From NCBI GenBank assembly GCA_937944295.1, contig CALDZL010000024.1, positions 1-56,619 of the forward strand: DNA of 56,619 bases. Reading direction: 5' to 3'. The notes beneath the pieces were generated by a model, which was given only the letters and a program-made list of their open reading frames with translations, searched no databases and had not been told where the DNA came from. The position numbers and the translations under genes were made by a program. Below, one piece after another: positions 1 to 56,619 of this stretch (position 1 is its first letter; every line of letters begins with the position of its first letter). The stretch comes from an uncultured Sphingorhabdus sp. (GTDB taxonomy: Bacteria; Pseudomonadota; Alphaproteobacteria; Sphingomonadales; Sphingomonadaceae).

Positions 1-143
1 ATTTAAATTTTTCTATTTGAGTTTTAATAATTTACAGAGAACCTTAAGTTGAAGGTATTGGCTTTAAGCGAGCTTTTGCTAAGTTGTGTGGTGCTTCCCT
101 CTCATTATTACGTAATTAACTCCCCTAGCAAAACAGGTGCACA

Positions 144-1022
144 TTGGACCTCAAACAGATCAAATATTTTTTGACAATCGCTGAAACTCTTAATTTTACT
201 GTGGCATCTGAGCAGAGTCATATTTCTCAACCTGCCTTAACAAAGTCCATACAAAAGCTCGAAGAAGAGTTTGGCGGTCTCTTGGTCATTCGTGATGGCA
301 AGAACACACGCCTAACCGAATTAGGGCAGATTGTGCGCGAAGAGTTTGAGAATATTATCAAATCTCAAGCACGCGTTAAATCACTCGCAGACAATCATTT
401 AAGAGCAGGTCACCACATGCTCAATATTGGCATAATTGACTCGCTCGGCCCTAATAAATTTATTGATTTTTTTACTGAATTTATGGGCAAAAACCCCAAC
501 ACGCAAATCATTATGCATCGCATCGATGAATCACTCTCAGAAGAAGCCATATTATCAGGTGATTTGGATGCTTGTATCTGCACCCAAGAAGGGACAAAAA
601 ACCATAAAATTAAAACGCTTCCCTTGTTTGAAGAGCGCATATTATTGGCCTTTGGGAAAAATGCAGTTTTGGCCGATAAAGACGAAATAGCATTGGATGA
701 CATCTGTAAAGAAAATTATTTTGATAGGTTAAATTGTAATTTCCGATCTGATTTCCAAGCCATTATTGATGAACAAAAACTTGATATTAGACCTGTATTA
801 CAGAGCGACCGCGAAGAATGGATCCAATATTTAGTTGCCTCTGGAAAAGGCATTTGTATGCTAGGTGAATATTCGGCTATTGTTCCTGATATTATAATGC
901 GGCCAATAAAAGGCGTGAATATTAAACGAACCACCTCTATCTCTATGGTATTTGGTTCTTCTGCATCAGAGGCAATTATGACGCTGGAACGATTGGCTCA
1001 GAATTACAAATGGTGCTCTTAA
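144..1022 (+). CDS. LysR-family transcriptional regulator
   Basis: A 292-residue DNA-binding regulator of the LysR type. Residues about 1-62 form the winged helix-turn-helix (start MDLKQIKYFLTIAETLNFT, with the family-typical SQPALTKSIQKLEEE recognition segment near 28-42). Residues about 90-290 match the periplasmic-binding-protein-like effector domain. The likely start is TTG at 144, because the first residues after it match the conserved LysR N-terminus; no better ATG lies upstream. No intact divergent target gene is visible. Downstream lies only a decayed uxuA fragment, so its regulon cannot be read from context. Family assignment is secure; effector and targets are unknown. Confidence 0.9.
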   Translation: MDLKQIKYFLTIAETLNFTVASEQSHISQPALTKSIQKLEEEFGGLLVIRDGKNTRLTELGQIVREEFENIIKSQARVKSLADNHLRAGHHMLNIGIIDSLGPNKFIDFFTEFMGKNPNTQIIMHRIDESLSEEAILSGDLDACICTQEGTKNHKIKTLPLFEERILLAFGKNAVLADKDEIALDDICKENYFDRLNCNFRSDFQAIIDEQKLDIRPVLQSDREEWIQYLVASGKGICMLGEYSAIVPDIIMRPIKGVNIKRTTSISMVFGSSASEAIMTLERLAQNYKWCS

Positions 1023-1044
1023 AATAATCCAAACTACCAAATCG

Positions 1045-1092
1045 ATAACCTCCAAATCGCATAACCTCCAAATCGCATAACCTCCAAATCTA
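1045..1092. repeat. 16-bp tandem repeat, three copies
   Basis: The unit ataacctccaaatcgc occurs at 1045-1060 and 1061-1076. A third copy at 1077-1092 differs only in its last two bases, and a partial copy (ccaaatcg) precedes at 1037-1044. It sits just after the lysR stop and touches the 3' end of the uxuA remnant. Seen directly; no function is evident. It may mark slippage at a rearrangement junction. Confidence 0.8.
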
Positions 1093-1378
1093 TACATCGC
1101 ATGCCATCATCGCTTTAATTACGCCGCATATTTCGGCAAGTCCTTTCATCCTGCCCATTGCTGAATATCCTAGATTAATAATTTGTCTTACATCATTTGG
1201 TGACCATGATCTGGCCGTATAAAAATTTCACGTTGCAAGACATGTTCATTACTCAGCAAATTTCGAATAATCTGCACCATATCTATGCCACTTTCTAAAT
1301 GGCCTACCTCAAAGAAAGAGCGTGTTCATGAGTATCACATGCCACACCACGTAAGTGCGCAAAACAATATCAGATTGT
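1090..1378 (-). pseudogene. uxuA: Decayed C-terminal fragment of mannonate dehydratase (UxuA)
   Basis: Read on the minus strand, this stretch encodes in three successive frames the C-terminal signature of mannonate dehydratase. The pieces are CFAHLRGVACDTHEHA (about 1375-1325), SFFEVGHLESGIDMVQIIRN running to REIFIRPDHGHQMM with an in-frame stop right after (about 1322-1188), then NLGYSAMGRMKGLAEICGV ending at a stop at 1090-1092. The order and content match UxuA (RPDHGHQM...NPGYSAIGR.KGLAE.RGV), an Fe/Mn enzyme of hexuronate breakdown. At least two frameshifts separate the pieces, and the N-terminal three quarters of the gene are missing. I am confident that it is a dead remnant. Confidence 0.85.
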
Positions 1379-1420
1379 AAAGGCAGAGACCGAAAAGCCG
1401 ATACCTTTTGAACTATAGGC

Positions 1421-1482
1421 AGGGTTTAAGGCTTTACTGGGTTTGGCCGGACCAGTTAAAACCCAGTAAAACCGCAAACCCT
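1421..1482. repeat. Long imperfect inverted repeat (24-nt arms)
   Basis: Arm 1421-1444 (agggtttaaggctttactgg and four more bases) is the near-perfect reverse complement of 1459-1482, with only a few mismatches and a 14-nt loop that starts ggccgg. A second, small hairpin follows at 1543-1559 (tctgag, 5-nt loop, ctcaga). No coding sequence accounts for either. They lie upstream of the C4-like RNA and may belong to the same leader transcript. Function is not known. Confidence 0.7.
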
Positions 1483-1584
1483 TCTGCTTGCCCTACAATG
1501 GCTAAAAGCCGAGCAACTGGGCCATAATATCCGTTTCAGGCGTCTGAGGGACGCTCAGAGGGGTTTAACCTATAATTTACAGCG

Positions 1585-1613
1585 TTGCACAAATTCCAGC
1601 AGCGCGCTAGTAA
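1585..1613 (+). promoter_or_regulatory. Possible promoter for the C4-like RNA
   Basis: TTGCAC (1585-1590), a 17-nt spacer and TAGTAA (1608-1613) resemble a sigma-70 promoter. It would start transcription near 1620, about 30 nt before the folded RNA. This is pattern matching only; the -10 is a poor match. Confidence 0.3.
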
Positions 1614-1650
1614 TGCCTTTGCAGCGGTCAAAACGCCGTTGTGGGGCTTT

Positions 1651-1758
1651 AGAACCTCAAATCGTAACCGCCGGTCGAAGCTATTTCGGCCGGGTGGCCG
1701 TCATATATGTCCAGGGTCCGCCTAAAGGTGGCGGCGCTCTGTGGTTACGCAGGGTTCT
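1651..1758 (+). ncRNA. C4/CI-like antisense RNA candidate
   Basis: This segment folds into a clear multistem element. The outer stem is agaacc (1651-1656) with ggttct (1753-1758), and the next stem is cgtaacc (1663-1669) with ggttacg (1743-1749). Inside are two hairpins: ccggtcgaa/ttcggccgg (1671-1693, loop gctat) and ccgcc/ggcgg (1718-1734). Two segments are complementary to the leader just downstream: gccgggtg (1689-1696) to cacccggc (1762-1769), and cctaa (1721-1725) to ttagg (1810-1814) in the Shine-Dalgarno region. A closed junction with two hairpins carrying segments a' and b' that pair with sites around a downstream RBS is the architecture of the C4 antisense RNA of phages P1/P7 and the CI RNA of P4. 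The class name is my inference from structure, not a database hit. The stretch is richer in G+C than its surroundings. Confidence 0.6.
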
Positions 1759-1761
1759 AAA

Positions 1762-1818
1762 CACCCGGCTTTGATCGCCACAAGATCAAGCTGGTTTGCC
1801 TCTTAATCATTAGGAGGC
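1762..1818 (+). promoter_or_regulatory. Structured leader and antisense target that hides the RBS of the next ORF
   Basis: Two hairpins lie between the C4-like RNA and the ATG at 1823. The first pairs ccggctttgatc with gatcaagctgg (1765-1794, one bulge). The second pairs gcctcttaat with attaggaggc (1798-1818, one G-U pair). The second buries the TAGGAGG Shine-Dalgarno (1811-1817) that serves the ATG five nt away. The segments cacccggc and ttagg, the complements of the two exposed segments of the upstream RNA, are located here. The arrangement suggests translational control. It is seen in sequence; regulation itself is inferred. Confidence 0.55.
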
Positions 1819-1822
1819 AGAT

Positions 1823-2026
1823 ATGAAATATCCGCATGACCATAGCAAAGATATTGCTAAGTATAGATATGTTAGCCCCCCAAAGCATGGGCGCAATTCA
1901 GTACAGCCAAAACGTAAAAACCGAAGTAACTTACCCACTTTGGTTGAAGCTTGGATCATTGGACTATTATTATATGGGTCAATGGCACTAGGGCTCTGGA
2001 ATTTTATCATAGAATTTTTACAATAA
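1823..2026 (+). CDS. Small putative single-pass membrane protein behind a regulated RBS
   Basis: A 67-residue ORF that I do not recognise. Residues 1-40 are strongly basic and polar (PPKHGRNSVQPKRKNRSN); residues about 43-65 form one hydrophobic segment (VEAWIIGLLLYGSMALGLWN), so an N-in membrane protein is likely. A strong RBS (AGGAGG, spacing 5) precedes the ATG but lies within a hairpin. In phages P1 and P4 the gene controlled by the C4/CI RNA is a small host-cell-division inhibitor (icd/kil). This ORF occupies that place, but I see no sequence similarity I could name. It ends 11 nt before the tRNA gene. Confidence 0.6.
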   Translation: MKYPHDHSKDIAKYRYVSPPKHGRNSVQPKRKNRSNLPTLVEAWIIGLLLYGSMALGLWNFIIEFLQ

Positions 2027-2037
2027 AACCAAACACA

Positions 2038-2113
2038 TGGTGCCGCTTAGAGGACTCGAACCTCTGACCCCATCATTACGAATGATGTGCTCTACCACCT
2101 GAGCTAAAGCGGC
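2038..2113 (-). tRNA. tRNA-Thr (anticodon CGT)
   Basis: The minus strand gives a full cloverleaf: acceptor GCCGCTT pairing with AAGCGGC, D arm TAGCTCAGGTGGTAGAGC, anticodon stem CATCA/TGATG with loop TTCGTAA, T arm with GGTTCGAGTCC, discriminator A and encoded CCA (2038-2040). Anticodon CGT reads ACG, hence threonine. Its 3' end points toward the small ORF and the C4-like element, the usual geometry for an element integrated at a tRNA 3' end. Confidence 0.97.
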
Positions 2114-2345
2114 TAAATTATAAATTGTTTAGATGCAGGCAGATACCATAGTCGCGGATAGTTTCAAGCAATTAGTTCATCCAAAACAGCATGGATAAGT
2201 CCATACCCATAAAAAGTCTAAAAAGGATAGGAAATAGTGTGAAATAATTTGCAGTCTTTTACCATAAATTAACCATCAGAGATGCATGTAGGGTATAGAA
2301 AACTAAATATAGTATAAATTTCTTGGGAATATTAAGGATTACAAG

Positions 2346-3725
2346 ATGGACAATGTAAGGGTATCAGGACCATTTAACAATGAATTGGACGACAATATTA
2401 TGTCCAATAATTCTGATGGTTCAGAATATATTTCTTATGAGGATCAAGAAGATGTCATAATGGAAAAACCGCCCATAATCCAAGGTGATGAGCGTCGTTT
2501 GCAAGTACGCGCCTATAATTTTTGGACCGACCAATTGGGCGATAATAATTATCCAAGCATCGAAGATTTAGTCCCAGAAGAAAATGAAGATTTTGCTCCT
2601 TACGGCGTATTATTGGATTTTACCTCAGGAATCGAAAACCCTTCCATTGCTTATGTAGGGGACAAATTGCGCAATGAATGTGCATTATCAGACGAAGTAA
2701 CATATTTAGACCAAGTTCCAGCGCGTTCGTTATTATCACGCATTACAGATCATTATCTTCAAATCATCGCCAATCGCGCCCCGATAGGTTTTGAAGCCGA
2801 GTTCATTAATGACAGCGGTATTAACATCATGTATCGTGGAATCTTACTTCCTTATTCTTCCGACGATGATACGATTGATTTCATATATGGTTTGATCAAC
2901 TGGAAAGAGGGGGCAACGCCTGAACTTACCGAAGAATTACAGTTAGAAGTCAATAATGCTCTGCAGGATATACCCTCACAAGTCGATACGGATCAAATCT
3001 GGGCCGATGGACCAATCAATAGTGTCTTAGCGGTTAGTTCTAACAAAGATGAAATGTTGGAATCGCAACATATTTCTATGCCCCATGATATTGCTACAGA
3101 CGCAATTATTGATCAAGAACCGACGACTAATGATAGCTTAGCAGATTGGTTGCATGCAGCGCGTTCAAGTGCAGACAATGCTAAAACGGCCGATGCACGC
3201 AGCCGCGAAACATTATATAATGCTATCGGTAGAGCCTATGATTTTGCTCTAGTAGCCGAGCAAAACCCCGAAGATTATCAAATGATCCTCGAAGATGCTG
3301 GCATGAAAGTGCAAGACCGCGCGCCCATGACACCCATTGTTAAGCTTATTTTTGGCAGCAATTATGACAAAACGCGCATAACAGAAATCGCCACTGCTAT
3401 GAGCTATGCAAAACGCATTCATGTGGAAATGGGTGCCTTATCAAAAGAGCTCTCATCGTTCGACGGTGGCCTTAAAGCTATGGTAAAAGCTGAACGCAAA
3501 GCCAAAAAGATTGATAATGGAAGCGTTGAGACTGTTACCGCTAAGGATCCGCGTGACGCATTACGAAGCGCCCCAGCGCGCGATATAGAAGAATTTTCAG
3601 GTGATGGCGAAGAATTTGTCGTTCTTGTCGCACGCCGTGATAAAAGCGGCCATATTGCTGTCATTGGTAATGTTGAGGCAGATGCTGCGTTTACAGAAAA
3701 AGCATTGCGCAAGACTGTAATTTGA
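2346..3725 (+). CDS. PAS-like domain protein of unknown function
   Basis: A 459-residue soluble acidic protein. After a low-complexity start (1-50), residues about 55-190 resemble the alphaproteobacterial PAS_5-type fold: RAYNFWTDQLGDNNYPSIEDL near 56, a central sheet region with YLDQVPARSLLSRI, then FIYGLINWK closing the domain. Residues 265-370 look helical. Residues about 375-455 contain basic and then charged segments with EEFVVLVARRDKSGHIAVIG, which reads as a small terminal beta domain. No kinase, GGDEF or HTH motif is visible. The ATG has an AAGGA about 8 nt upstream. It converges on the permease gene with a 12-bp gap and stands alone. A sensory or structural regulatory role is possible but unproven. 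Confidence 0.8.
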   Translation: MDNVRVSGPFNNELDDNIMSNNSDGSEYISYEDQEDVIMEKPPIIQGDERRLQVRAYNFWTDQLGDNNYPSIEDLVPEENEDFAPYGVLLDFTSGIENPSIAYVGDKLRNECALSDEVTYLDQVPARSLLSRITDHYLQIIANRAPIGFEAEFINDSGINIMYRGILLPYSSDDDTIDFIYGLINWKEGATPELTEELQLEVNNALQDIPSQVDTDQIWADGPINSVLAVSSNKDEMLESQHISMPHDIATDAIIDQEPTTNDSLADWLHAARSSADNAKTADARSRETLYNAIGRAYDFALVAEQNPEDYQMILEDAGMKVQDRAPMTPIVKLIFGSNYDKTRITEIATAMSYAKRIHVEMGALSKELSSFDGGLKAMVKAERKAKKIDNGSVETVTAKDPRDALRSAPARDIEEFSGDGEEFVVLVARRDKSGHIAVIGNVEADAAFTEKALRKTVI

Positions 3726-3737
3726 TATTCGGTTTCT

Positions 3738-5528
3738 TTAATGAAGCAAGGCAATCATCATACATGTGGTAAAACCAACCCCTATGGTTAACGGGATACC
3801 CGCTTTGAAAAAGTCAGTAAAGCGGTAATTACCCGCCGCATATACCAGCGTATTCGTTTGATAGCCAATGGGCGTAGCAAAGCTAGCCGATGCTGCAAAC
3901 ATAACGGCGATAACAAGCGATTCTGGCGGTACATTTAAATCTACCGCCAGTGCAATTGCGATAGGCGTTACAATGATAGCAACCGCATTATTGGTTACCA
4001 TTTCTGTTAATATGACTGAGAAAATATAGACGGCTCCAATCAATGCCCAAGGCGGCAGTTGCGCCAAAAATGGTGTGATCGTATCCACGATAAGGCCTAC
4101 ACTGCCTGCTTTTTCAAGGCCCACGCCAACGGCAAGCATAGCAAAAACCAATACCAAGACATTACCATCGATTGAGCTCCACGCTTCTTCAGCATCAATA
4201 CAGCGGGCAAAAAGAATGGCACCTACCGCTAAAATGGCTGCAACGGCAAGCGGCAATATGGCCATCGCAGATAAGGCAACTACCAATATTAACGCGCCTA
4301 TGGCTATGGGTGCACGGTCTCTGCGAAAGGCTTGGGCCTTCGTATTGCCAACGCCAAAAAGATTGGGGTTTTCATACATAGCATTAATATCGCTATTACT
4401 GCCCGTCACAATCAACCTATCGGCGGCGTGAATACGGGCATTGGGCAAATCACTGCGCGGTAAATTGCGATAGCGCGTTAACCCCAATATACGGACATTG
4501 AGATTTGATAGAAAAGGAATATCGATCAAACGGTTCCCAATAGCGGGATGGTTAGGCGCCACCGTTGCCTCCACCAAGGCCTCTCCCATAGCTCCTGCAT
4601 CACCTTTGCGAATGATACCAATTTTGAAATCCCCAGAGGAACGAAAAGAAAGTAGCTCTGTTATATCAAGCTGCACAACAACCTTATCGCCTGCCTTTAA
4701 TATATAATCCTCAAGTTCATGGCGGATAAATTTATTATCACATTTTACGGCGGTCACACGAATTTTGGGACGTTTAAGGGCCGTCACATCCCCTAACCTC
4801 TTACCGATATCATTGGAAGCATTGCGCACTTCTAGTTCGGTTAAGAAGGTTGCCTCATCATCATTTTTGAAATCCAAACCAATATCATCTTTGGGCAATA
4901 GCCAACTGGAGAATGATATCATTACAATCGTGCCCGCTAAGGCCGCCGCAAGACCATAAGGCGTGATATCGAAAATCCCAAAGCCATCCAGACCGCTATC
5001 GCGCGCAACGCTATCCACAATCAAATTGGTAGATGTCCCGATCAAGGTTGTGCTACCACCCAAAATACAGATAAAGCTCAGCGGAATAAGCAGTTTTTTA
5101 GCCGATATTCCCGTCACTCTGGCGAGACGTAAAATGATCGGTATCATCACAACGACAACGGGTGTATTATTCATAAATGCCGATGCAACAAATCCGCCCA
5201 GAAACATTTCTGCAACGGCAAGGCGCGGATTTTTCTTGGCGCGGCGAATGATAAAACCCGCCACTGCATCAATGGCCCCTGTCCGCAGCAAAGCACCCGA
5301 TAATATGAACATCGCGCCAATTGTGATAGGCGCTGTGTTTGAAAACACCCCAAACATTGCATCGCTATCAATAATACCCAAAAACAAGAATGCACAAGCC
5401 CCCAAAATCGCGACAACAGCGGCAGGAAATCGCTCCATGATAAAACCAGTGAACAAAAATGCTAATATGATAAGACCAATATAGGCCTGATATTCGGCAA
5501 TGATCGCACGGATAAATTCAAGCATCAA
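3738..5528 (-). CDS. SLC13/DASS-type permease with two RCK_C domains
   Basis: A 596-residue inner-membrane carrier of the divalent anion:Na+ symporter superfamily. Hydrophobic segments fill residues about 5-215 and 405-596. The two re-entrant SNT-like motifs are visible as FMNNTPVVVVMIPIILRLAR (near 115) and MVTNNAVAIIVTPIAIALA (near 510), each with the paired Asn residues that bind Na+ and anion. GGSTTLIGTSTNLIV lies between them in the first half. Residues about 225-390 are soluble and look like two TrkA-C (RCK_C) domains, as in sulfate- or dicarboxylate-related members. The substrate cannot be read from sequence. It follows aroC on the same strand after 25 bp and may be cotranscribed with it. 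Confidence 0.9.
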   Translation of the reverse strand: MMLEFIRAIIAEYQAYIGLIILAFLFTGFIMERFPAAVVAILGACAFLFLGIIDSDAMFGVFSNTAPITIGAMFILSGALLRTGAIDAVAGFIIRRAKKNPRLAVAEMFLGGFVASAFMNNTPVVVVMIPIILRLARVTGISAKKLLIPLSFICILGGSTTLIGTSTNLIVDSVARDSGLDGFGIFDITPYGLAAALAGTIVMISFSSWLLPKDDIGLDFKNDDEATFLTELEVRNASNDIGKRLGDVTALKRPKIRVTAVKCDNKFIRHELEDYILKAGDKVVVQLDITELLSFRSSGDFKIGIIRKGDAGAMGEALVEATVAPNHPAIGNRLIDIPFLSNLNVRILGLTRYRNLPRSDLPNARIHAADRLIVTGSNSDINAMYENPNLFGVGNTKAQAFRRDRAPIAIGALILVVALSAMAILPLAVAAILAVGAILFARCIDAEEAWSSIDGNVLVLVFAMLAVGVGLEKAGSVGLIVDTITPFLAQLPPWALIGAVYIFSVILTEMVTNNAVAIIVTPIAIALAVDLNVPPESLVIAVMFAASASFATPIGYQTNTLVYAAGNYRFTDFFKAGIPLTIGVGFTTCMMIALLH

Positions 5529-5553
5529 TTAACCCTTCGCTATCATTTGACTA

Positions 5554-6627
5554 TCACCCACATTGTGCACGGTGCATCAATTTTTGATCGGCCAAAACAA
5601 TCGCCATCATCGCCTCGACAACGGGTGTGCCGCGAATGCCGACACAAGGATCATGCCGACCTTTTGTGGTGATTTGCGCCGCATTACCATCGCGATCGAT
5701 TGTATCAACGGGCGTTAAAATACTGCTGGTTGGTTTAAACGCAGTGCGGCAGATTATATCTTGTCCTGTCGAAATACCGCCCGCAATGCCGCCAGCATTA
5801 TTCGCCAAAAATTCGGGGCTATCACCATCATCAGATGGACGCATCGGATCGGCGTTATCTTCGCCGTTTAAGCGTGCGGCTTCAAACCCAGCGCCAATCT
5901 CAAACGCTTTTACGGCATTGATGCTCATCATCGCCGATGCCAATTCGCTGTCTAATTTGGCATAGAGCGGCGCCCCCCATCCTGCTGGTACGCCCGATAC
6001 TCTGCATTCGACTATTGCGCCAAGCGAGCTTCCAGCTTTACGCGCGTCATCTACCAATGTTTCCCAGCGCTTAGCAGCCTGAGCATCTGGACAAAACAAT
6101 GGATTTTGCCTTATTTGCGCTGCATCAAAATTGGCAGGGTCAATTTTATCACCGCCCAATTCACAGACATAAGCAATAATAGTGACTTCTGGAATGATAA
6201 GCCGTGCAACAGCACCAGCCGCCACACGCGATGCCGTCTCACGCGCACTAGAGCGCCCGCCTCCGCGATAATCACGAAAACCATATTTAGCATCATAGCT
6301 ATAATCGGCATGCCCTGGGCGATAGGATTTCGCCACTTCGCTATAATCTTTGATGCGCTGATCGACATTCTCGATCATCAGCGAAATTGGTGTCCCTGTG
6401 GTTTTACCCTCGAACACGCCCGATAGGATTTTGACGTGATCAGGCTCTTTACGCTGCGTTGTATATTTGGATTGACCAGGTTTGCGCGCATCCATAAAGG
6501 GTTGGATATAGGTTTCGCTCAATTCTAATCCTGGCGGTGTACCATCAACCATAGCACCGATAGCGGGGCCATGACTTTCTCCCCAAGTTGAGAAACGAAA
6601 TATATGTCCAAAACTATTGTAACTCAT
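5554..6627 (-). CDS. aroC: Chorismate synthase
   Basis: A 357-residue cytosolic enzyme that converts EPSP to chorismate with reduced FMN, the last step of the shikimate pathway. Hallmarks are [20 protein letters not shown] at the N-terminus (family signature 1), the RPGHADYSY segment near 100, [24 protein letters not shown] near 117 (signature 2), and [21 protein letters not shown] near 290. Length is normal for the family. The ATG at 6627 is fixed by [12 protein letters not shown]. It lies 103 bp downstream of fabI on the same strand. Confidence 0.98.
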
Positions 6628-6730
6628 CCCTCATCCCATATTTGCGAGCACAGATTAAACGACAAACGCTCATGAAGAGTGATTGCCTGTCTTAACGGAT
6701 TCGTCAAGCATTAGCGTTTAGTTGCAATAT

Positions 6731-7540
6731 TTAGTTATTGGTTAGGCCAATATCGGGCGCATCTTCCTGTTTCATACCAACAGTATGATAGCCAGCATCG
6801 ACATGATGTACCTCTCCAGTAACGCCGCTTGACATATCGCTACAGAAATAAAGTCCTGCTCCGCCAACATCTTCAATGGTTACGTTGCGGCGCAGCGGCG
6901 AATTAAGCTCATTCCATTTCATAATATAACGAAAATCACCAATGCCCGATGCCGCCAATGTTTTAATCGGTCCAGCCGAAATAGCATTAACGCGAATATT
7001 GTCTGGCCCCAGATCATTGGCCAAATATTGCACACTGGTTTCTAATGCAGCTTTAGCAACGCCCATGACATTATAATGCGGGATTACTTTTTCAGCCCCA
7101 TAATAGGTGAGCGTCACTATGCTTCCACCATTCGGCATCATTTTGGCAGCGCGTCTTGAAACCGCGACCAAGCTATAAGCAGAAATATTCATCGTCATCA
7201 GAAAATTATCAAGGCTCGTATCAACATATTTACCGCGCAATTCATTTTTATCGGAAAAACCAATGGCATGAACAACAAAATCAATCGTATCCCAGTGTGA
7301 TGCCAATGTTTCAAACGCCGCATCTAATGCCGTCATATCAGACACATCACAATCGATCAGCAAATCGCTACCCAATTCCGCAGCCAGCGGTGCAACGCGT
7401 TTCGCCAATGCTTCGCCTTGATAAGAAAAAGCAAGCTGTGCTCCCTGCTCATGAAGCTGCTTTGCGATCCCCCAAGCCAATGATTTATTATTGGCAAGTC
7501 CCATAATTAAGCCTTTTTTTCCTGCCATTAATTGTGTCAT
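6731..7540 (-). CDS. fabI: Enoyl-[acyl-carrier-protein] reductase (NADH)
   Basis: A 269-residue FabI-type short-chain dehydrogenase that reduces enoyl-ACP in fatty-acid elongation. It shows the FabI form of the nucleotide-binding start (GLIMGLANNKSLAWGIA, residues 10-26), LLIDCDVSDMTALDAAF for cofactor binding, and the catalytic Tyr156-X6-Lys163 (YNVMGVAK), with Tyr146 in the TYYGAEK motif. The TLAASGIGDF substrate-loop sequence near 195 is typical. It overlaps the preceding brkB-like gene by four bases (ATGA), so the two are translationally coupled. FabI is the triclosan target in bacteria that depend on it. Confidence 0.97.
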   Translation of the reverse strand: MTQLMAGKKGLIMGLANNKSLAWGIAKQLHEQGAQLAFSYQGEALAKRVAPLAAELGSDLLIDCDVSDMTALDAAFETLASHWDTIDFVVHAIGFSDKNELRGKYVDTSLDNFLMTMNISAYSLVAVSRRAAKMMPNGGSIVTLTYYGAEKVIPHYNVMGVAKAALETSVQYLANDLGPDNIRVNAISAGPIKTLAASGIGDFRYIMKWNELNSPLRRNVTIEDVGGAGLYFCSDMSSGVTGEVHHVDAGYHTVGMKQEDAPDIGLTNN

Positions 7541-8493
7541 TCTAATTCCTTTTCAACAATATCATTCGCGGTATTGGCCAATGCTGCATTTAATTGCGCA
7601 CCTGTTACCATGCCCAATCCAATCAAATAAAAAAAGATTAGCGCGACCATCACGCCCGCTAAACTTCCATAGGTTAAATCATATGAAGCCATATTAGAGA
7701 GAAATATGGGCAATAAAGTGGTACAAATAAGCCACCAACCACTCACTAACACAGCTCCAGGCCATTTAGGGTATTTTTTGATGCTATATTTTGTCGGTGT
7801 CAATATTCTGAAAATTATAAATATCATAACAAATAAGAGTAAAAATGGAACAATAGAACCAAAAGACAAAATTCCTGGCAAGGATAAATCCCCCAAAGAT
7901 AATTCACTCCAAAATCTATCTAATGTGCTGATAAAGACTTGCGCGCTAAAGGCCAGCATCGTGATAATAACCGCTATAATGACCAAAGCAATAGACCCCA
8001 AACGATAATGCCAAAAGGGTCGGTGCGATTGCGTGCCATATGATTTGTTTAATATATCCCTTATCGTCTCAACCAAGCTGGTTGTCGTCCAAAGACCAAC
8101 CGCTGCACTTAGCCACAGCACAGGTCCGCTGCGAGCGGTCATCGCGCTTTCAATCGGTTCGCGCAATGCATTGGCAACACGCGGCGGTACTGTCTGGAAA
8201 AAGGCGTTTATTAACTCTAAACCAGATTGCGTTTGCCCAAATAACCCTGCAATCGCGGCCGCCACAATGAAAAATGCAAAGAGCGCGAGCAAAGATAGAT
8301 AAGCAAAATTTCCTGCGTGGACGAAACCTTCATTATAAACACCTGTGCTTACGCGACGAATGATCTCAACAAGTTGCTGGCGTGTTTTCAGCTTGTGAAA
8401 CCATTTATCTTCGCTTTCGCAGGCCAAGTCAGCGCCTTTTTGTTCCGCTAATTTGGCTCTCGCCTCAGGAGATAAAGGCGATTGTTCAGACAC
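7537..8493 (-). CDS. YihY/BrkB-family inner-membrane protein
   Basis: A 318-residue membrane protein of the YihY/virulence-factor-BrkB family (once annotated, wrongly, as RNase BN). After a soluble N-terminus with EIIRRVSTGVYNEGFVHAGN, six hydrophobic segments follow from residue 65 to 305, including the family-typical SLLALFAFFIVAAAIAGLFG and GAVLVSGWWLICTTLLPIFL. The molecular function of the family is not established; roles in transport or envelope integrity have been proposed. It overlaps the DnaJ-like gene upstream by 8 bp and fabI downstream by 4 bp, so three proteins come from one coupled unit. Confidence 0.9.
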   Translation of the reverse strand: MSEQSPLSPEARAKLAEQKGADLACESEDKWFHKLKTRQQLVEIIRRVSTGVYNEGFVHAGNFAYLSLLALFAFFIVAAAIAGLFGQTQSGLELINAFFQTVPPRVANALREPIESAMTARSGPVLWLSAAVGLWTTTSLVETIRDILNKSYGTQSHRPFWHYRLGSIALVIIAVIITMLAFSAQVFISTLDRFWSELSLGDLSLPGILSFGSIVPFLLLFVMIFIIFRILTPTKYSIKKYPKWPGAVLVSGWWLICTTLLPIFLSNMASYDLTYGSLAGVMVALIFFYLIGLGMVTGAQLNAALANTANDIVEKELE

Positions 8494-9403
8494 CCATATC
8501 CGATCTTACATCATGGTCATCTGGCATATCTGCTACAAATGTTTTTAAGGCTTCATCATCAGCAGAAATATGGATCATAATTGTCACCAATTGATCCCCT
8601 CGTGCATCGGCTGCACCTTTTTTGGAAAACCCCTTACCCTTTAAACGCATTTTAGTACCGCCATTGGTACCCGCAGGAAGTGTCAACAAAACCGCGCCAT
8701 CCACAGTTGGCACTTTTACCTTTGCGCCATTTACCGCTTCTTTGAGCGTTATCGGTAAATCGAGTAGGATATTATCCCCCTCCCTCTCAAAAAAAGGATG
8801 CTTTCCAATCGTAATAGAGACCATACCATCGCCATTACCGCCAGGCCCAGCATGCCCTTTGCCTTTGAGGCGAATTTGCGTTCCTTTAACAACACCAGCG
8901 GGCAGTTTCACCTCAACCGTTTTGCCATCATTCAATGTAATGCGTTGCGGTATCAATTTGGCTGCATCTGTAAAAGATACCAAATGTTGATAGGCAATAT
9001 TTGCGCCTTTTGCCGGTGGTCTTGTATGCGATTGTGGGCGCTGCGCTTGAGCACCACCGCCAAATAATCCATCGAACATATCACCCAAATCTATGCCGCC
9101 GCCAAAATCAAACCCTGATCCATTCGCACCAGCCGCATTTGGCCCGCCGCCAAATCCGCCAAAACCAGCTGGTGTACGCGGATTACCATCGCTGTCGATT
9201 TCGCCGCGATCATATTGCCCACGTTTCACTTTATCAGACAATATATCATAGGCTTGCGTAACTTTATTAAACCTGTCCGCAGCTTTGGGGTTATCTTTAT
9301 TTTTATCGGGATGCAATTCTTTGGCAAGCTTGCGATAGGCTGATTTAATTGCTGTTTCGTCTGCGCCTTTTGATACGCCCAATAGAGAATAGAGGTCCGA
9401 CAT
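8486..9403 (-). CDS. CbpA-like J-domain protein (DnaJ without zinc finger)
   Basis: A 305-residue Hsp40 co-chaperone that stimulates DnaK-type Hsp70. The J domain is at residues 3-68, with the essential HPD at 32-34 (KELHPDKNKDNPKA). A Gly/Phe-rich linker runs from about 78 to 118 (GFGGFGGGPNAAG). The C-terminal client-binding domains span about 135-295 (NIAYQHLVSFTDAA, then RLKGKGHAGPGGNGDG). No CxxCxGxG zinc repeats are present, so it is of the type II/CbpA class rather than canonical DnaJ. It is the first gene of a leftward unit; pdxH diverges from the 206-bp gap upstream. Confidence 0.93.
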   Translation of the reverse strand: MSDLYSLLGVSKGADETAIKSAYRKLAKELHPDKNKDNPKAADRFNKVTQAYDILSDKVKRGQYDRGEIDSDGNPRTPAGFGGFGGGPNAAGANGSGFDFGGGIDLGDMFDGLFGGGAQAQRPQSHTRPPAKGANIAYQHLVSFTDAAKLIPQRITLNDGKTVEVKLPAGVVKGTQIRLKGKGHAGPGGNGDGMVSITIGKHPFFEREGDNILLDLPITLKEAVNGAKVKVPTVDGAVLLTLPAGTNGGTKMRLKGKGFSKKGAADARGDQLVTIMIHISADDEALKTFVADMPDDHDVRSDMGV

Positions 9404-9609
9404 ATATGTTCCGTTTTATCTTGTTAATACACTAATATATTTATCGGTACAGATATTTTCAATCAAGCACTATTAAATACGGCCAAAAAATAGTCACCGC
9501 AAGCCCCAAATAGAGGATAGTCCTGATTAATATAGATTTGTTATAGGTTGAGCGCATGATTAATCCGCACTATAGCCGATAATTCATTTTACAAGGCTTC
9601 CCTAATACC

Positions 9610-10212
9610 ATGTCCGATATACAAAATGCTGATCCCTTTCTTCTTTTTGACCAATGGTTGAATGAGGCAAAACAATCCGAACCTAATGATCACAATGCCA
9701 TGGCCCTCACCACGGTTGCATCTAACGGGCAGCCATCAACGCGCATGGTATTGTTAAAAGGGCATAGCGAAGATGGTTTCATATTTTACACCAACTTAGA
9801 AAGCCGCAAAGCGGGCGAAATATATAGCACAGGGAAAGTGGCCTTATTATTCCATTGGAAAAGCCTGCGTCGTCAAATCCGTATCGAAGGCACAATATCG
9901 CCAGTGGATGATACCACTGCCGATGCCTATTTTGCTTCGCGATCGCGTAATTCGCAATTGGGGGCTTGGGCATCCGATCAATCACGTCCCCTAGCCGATA
10001 GAGAGACATTCGAGGAACGTTTTAATAGTTTTGAAAAAAAATATCCTGATAAAGCAGTACCACGCCCGCCCCATTGGTCAGGTTTTTTGGTGAATCCACA
10101 AAAAATAGAATTTTGGATGGACCGCGAATTTAGGCTCCATGAGCGTTGGTTGTTTGAGCGCGATGATAAATGCCAGGGCGACACATGGTCACGCGGGATG
10201 CTTTATCCCTGA
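9610..10212 (+). CDS. pdxH: Pyridoxamine/pyridoxine 5'-phosphate oxidase
   Basis: A 200-residue FMN-dependent oxidase that makes pyridoxal 5'-phosphate, the last step of vitamin B6 synthesis and its salvage. Family motifs are STRMVLLKGHSEDGFIFYTN (about 44-63), with SRKAGE after it, the FMN-binding FHWKSLRRQIRIEG near 82, SRNSQLGAWASDQS near 112, and the C-terminal EFWMDREFRLHERWLFER. The end WSRGMLYP is a shorter variant of the usual RLxP terminus. An AAGG precedes the ATG. It is followed 33 bp later by a PhzF-family gene on the same strand. Confidence 0.96.
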   Translation: MSDIQNADPFLLFDQWLNEAKQSEPNDHNAMALTTVASNGQPSTRMVLLKGHSEDGFIFYTNLESRKAGEIYSTGKVALLFHWKSLRRQIRIEGTISPVDDTTADAYFASRSRNSQLGAWASDQSRPLADRETFEERFNSFEKKYPDKAVPRPPHWSGFLVNPQKIEFWMDREFRLHERWLFERDDKCQGDTWSRGMLYP

Positions 10213-10245
10213 GGATATATTATCAAACTTACAAGGTGAATCAGA

Positions 10246-11067
10246 ATGACAAAGCTCCCATATTTCCATATTAATGCTTTTGGTGATGGCCCATTCAAAG
10301 GCAATCAAGCCGCCGTTATGCCGCTGGAAAAATGGCTTGATGATGATATATTACAGGCCATTGGCGAAGAGAATAATTTTGCTGAAACCGCTTTCTTCAT
10401 TCCTGATAGTAGCGGCAAAGCCGATTATGAGCTGCGCTGGTTTACCCCCGCGCTTGAAATTGCATTGTGCGGCCATGCGACTTTGGCGAGCGGTTTTTAT
10501 CTATTAAACCAAAACCCAGATAAGGGCTGCATCACATTTCGCACGCGCAAGGCTGGTATATTATCGGTTAAGCGCACAGAAAATGATGAATATGCCGTTG
10601 CTCTTCCAGCCTACCCACCCAAACAAGAAGATATGCCTGACTGGGCGTCGGCACTCGACATAAATGGAATATTGCCAAAAGAGCATCACTTCCATGAAGG
10701 GCGTTATCACATTTTTCTCTTTGAAAAAGCGGAACAGATTTTATCGCTTAAACCGCATTTTGCTGGGCTCATTGATGCCGCAGGTGATAGTCAATTCATC
10801 TGCTCGGCACCAGCCGATGCGCAAACAGATTATGATGTAATCAGCCGCGTTTTCGTTCCAGGGGCGGGCGTCAACGAAGACAGCGTAACAGGAAGCGCTC
10901 ATGCCGTGCTGACGCCCTATTGGACGGATAGATTGGTCCGTAACAATTTTACAGCCTATCAAGCAAGCAGGCGCGGCGGTACTTTAAACTGTGCAATAGA
11001 AGGTGATACTGTCTGGCTGGGCGGCAAATGCGCTAAAATTATAGAAGGCGTATTTTCCATAATTTAG
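10246..11067 (+). CDS. PhzF-family isomerase/epimerase
   Basis: A 273-residue member of the PhzF superfamily, which shares the diaminopimelate-epimerase fold. The N-terminal half starts with the typical FHINAFGDGPFKGNQAAVMP and carries the catalytic Glu in GEENNFAETAFF (near 44). The hallmark GAGVNEDSVTGSAHAVLTPY is near 205. YddE-like relatives of unknown substrate are common in genomes without phenazine genes, and no phenazine genes are visible here. The role is probably a metabolic or detoxifying isomerase; the substrate is unknown. A GGTGAATCAG stretch provides a weak RBS. Confidence 0.93.
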   Translation: MTKLPYFHINAFGDGPFKGNQAAVMPLEKWLDDDILQAIGEENNFAETAFFIPDSSGKADYELRWFTPALEIALCGHATLASGFYLLNQNPDKGCITFRTRKAGILSVKRTENDEYAVALPAYPPKQEDMPDWASALDINGILPKEHHFHEGRYHIFLFEKAEQILSLKPHFAGLIDAAGDSQFICSAPADAQTDYDVISRVFVPGAGVNEDSVTGSAHAVLTPYWTDRLVRNNFTAYQASRRGGTLNCAIEGDTVWLGGKCAKIIEGVFSII

Positions 11068-11074
11068 TATATTA

Positions 11075-12262
11075 TCAACTCTCTGGAAATTGCAAAATAA
11101 CTTTCTCTATTTGTTCATAGATTGGGCGCGTATCACCATCCAATGTCTTGCCGAGGCGCACTACAGTCAATTTATGATCTGGCGAGACAATAACAGTTTG
11201 TCCCAAATGCCCTAGCATCCCAAAAATATCACGATTGCCTCGTCCTTCAAATATTATCGGATTCGGGCCATTCGGTCGTAATTTATTGAGCCAAGTTTGA
11301 CCTCCATAAGCGGGATCGGTTGGACTTGGGGTGCGTATGAAACGCGTCCAACTGGTGGGCAGCAATTGCGCGCCTTTTACTGAACCATTATTGCGCAAAA
11401 ATTCGCCCAATTTCCCCCAGTCTCTTGCGCTAGCATGAATAAATGCGCTTCCTAACATTGTGCCGCTACGATCAAATTCTGGAAAAACCGTTTTCATACC
11501 CAGCGGTTCAAACAAACGTCCATGGGCAAATTGCAGCATCGCATCGCGGCGCACGACAGGGTCTTTGCTATCGGTTAATATATTGGTCATTATATCAGCC
11601 AAAATATTGGTAGTTGCGCTGCTATATTCAAATTTAGTGCCGGGTTGCGCTTCTAATTGACGATTTATTGCATATTCAGCCACATTATAGCGGCCATCCA
11701 AAAATAGCATACGCGGCGTATCACCCTGATATAGGCCTTTGTCTCGACCAGGAGCGCCTTCACTATGGTCTAACCCCGATGCCATATGCAGCAAATGACG
11801 CAATGTAATGTTACCGCGCGGATCACCTGGACTTTGCCATGCTTTTACAGGTGCGGGATCATCTAATACTAAACGTCCATCGGCAACCATCAGACCCACC
11901 AAAGTGGCCGTCAATGATTTTGACATTGACCATCCTAATAAGGGAGTTTCCTCTGTATATCCTGGTGCATAACGTTCTGCGATTATCCTGCCTCGGTGCA
12001 TAATGACTATCGCGCGCGTCTCGTGTAAATCTTCGCGTTCAAAAAAGGGACGCATCAGGTCATATAAGAATTGCTTACTCACATTTGCATTATCGGTAAT
12101 ATTAATAATCGATTTGTCGGCCAACGCTTTTGATTGCTCATTAGGCAATAAAGGAGGGATAGTTTTTTCGTCCACACAAGCTGATAATGCGGCACATAAA
12201 GCCAATGTAATGATTTTGACCTTTGTCGAAAAAGCTGTTGCACTATAAGGTATTTTAGTCAT
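11075..12262 (-). CDS. Beta-lactamase-related serine hydrolase, lipoprotein
   Basis: A 395-residue exported serine hydrolase of the beta-lactamase/class C esterase family (related to 6-aminohexanoate-dimer hydrolase). The N-terminus has a hydrophobic stretch ending in LSAC at about residue 29, a lipobox, so it is probably a lipoprotein. The catalytic S-x-x-K is visible in GWSMSKSLTA (near 112), and the second motif Tyr in FEYSSATTN (near 213). The HLGQTVIVSPDHKL segment near 345 takes the place of the third motif. It converges on the PhzF gene with a 7-bp gap. The substrate cannot be predicted; resistance activity should not be assumed. Confidence 0.9.
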   Translation of the reverse strand: MTKIPYSATAFSTKVKIITLALCAALSACVDEKTIPPLLPNEQSKALADKSIINITDNANVSKQFLYDLMRPFFEREDLHETRAIVIMHRGRIIAERYAPGYTEETPLLGWSMSKSLTATLVGLMVADGRLVLDDPAPVKAWQSPGDPRGNITLRHLLHMASGLDHSEGAPGRDKGLYQGDTPRMLFLDGRYNVAEYAINRQLEAQPGTKFEYSSATTNILADIMTNILTDSKDPVVRRDAMLQFAHGRLFEPLGMKTVFPEFDRSGTMLGSAFIHASARDWGKLGEFLRNNGSVKGAQLLPTSWTRFIRTPSPTDPAYGGQTWLNKLRPNGPNPIIFEGRGNRDIFGMLGHLGQTVIVSPDHKLTVVRLGKTLDGDTRPIYEQIEKVILQFPES

Positions 12263-12291
12263 ATCTCACTATAACACCGTAAGGATAGATA

Positions 12292-12657
12292 ATGGCAACC
12301 AAAAGTTTCAACATACCCATAAAAAATAAAGTACGCCTATTGGTGATTATAATATTGCTTATGATTGTCCTTATATCTGGTGTTATCCTCTATAATTTTT
12401 CTACTGTTAAGGGAAATGCTCAGCTCAGTGCATCCTATGCTTCGCATATTATCTGTTCATGCCGTTATATCCAAGGCCGCGATTTGGAAGATTGCGAAAA
12501 AGATTTTGAACCAGGGATGGAATTGGTCACATTATCCGATGATTCAGAAAATAAACGGCTAACGGCTTCCATATTATTTTTATCAGAAGCCGTAGCAGAA
12601 TATCGTGGTAATTTTGGCTGTATCCAATTATCAGAAACAGAAATAGACGCGCTTTAA
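12292..12657 (+). CDS. Small membrane-anchored protein of unknown function
   Basis: A 121-residue protein with one hydrophobic segment (residues about 13-35, [20 protein letters not shown]) and a presumably periplasmic domain with four cysteines (two in SHIICSCRY, then DCEKDF and NFGCIQL). The start ATG at 12292 follows GTAAGGATAGATA, a good RBS. It is divergent from the serine hydrolase gene, 29 bp away, and ends four bases inside the convergent mnmA end. I do not recognise the family. The pairing with a serine hydrolase suggests, but does not show, a shared role. Confidence 0.75.
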
Positions 12658-13808
12658 GCTGCTATCATAGCATCATAAGCACCAACAGTAGACTCGATCC
12701 AACCGCCCCCAACAACGCGCTCATCAGCATAGAGCACCGCCGCCTGACCAGGGGCCACACCCAATTCAGTATTGACGAATGATAGAGTAGCATTACCATA
12801 TGCATCTCTCTCAAGCCTTACTGGAACTGGCCGCGACATAGAACGTACCTTGGCCATTAACGGTCCATCATAATTACCGCCAATCCAATTCATATCTTTT
12901 AAGCTTGCGCTATGCACGGCCAAAGCTTCTTTGGGGCCAACGATAACGTAGCTTTTGCTGGCATCAAGACGAATCACATAAAGCGGGTCCGCATGGCCAC
13001 CAATATCTAGGCCGCGCCTTTGCCCCACTGTATAATGGATTAACCCTTTATGCTGCCCCAATATAGAGCCATCGATATGCACAATATCACCACTTGTTTC
13101 TGCATCAGGGCGCACCTTACGCACAACAGAGGCATAATCTCCGTTGGGGACAAAACATATATCCTGACTATCGGGCTTCATTGCTACAACTAAGCCAAGC
13201 TCAGTTGCAATTTCGCGCACCTGCGCTTTGGGCAAAGCACCTAGAGGAAAGCGCAAATAGTCCAATTGCTCTTGCGATGTTGCAAACAAAAAGTAGCTTT
13301 GATCGCGTGCTGGATCAGCAGCACGATGCAGTTCAGAAGAACTATCGCCTATTTCACGCCGTACATAATGGCCCGTAGCAAGGCAATCAGCACCCAAATC
13401 TTTTGCTATCTTAAATAAATCTGTAAATTTAACCCCCATATTGCATTGCACGCAGGGGATTGGCGTGCGGCCAGCCATATATTCATTGGCAAATTGATCA
13501 ATCACCGATTCTTTAAACCGGCTTTCATGATCAAAGACATAATGCGCAATACCCAAATTATCGCATACTGCCCTTGCATCACGAATATCGCGCCCAGCGC
13601 AACAACTGCCAGCCCTGTTCACAGCTTCCCCATGATCATAGAGCTGCAAAGTGATTCCAATTGTTTCTGCTCCCGTCGTTGCAGCAAGCGCCGCAACAAC
13701 CGAAGAATCAACGCCGCCAGACATAGCAACGACGATTCTTTTGTCTGTTAAATCAGCTCCAAGCTGAAAATCGACATTTTTATATTTATTTTTCATAGCG
13801 CTTGCCAT
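12654..13808 (-). CDS. mnmA: tRNA-specific 2-thiouridylase
   Basis: A 384-residue cytosolic enzyme that thiolates U34 of tRNA-Glu, -Gln and -Lys, using ATP and a persulfide. The PP-loop is [19 protein letters not shown] (about 24-42). The nucleophilic cysteine lies in [14 protein letters not shown] (near 120) and the persulfide-carrying cysteine in [13 protein letters not shown] (near 217). [15 protein letters not shown] and [21 protein letters not shown] are also characteristic. Two in-frame ATGs (13808 and 13796) are possible starts; about 20 extra residues precede the core. Confidence 0.97.
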
Positions 13809-13956
13809 TTATACATTTGCTCAAAGAATACCAGTTTTACGTGTACATTTCTCATTATGAAACAGAATTTATTTACAATTGATAACATTTTTTAACTATC
13901 CCTAATGTCTCCTTTAAGAGGCTTTTACCAGAATTTATAATCTTTGCCGTAGCTCA

Positions 13957-14403
13957 ATGATCATGGATATGAACTTCCCCCACGACTCTATTGCACATGA
14001 GCAAAAAACTATGCTTGATTTGGACGTAATTCGTTCCGCTATCATAGCCAGCGCGAGTGCGCGCCAAGCGGGGTGCGAGACTGCTAAGAAATTACAAATA
14101 TCACATGAAACAAGGTTATATTCAAATAAATTAGAGTCAATAAGCGAATTAAAAGCAAGGATTTTATTTTTCACGCAACAAAAGCCTAATAACCGTAATG
14201 AAATAATCCAAGATATTGTGTATGGATCATTTAATTCAATTAACGATAATGACAAAATATCACAAAATGGCGCAGACTTTAATTATGAAGACGCCGTTAA
14301 CCTAAACAATTCAAACTATTTAAAATTATCTACGTTAGACAGTGAATCCAACGATGGAAACATTGTTAATAGAAATAACAAATCGATAAGCAACCGAGGG
14401 TAA
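13957..14403 (+). CDS. Unknown protein immediately upstream of sciP
   Basis: A 148-residue ORF that I do not recognise. Residues 15-75 look helical (LDVIRSAIIASASARQAGCE, then ETRLYSNKLESISELKARIL). The second half is low-complexity and rich in Asn, Asp and Ser, with no membrane segment. Its TAA is followed after a single base by the ATG of sciP, so the two are probably cotranscribed. Several close ATGs (13957, 13963, 13969) are possible starts and no strong RBS decides. The codon use is AT-rich, like the flanks. Real coding is likely but not certain. Confidence 0.55.
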   Translation: MIMDMNFPHDSIAHEQKTMLDLDVIRSAIIASASARQAGCETAKKLQISHETRLYSNKLESISELKARILFFTQQKPNNRNEIIQDIVYGSFNSINDNDKISQNGADFNYEDAVNLNNSNYLKLSTLDSESNDGNIVNRNNKSISNRG

Positions 14404-14404
14404 T

Positions 14405-14704
14405 ATGATCGAGAATCAAAAAATTAAAGCTGGCCAAGTTGTTGGGCCTTTGGGTGAACCCCTCACAATAGACTCTCTTCCACCGCCAGAAACACGTCGC
14501 TGGGTTGTCCGCCGTAAGGCCGAAGTTGTAGCAGCTGTAAATGGCGGTTTGCTGACGATTGATGAGGTATGTGAGCGTTATACACTTACACTTGAAGAAT
14601 TTGCGTCTTGGCAACGCGCCGTTGATCGTTCTGGTATGCCTGGGTTACGCGTCACGCGGATTCAGCACTATCGTGATTTATATGAGCGCCAACAAAAATA
14701 TTGA
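14405..14704 (+). CDS. sciP: SciP-like CtrA inhibitor (DUF1153)
   Basis: A 99-residue helix-turn-helix protein conserved in alphaproteobacteria. The core GPLGEPLTIDSLPPPETRRW, RRKAEVVAAVNGGLLTIDEV and YTLTLEEFASWQRAVDR matches DUF1153. In Caulobacter, SciP binds the cell-cycle master regulator CtrA and blocks activation of its targets. The RBS is GAGGG in the end of the upstream gene. A strong terminator follows 37 bp after the stop. The name is well supported; the network in this organism is inferred. Confidence 0.93.
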   Translation: MIENQKIKAGQVVGPLGEPLTIDSLPPPETRRWVVRRKAEVVAAVNGGLLTIDEVCERYTLTLEEFASWQRAVDRSGMPGLRVTRIQHYRDLYERQQKY

Positions 14705-14740
14705 TCAAAACTATATTTATAAAATCTACATATATGAGAT

Positions 14741-14767
14741 ACCCTGCATTATCGCAGGGTTTTTTTT
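14741..14767 (+). terminator. Rho-independent terminator after sciP
   Basis: Stem ccctgc (14742-14747) pairs with gcaggg (14754-14759), with a short loop, followed by eight T residues (14760-14767). It ends the orf-sciP transcript. Confidence 0.92.
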
Positions 14768-15060
14768 GCACAGAACATATCTAAGGCTCAGACTCAATAT
14801 TTTGATCTAAGTTTCAAATAGGAAGGTTAGTCTCTCAGCAAATTTCGACATTTTATGCATTCATCCAAGAAATTAGTCCTTTAATCGAACTCAAATCCAA
14901 TCTAATAGCAAGCAAGCCTATGGAGATTATATATTGTTTGGCAAAATTTATCAAATATATCATTTTGCAAAAAATATATTTAGATTATGTTGCGTCTTTT
15001 AAGTATATTATTAAGACATTTTTTGATCACGCTTAGCTGCATGATGAGTTTGGACACTAT

Positions 15061-16269
15061 ATGACTATAGATAGAGCTATTAATTCTGACTCTATGGATG
15101 ATAAAAATACCAATTTGGGTCAGCGCTCAAATACTATATATTATCATGAAAACAGAAACAACTCTCGTAATACTCTTGTCATTATAATTGCTGTAGTATT
15201 TTTATTGGCAGTCATTTCTGGCGCCTATTATTTTTTTTCAACTAACAGCCAAGAAACAGAAGAAGTTGCCGAAGACATTAATCAAGCACAGACTGTGACA
15301 GTGATAACACCAGAGATTGAACCTGTTACATCAACCATTAACGCTACAGGGTCATTAGCAGCCCGCAATGAAGTCCCTATTGGAGTCACTGGCGAAGGCG
15401 GCCGAGTTGCGCGCGTATATGTTGATGCAGGCGATTGGGTGAAGGCAGGACAAACGTTGATTAGTATAGAGCGGTCTGTACAAACGCAGCAATTACAAGC
15501 GCAAATGTCACAAATTGATATTGCTAAAGCAGACTTAAAACTCGCGCAAAATGAATTGGACCGCGCGGAACAGTTAATTGACAGAGGTTTCATCTCCAAA
15601 GCCGATGTAGACCGGCGCATTGCAACGCGCGATTCCGCTAGGGCACGCGTCAGAGCGGCACAAGCCCAAGCCAATGAACTGCGCGCTCGTGCAGCACGGC
15701 TCGATATTAGAGCACCCTCATCGGGCTATATTTTGGAACGTAATGTTGAAAAAGGCCAGACCGTTTCCCAAGGCAATACGAACCTTTTCCGTATGGCGCA
15801 GAACGGACAATTGGAATTACGCGCATCCCTGAGTGAAGTTGATTTAGCGGCAATTAATATTGGTGAATCCGCCACTATCATACCTGTAGGATTAGACGAA
15901 GAATTTGAAGGCAATATTTGGGCCATTTCACCAACCATAAACCCACAAACACGCCAAGGCATGGCCCGTATTGCTGTACCATTTGACGAATCTTTACGTC
16001 CGGGTGGTTTTGCTAGCGTCAACATCAAAGCCGGCACACAAAATGCGCCGATATTACCAACCTCTGCTGTGCAAAATGATGGGACAGAAAGCTTTGTTTA
16101 TATTGTTAATAATGACAACAAAGTGGCCAAACGCTCCATTACCATTGGTTCTGTTACGGCCAATGGCCTTATTATAACGTCGGGGCTGAATGGTAATGAA
16201 AAAATCGTTCTACGTGCAGGTGGGTTTTTAAGCGAAGGGGTTACAGTAAACCCCGTGATAGAGCAATAA
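15061..16269 (+). CDS. RND efflux periplasmic adaptor (membrane-fusion protein)
   Basis: A 402-residue HlyD/AcrA-type adaptor that links an inner-membrane RND pump to an outer-membrane channel. A cytosolic tail of about 38 residues is followed by one hydrophobic anchor (NTLVIIIAVVFLLAVISGAY). Then come a barrel-sandwich/lipoyl region (GRVARVYVDAGDWVKAGQTL near 115), a helical hairpin (about 140-205, with SKADVDRRIATRDSARARVRA), the second lipoyl half (LDIRAPSSGYILERNVEKGQ) and beta-barrel and membrane-proximal domains (SLRPGGFASVNIKAG near 315). No lipobox is visible. The permease gene follows after 48 bp. No outer-membrane factor gene is in the window. Confidence 0.95.
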   Translation: MTIDRAINSDSMDDKNTNLGQRSNTIYYHENRNNSRNTLVIIIAVVFLLAVISGAYYFFSTNSQETEEVAEDINQAQTVTVITPEIEPVTSTINATGSLAARNEVPIGVTGEGGRVARVYVDAGDWVKAGQTLISIERSVQTQQLQAQMSQIDIAKADLKLAQNELDRAEQLIDRGFISKADVDRRIATRDSARARVRAAQAQANELRARAARLDIRAPSSGYILERNVEKGQTVSQGNTNLFRMAQNGQLELRASLSEVDLAAINIGESATIIPVGLDEEFEGNIWAISPTINPQTRQGMARIAVPFDESLRPGGFASVNIKAGTQNAPILPTSAVQNDGTESFVYIVNNDNKVAKRSITIGSVTANGLIITSGLNGNEKIVLRAGGFLSEGVTVNPVIEQ

Positions 16270-16317
16270 TATGCTGTTTATAACAAGTGACCTTATAACA
16301 GTGGATAGGCGCATACT

Positions 16318-19300
16318 ATGAATTTTCGTAATCTCTCAGCTTGGTCAATTCGTAATCCTGTCGTACCGATGGTATTCTTTATTGCTGTATTTTTAGCGGG
16401 CATATTAAGCTTTAACCGCATGGATATCGTCAATAATCCAGAAGTGGATTTTCCTGGAGTTCAAATCAATATTGTGCAGCCAGGCGCTGCGCCAACTGAG
16501 ATTATCAATCAAATCACCGATCGGGTCGAAGCTTCCATTCGATCTATCAATGGCGTAAAAACGATCAATTCAACCGCAAGCGAAGGCAGCTCTTCCTCCT
16601 TTGTTGAGTTTGAAATTGGTACAGACGCAGATCAGGCCGTAGCCGAAGTAAAAAATGCTGTTGACCAAATCAGGGGCAGTCTACCCGCTGGTATATTAGA
16701 ACCACGTATTTCAAAAGTGAATATCGCTGGCGGCGCTTTCCTTGGGATTTTCTCCGCCGAAGCCACCGACATGACTATTGAGGAATTAAGCTGGTTCGTC
16801 GATGATACGATAGCCAAAAGATTGTTGGCCATTGATGGTATGGCAGAGGTGGATCGCGGCGGAGGTGTTGATCGCGAAATTCGTGTGATATTAAGTCCCA
16901 GTAAGATGCAAGCGCTCGGCGTATCGGCTAGCCAAGTGAATAATATATTGCGGCAGATTAACATAAATGCCGCAGGTGGACGCTCTGAAATAGGCGGAAC
17001 ACGCCAATCTGTGCGCGTTTTGGGTAATAAAAATAGTGCCTATGAACTATCACAAACAACCATCCCTATTGCTGGCGGCAGCACAGTCAAATTATCTGAT
17101 ATAGCAACAATAACCGATGCCTTTGGTGAACGGCGTTCGATCAATACATTGCGCGGAAAAGAAGTGGTCAATTTTAATTTCTCACGTGCGCGCGGTGCAT
17201 CAGATGTTACGGTATATGATGAAGCAGTAGAAGTATTAGCGGAGATAGAAAAAGAAAATCCGGGTATCAAATTTACCAAGCTTTTTACCACCGTCGATTA
17301 TACCAAGACTCAATATAGTAGCTCTATGAAGGCCATGATCGAAGGTGCATTTTTGGCTGTGGTCATTGTGTTCTTCTTTTTGCGGGATTGGCGCGCGACA
17401 ATCATTTCTGCCGTTGCCATCCCGCTCTCCGCTATCCCAACATTTTGGTTCATGGATTTGCTTGGCTTTAATCTTAACTTTTTGTCATTGCTTGCGTTAA
17501 GCTTAGTCGCGGGGGTGCTGGTCGATGATGCCATTGTAGAAATTGAAAATATTGTGCGGCATATGCGGATGGGCAAATCCGCCTATCAAGCCTCTATTGA
17601 CGCCGCCGATGAAATCGGCCTTGCGGTGGTGGCCACATCATTTTGTATCGTTGCAGTTTTTCTGCCCGTTGGATTAATGCCTGGTATATCAGGACAATTT
17701 TTCAAAAACTTTGGAATAACAGTTGTGATTTCTGTTCTGATGAGCCTGGCGGTAGCACGGATGATAACGCCGCTAATGGCGGCCTATTTCCTCAAGGCCA
17801 AAGGGCATGCCGAACATGGCAAAGGCCCAATGATCGATTTTTACACCAAGGTTTTGAAATGGACATTGGATAATAGTAATTCTCTACGGCTTCGTAATGC
17901 ATTACCAAAAACACCCACTAAATTGTGGTATCATTTGGTCTCTATATTACTCGGTGCTGCCATTGTTCTTTCTGCTGCGATATATATTTTCTTCCCTATA
18001 ATATCCGCTGCATACACATTAATAACAACATTAGATGTAAGCGCATTTGAAGCTGTAGAGAGAGCATATAAAGAAAATGAAGCTGGTATTTCGTTGCCAG
18101 CTGAACCCGATAGCACATCTGAAAAAGAGAAGCCTTCAGTAGGTTCATTCTTTATGAATATTATTTTTGGGCTACTGGGTATCTATCTCATAGGTACATT
18201 AGTAAAGTTTCTATTCGGAGTTATATTAGGCGCAATAGCTGGTTTTGATATGAATTATTTTACGCAGCGCACCCAATATGTCGCAGTAAAAGCAAGATTA
18301 TTAGATCATCGTGTGTGGATGATGGGCGTTGGGCTTGCCGCTTTTGCCCTTACAATCGTTTTATTTCTCAACACCCCTGGGCAATTTCAGCCGACTATCA
18401 ACGAAAATAATAGCCGCGTCCAGATAGAGATGGTCCCAGGGACCACAATTCAAGAAACACAGGAGGTTGCATCTAAAGTCACCGCCATTATGGAAGCGCA
18501 GCCCGAAGTTAAAACCGCGCTACAAAATGTACGCGAGGGGGCTGCGACTATCTTTATGACATTGCATGAAGATCGCGAAAAAACATCGGTTGAGTTTGAA
18601 AAAGACCTCAATGATGAATTACAACAAATACCCGATGCGCGAGTTCGTTTCCAATCGCAAAGCGGCGGCAATGGAACAGGCAGAGATCTCTCTATCATGC
18701 TAACTGGTAGTGATTCAGATTTGCTCAAGGAAACCGCTGTAAAAGTAGCGGAAGAAATGAAATCGCTCAAAACCATCAAAGCCCCGCGCGTTAATGCTGA
18801 TTTGCAGCGTCCAGAGATTTTAATCACACCACGCAGCGATTTGGCCTCTGAATTGGGGGTTACAACCGCCGCTTTGAGCCAGACCATTCGTATTGCGACT
18901 TTAGGAGAGATTGATCAGAATACGGCTAAATTTTCACTCTCTGATCGGCAAATCCCTATCCGCGTAGTTTTGGATGAAGATTCGCGCCAAGACATTAACA
19001 CGATTAACAATCTGCCCGTTCAAATGTCCAATGGCGCATCCGTTCCATTGGGTACTGTTGCAGAGATTGGTTTTGGTTCAGGGCCGACCGCTATTCAGCG
19101 CTATAACCAAACACGGCGTATTTTCATCGGTGCTGATCTCGCCGATGGCATCGCATCGGGTGAAGCAAGAGCGCAAATCGATCAGCTCCCGATCATGCAA
19201 AACCTACCCAGCGGAATATCCACCCGCCCCTTTGGTGATGCCGAATGGCAACTCGAATTGCTCGAAAACTTTATTATAGCCCTCATATCTGGCGTCCTTG

Positions 19301-19863
19301 CCGTTTTTGCGGTTCTAGTCTTACTCTATAAGCGCCTGATGTCACCGCTGGTGAATATGTGTTCGCTCGCATTAGCGCCACTGGGCGGCATTGCGCTGAT
19401 ATGGGCAGTTGGCCAACCTGTATCCATGCCTGTGTTGATTGGTGTGTTAATGTTGCTGGGTATTGTTAGTAAAAATTCGATCCTGTTAATTGATTTTGCC
19501 ATAGAGGAAATAGCGCGCGGCACAGACAAATATGCCGCCATTATTGAGGCAGGGCAGAAAAGAGCGCAGCCGATTGTGATGACGACCGTTGCCATGACCG
19601 CAGGTATGGTGCCTACAGCGATATCGCTATCTGGGGATAGCGCGTGGCGTTCTCCGATGGGGATTGTGGTGATTGGTGGCCTGATCGTTTCAACATTACT
19701 TACATTGCTCATCGTACCCGCAGGATTCAGCCTTGCCGATGGTGTTGAAAAACGTACTGGCCCATGGCTGCGAAAAAAATTACTAACCTATAAGCCTGGC
19801 GATCAAGACAGCAACAATGAAAAACCGATGGATATGGACCCTAATATTCAACCTGCTGAATAA
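16318..19863 (+). CDS. RND efflux permease with an extra membrane insert
   Basis: A 1181-residue inner-membrane proton-driven efflux pump of the AcrB/MexB superfamily. It starts with the usual NLSAWSIRNPVVPMVFF helix. The proton-relay pair is in ALSLVAGVLVDDAIVEIENI (near 400), followed by FLPVGLMPGISGQFFKNFG. The second half ends with MLLGIVSKNSILLIDFAIEE and RAQPIVMTTVAMTAGMVP. Usual length is about 1030. The excess lies between the halves at residues about 515-650 (roughly 17860-18270), which contain two additional long hydrophobic stretches (near 537-567 and 610-643) separated by an acidic linker. The partner adaptor is directly upstream. The substrate is unknown. Confidence 0.95.
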   Translation: MNFRNLSAWSIRNPVVPMVFFIAVFLAGILSFNRMDIVNNPEVDFPGVQINIVQPGAAPTEIINQITDRVEASIRSINGVKTINSTASEGSSSSFVEFEIGTDADQAVAEVKNAVDQIRGSLPAGILEPRISKVNIAGGAFLGIFSAEATDMTIEELSWFVDDTIAKRLLAIDGMAEVDRGGGVDREIRVILSPSKMQALGVSASQVNNILRQININAAGGRSEIGGTRQSVRVLGNKNSAYELSQTTIPIAGGSTVKLSDIATITDAFGERRSINTLRGKEVVNFNFSRARGASDVTVYDEAVEVLAEIEKENPGIKFTKLFTTVDYTKTQYSSSMKAMIEGAFLAVVIVFFFLRDWRATIISAVAIPLSAIPTFWFMDLLGFNLNFLSLLALSLVAGVLVDDAIVEIENIVRHMRMGKSAYQASIDAADEIGLAVVATSFCIVAVFLPVGLMPGISGQFFKNFGITVVISVLMSLAVARMITPLMAAYFLKAKGHAEHGKGPMIDFYTKVLKWTLDNSNSLRLRNALPKTPTKLWYHLVSILLGAAIVLSAAIYIFFPIISAAYTLITTLDVSAFEAVERAYKENEAGISLPAEPDSTSEKEKPSVGSFFMNIIFGLLGIYLIGTLVKFLFGVILGAIAGFDMNYFTQRTQYVAVKARLLDHRVWMMGVGLAAFALTIVLFLNTPGQFQPTINENNSRVQIEMVPGTTIQETQEVASKVTAIMEAQPEVKTALQNVREGAATIFMTLHEDREKTSVEFEKDLNDELQQIPDARVRFQSQSGGNGTGRDLSIMLTGSDSDLLKETAVKVAEEMKSLKTIKAPRVNADLQRPEILITPRSDLASELGVTTAALSQTIRIATLGEIDQNTAKFSLSDRQIPIRVVLDEDSRQDINTINNLPVQMSNGASVPLGTVAEIGFGSGPTAIQRYNQTRRIFIGADLADGIASGEARAQIDQLPIMQNLPSGISTRPFGDAEWQLELLENFIIALISGVLAVFAVLVLLYKRLMSPLVNMCSLALAPLGGIALIWAVGQPVSMPVLIGVLMLLGIVSKNSILLIDFAIEEIARGTDKYAAIIEAGQKRAQPIVMTTVAMTAGMVPTAISLSGDSAWRSPMGIVVIGGLIVSTLLTLLIVPAGFSLADGVEKRTGPWLRKKLLTYKPGDQDSNNEKPMDMDPNIQPAE

Positions 19864-19905
19864 GAACCTTGGCAATAAGCGTATTATTAGACTATAACAG
19901 CGATA

Positions 19906-21198
19906 GTGACCGAAAAACAAACATCATTATCGCATAGAGAGCTTGCTGCTATTCGCTATCAAGAGCGCGATGCTGAGCTTAAAAAAATGCGGATTATCGC
20001 AACGGCCCTGCTGCTACTCATGGCCGCTATCTTCATATTCGGCAATCATATGGAGAAAAATTATGCAGGTTATTGGGGCTTTGTCAGAGCCTTTGCTGAA
20101 GCTGGCATGGTTGGCGGTTTAGCCGATTGGTTCGCCGTTACGGCCCTATTTCGTCATCCCCTTGCCATTCCAATACCGCACACCGCGATCATCCCCAAAA
20201 ATAAGGACCGTATTGGCGAAACATTGGCAGGATTTTTGCGGCGGAATTTCCTCACCACAAAACTGGTCGCCCGCAAAGTCCGCAATATGGATGTAGCAGG
20301 CGCGGCAGGTAAATTTTTATCTCGCCCTGATGGCGGTGAAGGACGTATGCGAATGGGTGCATCGCGCCTAATGGGCGACATTATCGCATCGCTTGATGAT
20401 GAACGGCTCGGCAAAGTTGCCAAAGACGCTATGCGCGGACAGCTCGAAAATATCAATCTGGCCCCATTATTGGGACAATTGCTGGAAGCCATGATCAAAG
20501 AAGGACGGCATCGCCCTTTATTAGATGGCGTAATCAAATGGGCCTCTAAAACGCTTGATAGCAATGAAGAAATTATTCGTAATATGGTACAAGAGCGCGC
20601 TAATACTATTATGCGCTGGACGGGTTTAGACGACCGCTTGGCCGACGCTATTGTCAACGGTTTAACAAAATTACTCAGCGACATGGCCAATGACCCCGAC
20701 CATCCTCTGCGCGAAAAAGGCGAAGAAGGCATCACCAAATTAGCCCATGACCTAAAGCATCAAAAGAAAATGCAGAAAAAAGTTGGTGCTTGGAAAAAGG
20801 AATTACTCGCCAACCCCGCCATGAGCAAATGGATGGACAATCTGTGGCAAAATGGACGGCAAGGCCTGTTAAATGCCGCACGCCAACCCGATGCCGCTAT
20901 GGCAGGGAAATTTGGTGAAGCGCTTACAAAATTAGGAAGTTCCTTACAAAAAGATGAGCATTTGAAAAAGCAAATCAACCGTTTTGCACGGCGTGCCATA
21001 GTTGGTACCACTGAAAATTATGGCGATAAAATTGTAACGCTAGTATCCGACACAATGAAAGGGTGGGACAGCAATACGCTTACTGACCGCGTTGAAAATG
21101 TTGTGGGTAGCGATCTACAATTTATTCGCATTAATGGTACTTTGGTCGGAGGCCTTGTGGGCCTCATCATCCATGCGATTGGACGTTTTTTACCATAA
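19906..21198 (+). CDS. DUF445-family membrane protein
   Basis: A 430-residue protein of the DUF445 (YjiN) family, function unknown. A first hydrophobic segment at about 28-47 (IIATALLLLMAAIFIFGN) is followed by the family-typical EAGMVGGLADWFAVTALFRHPLAIPIPHT (near 67-95) and IIPKNKDRIGETLAGFLRRNF. A long helical region (about 110-390) leads to a terminal hydrophobic segment LVGGLVGLIIHAIGRFL. The start is GTG at 19906, chosen because residues after it match the coding phase and no ATG is near. It follows the RND permease by 42 bp and may be in the same transcript. Confidence 0.88.
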   Translation: MTEKQTSLSHRELAAIRYQERDAELKKMRIIATALLLLMAAIFIFGNHMEKNYAGYWGFVRAFAEAGMVGGLADWFAVTALFRHPLAIPIPHTAIIPKNKDRIGETLAGFLRRNFLTTKLVARKVRNMDVAGAAGKFLSRPDGGEGRMRMGASRLMGDIIASLDDERLGKVAKDAMRGQLENINLAPLLGQLLEAMIKEGRHRPLLDGVIKWASKTLDSNEEIIRNMVQERANTIMRWTGLDDRLADAIVNGLTKLLSDMANDPDHPLREKGEEGITKLAHDLKHQKKMQKKVGAWKKELLANPAMSKWMDNLWQNGRQGLLNAARQPDAAMAGKFGEALTKLGSSLQKDEHLKKQINRFARRAIVGTTENYGDKIVTLVSDTMKGWDSNTLTDRVENVVGSDLQFIRINGTLVGGLVGLIIHAIGRFLP

Positions 21199-21287
21199 TC
21201 AGAAAGCGCGCTATATTCCCATAGCATTTTGATTGCGCTTGAAAATATTATCGCATAGCATCGACCAAAATATCGGAAGAGAGATTC

Positions 21288-22526
21288 ATGCTAACATTTT
21301 GGTTTAAAATTCCCCTTTGGCAGCGCGTTATCGCCGCCCTCATCCTTGGAGTTATACTGGGTTTATGGTGGGGCCCAGAAGCAGAGCAGATTAAATGGAT
21401 CGGTGACTTTTTTATCAAATCCATCAAAATGCTGGTCGTTCCGCTCATATTTTTCTCCTTGGTTTCTGGTGTTGCCGCCATTGGTGACTTACGCAAATTA
21501 GGCCGCGTTGGCGGACGTGCGATGATATTATTCATCATAACGGGGCAAATTGCCGCATGGTTAGGACTATTTCTCGGTACTATATTCGCACCTGGTAGCG
21601 GTCTTGCCAAAGATGCCATCAAAAAAGGGGAAACGCCTGTCCCTAATGAGACAACCGCCGTTGATATGATATTATCCATCATACCAGAAAGCCCCGTGCA
21701 AGTGATGGCGGATGCACGTGTATTGCCGCTCATTGTTTTTGCACTGCTCGTTGGTATTGGCATATTGATGGCCAAAGAAGATGGGAAACCGCTTATCAAA
21801 ATTTTCGATAGCGGGGCTATCGTCATGCAGAAGATCACTATGATCGTGATGGAACTGACACCTTTCGGCGTCTTTGCTCTTATGGCATGGGTGGCAGGTA
21901 CATTGGGCGTTGATGCGTTACAGGCCCTCGGCAAATTGGTGTTCTTAAACTATTTGGGTTGCCTGTTAATTATTGGCGTCATTTATAGTGCAATGGTTAA
22001 ATTTATTGGCAAAGTCCCCATCACTGATTTCTTCCGAGGCATTATTGATGCCATTGCTGTAAGCTATTCCACCGCATCATCCAATGCCACCCTGCCCGTT
22101 ACGCTGCGCTGTGCGCAGAGAAATTTGGGCGTATCCAAAAGCGTATCAAGCTTTGTCATATCACTGGGCGCAACCATCAATATGAATGGTACGGCCATGT
22201 ATTTAGGGCTTGCTACCTTATTTGGCGCACAAATTTTTGGTGTTGATTTATCGTGGGGCCAATATGGGTTGATCGCTATTCTTTCGACATTGGGGGCCAT
22301 TGGTGCAGCTGGTATTCCAGGGGCGGGCCTTATCATGATGGCTTTGGTGTTTGGCGCAGTAGGTGTTCCGCTTGAAACAATCGCATTTGTTGCTGGTGTG
22401 GACCGAATTATGGATATGATGCGCACCACCACCAATGTTTCGGGTGATGCCGCGGTTGCCGTTACCGTCGCATCAATGACGGGGGAATTGGACAAAGAAG
22501 AGCTTATCAGTGCTGATGATGTATGA
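21288..22526 (+). CDS. Dicarboxylate/amino-acid:cation symporter (DAACS family)
   Basis: A 412-residue secondary transporter of the GltP/DctA family with about eight transmembrane helices and two hairpins. Signature features are KMLVVPLIFFSLVSGVAAIG (near 45), the serine-rich hairpin AVSYSTASSNATLPVTLRCA (near 262), the sodium/substrate motif TINMNGTAMYLGLATLFGAQ (near 297), and GAAGIPGAGLIMMALVFGAVG (near 343). The final region contains DRIMDMMRTTTNVSGDAAVAV with the substrate-contacting Asp and Asn residues. GAAGIPGAG and the lack of further clues leave glutamate/aspartate and C4-dicarboxylates both possible. The RBS is AGAGAG before the ATG. Confidence 0.94.
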   Translation: MLTFWFKIPLWQRVIAALILGVILGLWWGPEAEQIKWIGDFFIKSIKMLVVPLIFFSLVSGVAAIGDLRKLGRVGGRAMILFIITGQIAAWLGLFLGTIFAPGSGLAKDAIKKGETPVPNETTAVDMILSIIPESPVQVMADARVLPLIVFALLVGIGILMAKEDGKPLIKIFDSGAIVMQKITMIVMELTPFGVFALMAWVAGTLGVDALQALGKLVFLNYLGCLLIIGVIYSAMVKFIGKVPITDFFRGIIDAIAVSYSTASSNATLPVTLRCAQRNLGVSKSVSSFVISLGATINMNGTAMYLGLATLFGAQIFGVDLSWGQYGLIAILSTLGAIGAAGIPGAGLIMMALVFGAVGVPLETIAFVAGVDRIMDMMRTTTNVSGDAAVAVTVASMTGELDKEELISADDV

Positions 22527-22530
22527 TCAT

Positions 22531-23148
22531 ATGATCGACATCACTCTTCCAGATACCATAAGAAAAGCCAATATAAGTGACTGGCGACTATTGGCTGATA
22601 TTACCGCCGAGGCATTTGCTGATGATCCTGTAAACCAATGGATATTCGGTAACCCACGCGCTATCAAATCAGCTTTCAGAGTATTGATGCGCACAATATA
22701 TGCTCCGCATGGTATATGCCATGTGATAGGCAATGATGCAGCAGCCGTTTGGACAGATTATTCCGCACAAGATATACAAGACGAAATGGGTTTAATTGGA
22801 CAAATAAATTTTACCTTAGGGCAATTGCATCATGGTAGCAAAGGCTCGCTCGCTCGCGCCATGAAAGCAGAAACCGCGATGGAGAAACATCATCCCACTT
22901 TGCCTCATCTCTATCTTTTTACAATAGGGGCTAGGCAGATAGCACGCGGCAAAGGATTGGGTAGAACCCTATTACGCCCAATGCTAGATTATGCTGATAA
23001 AGCCAATTTGCCATGCTATCTGGAAAACTCAAACCCTATCAATACTGGATTCTACAATACGCATGGATTTCGAGCTATCAAAAAATTTTCATGTGGTGAA
23101 GGCGCTCCACCCTTGGAAGCCATGTGGCGTGATCCACTAAAGACATAG
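22531..23148 (+). CDS. GNAT-family N-acetyltransferase
   Basis: An acetyl-CoA-dependent acyltransferase of about 205 residues. The acetyl-CoA signature is FTIGARQIARGKGLGRTLLR (about 140-160 from the start used), followed by ADKANLPCYLENSNPINTGFYNTHGFRAI, a pattern seen in GNATs acting on small molecules. An N-terminal extension with EAFADDPVNQWIFGNP is typical of the subfamily. In-frame ATGs also exist at 22510, 22516 and 22519, overlapping the symporter end by 8-17 bp; 22531 avoids overlap. A 14-nt direct repeat (ccactaaagacata, 23134 and 23160) spans the stop codon. The substrate is unknown. Confidence 0.88.
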   Translation: MIDITLPDTIRKANISDWRLLADITAEAFADDPVNQWIFGNPRAIKSAFRVLMRTIYAPHGICHVIGNDAAAVWTDYSAQDIQDEMGLIGQINFTLGQLHHGSKGSLARAMKAETAMEKHHPTLPHLYLFTIGARQIARGKGLGRTLLRPMLDYADKANLPCYLENSNPINTGFYNTHGFRAIKKFSCGEGAPPLEAMWRDPLKT

Positions 23149-23280
23149 TGCGGCGCAAGCCACTAAAGACATAATATCACGAGAGCTGCAGTCTAGATAA
23201 TATGGTTAGAATTTTCCATAAGCAATGATATCACCAGATGGTTCCATAGATTATATGATTCTAAGAAACAAAGGGTAAGC

Positions 23281-24972
23281 ATGTCATTACGCACCATAAT
23301 CATAACCGCGATTCTATCATCCATCACCATCTTGCTCGCATTTAAATTATATAGTGATCCCGTTGCAGCACAGAATGTATTTCAATCCTCTAGTGAGAGT
23401 AAAGCAGCCACCATAGGAATAGCTGAAAAACAGCTCACCCTCCATATCATTGCGCGCACGGGGCCTTGGCCTTATGCGTCACGTTTAATTGGCTATCGCG
23501 GCCGTTTATGGTTTGCAAACTCAGTAAAATATAAAAACCATAATTCGGCTGATATATGGAGCCTAGACCCGCAGACATTAGAAAAGCGCTTAGAACGCAA
23601 TTTATTCAGCCAAGATGCTGGCACACCGATTGTCTCCAATAATATACTTTACTGGCCACTCGAAGACGCATTGCTTACTAATGGCAATGGCGTGATTGCC
23701 TCTACCAATGGTGATGATTGGCAAAACCATAATATTGATACGGCCCTAATATATCACACCAGCGAAGTGCATGAATGGCGCGATGGCTTGCTGGCGGTTA
23801 CGGGTGCGCGCAATGCTGGATTACATTATACGCAAAATGGCGGAAAAGACTGGCAAGAAATATATGACCATGAAACACCGCGCACTCACATTAGCCGCAT
23901 TCGCAATATTACCCATTGGAATGATGTGCTGTACGCAACCTTGCGTGATGAAAAAACCCAGCGTTTGGTCAAATGGACAGGAACATCCTTTGAAACCATA
24001 AAGGCATGGCCGCTCAATCGTCTAGTTCGTGGATTAACGCTGCATAGAAATATACTTTTTGCCATTATTGGGCGCGGTAAAGATGCCGAAATTTGGCGCT
24101 ATGATGGAAATAGCGCACAGAATTTGGGTCATAAAGCCCATTTTATCGATCTCACCACCGATGGCACAGCATTATGGGCCGTTACCCGAGATGGAGATTT
24201 ATTTTCCCTCACAGAGAAACTACAGTGGCGTCAACATGCGCGCATAACAGGCGGTATACCCTATGAGATAACCGCCATTGATGGCGCCATTTATGTCGCT
24301 GGAGCGGGCAATGATAAGCGCTCAATCATATGGGGTCCTAAAAAACATGTGATTTCTGATGGTCCAAAACCCTCTTTGCTCAATCCATATCCGGTCAAAC
24401 AAGGAAATATAAATTGGGATATGTTGGGTGCTGAAATTGATGCGATCATTTCCAATGAACAATCCTATACAGGGCGCAGAAACCCCAAATTAAGCGCCCT
24501 AATGGAGCGCGCCATTAAGCATGGCGCACCCAGTGGTTTTTTTGCCAAGCGTTTGGAAACCACTATCCCCGATATTCACATCTCCACATTCGGCGGCAAC
24601 GCACAAACTAAAGCATCTGACATTATTCATAATCTATTACTAAGAAGCATGGCGCAAAGCGGACATCCCAATATCCCTGTGAAATTCTTAAAAATTCCAT
24701 GGAGCGCGCCGCAAAATAGCTATGAAAAATATTTGGCGCTACCACTATCTGCACTCAAAGCAATTGCCGATACGGGGCAAAATGACAGGGTCACTATCGC
24801 AGCCTTGATCGCTAGATTAGATTATGATGATCCCGATTGGTTTCGTTCGCAAGTGATTGGAACATTAACGGCGGTTACGGGCAAGCATTATGGATATGAT
24901 AGCGCCGCGTGGCAGCACTATTATGAAAAGGGCGACTCCAAAGACTTCCTCAAGCGAACATCACGGCCGTAA
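23281..24972 (+). CDS. Exported beta-propeller-like protein of unknown function
   Basis: A 563-residue protein with an N-terminal signal sequence or anchor (about 1-31, ending near DPVAAQN). Residues about 55-370 show repeating Trp/Gly-Asp strands such as GRLWFANSVKYK, GVIASTNGDDWQ, LHYTQNGGKDWQEIYDHE and GTALWAVTRDGDLFSLTEK. This suggests a BNR/WD-type propeller. Residues 375-560 are helical and carry no motif I recognise. Its 3' end overlaps the convergent L,D-transpeptidase gene by 52 bp. It may be a periplasmic or surface protein; no enzymatic residues can be named. Confidence 0.75.
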   Translation: MSLRTIIITAILSSITILLAFKLYSDPVAAQNVFQSSSESKAATIGIAEKQLTLHIIARTGPWPYASRLIGYRGRLWFANSVKYKNHNSADIWSLDPQTLEKRLERNLFSQDAGTPIVSNNILYWPLEDALLTNGNGVIASTNGDDWQNHNIDTALIYHTSEVHEWRDGLLAVTGARNAGLHYTQNGGKDWQEIYDHETPRTHISRIRNITHWNDVLYATLRDEKTQRLVKWTGTSFETIKAWPLNRLVRGLTLHRNILFAIIGRGKDAEIWRYDGNSAQNLGHKAHFIDLTTDGTALWAVTRDGDLFSLTEKLQWRQHARITGGIPYEITAIDGAIYVAGAGNDKRSIIWGPKKHVISDGPKPSLLNPYPVKQGNINWDMLGAEIDAIISNEQSYTGRRNPKLSALMERAIKHGAPSGFFAKRLETTIPDIHISTFGGNAQTKASDIIHNLLLRSMAQSGHPNIPVKFLKIPWSAPQNSYEKYLALPLSALKAIADTGQNDRVTIAALIARLDYDDPDWFRSQVIGTLTAVTGKHYGYDSAAWQHYYEKGDSKDFLKRTSRP

Positions 24973-26156
24973 ATATCTTTACGCATGGAGAAGCCGTCAT
25001 TGGGCGAATTTAGATTTTTTGGAATAGTGGTGAAATAACTTATATATACTGGTATTTTCTGTTCCACATTCACAATCTGCTCAGGCTTGCTATTATCAGA
25101 CTCTATGCGTTTGCCATGAAGCCAGTCGGCCAAGAGCCATGGTTTTTCGAGGCGAACACAACCCGCACTAATTGCACGGTCATCCAATTTAAACGGTGTT
25201 TCATTATGCGTATCATGCAGATATACGCCATATTTGTTGGGGAACATAAATTTTATATCGCCCATACCATTACCAAGTCCAGGCCGTTGGCGCAGGCGTA
25301 ATTTTTGTTTTCCAGACTCGACCGCCTCCCAGTCCACTTCGGAATAAGACAATATTTTTGCATCTTCTTCCCATCCCGATAGAGCCTCAAATCTGTTGGC
25401 CATAAAATATGTTTTTCCGCCATCAATAACGCGCCGAGCATATCGATCGCGGGTTAAATCCGTTGGTATATTCCAATATGGATTAAGGACAGAATAGCGC
25501 ATATAACCAGCCAACATAGGCGTTGGGTTATCTGCTGTACCAACAATAACGCGCATTTGATTTACAAGATTTCGACCTTCGTACATATAAAGCTGTTGAC
25601 TAGCAACATCGACCAAAATGAATTTTTCACCTAAATTAGAAGGTAGCTCTGCGGCGCGATGACGATTAAGTCGAATTTTATTGATATAATATGCCGCCCC
25701 TCGGTTCAAGGAATCAATCAATTCATCGTCAATATGATTACCACTGGGTAAGTCATGAACTTGTCTATAATCACGAATTCTATTGGCTAGATTAGCGTTA
25801 AATACATCATCAACGAGCCCTAAACGCTTGTTGATTTTTGCTATCCGCTTTCCTCGTGCGCCAAGACGCAAAATACGCCCTCTTTCAAGCTTATCCTGTG
25901 GCAATTTAGCCCATTTATTCTGATAATCTGTTAGAGCCTTGTCAAAACTAGCCTCTATGAAATTTGGTGGCGATATTTTAAAATTTTCATCAAAATTACC
26001 TGCAATTATAGCTTCTCTAACAGCAATATCAGGATGCAATTGCTGATCGATATAATGCATAACAATATCGCCATTATATTGAGCATATGCAAACTCCCCC
26101 TGCATGCAGAGGGAGCTTAACATTATAGTTGCGGAAAAAAACTTTCCAAACTTCAC
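24921..26156 (-). CDS. L,D-transpeptidase (YkuD domain), exported
   Basis: A periplasmic peptidoglycan cross-linking or lipoprotein-anchoring enzyme of the YkuD family, about 411 residues. From the GTG at 26156 the protein begins VKFGKFFSATIMLSSLCMQG, a signal peptide ending at FAYA. A peptidoglycan-binding-like helical region (about 75-170, RIRDYRQVHDLPSGNHIDD) precedes the catalytic domain. There the histidine is in YGVYLHDTHNETPFKLDD and the nucleophile in ISAGCVRLEKPWLLADWL. An ATG at 26246 in the same frame would add 30 residues ahead of the signal and overlap the upstream gene by 86 bp, so I prefer the GTG. It resembles the YcbB class rather than small Ldts. Confidence 0.88.
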   Translation of the reverse strand: MKFGKFFSATIMLSSLCMQGEFAYAQYNGDIVMHYIDQQLHPDIAVREAIIAGNFDENFKISPPNFIEASFDKALTDYQNKWAKLPQDKLERGRILRLGARGKRIAKINKRLGLVDDVFNANLANRIRDYRQVHDLPSGNHIDDELIDSLNRGAAYYINKIRLNRHRAAELPSNLGEKFILVDVASQQLYMYEGRNLVNQMRVIVGTADNPTPMLAGYMRYSVLNPYWNIPTDLTRDRYARRVIDGGKTYFMANRFEALSGWEEDAKILSYSEVDWEAVESGKQKLRLRQRPGLGNGMGDIKFMFPNKYGVYLHDTHNETPFKLDDRAISAGCVRLEKPWLLADWLHGKRIESDNSKPEQIVNVEQKIPVYISYFTTIPKNLNSPNDGFSMRKDIYGRDVRLRKSLESPFS

Positions 26157-26160
26157 TCTA

Positions 26161-26565
26161 TTATCCACGCTCACCTTGTTCGACCGCTGGTGGAGCAATC
26201 GCAGGCGTAGGATTAACGGAACGCGCAATCCACTGTGATGTTTCATTGCATGTACTCGCCATCGTCAGGGCACGGCCAGCTTCAAAACGCTGATTATAGC
26301 CCCAACATTCGCTCATAGCCCCCATTTGCATGCATAATTGATTACTTCTCACAAACCAATTGGCATTAGATAATGTGCCATCAGCTGCAGTGATACGCGC
26401 TTGGCCACTTGAACCAAATGCAACACTATTTCGTGCGCCATTGGCAAATTGAACATCAACTGTACGGCCAATCAACTCTTGTCCTGTTTGCTCTTGTGCT
26501 TGCGCAGGATTCATTGCCAATATTGGTGCTGCAAGCATAGTAATAAGTCCTAATTTATAATTCAT
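26161..26565 (-). CDS. Small secreted protein of unknown function
   Basis: A 134-residue exported protein with a clear signal peptide (MNYKLGLITMLAAPILAMNPAQAQ, cleavage after AQA). The mature part has VDVQFANGARNSVAFGSSGQ and a pair of cysteines in LCMQMGAMSECW plus one in STCNET, and ends in a Pro-rich tail (NPTPAIAPPAVEQG). It looks like a small beta-rich periplasmic domain. It lies directly upstream of the L,D-transpeptidase gene on the same strand, so a shared transcript and an envelope role are likely. I do not recognise a named family. Confidence 0.75.
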   Translation of the reverse strand: MNYKLGLITMLAAPILAMNPAQAQEQTGQELIGRTVDVQFANGARNSVAFGSSGQARITAADGTLSNANWFVRSNQLCMQMGAMSECWGYNQRFEAGRALTMASTCNETSQWIARSVNPTPAIAPPAVEQGERG

Positions 26566-26852
26566 ATTTCATCCTTTATGGTTAACAGAAACAATTTAAG
26601 TAATATAATTCTATAAATCCAATAGCAAAATATTAAAATATGTGGTGTAAAAAGTAGTATATTACCAATTACGTCATTTTACACTTTATATCATTTATTC
26701 AATTCTAATACTTTACTTTTGTTTACTTTACCAGAATTCATACATAGCGCTAAAACAAAATTGTTAATTAGTATTTTAACGATCCGATCTCTTCAGTAGC
26801 TTAATTGTTTGTTTAAGCGCTGGGATAGTTTAAATTATAAAAGGAAATAATT

Positions 26853-27185
26853 ATGGGGTTTAAATCAAAAACTACTGCTGTAGTGGCCAGTATGTTCATT
26901 GTAATCAATGCAGTGGGTGTACAGGCAAATACGGCATTAACAACGAATACAGCCAGCACAATATGTGGAAGCGCTTTTGTGGGTTGTGTATTACCCGGAG
27001 CAACTACGAAAAAGGCTGAAACTGTAGCAAAGGCACCAACACCAGTAGCACCTGCTGCCGTTGCAGAGGAAAAAGGTGGTTCAGGCGGCTTAATAATTGG
27101 GGCTTTAGCTGTTGCAGCTATCGTCGCTGGCGTTTTAATCGCATCAGGTGGCGATGATGATGATGATGTTCCTGCTTCTCCATAA
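26853..27185 (+). CDS. Small exported protein with Gly-rich membrane anchor and acidic tail
   Basis: A 110-residue protein: signal peptide (about 1-25, ending VGVQA), a short region with two cysteines (ICGSAFVGCVLPGA), a Pro/Ala/Lys linker, a second hydrophobic segment GGLIIGALAVAAIVAGVLIA (about 79-98), then the acidic terminus GGDDDDDVPASP. The RBS AAAGGAAATAATT precedes the ATG. It is a single gene with its own terminator. The layout, a C-terminal hydrophobic segment plus a charged tail, resembles small alphaproteobacterial surface or polysaccharide-locus proteins, but I cannot name it. Confidence 0.75.
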   Translation: MGFKSKTTAVVASMFIVINAVGVQANTALTTNTASTICGSAFVGCVLPGATTKKAETVAKAPTPVAPAAVAEEKGGSGGLIIGALAVAAIVAGVLIASGGDDDDDVPASP

Positions 27186-27203
27186 AAGAGAAATATAAAT
27201 AGT

Positions 27204-27261
27204 GGTGGCCCGAATAATCATTGCAATACCGATGCGCAGATTATTCCAGCCGCCCTTTTTT
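27204..27261 (+). terminator. Rho-independent terminator after the small exported protein
   Basis: A 16-bp imperfect stem pairs ggtggcccgaataatc (27204-27219) with gattattccagccgccc (27239-27255); a T run at 27256-27261 follows. It sits 18 bp after the stop and faces the end of the convergent L,D-transpeptidase gene. Confidence 0.8.
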
Positions 27262-27274
27262 ATGCGCGAAACAA

Positions 27275-27859
27275 TTATGGTCGAATGGTAATAGGTGTTC
27301 CAACAGCAACCAATTCCCATAATTGCCGTATTTCCATATTACTTACAGCAATACATCCATCCGTCCAATCATAGGATATTGCAGTTCTATCTTGCATATT
27401 TGATAATTGATTAGGTTGTCCATGAATGAATATATCACCGCCAGGGAAACGCCCTAATCGCTGGGCATAATCTTTGTCTTGTGCATTGGGATAGGAAATA
27501 CGCAGGCTTAAATGATAACTACTGGCTGGGTTTCTGGCATCAATGAAATAATCGCCTTCGGGCGTTTTTTCATCACCTTCAAATTGTTTATGGCCCTTTG
27601 GTTGATCCCCAAATCTAATATTTTCATAGCGGGCAATCTCTTTATTATCTTGATATAGAATCAACACTCTATCGCTTTTATCGACAAGAATAGCATCAGC
27701 CTTTATGGGTTGTTCAATGGCCTTTCGTGATTTTTCTCTATTTTGCGATAGCGATTCAGCATTAGGGATCTGCGGGACATTGCACCCTAGCAGGCCTGTT
27801 GTTAGGACAATCCAAGATAGTTTAATCTGCAAAGGGATCACGCACCAATATCGTGTCAT
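27275..27859 (-). CDS. L,D-transpeptidase-family lipoprotein
   Basis: A small YkuD-fold enzyme (194 residues from the ATG at 27859). A hydrophobic stretch ends in TGLLGC (near residue 26), a lipobox, so a lipoprotein is likely. The catalytic domain has [20 protein letters not shown] near 64, the histidine in [14 protein letters not shown], and the nucleophile in [19 protein letters not shown]. The ATG start overlaps purA by 38 bp; a TTG at 27832 would start right before the signal sequence and may be the true start. It follows purA on the same strand, an unusual neighbour for an envelope enzyme. Confidence 0.88.
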
Positions 27860-29111
27860 CTCGCTGCGGCGACGTAGAAACCAATGATACAGGACATTCG
27901 ATAAGCTCTTCTATGCGGCGCACATATTTAATGGCTTGAGCAGGCAAGTCTGCCCAAGATTTCGCCCCAGCGGTTGTGCCTTCCCAACCTTCTATTTCTT
28001 CATAAATAGGTTCAACTTTGGCTTGGTCGGCAGCATGCGGCGGCAGATAATCATAATCGCGGCCATCAACGCTGTAACCCGTACAAATTTTAATTGTCTC
28101 AAAGCCATCTAGCACATCAATCTTGGTCAAAGCTATACCAGACACACCCGATACCGCGCAGCTTTGCCGCACCAATACCGCATCAAACCAACCGCATCGG
28201 CGCTGGCGTCCAGTAACAACGCCAAATTCATGACCGCGCTCGCCTAGCTCTTGGCCAACTTCATTGAGCTGCTCGGTTGGAAATGGCCCGCTACCAACGC
28301 GTGTTGTATAAGCCTTAACAATGCCTAAGACAAAACCAACGCTTGATGGTCCAACGCCGCTGCCTCCCGATGCAGTGCCAGCAATCACATTGGATGATGT
28401 CACAAAGGGATAAGTGCCATGATCGATGTCGAGCAAGACGCCTTGCGCGCCCTCAAATAATATACGTTTACCCTCACTCTTTGCCTTATTGAGCGTGCGC
28501 CATACAGGTTTAGCGAAGGGTAAGACATAAGCGGCAATATCGGTTAAATCATCGATCAATCGCTTGCGATCAATCGGCGCTTCGCCAAAGCCTTTACGCA
28601 GCGCATCATGATGCGCGCAAATACGGTCAAGCTGCGCTTCTAAATCATCCAAATGCGCAAGGTCGCAAATTCTAATCGCTCGGCGGCCAACCTTATCTTC
28701 ATAAGCAGGACCAATACCGCGCCGCGTCGTCCCAATTTTGCCTGAGCCACTCGCATCCTCACGCAGACCATCAAGATCGCGGTGGATTGGTAATATGATC
28801 GGGCATGTTTCCGCCACCATCAAATTTTGCGGATTAATATCAACGCCTTGGCCTTTGAGTTTCGCAACTTCATCACGGAAATGCCAAGGGTCAAAAACAA
28901 CGCCATTACCAATGGCGGATAATGTGCCGCGCACTATGCCCGATGGCAGCAAAGAGAGCTTATAAACATTCTCACCAACCACCAGCGTGTGGCCAGCATT
29001 ATGGCCACCTTGGAAACGGACAACAACATCGGCACGGCTCGCCAGCCAATCAACGATTTTGCCTTTGCCTTCGTCGCCCCATTGAGCGCCAATAACGGTT
29101 ACATTTGCCAC
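27822..29111 (-). CDS. purA: Adenylosuccinate synthetase
   Basis: A 429-residue GTP-dependent enzyme that joins IMP and aspartate in AMP synthesis. It begins [20 protein letters not shown] with the GDEGKGK P-loop and catalytic Asp13. GGHNAGHT follows at about 37-44 with the catalytic His. [21 protein letters not shown] lies near 128, [22 protein letters not shown] near 220, and the GTP-binding [10 protein letters not shown] near 328. Length is normal. No hisZ-purA operon is obvious: 152 bp separate the genes. Confidence 0.98.
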
Positions 29112-29263
29112 GCTATGACCTTCCTAATATTTATTGCCAAATCGCACTAAGCAATATGCGAGCATAGGTCCAGCGCAACTGTCGATATTTTGTGGTTTTC
29201 ATCCAATATCCCGTTGATAAGTTATGGATGAAATATATACATGCAGACACAGTCACACCATAT

Positions 29264-30364
29264 TTAAAGAGCGAGAATATCTGTATCTTGCAAAATGTGC
29301 GAGCATCCCAATATTTTACCATCGTCATCATCTGTTAGGGCTGCAATGGTGATCCAACCTTCATCACGCAGCTTTTCAGCCTTGATATTATCATGGCCGA
29401 TTGGCAAGAATATAGAATTGCTATTGGTCGGTGAAACCAGCTTATTAAGCATATCAGGATAGAGCGAAAAACCAGTAGCAACCTCTCCATTGTCAAGCGC
29501 ATAGCTGCCGCCCCTACCAATAGCACCAGCGATATTATCCGCGTAGAGCGTAAAGCCGATCCAGCTTTGATATTCAAAGCCATGCCGTTCGGTCGGGTCC
29601 AACGTGATATGAATATCATCTGCGATATTTTCTACTATATCAACCAAGCCTTTGATACGAGATGATAAAGTACCGCCAGCATCTATGGCACGCAATTTTG
29701 CAAGCGCCTGCTCAAATTCACCTGTCGCAGACAATAATGGTAAATAATTATCTGCCTCTAAAGCTTTGATACTGGTAGCATCTTTCATATCCAATTGTTC
29801 GCGCACTTGCGATAATATATCATCATCCAATGGGAATGTCTCACGTGACAATTGCTCCACCAAATCGGGCAAGGTAAAATCAATCGTAACCCCTCTAATC
29901 CCAACAGATTGTAATGCCTTTATTGCCAAAGTAACAATCTCGCTGGCAGCTTGAACACTATCAGAACCAATTAATTCGGCACCCAACTGCGACATCTCAC
30001 GATCAGGATTCAGCGGATCCGCATGTAATTTTGCTATTGTCCCATGATATGACAGACGCAGCGGACGCGGTAAATCGGCAAGGCGCGTTGTTGCAATACG
30101 TCCGATTTGCATCGTTATATCGCTTCTAATCGCTAATGTACGTCCAGCAACAGGGTCTGTAAAACGCAGCAAATGATTACGTTCTAACCCTTGATTACGG
30201 CCCACAAAATTAGATTCATATTCAGCGATCGCTGGCATGATACGCTGGTAACCATGATGCGTTAAAATATCCGTCATGACCCTTGCATTGCTGCTAATAG
30301 CAGCGGCTTCATCAAATAGACGATCACGAAACCCCTTGGGCAATAGATCAATATTTTTGGACAT
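29264..30364 (-). CDS. hisZ: ATP phosphoribosyltransferase regulatory subunit
   Basis: A 366-residue class II aminoacyl-tRNA synthetase paralogue that activates short-form HisG in histidine synthesis. Features include the N-terminal LLPKGFRDRLFDEAA, motif 2-like FTDPVAGRTLAIRSDITMQIGRIA near 70-93, RLSYHGTIAKLHADPLNPDREMSQLGAELIG near 105-135, and GFTLYADNIAGAIGRGGSYAL near 275. The HisS anticodon-binding domain is absent and the ATP-binding residues are changed, as expected for HisZ. MSKNIDLL at 30364 is the likeliest of three adjacent ATGs. hisG itself is not in this window. Confidence 0.93.
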   Translation of the reverse strand: MSKNIDLLPKGFRDRLFDEAAAISSNARVMTDILTHHGYQRIMPAIAEYESNFVGRNQGLERNHLLRFTDPVAGRTLAIRSDITMQIGRIATTRLADLPRPLRLSYHGTIAKLHADPLNPDREMSQLGAELIGSDSVQAASEIVTLAIKALQSVGIRGVTIDFTLPDLVEQLSRETFPLDDDILSQVREQLDMKDATSIKALEADNYLPLLSATGEFEQALAKLRAIDAGGTLSSRIKGLVDIVENIADDIHITLDPTERHGFEYQSWIGFTLYADNIAGAIGRGGSYALDNGEVATGFSLYPDMLNKLVSPTNSNSIFLPIGHDNIKAEKLRDEGWITIAALTDDDDGKILGCSHILQDTDILAL

Positions 30365-30463
30365 CATCACTTCCTGATGGTTGAAGAATCTGACATTCTT
30401 TTACCGCAAATATGCATCTAGGGAACCATAGTTTTATGGTCCCCTGCTTGTTAGTATCAATGC

Positions 30464-32044
30464 TTATGAAAATTGTAACGATTTAACGGTCTTTACGCCT
30501 TCGAGATTTTGCACTGATTGAAGCGCATCAGCATTTATAGAATCATCAATAGACAATAATAATACGGCTTCACCGCCAGCTTGACGGCGGCCCAGATGGA
30601 AAGTCCCGATGTTCAAACCAGCCTCACCCAATGTCGTACCCACACGGCCAATAAAACCTGGCGTGTCTTCATTGACAATATAGAGCATATGACCATCTAG
30701 GTCTGCCTCCACTTTGATACCAAACATCTCCACTAAACGCGGAACATTGTTGCCAAATAATGTTCCAGCAACGCTCCGATCTCCTTGTGATGTTTGCACG
30801 GTTACCCGCACCAATGTTAAATAGGTTCCATCGCGTTCGTGGCGAATTTCACTCACATCTAAGCCGCGCTCTTTCGCCAAATAAGGCGCATTAACCATAT
30901 TAACGGTATCGCTGTAGCGTCGCATAAAGCCAGACAGTACCGCACCTGTGATCGGTTTAATATTCAGCTCCGCCGCTGCACCCTCAACCTCGATAGAAAT
31001 ATTATGCAAATCATCAGAAGAAAGCTGACCAACTAAGCTACCCAATTTTTCAGCTAAAGCCATATAAGGTTTTAATTTAGGAGCTTCTTCGGCCGAAAGG
31101 CTTGGCATATTCAGCGCATTGGTAACCCCGCCATTGACCAAATAATCTGCCATTTGTTCGGCTACTTGAATAGCAACATTGACCTGTGCCTCACTGGTGG
31201 AAGCTCCAAGATGCGGCGTACAAATAAAGTTTTCAGTACCAAATAAAGGAGACTCTTTTGCTGGCTCTGTTTCAAATACGTCCAGAGCAGCTCCAGCCAC
31301 ATGTCCGCTGTCGAGCGCATCTTTGAGCGCTGCTTCATCAATCAAACCGCCGCGCGCGCAATTGATAATACGTACGCCTTTTTTGGTTTTGGCTAAATTT
31401 TCAGCCGATAAGATATTGCGCGTTTGATCGGTTAAGGGTGTATGCAGCGTAATGAAATCAGCTTTGGCCAAAACGCCATCCAAATCAGCCTTTTCTACGC
31501 CAATTTCAACAGCCCGTTCTGGTGTTAAAAATGGATCAAATGCAACCACTTTCATTTTAAGACCCAATGCGCGGCTCGCCACAATAGAACCAATATTACC
31601 AGCCCCGATAAGCCCCAATGTTTTACCCGTAAGTTCAACACCCATGAAACGGCTTTTTTCCCACTTCCCTTGCTGCGTTGATGCATCAGCAACGGGCAAT
31701 TGCCGTGCAAGCGCAAACATCATCGCAACAGCATGTTCTGCGGTAGTGATACTGTTACCAAAGGGCGTGTTCATAACCACAACGCCTTGCGAAGAGGCTG
31801 CTGGAATGTCGACATTATCAACGCCTATACCTGCACGTCCTATCACTTTCAAATTGGTTGCAGCATCCAATATTTCAGGCGTCACTTTGGTAGAAGAACG
31901 AATGGCAAGACCATCATAATCGCCTATTATTGCCATTAATTCTTCGGGTGTTTTTCCCGTTATAACATTAACTTCGCATCCGCGTTCAGCAAATATTTCA
32001 GCGGCTTTTGGATCCATTTTATCCGAGATTAAAACTTTGGGCAT
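30464..32044 (-). CDS. serA: D-3-phosphoglycerate dehydrogenase
   Basis: A 526-residue NAD-dependent enzyme that oxidises 3-phosphoglycerate in the first step of serine synthesis. It begins MPKVLISDKMDPKAAEIFAE. The NAD motif is GKTLGLIGAGNIGSIVASRA (near 138), with the catalytic Arg in NCARGGLIDEAAL, and the Glu and His in DVFETEPAKESPL and ICTPHLGASTSEAQ (near 280). An ASB domain (about 320-445) and a C-terminal ACT domain (about 452-526, MLYIVNEDTPGFIGRVGTTL) follow, so serine feedback is possible. An upstream in-frame ATG (32077) is less likely. It lies 97 bp after serC in the same direction. Confidence 0.97.
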   Translation of the reverse strand: MPKVLISDKMDPKAAEIFAERGCEVNVITGKTPEELMAIIGDYDGLAIRSSTKVTPEILDAATNLKVIGRAGIGVDNVDIPAASSQGVVVMNTPFGNSITTAEHAVAMMFALARQLPVADASTQQGKWEKSRFMGVELTGKTLGLIGAGNIGSIVASRALGLKMKVVAFDPFLTPERAVEIGVEKADLDGVLAKADFITLHTPLTDQTRNILSAENLAKTKKGVRIINCARGGLIDEAALKDALDSGHVAGAALDVFETEPAKESPLFGTENFICTPHLGASTSEAQVNVAIQVAEQMADYLVNGGVTNALNMPSLSAEEAPKLKPYMALAEKLGSLVGQLSSDDLHNISIEVEGAAAELNIKPITGAVLSGFMRRYSDTVNMVNAPYLAKERGLDVSEIRHERDGTYLTLVRVTVQTSQGDRSVAGTLFGNNVPRLVEMFGIKVEADLDGHMLYIVNEDTPGFIGRVGTTLGEAGLNIGTFHLGRRQAGGEAVLLLSIDDSINADALQSVQNLEGVKTVKSLQFS

Positions 32045-32140
32045 ATTCGTGCCTTTCATATATCTTTGAGCCATCATAGGCTTTTAAAAATTATTTTGGG
32101 AATAGAGGATAAGATTACTCATCCCCTATATTTCATACTT

Positions 32141-33322
32141 TCATGCAGATTGAACTTGCGCGTAGGCCCATTCAATCCAAGGTAAGAGACGGCGAATATC
32201 TTCGGCTTCCACCGTTGATCCGCACCATATACGCAAGCTTGGCGGGGCATCACGATAGCCATTAAAATCATAAGCAATATCGCGCTCTTCGAGCATAGAT
32301 ACAATTTTTTTAGGGACAGCGGCCTGGCCATCGACATCCAAATTATCGTAATAATCACCTTGAAAGCACATGCAAATGCCAGTGTTTGTCCATTTGGCAG
32401 GATCAGAGACCATGTTGCGCAGCCAAGGCGTGCTCTCAATCCAATCATGAACAATTTTGGCATTATCATCGGCACGTTTTACCAATGCATCTAAACCGCC
32501 AATTGATTTTGCCCATTCTAATGATGCGATATAATCTTCGGTCGCCAGCATAGAGGGCGTATTAATTGTCGCGCCATCGAAAATAGCGCGGTTCAATTTA
32601 TCACCCTTTTTCACGCGGAACAATTTGGGCAAAGGCCATTTAGGGCTGTAACTTTCAATCCGCTCAACAGCACGCGGACTCAGGATTAACATCCCATGCC
32701 CCGCTTCGCTGCCCATAACTTTTTGCCAGCTATAGGTTGTCGCGTCTAATTTAGACCAATCAACATGCTGTGCAAATATGGCGCTGGTTGCATCATTAAT
32801 GGTGACACCTTCACGGTCTTCTGCAATCCAGTCGGTATCGGGAATGATCGCGCCCGATGTCGTACCATTATAGGTGAATACAATATCATCGCCTTTATCG
32901 ATTACTGTCAGATCAGGGATTTCACCATAATCCGCATCCAATATGGTCAAATTATCAGGCTTTAATTGCTTCACAGCGTCTTGGATCCAAACATTTCCAA
33001 AACTCTCCCATGCCGCAACGGTCACAGGCCGCGCACCCAACATATTCCACATTGCAAGCTCAACAGCGCCCGTATCAGAGGCTGGAACAATGCCGATTAG
33101 ATAATCATCGGGGATTTTTAGCAATTCACGACTAAGGTCTATGGCATATTTAAGACGCGCTTTGCCGTCTTTGGAACGGTGTGAACGTCCCATAACATTG
33201 GTGTTTATTTTATCAAGGGACCAACCTGGAAATTTGGCGGTAGGACCAGATGAAAAATTTGGACAATCTGGTTTTAACTCGGGTTCAGGACGTAATTGTC
33301 CTGTTTTACTATTATCTGTCAT
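32141..33322 (-). CDS. serC: Phosphoserine aminotransferase
   Basis: A 393-residue PLP enzyme that makes phosphoserine from 3-phosphohydroxypyruvate, of the alphaproteobacterial/actinobacterial SerC subtype. Features are CPNFSSGPTAKFPGWSLDKI near the start, the HRSKDGKARLKYAIDLSREL segment, GIVPASDTGAVELAMWNMLG near 80, and the PLP lysine in YSWQKVMGSEAGHGMLILSP (near 197). PSLRIWCGSTVEAEDIRRLLPW closes the protein. RBS AAGGAGAA is within the leader RNA upstream. It heads a serC-serA unit. Confidence 0.96.
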   Translation of the reverse strand: MTDNSKTGQLRPEPELKPDCPNFSSGPTAKFPGWSLDKINTNVMGRSHRSKDGKARLKYAIDLSRELLKIPDDYLIGIVPASDTGAVELAMWNMLGARPVTVAAWESFGNVWIQDAVKQLKPDNLTILDADYGEIPDLTVIDKGDDIVFTYNGTTSGAIIPDTDWIAEDREGVTINDATSAIFAQHVDWSKLDATTYSWQKVMGSEAGHGMLILSPRAVERIESYSPKWPLPKLFRVKKGDKLNRAIFDGATINTPSMLATEDYIASLEWAKSIGGLDALVKRADDNAKIVHDWIESTPWLRNMVSDPAKWTNTGICMCFQGDYYDNLDVDGQAAVPKKIVSMLEERDIAYDFNGYRDAPPSLRIWCGSTVEAEDIRRLLPWIEWAYAQVQSA

Positions 33323-33327
33323 ATTCG

Positions 33328-33390
33328 CTTCTCCTTACAGAGAGCTCGCGCGGCGTTGGGACCGCGTGGCCCGTCGACGCCTCTATGAGC
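33328..33390 (-). promoter_or_regulatory. serC leader RNA motif
   Basis: Directly upstream of serC the minus strand contains a GC-rich hairpin in otherwise AT-rich DNA. GGCGT pairs with ACGCC and an inner GGG pairs with CCC (33352-33381), followed after about 16 nt by the AAGGAGAA ribosome-binding site. A small conserved element in exactly this position is known as the serC RNA motif of alphaproteobacteria. I assign it by position, size and hairpin layout, not by a covariance search. The ligand or protein that acts on it is not established. Confidence 0.65.
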
Positions 33391-33525
33391 AGTAGTGTAA
33401 TTGGTCAACTTAATAATGATAATATTTGAAATTAGATGTATCTTATTAGACATTCTCTAACGCCATTAATGATCAATGATGTAAGAATATCTGGTAAAGT
33501 TTCATCAGTAGACTATGCTATGATT

Positions 33526-34395
33526 ATGACAGAGAAAAACCTTAGAGACCGCCGATTTTATAAGGCGCAGCAAGAAATTGATTTTGTAGAGAAACAGAGC
33601 TCTACTGCGCAAACACAAGACCCAGCTTATAGGCTTGCCTTTCAAGATAGTGATTTTCTATTGCGCGAAGAATTGCGGCCCGTACGCTTTCAATTGGAAC
33701 TTCTCAAACCTGAAATGCTGCTTGATGAAGCGAATATCGAATCCACATTCGTCATTTATGGGTCAGCCCGTATTGGCGACAAAGAAAGCGCTCAAAAGAA
33801 AATTGATACCGCCAAAACCGAACGCGATCTGGAAATCGCCAACCGCTTGATGGAAAAAGCGCGCTATTATGACGAAGCTCGAAAATTAGGTCGCCTCGCC
33901 AGCGAGTGCGGAATTAATGAACCCGATGGCAAACGCCATTTTGTAGTATGTTCGGGCGGCGGCCCTGCCATCATGGAGGCCGCCAATCGCGGTGCGCATG
34001 ATGTTGGCAAAGAATCGATCGGCCTCAACATCGTGCTGCCTTTTGAACAAGCCCCCAATGCATATGTGACGCCTCATCTATCGTTTCAATTTCATTATTT
34101 CGCACTGCGCAAGATGCACTTCCTGATACGAGCTCGGGCGGTAGCTGTATTTCCTGGCGGGTTTGGAACATTTGACGAATTTTTTGAATTATTGACTCTG
34201 ATTCAAACGGGCAAGATGAGTCCTATTCCAATATTTTTATTCGGTAGTAATTTTTGGAACCGTGTGATTGATTTTGAAGAATTGGCTTTAGAAGGTACGA
34301 TTAGCACCAAAGATTTAGAGCTTTTCCAAATTGTTGATGATGCCAATGAAGCTTGGCAAAAGACCAAAGAATTTTATGCAATAAAAGACTGCTGA
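33526..34395 (+). CDS. LOG-family (TIGR00730-like) nucleotide-binding Rossmann protein
   Basis: A protein of about 289 residues with the LOG/YgdH phosphoribohydrolase-like fold. FVIYGSARIGDKESAQKKID (near 75) opens the fold, GKRHFVVCSGGGPAIMEAANRGA (near 140) gives the first nucleotide motif, and AVAVFPGGFGTFDEFFELLTL (near 205) holds the diagnostic PGGxGT. Relatives cleave nucleoside 5'-monophosphates (cytokinin-activating LOG, or PpnN), but this longer form has no assigned substrate. The frame stays open to an ATG at 33436; residues before 33526 look unlike the family, and no RBS decides the start. Confidence 0.88.
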   Translation: MTEKNLRDRRFYKAQQEIDFVEKQSSTAQTQDPAYRLAFQDSDFLLREELRPVRFQLELLKPEMLLDEANIESTFVIYGSARIGDKESAQKKIDTAKTERDLEIANRLMEKARYYDEARKLGRLASECGINEPDGKRHFVVCSGGGPAIMEAANRGAHDVGKESIGLNIVLPFEQAPNAYVTPHLSFQFHYFALRKMHFLIRARAVAVFPGGFGTFDEFFELLTLIQTGKMSPIPIFLFGSNFWNRVIDFEELALEGTISTKDLELFQIVDDANEAWQKTKEFYAIKDC

Positions 34396-34443
34396 AAAAA
34401 CAATGAGAGCCTTCATTTCAATTGATTAACAAAGACAGCGATA

Positions 34444-34647
34444 TTATCTTTGCTGCTTTTTACTATCGATCATCCAAACCCCTAGCGCGATAATAGCGCC
34501 AGCGACGAAGCCCGCTATAGTGCCCACAGAAACTTGACCATTAAAAGCTCCGACAAAAAAACCTATCAATATGCACAATGCGAAAAAAAAGCCGCCAGCC
34601 ATTGATTTGCTTCCGCTATTGCTATCATTTTTATTGCCATTGTCCAT
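34444..34647 (-). CDS. Small membrane protein with two hydrophobic segments
   Basis: A 67-residue protein: a short Asn/Ser/Asp-rich start (MDNGNKNDSNSGSKS), then two hydrophobic stretches (GFFFALCILIGFFVGAF and TIAGFVAGAIIALGVWMI) and a basic end (DSKKQQR). The ATG at 34647 has a strong GGGGGA ribosome-binding site six nt upstream; an ATG at 34713 has none. Function is unknown. Confidence 0.7.
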   Translation of the reverse strand: MDNGNKNDSNSGSKSMAGGFFFALCILIGFFVGAFNGQVSVGTIAGFVAGAIIALGVWMIDSKKQQR

Positions 34648-34850
34648 AATTCCCCCATGCGCTTTAATAATCTTAGGTGCAAGATTTTTATATAGTAAAT
34701 TTGGCTTAACCAACTATTTTGATACTATGTCCACAAAATTTCTTTATACCATTTTACATCAAGTCAGCCCATATTCAGTTTTAGTATAATACGGATTTTC
34801 TAATCTCTAAATTGCCTATACATTGGGCCCTAAATGATGGAATATAATCT

Positions 34851-35060
34851 ATGCACCTGCCGCTTTATGTCGAGAATCGCGATGTAACCGAAGCCGAAAA
34901 TTTAATATCTCACTATGGTATAGAGGCGAGCCTTGAAGCCGCCGAACGATCAGAAAAAAGCCGTAATTTAGGCAATCATATTTCTTTTGCGCGTTGGCGG
35001 CAAATAGAGCGGTTGATTATATTATTATCCGACCAAAAAACGATTGGGACTTTGCACTAA
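34851..35060 (+). CDS. Small conserved-looking protein of unknown function
   Basis: A 69-residue soluble protein. EAENLISHYGIEASLEAAER forms a helix, followed by HISFARWRQIERLIILLSD. A helix with W-R-x-I-x-x-x-I near the C-terminus occurs in many short alphaproteobacterial proteins of unknown role. GATGGAAT upstream of the ATG is a fair RBS. It ends 25 bp before the convergent sdaA end. Confidence 0.6.
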   Translation: MHLPLYVENRDVTEAENLISHYGIEASLEAAERSEKSRNLGNHISFARWRQIERLIILLSDQKTIGTLH

Positions 35061-35084
35061 GCAAATTGAAATCCGATATAATAT

Positions 35085-36464
35085 CTAACATTCAACCAAA
35101 TTAACAGCAAGTCCACCTTGTGATGTCTCTTTATATCGCTCGCTCATATCTAGCCCTGTTTTACGCATCGTCTCGATCACTTCATCTAGGCTAACGCGGT
35201 GCGTGCCATCGCCCATTATCGCTAGCCGAGCAGCTTCAATCGCTTTTACGGCGCCCACTGCATTACGCTCAATACAGGGAACTTGGACCAATCCCGCCAC
35301 AGGATCACAGGTCAGTCCCAAATTATGCTCCATGCCAATCTCTGCTGCATTCTCCACCTGCGCTGGCGTACCGCCCCAAACAGCGGTTAAGCCTGCCGCT
35401 GCCATCGAACAAGCAACACCGATCTCCCCTTGGCAACCGACTTCGGCACCAGAAATAGAAGCATTTTCTTTGAACAATGAACCAATCGCCGCCGCTGTTA
35501 ATATAAATGTCTCAATAGATTTTGCATCAGCATTATGGCTAAAGCGTTCATAAAAACGCAGCACTGATGGCACTATACCCGCCGCTCCATTGGTTGGTGC
35601 CGTTACCACGCGCCCGCCGGCTGCATTTTCTTCATTCACCGCCAGCGCCCATAAATTCACCCAATCAATTATGGTAAGCGGGTCCGATAAAGCACGTTCT
35701 TGTCGTGATTGCAAATGCGCATAGATGTTCGGCGCGCGCCGCTTAACATTCAGCCCTCCTGGCAAAATACCCTCAGAGGCAATCCCCCGATCGATACAGT
35801 GATCCATGGCCTTATCAATTGCGGCAATTTGGGTACTAATCTCGCTATCACTCTTTGATGTGCGCTCATTGGCACGCATAATATCCGCAATGGAAATATT
35901 CTCTCTGGCTGTGATTTCCAATAAATCATTACCCGAGCAAAATTTATAAGGAACATCCCATAATCCGCCTTCGGCTTGATTGCTCTGCGCTATTTCATTT
36001 TCATCCAACACCGCACCGCCACCGATGGAATAATAGGCGCGTTTCGCAATTTCTTTATCATCGGCATAGGCTGTGAAGCGCATAGCGTTAGAATGAAAAT
36101 CCAAGCGCATATGCTGATCGAATATTAAGTCCTCTGTTTCATCAAAGGCTATGCGGTACAACCCTCCGAGCTTTAGGCGTTTTGAAATCCGAATATCGCT
36201 GATCAAAATTTCGGCATGATCCAAATCTACATCTTTAGCATTTTCACCCGATAGACCCAAAAATATAGCCCGATCGCTGGCATGCCCTCTACCAGTTAAG
36301 GCAAGCGATCCAAATAGGCGCGCCTCTACGCGCGTTACATTCTCTATAATGCCATTATCATTCAATAGTTCAACAAATTTAGAGGCTGCCAGCATTGGCC
36401 CCATCGTATGCGAACTCGATGGACCAATACCTATTTTGAACAATTCAAATGTACTCGCAACCAT
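35085..36464 (-). CDS. sdaA: L-serine ammonia-lyase (iron-sulfur)
   Basis: A 459-residue one-chain L-serine dehydratase that converts serine to pyruvate and ammonia using a labile 4Fe-4S cluster. The N-terminal beta domain starts with [20 protein letters not shown] (near 3). The catalytic alpha domain has [20 protein letters not shown] (near 282), cluster cysteines in [20 protein letters not shown] (near 340) and in [20 protein letters not shown] (near 378). Length and domain order match single-subunit SdaA of proteobacteria. It sits close to serC/serA but in a separate unit. Confidence 0.97.
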
Positions 36465-36532
36465 ATAATCTCCTCGATGTTTATTAGAGAATAAACAATA
36501 TAGTTACAATTGAAATTTATTAGGTTGGTTTC

Positions 36533-38362
36533 TTATTTATTTTTCGCAATCCACTGCTCAATCCGTTTTTCCAAAATATCCAGCGGCATCGAACCTCCAC
36601 CCAATATTGTGTCATGAAAGCCTCTTATATCGAAATCATCACCAAGTTCTTCTTCGGCTTTCTTGCGCAATTCCAAAATTCGTATCATTCCGATCTTATA
36701 GCTCGTTGCTTGACCTGGAAGCACCAAATAACGCCGTATTTCACTGCGAACAGCGGTCTCTGGTACTGGGGAATTGGCTAAGAAATAAGCCACCGCTTTT
36801 TCTTCATCCCATCCCTTCGCATGCAGGCCTGTATCGACCACCAAGCGAATAGAACGCCACATTTCAGTGGTGAGACGGCCAAAGTCGGAATAAGGGTTTT
36901 CATAGGCGCCCATTTCCTTGGCGAGTAATTCCGAATATAGTCCCCACCCCTCGCTAAAAGCAGAAATAGAACTTCCCGTAGTACGAAATTTAGGAACACC
37001 TTCAAGCTCTTGGGCGATAGAAATTTGCATATGATGGCCTGGTAAACCCTCATGATAGGCAATCACCTCAAGCGGCGGAATAGCCATTGCCCGCATATCA
37101 GACAAATGCGCATAATAGGTGCCAGGTTTGGACCCATCGGGTGTACCAGCGCGATAATGCTGCGCTGCGCCATCTTGTTCGCGAAAGGGTTCAACCCGTT
37201 TTACCACCAAATCGGCCTTTGGTAAAACACCAAAATAATCGGGCAATTTGCTTTTTAGATCCTCAATATATTGTGTGGCCGCATCGATATAATCTTGCGC
37301 GCCTTTATCATCATTAGAGAAATAAAATTGATCGTCTTCGCGCATAAAGACAAAGAAAGCATCCAAATCGCCTTCAAATTTCACTTGCTCTTTAATGGCC
37401 TCCATCTCACCTCTGATCCGCGCGACCTCAGACAATCCAATTTCATGAATTTCATCAGCCGTTAAATCGGTGGTGGTATAATTATACAAGCGCGCATTAT
37501 AAAAATCTTTGCCATTGGGCAGCTCAGACACACCAAAGGATGGGTTGGGCAAATTCGCAATATCTTGCTTATACCAATCAATAATCGCTTGATAGGCAGG
37601 CTTTAATTTTTCCACTAGCGCGGTGCGCGCTTCCGCCTCTAGTGCATCGGCGCGCTCTTGGTCGATGGCACCATCCTTCACCAATTTCGCTATTTTTTCC
37701 TTGGTCGCACTCCATAATGCGGAATCTTCGTCATCGGTAAAGGGTGCGCCTGTGATGATCTTGGTTGATTGATCGATCACCCCGTCATAGGCAAATTTGG
37801 GCGGGCGCGTACCAGCCTTTGCCGTGGCTTGCGCCTCAGTCAGCAATTGCCCCAAAGCCCGCGCGCTCTCATTCAGGCGCGAAACAAAAGAACGCATATC
37901 TTCTTCGCTCTCAACGCTATGATTATTAATCAAAAACGTAGGTAAAAAGCTCTGTACACCATTAAATTGGTGCATGACATAGCCATTATCGCGAAACTTC
38001 GCATCGGCCTCCGCCTGTTTGAGACGAAACAACCACATATCCCATGATATTTTTCCATCATCGGATAATGCATCATAATCAAATTTGGATTGCATTTCTT
38101 CGGTCGCAGTACGCCGCCATGCAAGCTGTTCATCGGCGGCCTTAGCGCTCATATCATCGATCTTACCATAATCGGTTTTGATACCCAAAAATGTCTGGCG
38201 GATTGGGCTAAAGGCTAGTTCTTCCTCGAATCTCTCTGCGAACCAAGCATTTAATGCGGCGGTTTCTTCATTTTCGCTCTGGCTAGACTCTGGATTATCA
38301 CCAACGGGCTTGCAGGCCACAACGGCGGCCGATGCCAATAAAATAGCCAAAAGATGCTTCAT
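36533..38362 (-). CDS. DUF885 metallopeptidase-like lipoprotein
   Basis: A 609-residue protein of the DUF885 family. The signal sequence MKHLLAILLASAAVVACKPV contains the lipobox AVVAC, so it is probably a lipoprotein in the periplasm or outer membrane. The body is helical. The conserved zinc-type site IAYHEGLPGHHMQISIAQ (near residue 435) gives HExxxxHH, and SEGWGLYSELLAKEMGAYEN follows with the third ligand candidate. LPGQATSYKIGMIRILELR near 553 is also family-typical. Relatives are presumed peptidases of the carboxypeptidase-like M32/gluzincin clan. The substrate is not known. Confidence 0.9.
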   Translation of the reverse strand: MKHLLAILLASAAVVACKPVGDNPESSQSENEETAALNAWFAERFEEELAFSPIRQTFLGIKTDYGKIDDMSAKAADEQLAWRRTATEEMQSKFDYDALSDDGKISWDMWLFRLKQAEADAKFRDNGYVMHQFNGVQSFLPTFLINNHSVESEEDMRSFVSRLNESARALGQLLTEAQATAKAGTRPPKFAYDGVIDQSTKIITGAPFTDDEDSALWSATKEKIAKLVKDGAIDQERADALEAEARTALVEKLKPAYQAIIDWYKQDIANLPNPSFGVSELPNGKDFYNARLYNYTTTDLTADEIHEIGLSEVARIRGEMEAIKEQVKFEGDLDAFFVFMREDDQFYFSNDDKGAQDYIDAATQYIEDLKSKLPDYFGVLPKADLVVKRVEPFREQDGAAQHYRAGTPDGSKPGTYYAHLSDMRAMAIPPLEVIAYHEGLPGHHMQISIAQELEGVPKFRTTGSSISAFSEGWGLYSELLAKEMGAYENPYSDFGRLTTEMWRSIRLVVDTGLHAKGWDEEKAVAYFLANSPVPETAVRSEIRRYLVLPGQATSYKIGMIRILELRKKAEEELGDDFDIRGFHDTILGGGSMPLDILEKRIEQWIAKNK

Positions 38363-38437
38363 ATCTCAATCCTCTATGTCATATGATTCTTACAATGATG
38401 CGATATAATCATACAAAGGAAGGAAAAGAAAGCGCGA

Positions 38438-39337
38438 TCATTGCGCAAATTGCGCTGGAATCTCTGGGTCGGAGGTATCTAGCAATGGAATATGTCCTGC
38501 GGGCAGATTTGCATAGGCATGCATCCAGCACGTAACCCATTTCGGGTCTTTCACTTTTGAAGGATGATAAGATGGTGATAAAGCACGCAGCATTGCTGGC
38601 GCAGCGTTAAAGAAAAATTGTCCGACAATCGAATAGACTCTCAATCGGCTACGCAGATTATTCCATTTGCCATCGCGCTGTAACATACGTTTATATCCCT
38701 TGCGGCTCGACCATGCAACATGCCAACTGCCGCACAGAAGCCCCCATATACGCGGCCAATAATCACCATAGAGTTCCTGATAGAGATCAAAAGCGCTATT
38801 CTTATGCTCGGTTTCCTCAACCATATGCCATAGCACCAGCGATGTAACGGCGCTATCTGCATTTTTAAACAGGTGCGAACGCTTTCCAATCAACCAGTCG
38901 GTCATTCCCATCGTCATAGTTTCAAACCCAGCGCTATAGGCCGTCCGCCAGCGCAAACTTTTTGTCTGAAATCGTCTATAATCACCCTCCATTTCGGCTT
39001 CGGTTGCAGCTAGATCAGGATAAGACTGCTTCAATATCTCATTATAACGTCGATGGTTTTGGTAATGTTGACCCTCTTGCCCAATAAAACCATATATCTC
39101 TTGTTTCAATCCTTCATTACCGCAAAGTTTCAGCGCTTCTTTCGCTGTCTTTATCAGGAAGGGTTCCAAATAAGGCATAGTCAGCGATGCGCCATTGACC
39201 ATATGGCTAAATTCATATTTTTCTTTATTCCAAATAGGATCAATATCCTCTTCAAACGCAAAAGGAATGTTGCGCACAATGATTGTACCCATTTGTTTAT
39301 CGACTACTCTCTTTGGTTTGTCTGTTACAGCGTTCAT
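38438..39337 (-). CDS. Predicted metal-dependent hydrolase (PF10118 family)
   Basis: A protein of about 299 residues. The family pattern of helical, ferritin-like His/Glu motifs is visible: FIGQEGQHYQNHRRYNEIL (near 98), MTDWLIGKRSHLFKNADSAV (near 143), and LWHMVEETEHKNSAFDLYQE (near 165), which together could bind two metal ions. No reaction has been firmly assigned to the family. The start ATG at 39337 follows GAAGG and overlaps the upstream gene's TGA by four bases (ATGA), so I reject the longer Cys-rich extension. The coupling with the styrene-oxide-isomerase-like gene suggests a joint role. Confidence 0.88.
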   Translation of the reverse strand: MNAVTDKPKRVVDKQMGTIIVRNIPFAFEEDIDPIWNKEKYEFSHMVNGASLTMPYLEPFLIKTAKEALKLCGNEGLKQEIYGFIGQEGQHYQNHRRYNEILKQSYPDLAATEAEMEGDYRRFQTKSLRWRTAYSAGFETMTMGMTDWLIGKRSHLFKNADSAVTSLVLWHMVEETEHKNSAFDLYQELYGDYWPRIWGLLCGSWHVAWSSRKGYKRMLQRDGKWNNLRSRLRVYSIVGQFFFNAAPAMLRALSPSYHPSKVKDPKWVTCWMHAYANLPAGHIPLLDTSDPEIPAQFAQ

Positions 39338-39831
39338 GCCTTCAACCCTCTGTAAGATTTCCAAGCGCCAATCACAATAAGCGCAAAAGCAATATGTACT
39401 GCAATAATCGGCGGCCAACCAAATAGATATATAATATTATTAATCGTCACATCGCCAGGAAAAGGACCACCACCAAATTCTAAACCCCGTGTGCTGAACA
39501 ATGCATTAGCGATGGCGGGTAAGGTAAAAAGCCACGTAAAAGTAAGCGATGACCAAAATAGCCATATTTGTTGACGCGGCCCCAATTTTAAGAATGGCGC
39601 AATCGCAGCTAGCGCAAACAATAATATGCCATTGGTAATGCCCTCAAGATGCGCCATATTCCATGCGCGCCGATCGCCACCAATTTCAACGGGAATATCG
39701 GTTACAAATGGCCATAGGTCAATCGCACCAAGCAGAAAGAAGAAATAGAGCCAGCCGCTTATAATCGAAGATATTAATAGCCCTGCTCCATTTAAAATAA
39801 GCAATAACCGACGCTTTTCACTCAACATCAT
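39334..39831 (-). CDS. Styrene-oxide-isomerase-like membrane protein
   Basis: A 165-residue protein with four hydrophobic segments. Its size, topology and motifs recall styrene oxide isomerase (StyC). AWNMAHLEGITNGILLFALA corresponds to the StyC segment with AHSGPALNG (His61 and Asn67 keep the H-x5-N spacing), and STRGLEFGGGPFPGDV matches StyC's NRGLTFG...GPGD. In StyC the histidine is the haem-b ligand and the enzyme rearranges epoxides to aldehydes. Neither styrene nor phenylacetate genes are in the window. The resemblance is from memory, and function is only a hypothesis. It is coupled to the PF10118 gene. Confidence 0.65.
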   Translation of the reverse strand: MMLSEKRRLLLILNGAGLLISSIISGWLYFFFLLGAIDLWPFVTDIPVEIGGDRRAWNMAHLEGITNGILLFALAAIAPFLKLGPRQQIWLFWSSLTFTWLFTLPAIANALFSTRGLEFGGGPFPGDVTINNIIYLFGWPPIIAVHIAFALIVIGAWKSYRGLKA

Positions 39832-39941
39832 AATCTCCCTACTATAATAACATAAGCTATAATTAATATGGTTTCAAAATGCAACGCGTACTAAACCGAG
39901 ACCTCAGAAAGGCATACAAGGCATAAAAATAGGCCTAAAAC

Positions 39942-39971
39942 AAAAAAGGCCAGCGCATTGCTGCACTGGCC
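39942..39971 (-). terminator. Rho-independent terminator after groEL
   Basis: On the minus strand ggccag and ctggcc arms (39948-39971, with extra pairing inside) are followed by six T residues (39947-39942). It lies about 30 bp after the groEL stop. Confidence 0.9.
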
Positions 39972-40001
39972 CTCTTTTTGTTTGCGATTAAGCCTGTGGG
40001 T

Positions 40002-41687
<1,686 letters not shown>

Positions 41688-41733
41688 TTAATGTAAATTA
41701 TATTGTAAAGATTAGATTTTTCGAGAACCGAGA

Positions 41734-42021
41734 TTATTCGACGATACCCAAAATATCGCTTTCTTTCATGATTAACAGATCTTCACCGTCAACCTTGACT
41801 TCGGTGCCAGACCATTTGCCGAACAAAATTTTATCGCCAGCTTTTACGTCAAGCGGGGTCACTTTGCCGCTATCATCTTTTGCACCCGCACCCGCTGCGA
41901 CAACTTCGCCTTCGGATGGTTTTTCCTGTGCGCTGTCTGGAATGATGATTCCACCAGCTGTTTTTTCTTCAGCCTCAACGCGGCGAACAAGTACACGATC
42001 ATGCAATGGACGAAATTTCAT
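41734..42021 (-). CDS. groES: 10-kDa co-chaperonin GroES
   Basis: A 95-residue lid protein for Gro[22 protein letters not shown] is the diagnostic start, [20 protein letters not shown] contains the mobile loop, and [20 protein letters not shown] is the conserved core. RBS sequences AGAGGAAG and AAGG precede the ATG. It heads the groESL operon. Confidence 0.99.
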
Positions 42022-42087
42022 ACCTTGCTTCCTCTTATCTGTTGTTAAAATGCCTTGCTTTTCTTAAAACGCGGCAATGAATTATTA

Positions 42088-42114
42088 TTAGCACTTTATA
42101 CATATGAGTGCCAA
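42088..42114. promoter_or_regulatory. CIRCE operator (HrcA site) of groESL
   Basis: TTAGCACTT (42088-42096), nine bases, and GAGTGCCAA (42106-42114) match the CIRCE consensus TTAGCACTC-N9-GAGTGCTAA in 16 of 18 arm positions. It lies 67 bp before the groES ATG, in the leader. Reading minus, a TATAAT at 42136-42131 would place the transcript start just before it. A CTTGAA at 42150-42145 could be part of a heat-shock-sigma promoter. HrcA repression is expected from the family rule; hrcA is not in the window. Confidence 0.9.
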
Positions 42115-42157
42115 CGCAGCCTATATGAACATTATAGGGTAAATTTCAAGAGAAGAT

Positions 42158-42756
42158 TTGAAAAATATACATTAAGTGTCGACGTTCAATCAACGATAAC
42201 CGGTGATGTCTGCATCTTTCAAGAAATGCCAGATACTAACGCATCGAAAATTTTAACATTAGCTTGGCTAAGTAAAAGAGCCCATCACGGCACTCAGCTT
42301 TTATTTGACTGGACACTAGATTATAATTTCAAATGGGGCACCAAGGGATCATTGGGCCGAACTGCTCACTTTGCTGCGTCACAAACGGTACCTGCAAATC
42401 TAAGTACCAATAATCAAATAAGCTTTAATTATGAAGATGGTGCTTATAAATTCAGCGAAACAAGCCAAAATCCATCTTCTGAGGTTAATTTATATATCAA
42501 CCAAGGAGGAAATGTAAAATCAAACGATGCACTTGTTGGTATTGGGATGTCTGGTTCAGGAAGCTTTGTAGTTGAATCTCAACCAAATTTAAAATTAATT
42601 TTTCGTCCAAAACCAGTATATTATGTTATCTTTGGTGATTTTATCCAAGGCCAGATTATGGATATTACTGAACTTAGCAATGTACATAAACTTGTTTACG
42701 ACGGCACGACAGACAAGCATCTCACATTAACGGACAAAAACGTTTGGAAATCTTAA
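42158..42756 (+). CDS. RhiA-like protein with a disrupted start
   Basis: A protein of about 200 residues that resembles RhiA, the rhizosphere-expressed protein of Rhizobium leguminosarum. The matching stretches are YTLSVDVQSTITGDVCIFQE, ILTLAWLSKRAHHGTQLLFD, WTLDYNFKWGTKGSLG and DALVGIGMSGSGSFVVESQP. The reading frame has no usable ATG: upstream it runs open only to a TTG at 42055, across the groESL CIRCE. A TTG at 42158 after AAGAGAAG would be in frame if the A5 run at 42161-42165 had one more A, giving a start like M-K-K-Y-T-L. So the gene is frameshifted at its start, contains an error, or uses slippage. RhiA's biochemical role is unknown. The base use is AT-rich. Confidence 0.65.
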
Positions 42757-42773
42757 CAAAAGGGAGAAAGATA

Positions 42774-43028
42774 ATGCCAAATTTAATAAATAATAGTCAC
42801 AGGGAAGTATATGTCTGTACGAAAACTGATCTTACACAACTTCCTGATGATTATAAAGAATTAGAATATGAAGTAGCTCACCACTATGAAGATAGTTACA
42901 ACTATGTAATATTACCACATCAACATATAACAGTAAAAAAAGGGTTATTTATAGCTTCCAAACAAAAAGGTGCTACTGCTATGAATGATATATTGGAAGT
43001 AGTTGATGATGAAATAATTCTCTTTTGA
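42774..43028 (+). CDS. Small unknown protein paired with the RhiA-like gene
   Basis: An 84-residue acidic, soluble protein starting MPNLINNSHREVYVCTKTDL after a strong AAAAGGGAGAAAG ribosome-binding site. It has many Tyr, His and Glu residues (YEVAHHYEDSYNYVILPHQH) and no signal or membrane segment. It lies 17 bp after the RhiA-like stop and is followed by a terminator, so the two form one unit. The family is unknown to me. HREVYV and ITVKKGLF recall beta-rich pore-forming or lectin-like folds only vaguely. Confidence 0.65.
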   Translation: MPNLINNSHREVYVCTKTDLTQLPDDYKELEYEVAHHYEDSYNYVILPHQHITVKKGLFIASKQKGATAMNDILEVVDDEIILF

Positions 43029-43083
43029 TAAAATTAAAACTACAGCACTTTTTGAGAAATAAGCTCTTAAAATCACAAATGAG

Positions 43084-43113
43084 AACAGCTCACAGTGACT
43101 GTGAGCTGTTTTA
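43084..43113 (+). terminator. Rho-independent terminator of the RhiA-like cassette
   Basis: aacagctcac (43084-43093) pairs with gtgagctgtt (43101-43110), and the seven bases between extend the palindrome; TTTT at 43109-43112 follows. It closes the two-gene cassette and insulates it from the bufferin operon. Confidence 0.85.
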
Positions 43114-43217
43114 AATTTGGTTCATAATATGTTAAACTCCTATTACATAAAGCCATTACTGATAATTTTGGTTGCGCAATTTCGAGCAAAATACATTATC
43201 AAAAAATATGTTCCCTT

Positions 43218-43243
43218 GTAACCAAAGGGAATGTTCAAGCGAA
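43218..43243 (+). promoter_or_regulatory. SigF-type ECF promoter of the bufferin operon
   Basis: GTAACC (43218-43223), exactly 16 bases, then CGAA (43240-43243) is a perfect match to the GTAACC-N16-CGAA consensus known for Caulobacter SigF. It lies about 75 bp before the bufA ATG. Because a SigF-like factor and its NrsF anti-sigma are the last two genes of the operon, autoregulation is the natural reading. The site is seen directly; use in vivo is inferred. Confidence 0.85.
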
Positions 43244-43316
43244 ACTGTTTATGAGACCAACATAGTGATTGGTTATCGATCAGAGTTTTAAATATTATAT
43301 TATAAAGGATATGATT

Positions 43317-43601
43317 ATGAGCAATTTAGTAAAAGCAACCGCAGCAGCAGCAGCTTTGGCAGCAGCAGCAGGTTTAGCATCAGCACCAGCAGTGGCGCAA
43401 AGTTCAAAAGAAAAATGCTATGGCATTTCTTTAAAAGGCAAAAATGATTGCGCCGCAGGCCCAGGAACGTCTTGCGCTGGTACATCAACCGTTGATTATC
43501 AAGGAAATGCATGGAAATATGTCAACAAAGGCACATGCGTTAAACAAGGCGGTTCTCTAAAAGCCCGTAAAGGAAATAAGAAACCAGTTGCAAAGAAATA
43601 A
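43317..43601 (+). CDS. bufA: Bufferin precursor peptide (DUF2282, BufA1-type)
   Basis: A 94-residue exported peptide. Signal sequence [20 protein letters not shown] continues to the cleavage site at APAVAQ (near residue 28). The mature part has the bufferin four-cysteine pattern: KCYG, NDCA, TSCAG and GTC. It ends in a Lys/Arg tail ([13 protein letters not shown]). Characterised bufferins are modified on cysteine side chains to metal-binding heterocycles and sequester copper in the periplasm. ATG 43317 is used because AAAGG sits at the right distance; 43311 is too close to it. The modifying protein BufB is next in the operon. Confidence 0.92.
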
Positions 43602-43658
43602 ATTTTGACGATTTCTAACCACCCGCTTGGGTAATATAGTCTTCTGTGCTACATAGTT

Positions 43659-44582
43659 ATGATGCTTAACACACTCCCCCCCCTTGTTGGTATCGGACTA
43701 AAATCAGATCATTTCCAAGCTGTCCTTGATCACCCCACCCTTCTTGATCAAGACAAAACGAATAATATTGCACCTGCGGGTTGGCTAGAAGTACATCCTC
43801 AAAATTATTTCGGTGATGGCGGTCCTCCACACAAATGGTTGGCCGCCATTTCTGATTTATATCCTATTAGTTTTCACTCGGTCGGCTTATCATTGGGCAG
43901 TGCTGATGGTCTCAATCAATATGATCTCGATATGATCGCGATTCTCTGCGAACGTTATGAAGCGGCCAGTGTATCCGATCATCTCAGCTTCAGCGGCAAT
44001 GCCCATGATCGCTTTGCTGATTTGTTGCCAATATCTTACACGTATGAATCGCTAGATCATTTTTGCAAGCAAATCGATATTGTGCAAACCCGTCTTAAAC
44101 GCCCGATGTTGATTGAAAATCCATCACGCTATCTCGAATATCGCAACAATGAAATGAGCGAGATTGAATTTATCGAACGCATCGTCTCAAAGACAGGCTG
44201 CGGCATTATTTTTGATGTTAATAATGTCGAAGTATCCTGCAAAAATTTGGGTGAAGATTGCAAAGCCTATGTTGATGCTATTAATCCTGATTGGGTCGGC
44301 GAAATGCATCTAGCGGGTCATGCCATAGAAGATCATGATAGCGGCGAGCTGCGTATTGATAATCATGGTAGCCCCATAACAGATTATACTTGGCAATTGT
44401 TCAAGTGCTTTATAACAAAATCAGGCCCCAAACCGGTTTTGATTGAATGGGATAGCGACATTCCATCCTATGATATTTTAATGGCAGAAGTGCAAAAAGC
44501 CCGTAATGTGATAGATACTGCCTGTAACCCAGCTTCTATATCTGCCGCTAGCCAGACTAGAGTGCATCATAATGCCGCCTAA
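43659..44582 (+). CDS. bufB: Multinuclear iron enzyme of the MbnB/BufB (DUF692) family
   Basis: A 307-residue TIM-barrel oxygenase-like protein. Metal ligands are visible in SDHLSFSGNAHDRFADLLPI (near 105), LIENPSRYLEYRN (near 155), GIIFDVNNVEVSCKNLGEDC (near 183) and GEMHLAGHAIEDHDSGELRI (near 220), which fit the tri-iron site of DUF692. In methanobactin and bufferin systems these enzymes oxidise peptidyl cysteines with O2. It starts 57 bp after bufA and overlaps bufC by 11 bp. It therefore most likely modifies the peptide encoded directly upstream. Confidence 0.95.
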   Translation: MMLNTLPPLVGIGLKSDHFQAVLDHPTLLDQDKTNNIAPAGWLEVHPQNYFGDGGPPHKWLAAISDLYPISFHSVGLSLGSADGLNQYDLDMIAILCERYEAASVSDHLSFSGNAHDRFADLLPISYTYESLDHFCKQIDIVQTRLKRPMLIENPSRYLEYRNNEMSEIEFIERIVSKTGCGIIFDVNNVEVSCKNLGEDCKAYVDAINPDWVGEMHLAGHAIEDHDSGELRIDNHGSPITDYTWQLFKCFITKSGPKPVLIEWDSDIPSYDILMAEVQKARNVIDTACNPASISAASQTRVHHNAA

Positions 44583-45312
44583 ACCTCTATTTGAAGCAGG
44601 TCAAAATAATTTTATTGATACGATAAATAATGGGCCAGATGCTCTTGATGCTATGCTCTTCGATGGACCGATAGATAGGGTTATGCTTGGCTTGAAAGCG
44701 CATGCCAACACAATATCGCATGCGCGATTGGTCGCATTAGAAGAAACCTTCCCGATGACCCGCCAAGCTGTTGGCGAAGATATTTTCAATGATCTAAGCC
44801 GTACATATGTAGAATTAGAACATGTCAAAATGCATGATAACAATCAATTAGGTCTCCATTTTGAAGCCTTTATTCGGCCAACATGTTCGCCAGAGATTGC
44901 TGATTTAGCGGCGATTGAATGGGCATGGTTAGAGAGTTACAATGCAGCAGAAGCTAGCGCATTGTCCTTAGAGCAATTATCACAATTTGATGAAGAAACA
45001 TTAACTACGCAAAATGTGGCACTCCATCCGGCCGTGCAAATTATACCGATAGAGACTGATCTTGCGGAACCATTGGCTGAGCTGCGTGAGATCATACATG
45101 ATCCGCATTATATTTTGATAACGCGTCCCAATTCAGAGGTAAAACTATTGCCAATTGATAAAATAACTGCAAAACTAGTGAAAGAATCTAAATTAGCAAC
45201 ACCCATGGGTAACCTTTTAGCAATCGTTACCGAATTGGGAGATATAAATAATCCATTGCAGCCACTTTTAACGTTGATTGGTGCCGGCGCGTTGATATGT
45301 ATTGGATCATAA
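44572..45312 (+). CDS. bufC: BufC-type partner (DUF2063 N-terminal domain)
   Basis: A 246-residue soluble partner of BufB. The N-terminal DUF2063 part (residues about 10-95) includes HANTISHARLVALEETFPMTRQAVGEDIF and HFEAFIRPTCSPEIADLAAI, and the second domain (about 130-245) is the usual variable HvfC/BufC C-terminal region. In related systems this protein binds BufB and the leader peptide and presents the substrate. Overlap with bufB points to coupled translation. Confidence 0.92.
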   Translation: MPPKPLFEAGQNNFIDTINNGPDALDAMLFDGPIDRVMLGLKAHANTISHARLVALEETFPMTRQAVGEDIFNDLSRTYVELEHVKMHDNNQLGLHFEAFIRPTCSPEIADLAAIEWAWLESYNAAEASALSLEQLSQFDEETLTTQNVALHPAVQIIPIETDLAEPLAELREIIHDPHYILITRPNSEVKLLPIDKITAKLVKESKLATPMGNLLAIVTELGDINNPLQPLLTLIGAGALICIGS

Positions 45313-45328
45313 GAATTAAGGACTTTCA

Positions 45329-45778
45329 ATGCAAAAAATACTAAATTTATATGATAAAGTAATCGCAATGGTTTCAGGAAAGTTTCCAGAGGCAATTGTA
45401 TTATTATTTGTTCGTATATCATTAGCAGGAATATTCTGGCGATCTGCACGAACCAAAGTCGAAGAAGATACTTTCCTTACTATGAGTGACACTACGGTTT
45501 TCTTGTTTCAAGAAGAATATGGCATGCCATTTCCTGAAATCACTGGTTTGATAGCAACTTATGCAGAGCATTTTTTGCCAATTTTAGTAGTTTTGGGACT
45601 GTTTACTCGCATTGGTGCAACGGGACTATTCGTTATGACAATGGTTATTCAGCTCTTTGTTTACCCTGATGCATGGTGGGTAACGCATATTATCTGGGTT
45701 GCACTTGCATTAACATTAATGACACGTGGTGCAGGCGCGTTAAGTTTAGACGCAGTATTGGCAGGTAAGCGTAAATGA
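45329..45778 (+). CDS. DoxX-family membrane protein of the bufferin operon
   Basis: A 149-residue inner-membrane protein with four hydrophobic segments. LFVRISLAGIFWRSARTKVE (near 26) and YAEHFLPILVVLGLFTRIGATGLFVMTMV (near 75) are typical of DoxX/DUF2269-like proteins. DoxX genes often accompany DUF2282-DUF692-DUF2063 clusters, perhaps to couple the system to the respiratory chain. The four-base overlap (ATGA) with the sigma gene shows cotranslation. Confidence 0.9.
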   Translation: MQKILNLYDKVIAMVSGKFPEAIVLLFVRISLAGIFWRSARTKVEEDTFLTMSDTTVFLFQEEYGMPFPEITGLIATYAEHFLPILVVLGLFTRIGATGLFVMTMVIQLFVYPDAWWVTHIIWVALALTLMTRGAGALSLDAVLAGKRK

Positions 45779-46299
45779 TAGCTAATGAAGAGACATTAAA
45801 GAACCTGATGGTAAGGGCGCAGAAAGGCGACAAACAATCCTATTCTGTGCTTTTAGAGCAGACAGGCCGTTGGCTTGGTCGATATTTTTCCAATAAAATA
45901 GCGAGTGATGCCATTGATGATCTTATTCAAGAGACTTTGATTTCTCTTCATCGCAAACGCGACAGTTTCGATCCAACCCGCGCATATTTGCCATGGATTG
46001 CCGCTATAGCGCGTTATCGTTGGGTCGATAAATTACGCCAGACTTATAAACATCAAGCTGGAACATTGGATTTTGATATAGCCGAAGAAGGTCATGAAGA
46101 TGTTGTAGGTGCAAAAATTTCGATTGACCGATTGCTAACGATGCTCCCAGAAAAACAAGCAGAAGTTATCAAATTGGTAAAAGTTGAAGGCTATAGCATA
46201 GCCGAAACAAGTGACAAAACTGGTCAATCAGAGTCATTGGTTAAAGTGAATGTCCACAGAGGGCTAAAAAAACTAGCGACGATGATTGAAAGTGAGTAG
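45775..46299 (+). CDS. sigF: ECF sigma factor, SigF-like
   Basis: A 174-residue RNA polymerase sigma factor with region 2 (about 15-85, with DAIDDLIQETLISLHRKRDS and PWIAAIARYRWVDKLRQ) and region 4 (about 115-170, LLTMLPEKQAEVIKLVKVEG and VKVNVHRGLKKLA). Size and NrsF partner match the Caulobacter SigF class of ECF factors, which respond to oxidative and metal stress. The operon promoter at 43218 matches its known target. The symbol is by analogy. Confidence 0.9.
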   Translation: MIANEETLKNLMVRAQKGDKQSYSVLLEQTGRWLGRYFSNKIASDAIDDLIQETLISLHRKRDSFDPTRAYLPWIAAIARYRWVDKLRQTYKHQAGTLDFDIAEEGHEDVVGAKISIDRLLTMLPEKQAEVIKLVKVEGYSIAETSDKTGQSESLVKVNVHRGLKKLATMIESE

Positions 46300-46318
46300 A
46301 GTGAAAGTGAGTAATGTA

Positions 46319-46954
46319 ATGCAAAATAATTTTAGCATAGATGATTTGGTGAATGATTTAACACCTGTCAAGCCTATGAATATAAATAAGGGCCTTGCCC
46401 TTCCAGCAGTAATAGTGACAGCATTTGCAGCATTATTCATATCGCAACTTGGACTGCGTTCAGATTTAGCCGCAGGCAACCCTGCTCCATTAATCCTCAT
46501 GCGTGGCGGTATATTATTGTTGCTCGGTTTTGCCACGGCGCATGCCGTCGTACATATGGCGCAGCCATCGGTTGGTAAGGGCAATCAAGGTTGGATATGG
46601 GCTGTTGGTGCTGCTCTATTATTTCCTGTCTCCGCTCTTATAGTGGCGATCTCGGCTATTTCTTCTGATATGCCTGTAACGGTGAATACAGGCTGGTATT
46701 GCCTCAAAATGTGTTTAGCCGCTTCTGCTGCTACTGCTATTCCTATGGTGTTATGGCTTCGTAAAGGAGCACCTACATCATTGGAGCGTGCTGGTTGGCT
46801 AACGGGTCTTGCTGCTGGTGGACTTGGTGCATTTGCTTATTCATTCCACTGCCCATTTACGAAAGTTATGGATATTAGCGTATGGTATACAGCCGCTATT
46901 GTAACATCTTCGATTGTTGGCCGCTTAATAGTACCGCGCCTTATCCGCTGGTAA
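46319..46954 (+). CDS. nrsF: NrsF-family (DUF1109) transmembrane anti-sigma factor
   Basis: A 211-residue inner-membrane protein with six hydrophobic segments from about residue 25 to 205. The N-terminal DDLVNDLTPVKPMN contacts the sigma factor in this family, and two conserved cysteines (WYCLKMCLAA near 135 and SFHCPFTKV near 183) may sense copper or redox state, as in Caulobacter NrsF. ATG at 46319 gives the family length; GTG 46301 is an alternative. A repeated gtgaaagtgagta precedes it. It ends the operon at a terminator. Confidence 0.9.
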   Translation: MQNNFSIDDLVNDLTPVKPMNINKGLALPAVIVTAFAALFISQLGLRSDLAAGNPAPLILMRGGILLLLGFATAHAVVHMAQPSVGKGNQGWIWAVGAALLFPVSALIVAISAISSDMPVTVNTGWYCLKMCLAASAATAIPMVLWLRKGAPTSLERAGWLTGLAAGGLGAFAYSFHCPFTKVMDISVWYTAAIVTSSIVGRLIVPRLIRW

Positions 46955-46990
46955 GTGCAGATGCCTGAATGAAAGGCATATTAATATTTA

Positions 46991-47026
46991 AACGGGGTAT
47001 AGTTTCATTCTCTACTCCGTTTTTTT
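46991..47026. terminator. Rho-independent terminator after nrsF
   Basis: aacggggta (46991-46999) pairs with tactccgtt (47013-47021), with a single G-T pair, and a T run extends to 47026. It is well oriented for the bufferin operon; the A-rich other side is too weak to say it also stops hisF. Confidence 0.75.
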
Positions 47027-47040
47027 ATGTCTCTAATATT

Positions 47041-47850
47041 TTAGAGTTGGTTTATTCTGCGGCGTGCTGGCAATCCAGCAGCCCTTAGCGCTTCATGCGC
47101 ATCTGATATACTTGCCTCTCCAAAATGAAATATTGATGCGGCCAACACTGCACTGGCATGACCTTGCGTTACCCCTTTCACCAAGTCATCAACATGACCC
47201 ACACCACCGCTCGCAATAACAGGAATAGAAACATTATCGGCAATAGTACGAATAAGGTCATTGTCGAAACCAATTTTTGTGCCATCACGGTCCATTGAAG
47301 TCACGAGCAATTCACCAGCCCCTAGTCGCGCCATATTTTGCGCATGTTCCAATGCATCTATCCCTGTGGGCCGCCGCCCCCCATGGGTATATATTTCCCA
47401 CTTACTAAGGGCTTCATCATTGGCGGCACGGTCATTATCATCAGACCAGCGTTTAGCATCTACCGATGCTACAATGCATTGGCTGCCAAATTTTTCGGCA
47501 ATATCGGCTATAAGTTGTGGATTCGATACAGCCGCACTATTGACAGCCACTTTATCGGCTCCTGCTAATAATAAAGCCCGCGCATCCTCAACGCTGCGCA
47601 CACCGCCGCCCACGGTAAGCGGCATGAAGCATACTTCCGCCGTCCTACGCACCACATCGATTATCGTATCGCGCTCTTCATTACTGGCCGTAATATCAAG
47701 AAAACATAGCTCATCCGCGCCTGCCGCACCATAAGCCTTGGCCTGTTCCACAGGATCACCTGCATCTACTAGATCAACAAAATTTACGCCTTTAACCACA
47801 CGGCCGCCCGCAACATCGAGACAAGGTATAACACGAATACAAACGCTCAT
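47041..47850 (-). CDS. hisF: Imidazole glycerol phosphate synthase, cyclase subunit
   Basis: A 269-residue TIM-barrel that makes IGP and AICAR in histidine synthesis, together with His[21 protein letters not shown] with the catalytic Asp starts it. [20 protein letters not shown] (near 76), [16 protein letters not shown] and the catalytic Asp in [18 protein letters not shown] (near 170) follow. [20 protein letters not shown] closes the barrel. A short extra segment ([16 protein letters not shown], near 135) makes it longer than many homologues. It overlaps hisA by four bases. Confidence 0.97.
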
Positions 47851-48578
47851 ATTGCTTTATCACCAATGGCTATCGCTGTGGCTAGGTCTAACCTGCCTTC
47901 AAACAAGGCCCGTCCTGTAATCACACCCTCAATACCATCTTCTCTATGCAAACTCAAAATATGAATGTCATCAATGCCTTTCACGCCGCCACTTGCGATA
48001 ATAGGCAAATCAACTTGCCGTGCCAAATCCACTGTTGCCTCTACATTGCACCCTTTAAGCATCCCATCACGGCCCACATCGGTGAATAATATGCTAGCAA
48101 CACCAGCATCTTCAAAACGCTTTGCAAGCTCTGCTACGCTTACGTCAGATGTCTCGGCCCAACCCTCTGTCGCCACATATCCATCGCGCGCATCCACAGC
48201 CACGACAATACCGCCTGGAAATTCCTTCGCCATTTCTCTAACGAAGATAGGATCTTTTAAAGCCGCAGTACCAATAACAAGGCGTGAAACGCCCAATTCA
48301 AACCAGCGCTCAACCGTTGCGCGGTTTCTAATGCCGCCGCCCAATTGAATATGTCCATTAAAGGAGCTAATAATGCTCTCTACTGCGGCTGCATTTTCTG
48401 GTTTCCCTGCAAAGGCGCCGTCCAGATCAACAACGTGCAAAAATTCTGCCCCTGCCTCTGCGAAGCGTTCCGCTTGCCCCGCAGGATCGTCGGCATAGAT
48501 AGTCGCCCTATCCATATCACCCTCAGACAAACGCACCACTTGACCCGATTTTAAATCTATTGCTGGAAAAATTATCAT
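47847..48578 (-). CDS. hisA: ProFAR isomerase
   Basis: A 243-residue barrel isomerase of histidine synthesis. [20 protein letters not shown] has the catalytic Asp at residue 7. [20 protein letters not shown] (near 75) and [20 protein letters not shown] with the second Asp (near 170) follow. The ATG at 48578 has AAAGGA before it and starts 12 bp after hisH ends; the upstream in-frame start at 48602 would run into hisH. Confidence 0.96.
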
Positions 48579-48589
48579 GCAAAATCCTT

Positions 48590-49207
48590 TTAAGGAGACC
48601 AATCCAAAAATCGTGATAGTAAAGATAGGCCATAATGCTGGCTTTTTTCTGGGTGAAATTGCACCCCTAAAATATTATCGCGGCCAATCGCAGCCGTTAC
48701 CTCACCGCCATGATCGGTCATTGCAATCACTTCATCATGATCGGTTGCATCAAATTTATAGCCATGCAAGAAATAAGCCTCACCATTTTCGAGCAGTGCA
48801 TGTCCCTGTACTAACCGTAATTGATTCCATCCCATATGAGGAATTTTAATAGTATTGCTAGGTTCAAAAGCACGAACCGTTCCACCAATCCAACCAAGAC
48901 CTTGGTGCGTGCCATGTTCTACACCTTCATCTGCAAGCAATTGCATACCCACACAAATACCCAAAAATGGTGCGCCCTCATCACGAACACGCTTGTCCAT
49001 CGCAGCAATCATACCATCAATAGCACCTAAAGCATTTATACAAGCACCAAAAGCGCCAACGCCAGGTAATATTATACGATCGGCTTTTGCAACATATGTG
49101 GGATCCGCTGTGACTTCCACTGACGAAGCTCCCGAAGCCTTTAAAGCATTATAAACGCTATGCAAATTACCCGCGCCATAATCAATCAACGCTATAGTCT
49201 GGGCCAC
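48590..49207 (-). CDS. hisH: Imidazole glycerol phosphate synthase, glutamine amidotransferase subunit
   Basis: A 205-residue class I glutaminase that feeds ammonia to HisF. The oxyanion and nucleophile motif FLGICVGMQLLADEG has Cys near residue 83. The remaining triad is in ILGVQFHPEKSQHYG (His and Glu near 185). It begins MAQTIALIDYGAGNLHSVYN. The gap to hisB is two bases. Confidence 0.97.
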   Translation of the reverse strand: MAQTIALIDYGAGNLHSVYNALKASGASSVEVTADPTYVAKADRIILPGVGAFGACINALGAIDGMIAAMDKRVRDEGAPFLGICVGMQLLADEGVEHGTHQGLGWIGGTVRAFEPSNTIKIPHMGWNQLRLVQGHALLENGEAYFLHGYKFDATDHDEVIAMTDHGGEVTAAIGRDNILGVQFHPEKSQHYGLSLLSRFLDWSP

Positions 49208-49209
49208 GC

Positions 49210-49812
49210 TTATGCGCCTTTGCTCGCGAGCATACCTTTGGTAGAAGGCACTGCACCTTGCTTGCGCTCATCAATGGCAATGGCCTGGCGCATCGCCCGT
49301 GCAAATCCTTTGAAAATACTCTCTGCAATATGATGATTATTACGGCCATGAATAAGGTCAATATGCAGTGTAAGACCCGCATTATCGGCCACGCTATGAA
49401 ACCAATGATCAAATAATTCCGTATCCATCTCGCCCAGTCTTGGCTGCGAAAAGGCTGCATTCCAGACCAAAAATGGACGACCCGATATGTCAACGGCGAC
49501 GCGGCTTAACGTTTCGTCCATTGGTGAATAGGCACTACCATAGCGCATTATACCTGCTTTATCACCCAATGCCTGTGATATAGCCTGTCCAATGGCAATG
49601 CCGCTATCTTCGCACGTGTGATGTTGATCGACATGCAAATCGCCATCAATTTTGCATGTTAAATCTATAAGCGAATGACGAGAGAATTGTTCGATCATAT
49701 GATCCAAAAACCCTATACCCGTGCTCACTTCATATTCGCCCGTTCCATCAAGGTTTAGCTCGACGAAAATATCGGTTTCTTTGGTTTTTCTTTCTATTCG
49801 TGCCTGTCGCAT
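49210..49812 (-). CDS. hisB: Imidazoleglycerol-phosphate dehydratase
   Basis: A 200-residue Mn-dependent dehydratase of histidine synthesis. [20 protein letters not shown] (near 32) and [19 protein letters not shown] (near 60) are the first metal-binding cluster; the second is in [20 protein letters not shown] and [20 protein letters not shown] (near 165). ATG 49812 ([10 protein letters not shown]) is the likely start. It leads hisBHAF; sspB diverges 112 bp away. Confidence 0.97.
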
Positions 49813-49924
49813 AATTGCCCGTATAATGCCGCACACAAATTAGGCAAGGCAATGCCGTCAAAATATATATCTTTCTTCAACTTTGCGGCTTGATTTACAG
49901 TGCAAGCCAGTTCAATTACATAAT

Positions 49925-50398
49925 ATGAGCGAAGAAATAACAGATAGCCTAATTCCTTATGATGATATTGTCCAAGAAGTGCTGCGCGCTGTTGTCGGCC
50001 GCGTGTTGCGCAATATTGAACAAGATGGCCTGCCTGGCGAGCATCATTTCTATATAACATTTAAAACCAAGGCTGCTGGAGTATCGATACCCGATGCGCT
50101 TATAGAGCGTTTTCCTGATGAAATGACCATTGTTTTACAACATAAATATTGGGATTTAAAAATTGGCGATGAGCATTTTGAGGTCGGATTATCCTTCAAC
50201 CAAATCCCTTCGCATCTTGTCATTCCTTATTCAGCCATCACAGCTTTTGTCGATCCAGCGGTTAATTTTGCCCTGCAATTCACGGTCGATGAAGATAATG
50301 ATACTATAGTTTTTGATGATTGCGCAGCAAAGAATCAAGAAGCTGAACAAGAAGATGGCTCTAATGTGGTCAGTGTTGATTTTGGTAAAAAACCCTAA
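49925..50398 (+). CDS. sspB: SspB-type ClpXP adaptor
   Basis: A 157-residue adaptor of the alphaproteobacterial SspB (ClpXP protease specificity-enhancing factor) family. MSEEITDSLIPYDDIVQEVL opens the dimer domain. LPGEHHFYITFKTKAAGVSI (near 40), DEMTIVLQHKYWDLKIGDEHFEVGLSFNQIP and VIPYSAITAFVDPAVNFALQ form the ssrA-tag-binding fold. The C-terminal tail (VVSVDFGKKP) ends with the XB-like segment that docks on ClpX. Start chosen at the ATG with the conserved N-terminus. Confidence 0.93.
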   Translation: MSEEITDSLIPYDDIVQEVLRAVVGRVLRNIEQDGLPGEHHFYITFKTKAAGVSIPDALIERFPDEMTIVLQHKYWDLKIGDEHFEVGLSFNQIPSHLVIPYSAITAFVDPAVNFALQFTVDEDNDTIVFDDCAAKNQEAEQEDGSNVVSVDFGKKP

Positions 50399-50478
50399 AG
50401 ACGCTGTTTACACCCTATTCTCTTCACACCATATGCAAAATAGTTGACGAAAGGCCTTGATTTGCGGCACAGGCAAAT

Positions 50479-51126
50479 ATGGCCAATCAAAACTCTTCAA
50501 TCCAACTCGATCGGCGCGGGCTTTTGTTCGTATTATCATCGCCATCGGGCGCTGGTAAATCAACATTAGCGCGCAAATTATTAGCATCCGATCAATATAT
50601 ATCGCTTTCTGTTTCTGCGACCACACGGCCGCCGCGTACTGGCGAAATTGACGGCAAAGATTATCACTTCGTTGATATAGATACATTCAATACCATGGTT
50701 ACGAACGGCGAATTTTTGGAATGGGCTGAAGTATTTGGCCATTATTATGGCACGCCCAAAGGTCCGGTTGAAGCACTTTTAGAGAATGGCAAAGATGTTT
50801 TGTTCGATATTGATTGGCAAGGCACACAGCAACTTTTTCAAGAAGCAGGCAATGATATTGTTCGTGTCTTTATATTACCGCCATCTATAGCGGAATTAGA
50901 AAATCGCCTGCGCAGCCGCGCAACCGACAGCAATGAAGTTATCAAGGATCGCATGTCACGCGCCAAGTCTGAAATTGGCCATTGGGATGGTTATGACTAT
51001 GTACTCATTAATGATGACATAGAGACTTGTTTTGAAAAAATTACCCATATTTTAACCGCAGAACGTCTCAAACGTATGCGTCAAAAAGGGTTGATTGGTT
51101 TTGCCAGAAAGCTGATGGAAAATTAA
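50479..51126 (+). CDS. gmk: Guanylate kinase
   Basis: A 215-residue kinase that converts GMP to GDP. The P-loop LSSPSGAGKSTLAR spans residues 19-32. SVSATTRPPRTGEIDGKDYH (near 41) binds GMP. EWAEVFGHYYGTPKGPVEAL and DVLFDIDWQGTQQLF follow, and RSRATDSNEVIKDRMSRA is the lid. Length is normal. A GGCACAGGCAA stretch gives a weak RBS. Confidence 0.97.
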   Translation: MANQNSSIQLDRRGLLFVLSSPSGAGKSTLARKLLASDQYISLSVSATTRPPRTGEIDGKDYHFVDIDTFNTMVTNGEFLEWAEVFGHYYGTPKGPVEALLENGKDVLFDIDWQGTQQLFQEAGNDIVRVFILPPSIAELENRLRSRATDSNEVIKDRMSRAKSEIGHWDGYDYVLINDDIETCFEKITHILTAERLKRMRQKGLIGFARKLMEN

Positions 51127-51153
51127 AGCTAATGGAAGGGTAAATCCATAAAT

Positions 51154-51234
51154 CGTCATGCTGAACTTGGTTCAGTATCTCGGGTCTTATCAATGCAATA
51201 TATCAGGAGATCCTGAAATAAATTCAGGATGACG
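51154..51234. repeat. Intergenic palindromic repeat (REP-like)
   Basis: The arm CGTCATGCTGAACTTGGTTC (51154 onward, through AGTATCTC) faces GAGATCCTGAAATAAATTCAGGATGACG (to 51234), an imperfect inverted repeat with inner hairpins around tcctgaa/ttcagga. A sequence of this type (cgtcatgctgaac...ttcaggatgacg) is scattered between genes in many alphaproteobacteria. It lies between gmk and atp12. Confidence 0.75.
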
Positions 51235-51300
51235 GATGGTGCTGTAGGACGACAGATGGTGCTGTAGAACGACGAATGATTGTGGAAGATGACGAATGAT
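51231..51300. repeat. Degenerate tandem repeats beside the palindrome
   Basis: About four units of 17-21 nt with the core gacg(a)gatggtgctgtag follow each other: gacggatggtgctgtag, gacgacagatggtgctgtag, aacgacgaatgattgtgg and aagatgacgaatgatc. They seem to be expansions of the right end of the palindrome. No coding function is seen. Confidence 0.6.
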
Positions 51301-51350
51301 CCTAAAAGATGGAAGCGATACTGTAAGGTAATGCTTTCGTTGGTGAAAAT

Positions 51351-52040
51351 TCACACCAGTTTCAAGAAATTCACAGCAGCTTCAAAATCAAGCTTACGAT
51401 CATTGCGATGTTTCTCGGCAAAACTATCGCTGCCCCATTGCTCTTCCTGCCATAGCTCATCAAGACACAGTGCATCCCATATTGCATCAACATTTGTCTG
51501 CCCTTCAAAAATAGCGAGGCTTGCTATCAATGATCCCGAAATATGCGTCATTTTCGCCATCGCGGATAGTTGAAAATCATTCATTTTTGCAACCGTTTGA
51601 CGCAGATTGATCAGACTCTGTTCAGGCTGATCTTTATGCATTATCCCGCTAACGACAATTAACGGCGTATCATATTGTTGCTCGGCCCAATCAAGCCATG
51701 GCTGCCATTCACGCATTTGACGCTGAACTAGCGGTTCAGGGCCATCGGCGCGATAGCAGAGCAAATCACTCTCCCCATAAGCGGCAATATTTTGGACGAA
51801 AGTCTCCCGATCATCGGCAACACGGTCAATTGCTGCATTGGCGAATCCCGTTATCACCATGAAGGCTGGATCAATTTCTTCGCTTTGTGCATCCCATTCA
51901 TATTTTACCGCATCCGCCATCTGTGCGTTGGGCAGTGATAGTGCGCGGCGCATCGGTGTTTTAACGGGCTTGCCATCAAGCAATATTACATGGCCATCTT
52001 CTGTTAAATGCGTAGTAACCTCTTTATAGAAACGCTTCAT
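51351..52040 (-). CDS. ATP12-family F1-ATPase assembly chaperone
   Basis: A 229-residue protein of the ATP12 family, which in mitochondria guards the F1 alpha subunit during assembly. MKRFYKEVTTHLTEDGHVIL with LLDGKPVKTPMRRALSLPN begins it. IDPAFMVITGFANAAIDRV (near 57), ESDLLCYRADGPEPLVQRQ (near 90) and SGSLIASLAIFEGQTNVDAI (near 165) are conserved. The family occurs in alphaproteobacteria and mitochondria. The ATG shares one base with the preceding stop (TAATG). Confidence 0.94.
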   Translation of the reverse strand: MKRFYKEVTTHLTEDGHVILLDGKPVKTPMRRALSLPNAQMADAVKYEWDAQSEEIDPAFMVITGFANAAIDRVADDRETFVQNIAAYGESDLLCYRADGPEPLVQRQMREWQPWLDWAEQQYDTPLIVVSGIMHKDQPEQSLINLRQTVAKMNDFQLSAMAKMTHISGSLIASLAIFEGQTNVDAIWDALCLDELWQEEQWGSDSFAEKHRNDRKLDFEAAVNFLKLV

Positions 52041-52294
52041 TATTTCTCTATACCTGCGTTTTTATTATTATTTTTATCATCAGGAGTTTTCCATACACGG
52101 GCCAAAAGTATCGGCATAAGTATAAATTCAAAAGCACCAACAAATATTAATGAAAAACCAATAAAAGCCTCTAGGGCAAGAAAATCATTGAGCAAAATAG
52201 CAAAGCCAACCGCCATCATAGCAATGCCCATGATCCGCACGATACCAATGGTTAAATATTTACTTAAAGCGTTTTTTTGTTGATTGCCGTTCAT
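52040..52294 (-). CDS. Small two-helix membrane protein of unknown function
   Basis: An 84-residue protein with two hydrophobic segments (TIGIVRIMGIAMMAVGFAIL and IGFSLIFVGAFEFILMPILL) and a polar Asn/Lys-rich tail (TPDDKNNNKNAGIEK). It overlaps the HAD gene upstream by four bases and shares the TAATG junction with atp12, so it is translated as part of this unit. No family recognised. Confidence 0.75.
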   Translation of the reverse strand: MNGNQQKNALSKYLTIGIVRIMGIAMMAVGFAILLNDFLALEAFIGFSLIFVGAFEFILMPILLARVWKTPDDKNNNKNAGIEK

Positions 52295-52962
52295 AATTTA
52301 CTCTCAAAACCTGCTAATACAGCGCGTAATTCATCCATCGTGTGAACACAAACATCAGCTCCGCTTGCTTCTAATATTGCAAGCGAGTGATAGCCCCAGC
52401 TTACCCCTATCGTTTTGCAGCCAGCGGCCCTGCCCATTTCCATGTCAAAGCTGGTATCACCAATCATCACCGTATGATTGGCATCGCTGCCTGCATCGGC
52501 CATGGCCTGATGCACCATCGATGGGTGCGGTTTAGACGGATGCCGATCGGCGGTTTGCAGAGAGACAAAATAAGACTTCATTTCATGCTCGCTTAGGCAA
52601 CGTTCTAAACCACGGTCAGATTTCCCCGTTGCAACGCCAAGCATCCAACCCGCATCATCAAGCGCAACAATCAATTCTTTAATGCCATCATAAAGCGGTT
52701 CATGCACAAGACCCTTGCCGCGCAGATCATAAAAGGCTTGCTTATAATGCCCCGCTAATTTTTCATGCAATGTTGCATCTTCTTGCGGCAAGAGATGCGC
52801 TGCGGCTTCAAACAAGCTTAATCCAACAATATGGCGTATTTCAGGACGCGGTGGAGGCGTTAAACCCATCACCTCAAACGCCTGCTCCATCGCCATACAG
52901 ATATTGGCTTGGCTATCAATCAAAGTGCCATCGCAATCAAATAAGGCCAATTTATTGCTCAT
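52291..52962 (-). CDS. HAD-superfamily hydrolase, phosphoglycolate-phosphatase-like
   Basis: A 223-residue class IA HAD phosphatase. Motif I is LALFDCDGTLIDSQ with Asp9 and Asp11, motif II is the Thr in LGVATGKSDRGLERCL (near 110), and motif IV is TVMIGDTSFDMEMGRAAGC (near 170). The cap between I and II is helical. The Gph-like pattern suggests 2-phosphoglycolate or another small phosphate ester. In many alphaproteobacteria this gene sits between the pseudouridine synthase and atp12, as it does here. Confidence 0.92.
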   Translation of the reverse strand: MSNKLALFDCDGTLIDSQANICMAMEQAFEVMGLTPPPRPEIRHIVGLSLFEAAAHLLPQEDATLHEKLAGHYKQAFYDLRGKGLVHEPLYDGIKELIVALDDAGWMLGVATGKSDRGLERCLSEHEMKSYFVSLQTADRHPSKPHPSMVHQAMADAGSDANHTVMIGDTSFDMEMGRAAGCKTIGVSWGYHSLAILEASGADVCVHTMDELRAVLAGFESKL

Positions 52963-53579
52963 TTGGTAATATTTCGCATCAGATGCGCCATTGCCAATTG
53001 ACCATTATCATGAAGTCTATTCGTCACTGATGCGCGCTCACCATCGCTCTTATTTTGATTAAGTTTTAGCGTATCGCGCCATGCTTTCACTTCCATCTCA
53101 AACCCCGTGATGGCTCTGGTCATTTTTTGCAACAAAGATTGATCCATCTTGTCCATAGTCCATGGTTCTTTATCCGCTAATTTTTCTTCATTTACACGGC
53201 TCAAATCATCCAGATGGGCCAGCAAACCTTCTTGATTCATTTTGCGAACAGGCCCCTCTAGTTCGAGCGCCATATAATTCCACGTCGGCACTTGATTATC
53301 GCTATCATACCAATCGGGGCTGATATAGCTATCGGGGCCATTAACCACGCATAGAGCATTCATGCCGCCCAAATATTTTGTCAGCGCATTGCCATTTGCC
53401 AGATGGAATTGCAGCGCCCCATCACCTGTGTAAAATAGCGGAACATGCGCAACCCTTGGGCCATTAGCGGTGTCCGCAAATATCATTCCAAAGCCAATTT
53501 GCGCAATCATCGCTTCCATTGCGGCACGCGCACTGCCATTTTTATCGGGCCAACGAAAATCAGAATTAGGGTGCATCAC
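52959..53579 (-). CDS. PaiB-family FMN-binding protein
   Basis: A 206-residue protein of the FMN-binding negative transcriptional regulator family (PaiB). FADTANGPRVAHVPLFYTGD (near 36), FHLANGNALTKYLGGMNALCVVNGPDSYISPDWY (near 75-108) and VPTWNYMALELEGPVRKM follow the split-barrel flavin fold; ITGFEMEVKAWRDTLKLNQNK is a typical C-terminus. The name comes from Bacillus PaiB; DNA binding is not evident from sequence. It overlaps both neighbours by four bases. Confidence 0.9.
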   Translation of the reverse strand: MMHPNSDFRWPDKNGSARAAMEAMIAQIGFGMIFADTANGPRVAHVPLFYTGDGALQFHLANGNALTKYLGGMNALCVVNGPDSYISPDWYDSDNQVPTWNYMALELEGPVRKMNQEGLLAHLDDLSRVNEEKLADKEPWTMDKMDQSLLQKMTRAITGFEMEVKAWRDTLKLNQNKSDGERASVTNRLHDNGQLAMAHLMRNITK

Positions 53580-54781
53580 CGCCCTCCTTTCTTTTTAAAC
53601 GACCCTTTGCCTTTGGTCGGACCAGATTTGCGCGCAGGTTTATAGTCGGATATTCTCGTTTTAACTTTACCCGCAGCTTTTTTAGCACGCGGCGTATCCC
53701 CCCTAGAGCGCCTCTCACCGCGCTGCTCTTTACGCATTGATTTGCTATGATTTTTGGCAATTTTCTTTTTAATGGCCTTGGTAACGGGGCCACGGCCTTC
53801 GTCAATCAGCAAATCGCCATCACTCGCATCCAATCCCAAAGCATCCATAGTCGCAACAAAATGCTCTGGCAAATCAGCCCGCACATCAAGCTTACCGCCC
53901 GCTGGATTTGCAATACGAAGGCGCCGCGCATGAAGATGCATTTTACGGCTAATCTCGCCCGCAAGAAAACTCTCTTTACCACCATATTTTCCATCGCCAA
54001 CGATTGGATGACCTATCGCTGCCATATGAACACGCAATTGATGCGTACGCCCTGTATAGGGGGTAAGCTCGACCCAAGCAGCACGCTTGCCAATAGGTTC
54101 GATGATACGATAGCGGCTTTTCGCACTCTGGCCATTTTCTTCATCAACATGCATTTTCTCACCGCCCGATGAGGGTTGCTTACCCAGAGGCAGATCAATA
54201 ATTCCATCGTCAATATTGGGAACACCCATGACAATCGCCCAATATATTTTGCGCGCACTACGTCCAGAAAAATGTTTTGAGAAATGCGATGCACTGCCCG
54301 CCGTGCGCGCTAACAAAAGCACACCCGATGTATCTTTATCCAAACGATGAACCAATTTTGGCCTGTGATCATTTTCATAACAAAGTGCATCGAGTAAACC
54401 ATCGACATGCTGGGTCATTTTGGTACCGCCTTGAGTGGCAAGCCCCGGAGGTTTATTAATAATAATCGCTGATTTATCTTTATAAACCACCATATCTTGC
54501 GCCATAGCAATTTGACTCTCGGTCAGCGCCATACGCTGCCGTGGCAGTGGACGATCGTTCTGCTCTTCGATGGGCGGCACACGAATAATCTGTCCTGCCT
54601 CTATACGAAGCCCTGGATCGGCCCGTTTCCCATCAACACGCAATTGCCCCGTTCGTGACCAACGCGATACCATGGCAAAGGAAACCTGCTGCATATGGCG
54701 TTTAAACCAGCGGTCTAACCTAATGCCTTCATCATCTGCCTCTACAGTAAAAGTCTGCACATCATCGCTAATTTTGCTCAC
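53576..54781 (-). CDS. RluA-family pseudouridine synthase (RluC/RluD-like) with basic tail
   Basis: A 401-residue rRNA- or tRNA-modifying enzyme. An S4 RNA-binding domain covers about 10-72 (GIRLDRWFKRHMQQVSFAMV). The catalytic domain has NKPPGLATQGGTKMTQHVDG and the active Asp in LVHRLDKDTSGVLLLARTAG (near 145). PYTGRTHQLRVHMAAIGHPI follows near 235. From residue about 335 a long Lys/Arg-rich tail (SKSMRKEQRGERRSRGDTPR onward) is disordered and could bind RNA. The start is GTG at 54781, overlapping the fluC stop as GTGA; an earlier ATG at 54871 would lie inside fluC. Confidence 0.92.
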   Translation of the reverse strand: MSKISDDVQTFTVEADDEGIRLDRWFKRHMQQVSFAMVSRWSRTGQLRVDGKRADPGLRIEAGQIIRVPPIEEQNDRPLPRQRMALTESQIAMAQDMVVYKDKSAIIINKPPGLATQGGTKMTQHVDGLLDALCYENDHRPKLVHRLDKDTSGVLLLARTAGSASHFSKHFSGRSARKIYWAIVMGVPNIDDGIIDLPLGKQPSSGGEKMHVDEENGQSAKSRYRIIEPIGKRAAWVELTPYTGRTHQLRVHMAAIGHPIVGDGKYGGKESFLAGEISRKMHLHARRLRIANPAGGKLDVRADLPEHFVATMDALGLDASDGDLLIDEGRGPVTKAIKKKIAKNHSKSMRKEQRGERRSRGDTPRAKKAAGKVKTRISDYKPARKSGPTKGKGSFKKKGGR

Positions 54782-55188
54782 AATGCCCACCGTATCAAAA
54801 CCATGCCCACAAAGAGCGCCAATAATGCCAAAGCCACTGATAGCGCTGCATAAAATAGGGTCATTCCCCATTGACCGCGCTCGATCATCATTGCCATTTC
54901 TAAACTAAACGCTGAAAAAGTCGTAAAACCACCCAATAAACCCACACCCAATAATAAGCGGTAATTTTCTGCATAAGGTGATATTTCAGCCTGATCACGC
55001 AACAAGATTGCCATTAAAATGCCCATAAAGAATCCCCCGACGATATTGATCATCAATGTCCCAACGGGAAACACGCCCCAGCTAAACAGCGAGCCCAGTA
55101 ATCGCCCAGCATGAAAGCGCAGTGCAGCACCTATGGCGCCGCCAGCCATGACCAATAATGTAGGCGTAATTGAGGACATTATCGTCAT
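54778..55188 (-). CDS. crcB: Fluoride channel FluC/CrcB
   Basis: A 136-residue, four-helix dual-topology fluoride exporter. GGAIGAALRFHAGRLLGSLF (near 16), FPVGTLMINIVGGFFMGILM (near 40) and GVGLLGGFTTFSAFSLEMAM (near 75) hold the conserved Arg, Asn and the TTFS/Phe-box residues of the double-barrelled channel. An ATG at 55179 is another start. No fluoride riboswitch is visible upstream. It opens the six-gene overlapping unit. Confidence 0.95.
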   Translation of the reverse strand: MTIMSSITPTLLVMAGGAIGAALRFHAGRLLGSLFSWGVFPVGTLMINIVGGFFMGILMAILLRDQAEISPYAENYRLLLGVGLLGGFTTFSAFSLEMAMMIERGQWGMTLFYAALSVALALLALFVGMVLIRWAL

Positions 55189-55375
55189 AAAGCTAAGACT
55201 GTTTTAAGCTGCATGCTTTGCCCATAGCTTTTATCACCCCATTTACGCAACTTATTTGCTGAAAGAGGAAAATACCAGCAATGTTAAATTTAGAATTTCT
55301 AGCAAGTGACCCTGGGAGATAGCCCTTGCGAAATTTTGCTCGAAACCGAGGGAGTAGAGCATTATTGAATTATTG

Positions 55376-56254
55376 TTAGTTTTTCTTATAATTAATGCTG
55401 TCAGTAGGAACCATTTTCCTCTTGTCCCAAATACTATTAACGCAATCTATAACCCAGTCTTGATTCTCAAGGTGTGTGCCAGTGGGGGTTTCGTACTGCC
55501 AAGATAGGCTAAGGCGATGTTTCATCCCTTCTCTATCTTTGAGGATAAATTTTTCCATTTCGAAAACCTCTTCTTGTCTAGGCGGGATAAAACTAGCGCT
55601 ATCATAATTAGGTTTCTCAATAGGGGTAGCCCAAAATGGGTAGGGTTCGTTTTCAATGACAGCACTTTTGCAAAACTTCATCGCAGGCCATTCACCATAA
55701 TTATGAAAAATAATTTGAATTATGCTTCCTTCTGGATGTTGAAGGATTTTAATGTCTTTAACGAAAACCCAAGCTCTTTGAGCATTAAGGGCAATATTAT
55801 TAGCTTCTAACATAGCTTTGGTAGCTTCGCCAGTATCTTCAACTGCCTTACGTGTAAGGGTTATTTGCCAGAACAAAAAGCTGGTTCCAATAGCAGTTAT
55901 AAAAAGGCTAAAGCTAGATACGACCAACAGCAAAAAAGCCCAATCAGCCATCTCACTTTGGGCTTGAAGGTCACGCTCATACCTCTGATTTTCATAGTTG
56001 TCTGCTATAGATTCTTCAATGCATTCTCTCAGCAGCAAAGGATCAGTGTTTGAATGACAATTCTCTATTCTACTGGCAGTATAATCGGAATACTCTGCTT
56101 GATTATGCTCTGTAACAATAACTTTAATAGTTGATAGAGAACCAAGATGATAAGAGTATGATAAAACTCCAATGGCTATTATTGAAGCAATTAAAGCCGC
56201 AAACAATCCTACTATTTTAGTTGTATAGTTTGAACTTCTATCACTTTCAGACAT
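55376..56254 (-). CDS. Membrane protein of unknown function
   Basis: A 292-residue protein with two hydrophobic segments (residues about 13-34, IVGLFAALIASIIAIGVLSY, and 104-128, WAFLLLVVSSFSLFITAIGT). Between them is a 70-residue loop with two cysteines. The C-terminal half after a short coiled stretch (RKAVEDTGEATKAMLEANNI) looks beta-rich (AWVFVKDIKILQHPEGSIIQ). The style and low GC content resemble proteins often found near mobile or defence islands, but no family can be named. It stands alone, 187 bp from fluC. Confidence 0.75.
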   Translation of the reverse strand: MSESDRSSNYTTKIVGLFAALIASIIAIGVLSYSYHLGSLSTIKVIVTEHNQAEYSDYTASRIENCHSNTDPLLLRECIEESIADNYENQRYERDLQAQSEMADWAFLLLVVSSFSLFITAIGTSFLFWQITLTRKAVEDTGEATKAMLEANNIALNAQRAWVFVKDIKILQHPEGSIIQIIFHNYGEWPAMKFCKSAVIENEPYPFWATPIEKPNYDSASFIPPRQEEVFEMEKFILKDREGMKHRLSLSWQYETPTGTHLENQDWVIDCVNSIWDKRKMVPTDSINYKKN

Positions 56255-56343
56255 TATATTAAAACACCGTAATAAATTTTCTACGGCTTGTCTTGTTCCT
56301 GATAATCACTTCAGAGTCAAAGACTCCTCTATCTAACACACAT

Positions 56344-56367
56344 AAAAAAGGGACTGAAAAGCCCCTT
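56344..56367 (-). terminator. Rho-independent terminator for the edge gene
   Basis: On the minus strand aaggg and ccctt arms (56348-56352 with 56363-56367) enclose a short loop and are followed by a T run (56349-56344). It lies 24 bp past the stop of the gene that enters from the window end. Confidence 0.8.
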
Positions 56368-56390
56368 CTTCATATAACATATCTCAGCGA

Positions 56391-56619
56391 TTAGCGGCCA
56401 TTATTGGCGACAATATCTACCGCCGTACCGCCCGCAGGACGTGCATTAAATGTGATCACATAAGCACCACCATCACTGTCACGAACGCCGCCCAATGTAT
56501 GCTCACCCTCGCGTAGCACATATTCAGCAGTATAGCCCGTATGGCGCGCCAGTGAATAATAATAGTCAACGATTTTTTTCAACGCAACATTGCTGGTAAA
56601 GCTTACCACGCGAATATCA
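56391..56619 (-). CDS. 3' part of a gene cut by the window end
   Basis: The last 75 codons of a gene whose start lies beyond 56619. The residues read DIRVVSFTSNVALKKIVDYY and end YVITFNARPAGGTAVDIVAN. A GTG at 56609 is within the frame, but the frame stays open through the edge, so it is probably not the start. The small alpha/beta pattern is like short periplasmic proteins of sphingomonads; I cannot name it. Confidence 0.7.
   Translation of the reverse strand, partial: DIRVVSFTSNVALKKIVDYYYSLARHTGYTAEYVLREGEHTLGGVRDSDGGAYVITFNARPAGGTAVDIVANNGR

Follow-up and report, generated by a model that had tools for sequence, protein, structure and literature searches.

A gene for a 67-aa protein in an uncultured Sphingorhabdus sp. 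is preceded by DNA predicted to encode a long, nested RNA structure, and this locus raises the question of what the RNA is and how it acts on the gene behind it. An earlier note on the 56,619-nt stretch of DNA analysed here (the window) had read it as an antisense switch of the type of C4 (phages P1 and P7) and CI (phage P4), lying outside any visible prophage. With moderate confidence, we favour the reading that it is a C4-like translational-control RNA module of a superfamily that includes sRNA-Xcc1, reused outside phages, in which pairing of an antisense segment (a') with a target segment in the leader (a2) holds the downstream gene at a low level of expression. The parts of the locus are as follows.

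1585..1614, + strand: candidate promoter TTGCAC-N17-TAGTAA(T), read from the sequence
1621..1642, + strand: small hairpin P0, presumed 5' end of the RNA (predicted fold; its position is kept, its sequence is not)
1649..1760, + strand: outer stem P1 (1649-1657 with 1752-1760); 96.0% of alignment cells paired
1663..1749, + strand: inner stem P2 (1663-1669 with 1743-1749); 97.2% of cells paired
1671..1693, + strand: hairpin P3, its 3' arm overlapping a'; 98.5% of cells paired
1689..1696, + strand: antisense segment a' (GCCGGGTG); co-variation with a2
1697..1735, + strand: hairpin P4 with the conserved internal loop ATGTCCAGG / GCCTAAAGG; conserved alignment columns
1762..1769, + strand: target segment a2 (CACCCGGC); co-variation with a'
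1765..1794, + strand: predicted leader hairpin covering a2 (computed fold)
1795..1821, + strand: hairpin enclosing the Shine-Dalgarno sequence (computed fold; locus-specific in relatives)
1823..2026, + strand: gene for the 67-aa protein, no Pfam match

The neighbours are a LysR regulator, tRNA-Thr, a protein of the citrate-transporter family and chorismate synthase, which fits the claim that no prophage is visible around the RNA. Since the window starts with the first base of the contig, the context further upstream was taken from the sister genome G011 only, with translations read by eye. The 67-aa protein carries, by eye, a hydrophobic C-terminal stretch and is probably membrane-bound; PHROGs and PADLOC searches with its sister copy (L163) gave no match.

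The region 1620-1770 had an MFE of -70.4 kcal/mol (z = -4.76), and none of 200 shuffled sequences was as stable. The nested stems around two hairpins described earlier were recovered both in the predicted fold, as drawn, and in the co-variation across 100 distinct relatives. RNAalifold gave 35 pairs, 14 of them with compensatory changes, in an alignment of 16 sequences (A1). In an alignment of 100 distinct sequences (A2), 96.6% of the cells were standard pairs as against 78.0% after shuffling (a level like that of A2 was reached in none of 500 shuffles) and no more than 45.5% in slid controls, and both-sided changes were seen in 25 of the 35 stem pairs (six of nine in P1 and seven of seven in P2), counts that lean towards the model structure to which A2 was fitted. 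Within the P4 hairpin, helix 4 and helix 5 were paired in 98.7% and 89.5% of the A2 cells, respectively, and its internal loop was among the most conserved parts of A1. The hairpin over the Shine-Dalgarno sequence was locus-specific in relatives, with 5.56 for the own locus versus 4.91 (0/5000; 68 of the 81 loci used for the loop test below). Because of the compensatory changes in 100 sequences and these locus-specific hairpins, we conclude from the comparison that the folded RNA is real and conserved, with its structure under selection. By inspection of a 17-locus alignment, the sequence upstream was unconserved except for the small hairpin before the first stem; a third target that had been proposed there, tttcaggcg (1535-1543), is present in the window but falls in this unconserved part.

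The claimed pairing of a' with a2 proved exact: gccgggtg (1689-1696) is the full complement of cacccggc (1762-1769), and relatives keep the complementarity with other letters. This pairing is absent from the structure of the covariance model. In A2, 98.7% of its cells were paired, and both-sided changes were found in 16 cells versus 1.9 after shuffling, at three of the eight pairs only; further pair types were not above shuffles (147/500). Eighty-eight A2 rows paired at all eight positions, 11 at seven and one at four, and the 11 distinct variant a'/a2 pairs of A2 gave 7.27 with their own partner versus 6.84 (16 of 10,000 permutations). Parts of a' and the loop are preset in the DNA search patterns, which biases L050-L192 there; in 60 loci obtained from model matches instead of a DNA pattern, the own complement was longer, at 7.03 versus 5.95 when permuted (0 of 10,000). 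For the latter test, lower-scoring loci were chosen by hand from the listed matches of R1, a covariance model built from the 16 sequences of A1, a' and a2 were located by script, and a few rows (e.g. L195, L197, L202, L226 and L230) report a complement other than, or additional to, the expected a2. Complete a'/a2 codes switch together, as in GGTCGGGGAG/CTCCCCGATC.

In the predicted window fold, a' is buried in P3. With pseudoknots left out of the calculation, the cis fold in which a'/a2 is forced to pair was less stable by 6.4 kcal/mol, and the a'/a2 duplex was not chosen when the window RNA was co-folded with the leader. Complementarity of the leader to a2 was above that in shuffled leaders (4.28 versus 3.88, sd 0.10); a locus-specific pairing between a2 and the leader was rejected, since 4397 of 5000 permutations were as high.

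A second contact had been proposed between cctaa (1721) and ttagg (1810) in the ribosome binding site. Both segments are in the window, but in a test on 81 of the 93 relatives the loop GCCTAAA was not specific for its own Shine-Dalgarno region, permutations being as high in 434 of 5000 cases with Watson-Crick pairs and in 1445 with G-U pairs included. The co-variation expected of the locus was found in the stems and in a'/a2; the cctaa/ttagg pairing was rejected as a conserved feature, and for the RNA type of the window a second loop complementary to the Shine-Dalgarno region, as C4 RNAs have, is unsupported. In RNAs of the non-phage type, the region after P4 was weakly specific for the Shine-Dalgarno region (28 of 5000 with Watson-Crick pairs, 79 with G-U pairs).

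On predicted viral contigs, R1 matched seven of the first eight copies and all 16 newly found ones, three of these matches being partial (L183, L184 and L191) and one of the three, L184, weak as well. In 13 of these phage loci, the start codon lies 30-38 nt past the end of the R1 match. In 11 of the 13 (nine with Watson-Crick pairs, two only with G-U pairs), the Shine-Dalgarno region of the locus has its complement in an RNA segment that lies 34-44 nt beyond the conserved TGTCCA; the contact is absent in L056 and L057. This complementarity averaged 7.23 at the own locus versus 5.05 at other loci (0 of 10,000; 13 loci). A TTGAC hexamer was found upstream of the RNA in 12 of the 12 phage loci scored for promoters. 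The gene directly downstream encodes Phage_pRha in L051 and Bro-N in L052, L055, L056 and L057 (under the Pfam cut-off in L055), and that of L050 and L183 was not identified as an antirepressor in any search. Among 133 downstream proteins of all kinds of copies, the antirepressor-type Pfam families were Phage_pRha (four), Bro-N (four), ORF6N (three) and P22_AR_N (two), and PHROGs gave several anti-repressor families; these searches give counts, the assignment of ORF6N, P22_AR_N and sigma factors to individual loci having been read from translations. To judge from these sequences, the relatives in predicted phages follow the logic of C4, several of them directly upstream of antirepressor-type genes.

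The CI RNA of phage P4 brings about immunity by RNA pairing inside its own transcript. Its likeness to the window RNA was proposed in the earlier note, and the third site upstream that was claimed for it is unsupported in the window. According to passages of two articles, C4 pairs around the ribosome binding site of the ant mRNA (PMC12197685) and has its role on this mRNA (PMC8546580). The window RNA resembles C4 of P1 and P7 in the long outer stem around two hairpins and in the position of a2 just 3' of the RNA, and it shares with C4 an a' whose complement, a2, stands in the leader right behind the RNA; the phage relatives have, as a further likeness, a loop whose sequence complements the Shine-Dalgarno region of the gene that follows. 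The sequence, however, differs. The C4 model RF01695, whose curated score is 45 bits, gave no match in the window at the gathering score or at E up to 10, and it matched two of 61 genomes, G000 not being one of them. As RF01695 misses the window and R1 misses two genuine C4 loci, membership in the Rfam C4 family was rejected. The window copy also differs from C4 in that a Shine-Dalgarno contact is unsupported and an antirepressor gene is missing, the 67-aa protein downstream being without a Pfam match. The two genuine C4 loci of the order have two contacts, as do the phage relatives, one before the start codon (TCTCCTAGAC or TCCTGTAGT) and one just 3' of the RNA (GTGCGAA or AGTACCAA); a' lies 3' of the Shine-Dalgarno-pairing loop in these loci, whereas it lies 5' of the P4 hairpin in the window RNA. 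The claim that the RNA works like C4 gains support from the antirepressor context and the pairings of the phage relatives, and the earlier note was right in kind, wrong in membership and wrong in one pairing. In another genome of the order, an isrK RNA is followed by a C4 RNA, both over the Rfam cut-off (L018, 1404-1588).

With Rfam 15, no family apart from tRNA reached the gathering score in the window, and nine further relatives that were scanned were likewise unrecognised. The nearest known family was sRNA-Xcc1 (RF02221, cut-off 53 bits), which matched the window with 16.9 bits over model positions 1-87 and L050, L052, L056 and L096 with 25.2-29.2 bits; L051, L055 and L057, and likewise the nine further relatives, were not listed at E up to 10. 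Thirteen of the 45 RF02221 matches in the class lie in genomes with R1 matches, and six of the 13 overlap R1 matches with E <= 0.001 in each search, scoring 33.9-40.6 bits with RF02221, all under its cut-off. Since these six loci match both models, we read the window RNA and sRNA-Xcc1 as the probable two ends of one superfamily. The two share a', a P4-type hairpin with an internal loop, a second hairpin and a2 in identical order, with a' and a2 pairing around the P4-type hairpin, and P1/P2-like arms apparently stand upstream of several RF02221 loci (by eye). They differ in that the Rfam model is without the 5' half (P1, P2 and P3) and closes a'/a2 as an internal stem, and in the internal loop, which is AAUACAA in sRNA-Xcc1 and UAUGUCCA...CCUAAAGG in the window RNA. 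A Shine-Dalgarno contact was clear by eye in four of 12 RF02221 loci (34 of 10,000 with Watson-Crick pairs, 499 with G-U pairs). Going by the title of Chen 2011, sRNA-Xcc1 is reportedly a trans-acting sRNA of integrons. In Xanthomonas, it is given as 88 nt by end mapping, with a Northern blot band near 100 nt, in a passage of PMC2996969, and an excerpt of PMC12189769 reports that a Xylella genome has seven homologues, of which five sit in a single genomic island. As end mapping gives sRNA-Xcc1 the full length of the RF02221 model, a' and a2 may both be part of the stable RNA. Among open-licence papers, mostly judged from listings, we found none that joins sRNA-Xcc1 or the window RNA to C4.

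In the C4-like module that we favour, transcription would start at a putative promoter around 1585-1614 and yield the folded RNA (about 1621-1760), possibly processed to a small RNA, followed by the small protein gene (1823-2026). Segment a' (1689-1696) would pair with a2 (1762-1769) in the leader, on its own transcript or in trans on that of another copy, and the pairing would alter the leader fold and keep downstream expression low, the Shine-Dalgarno sequence being already inside a hairpin. In predicted phages, the module stands before antirepressor-type genes and pairs also with their Shine-Dalgarno region, and in sphingomonads it would have been reused for many accessory genes. The commonest position of the best promoter-like site was 20-29 nt before the RNA, with 45 of 108 non-phage loci and 10 in the next bin; the TTGCAC-N17-TAGTAA site of the window (1585-1613) fits this position. 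The best promoter score of the non-phage loci was slightly higher than that of shuffled sequences (mean 8.44 versus 8.10, sd 1.12). In the near-identical G011 copy, the promoter scorer preferred another site over the position of TTGCAC-N17-TAGTAA.

Alternatively, the locus could be a purely cis-acting leader with no RNA acting in trans, in which an H-type pseudoknot of P1 and a'/a2, or alternative folds, set the access of ribosomes; in a variant of this, a protein or ligand is possibly sensed through the conserved ATGTCCA/CCTAAAG internal loop. In most of the 60 loci, a2 comes immediately after P1, which would allow a cis pseudoknot, and the near-constant spacing of P1 and a2 in most of them, including the code GGTCGGGGAG/CTCCCCGATC, argues for a cis-acting leader, as do the high conservation of the internal loop, the RF02221 structure, which pairs a' with a2 in cis, and the two window folds 6.4 kcal/mol apart. 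However, the antirepressor context and the Shine-Dalgarno-specific pairing of the phage loci fit an antisense regulator, and the downstream genes share no common pathway that would suggest one ligand. We therefore regard a purely cis-acting leader as possible and, on balance, unlikely.

The distribution of the RNA bears on its reuse outside phages. When window positions 1560-1822 were used as a blastn query, three places in the genome of the window and six of 61 genomes, this one included, were matched; the wider query 1380-1830 matched six Sphingomonadales plasmids and had no DNA match in named phages. Within the order, R1 had matches in 140 of 396 genomes, which come from 37 of 84 genera; within the class, it had matches in 25 of 289 genomes, from 23 of 224 genera. 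In the genome of the window, there are three strong copies, with a further, partial one of 68 bases near a contig end. A DNA pattern scan of named genomes gave at least 119 stretches, mostly in Sphingomonadales, and R1 confirmed 71 of 80 and 33 of 39 pattern stretches among the matches listed. When aligned with G011, window positions 1-2113 had 96.4% identity (2033 of 2108 positions), and the next two stretches had 78.7% (1202 of 1528) and 84.1% (2438 of 2899). G013 and G035 have the same tRNA-Thr with the same neighbouring gene, lack the RNA there and carry copies elsewhere. From this identity pattern and this absence, we infer that the RNA and its gene are accessory at the window locus and may have travelled there with a block ending at tRNA-Thr. 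A duplication of tRNA-Thr as an attachment site was rejected, only short and unconvincing matches having been found.

In bacterial genomes and plasmids, the RNA stands before widely differing genes, few of which could be named with Pfam. A heuristic start finder picked 157 downstream genes, of which 24 that were short or doubtful were removed by hand and 133 were scanned; 21 Pfam families were found altogether, including sigma-70 region 2 (eight proteins), DUF5818 (five), SHOCT (four), DUF805 (three) and BamE (three). Several of the downstream products in the genus of the window are, by eye, small proteins with a hydrophobic stretch. Defence genes as a cargo were considered and rejected, since PADLOC found little among the 133 proteins (six families, three of them PDC-S05 models with three members each). 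As a separate observation, translations place the RNA directly before ECF sigma factor genes in L215, L228, L230 and L251, Sigma70_r2 being the domain found in eight of the 133 proteins.

A wider and more speculative extension, which we hold to be doubtful, is that this C4-like phage-immunity superfamily, sRNA-Xcc1 included, serves the Sphingomonadales as a control cartridge for mobile and accessory genes, in which copies of the same code on the genome and plasmids would silence each other in trans, codes would act as immunity groups, unrelated genes would form one regulon, and incoming DNA would be vetted. If this were true, the code GGTCGGGGAG/CTCCCCGATC, for example, would be a separate immunity group. 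The C4-like reading that we favour would by itself tie the integron sRNA of Xanthomonas to phage immunity RNAs and give sRNA-Xcc1 a candidate target in the leader and Shine-Dalgarno region of the adjoining gene, and a phage-type RNA switch would have been reused for accessory genes on a large scale, in the 140 of 396 genomes of one order. Cross-regulation could be tested cleanly with the differing a'/a2 codes.

The small hydrophobic-stretch proteins found downstream by eye in the window, L011, L014-L017, L059 and L121 would fit a guard like a type I toxin-antitoxin system, in which the RNA restrains a toxic small protein that is freed when the locus is lost. A parallel is seen in Xanthomonas, whose most widespread integron cassette has sRNA-Xcc1 upstream of symE, SymE of E. 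coli being described as part of a toxin-antitoxin system (both in passages of PMC12444791). Many downstream products are, however, longer, secreted-looking or regulatory, and PADLOC gave no match for L163. Such a guard is improbable; it could be a special case of the C4-like control module.

That the RNA is a decayed or passenger repeat with no regulatory role, as several copies per genome, a patchy presence and IS110 insertions into the RNA might suggest, is highly improbable in view of the compensatory changes across 100 sequences and the locus-specific Shine-Dalgarno hairpins.

IS110-family elements were found at the same base of the conserved loop, GCC(T/C)AAAG|TCTC, in L103, L058 and L112 (in L089, the left junction only). 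In the first three, the RNA resumes about 1.5-1.6 kb on, after the element; the transposase fragment of L103 matches PF01548, and the ORFs of L058 and L112 are similar by eye. These elements may insert into the RNA gene by preference. Upstream of the RNA, window positions 1416-1492 form a long imperfect palindrome that resembled microRNA models only, far under their cut-offs, and positions 1045-1090, right after the LysR gene, hold a short tandem repeat of about 16 bases (ataacctccaaatcgc).
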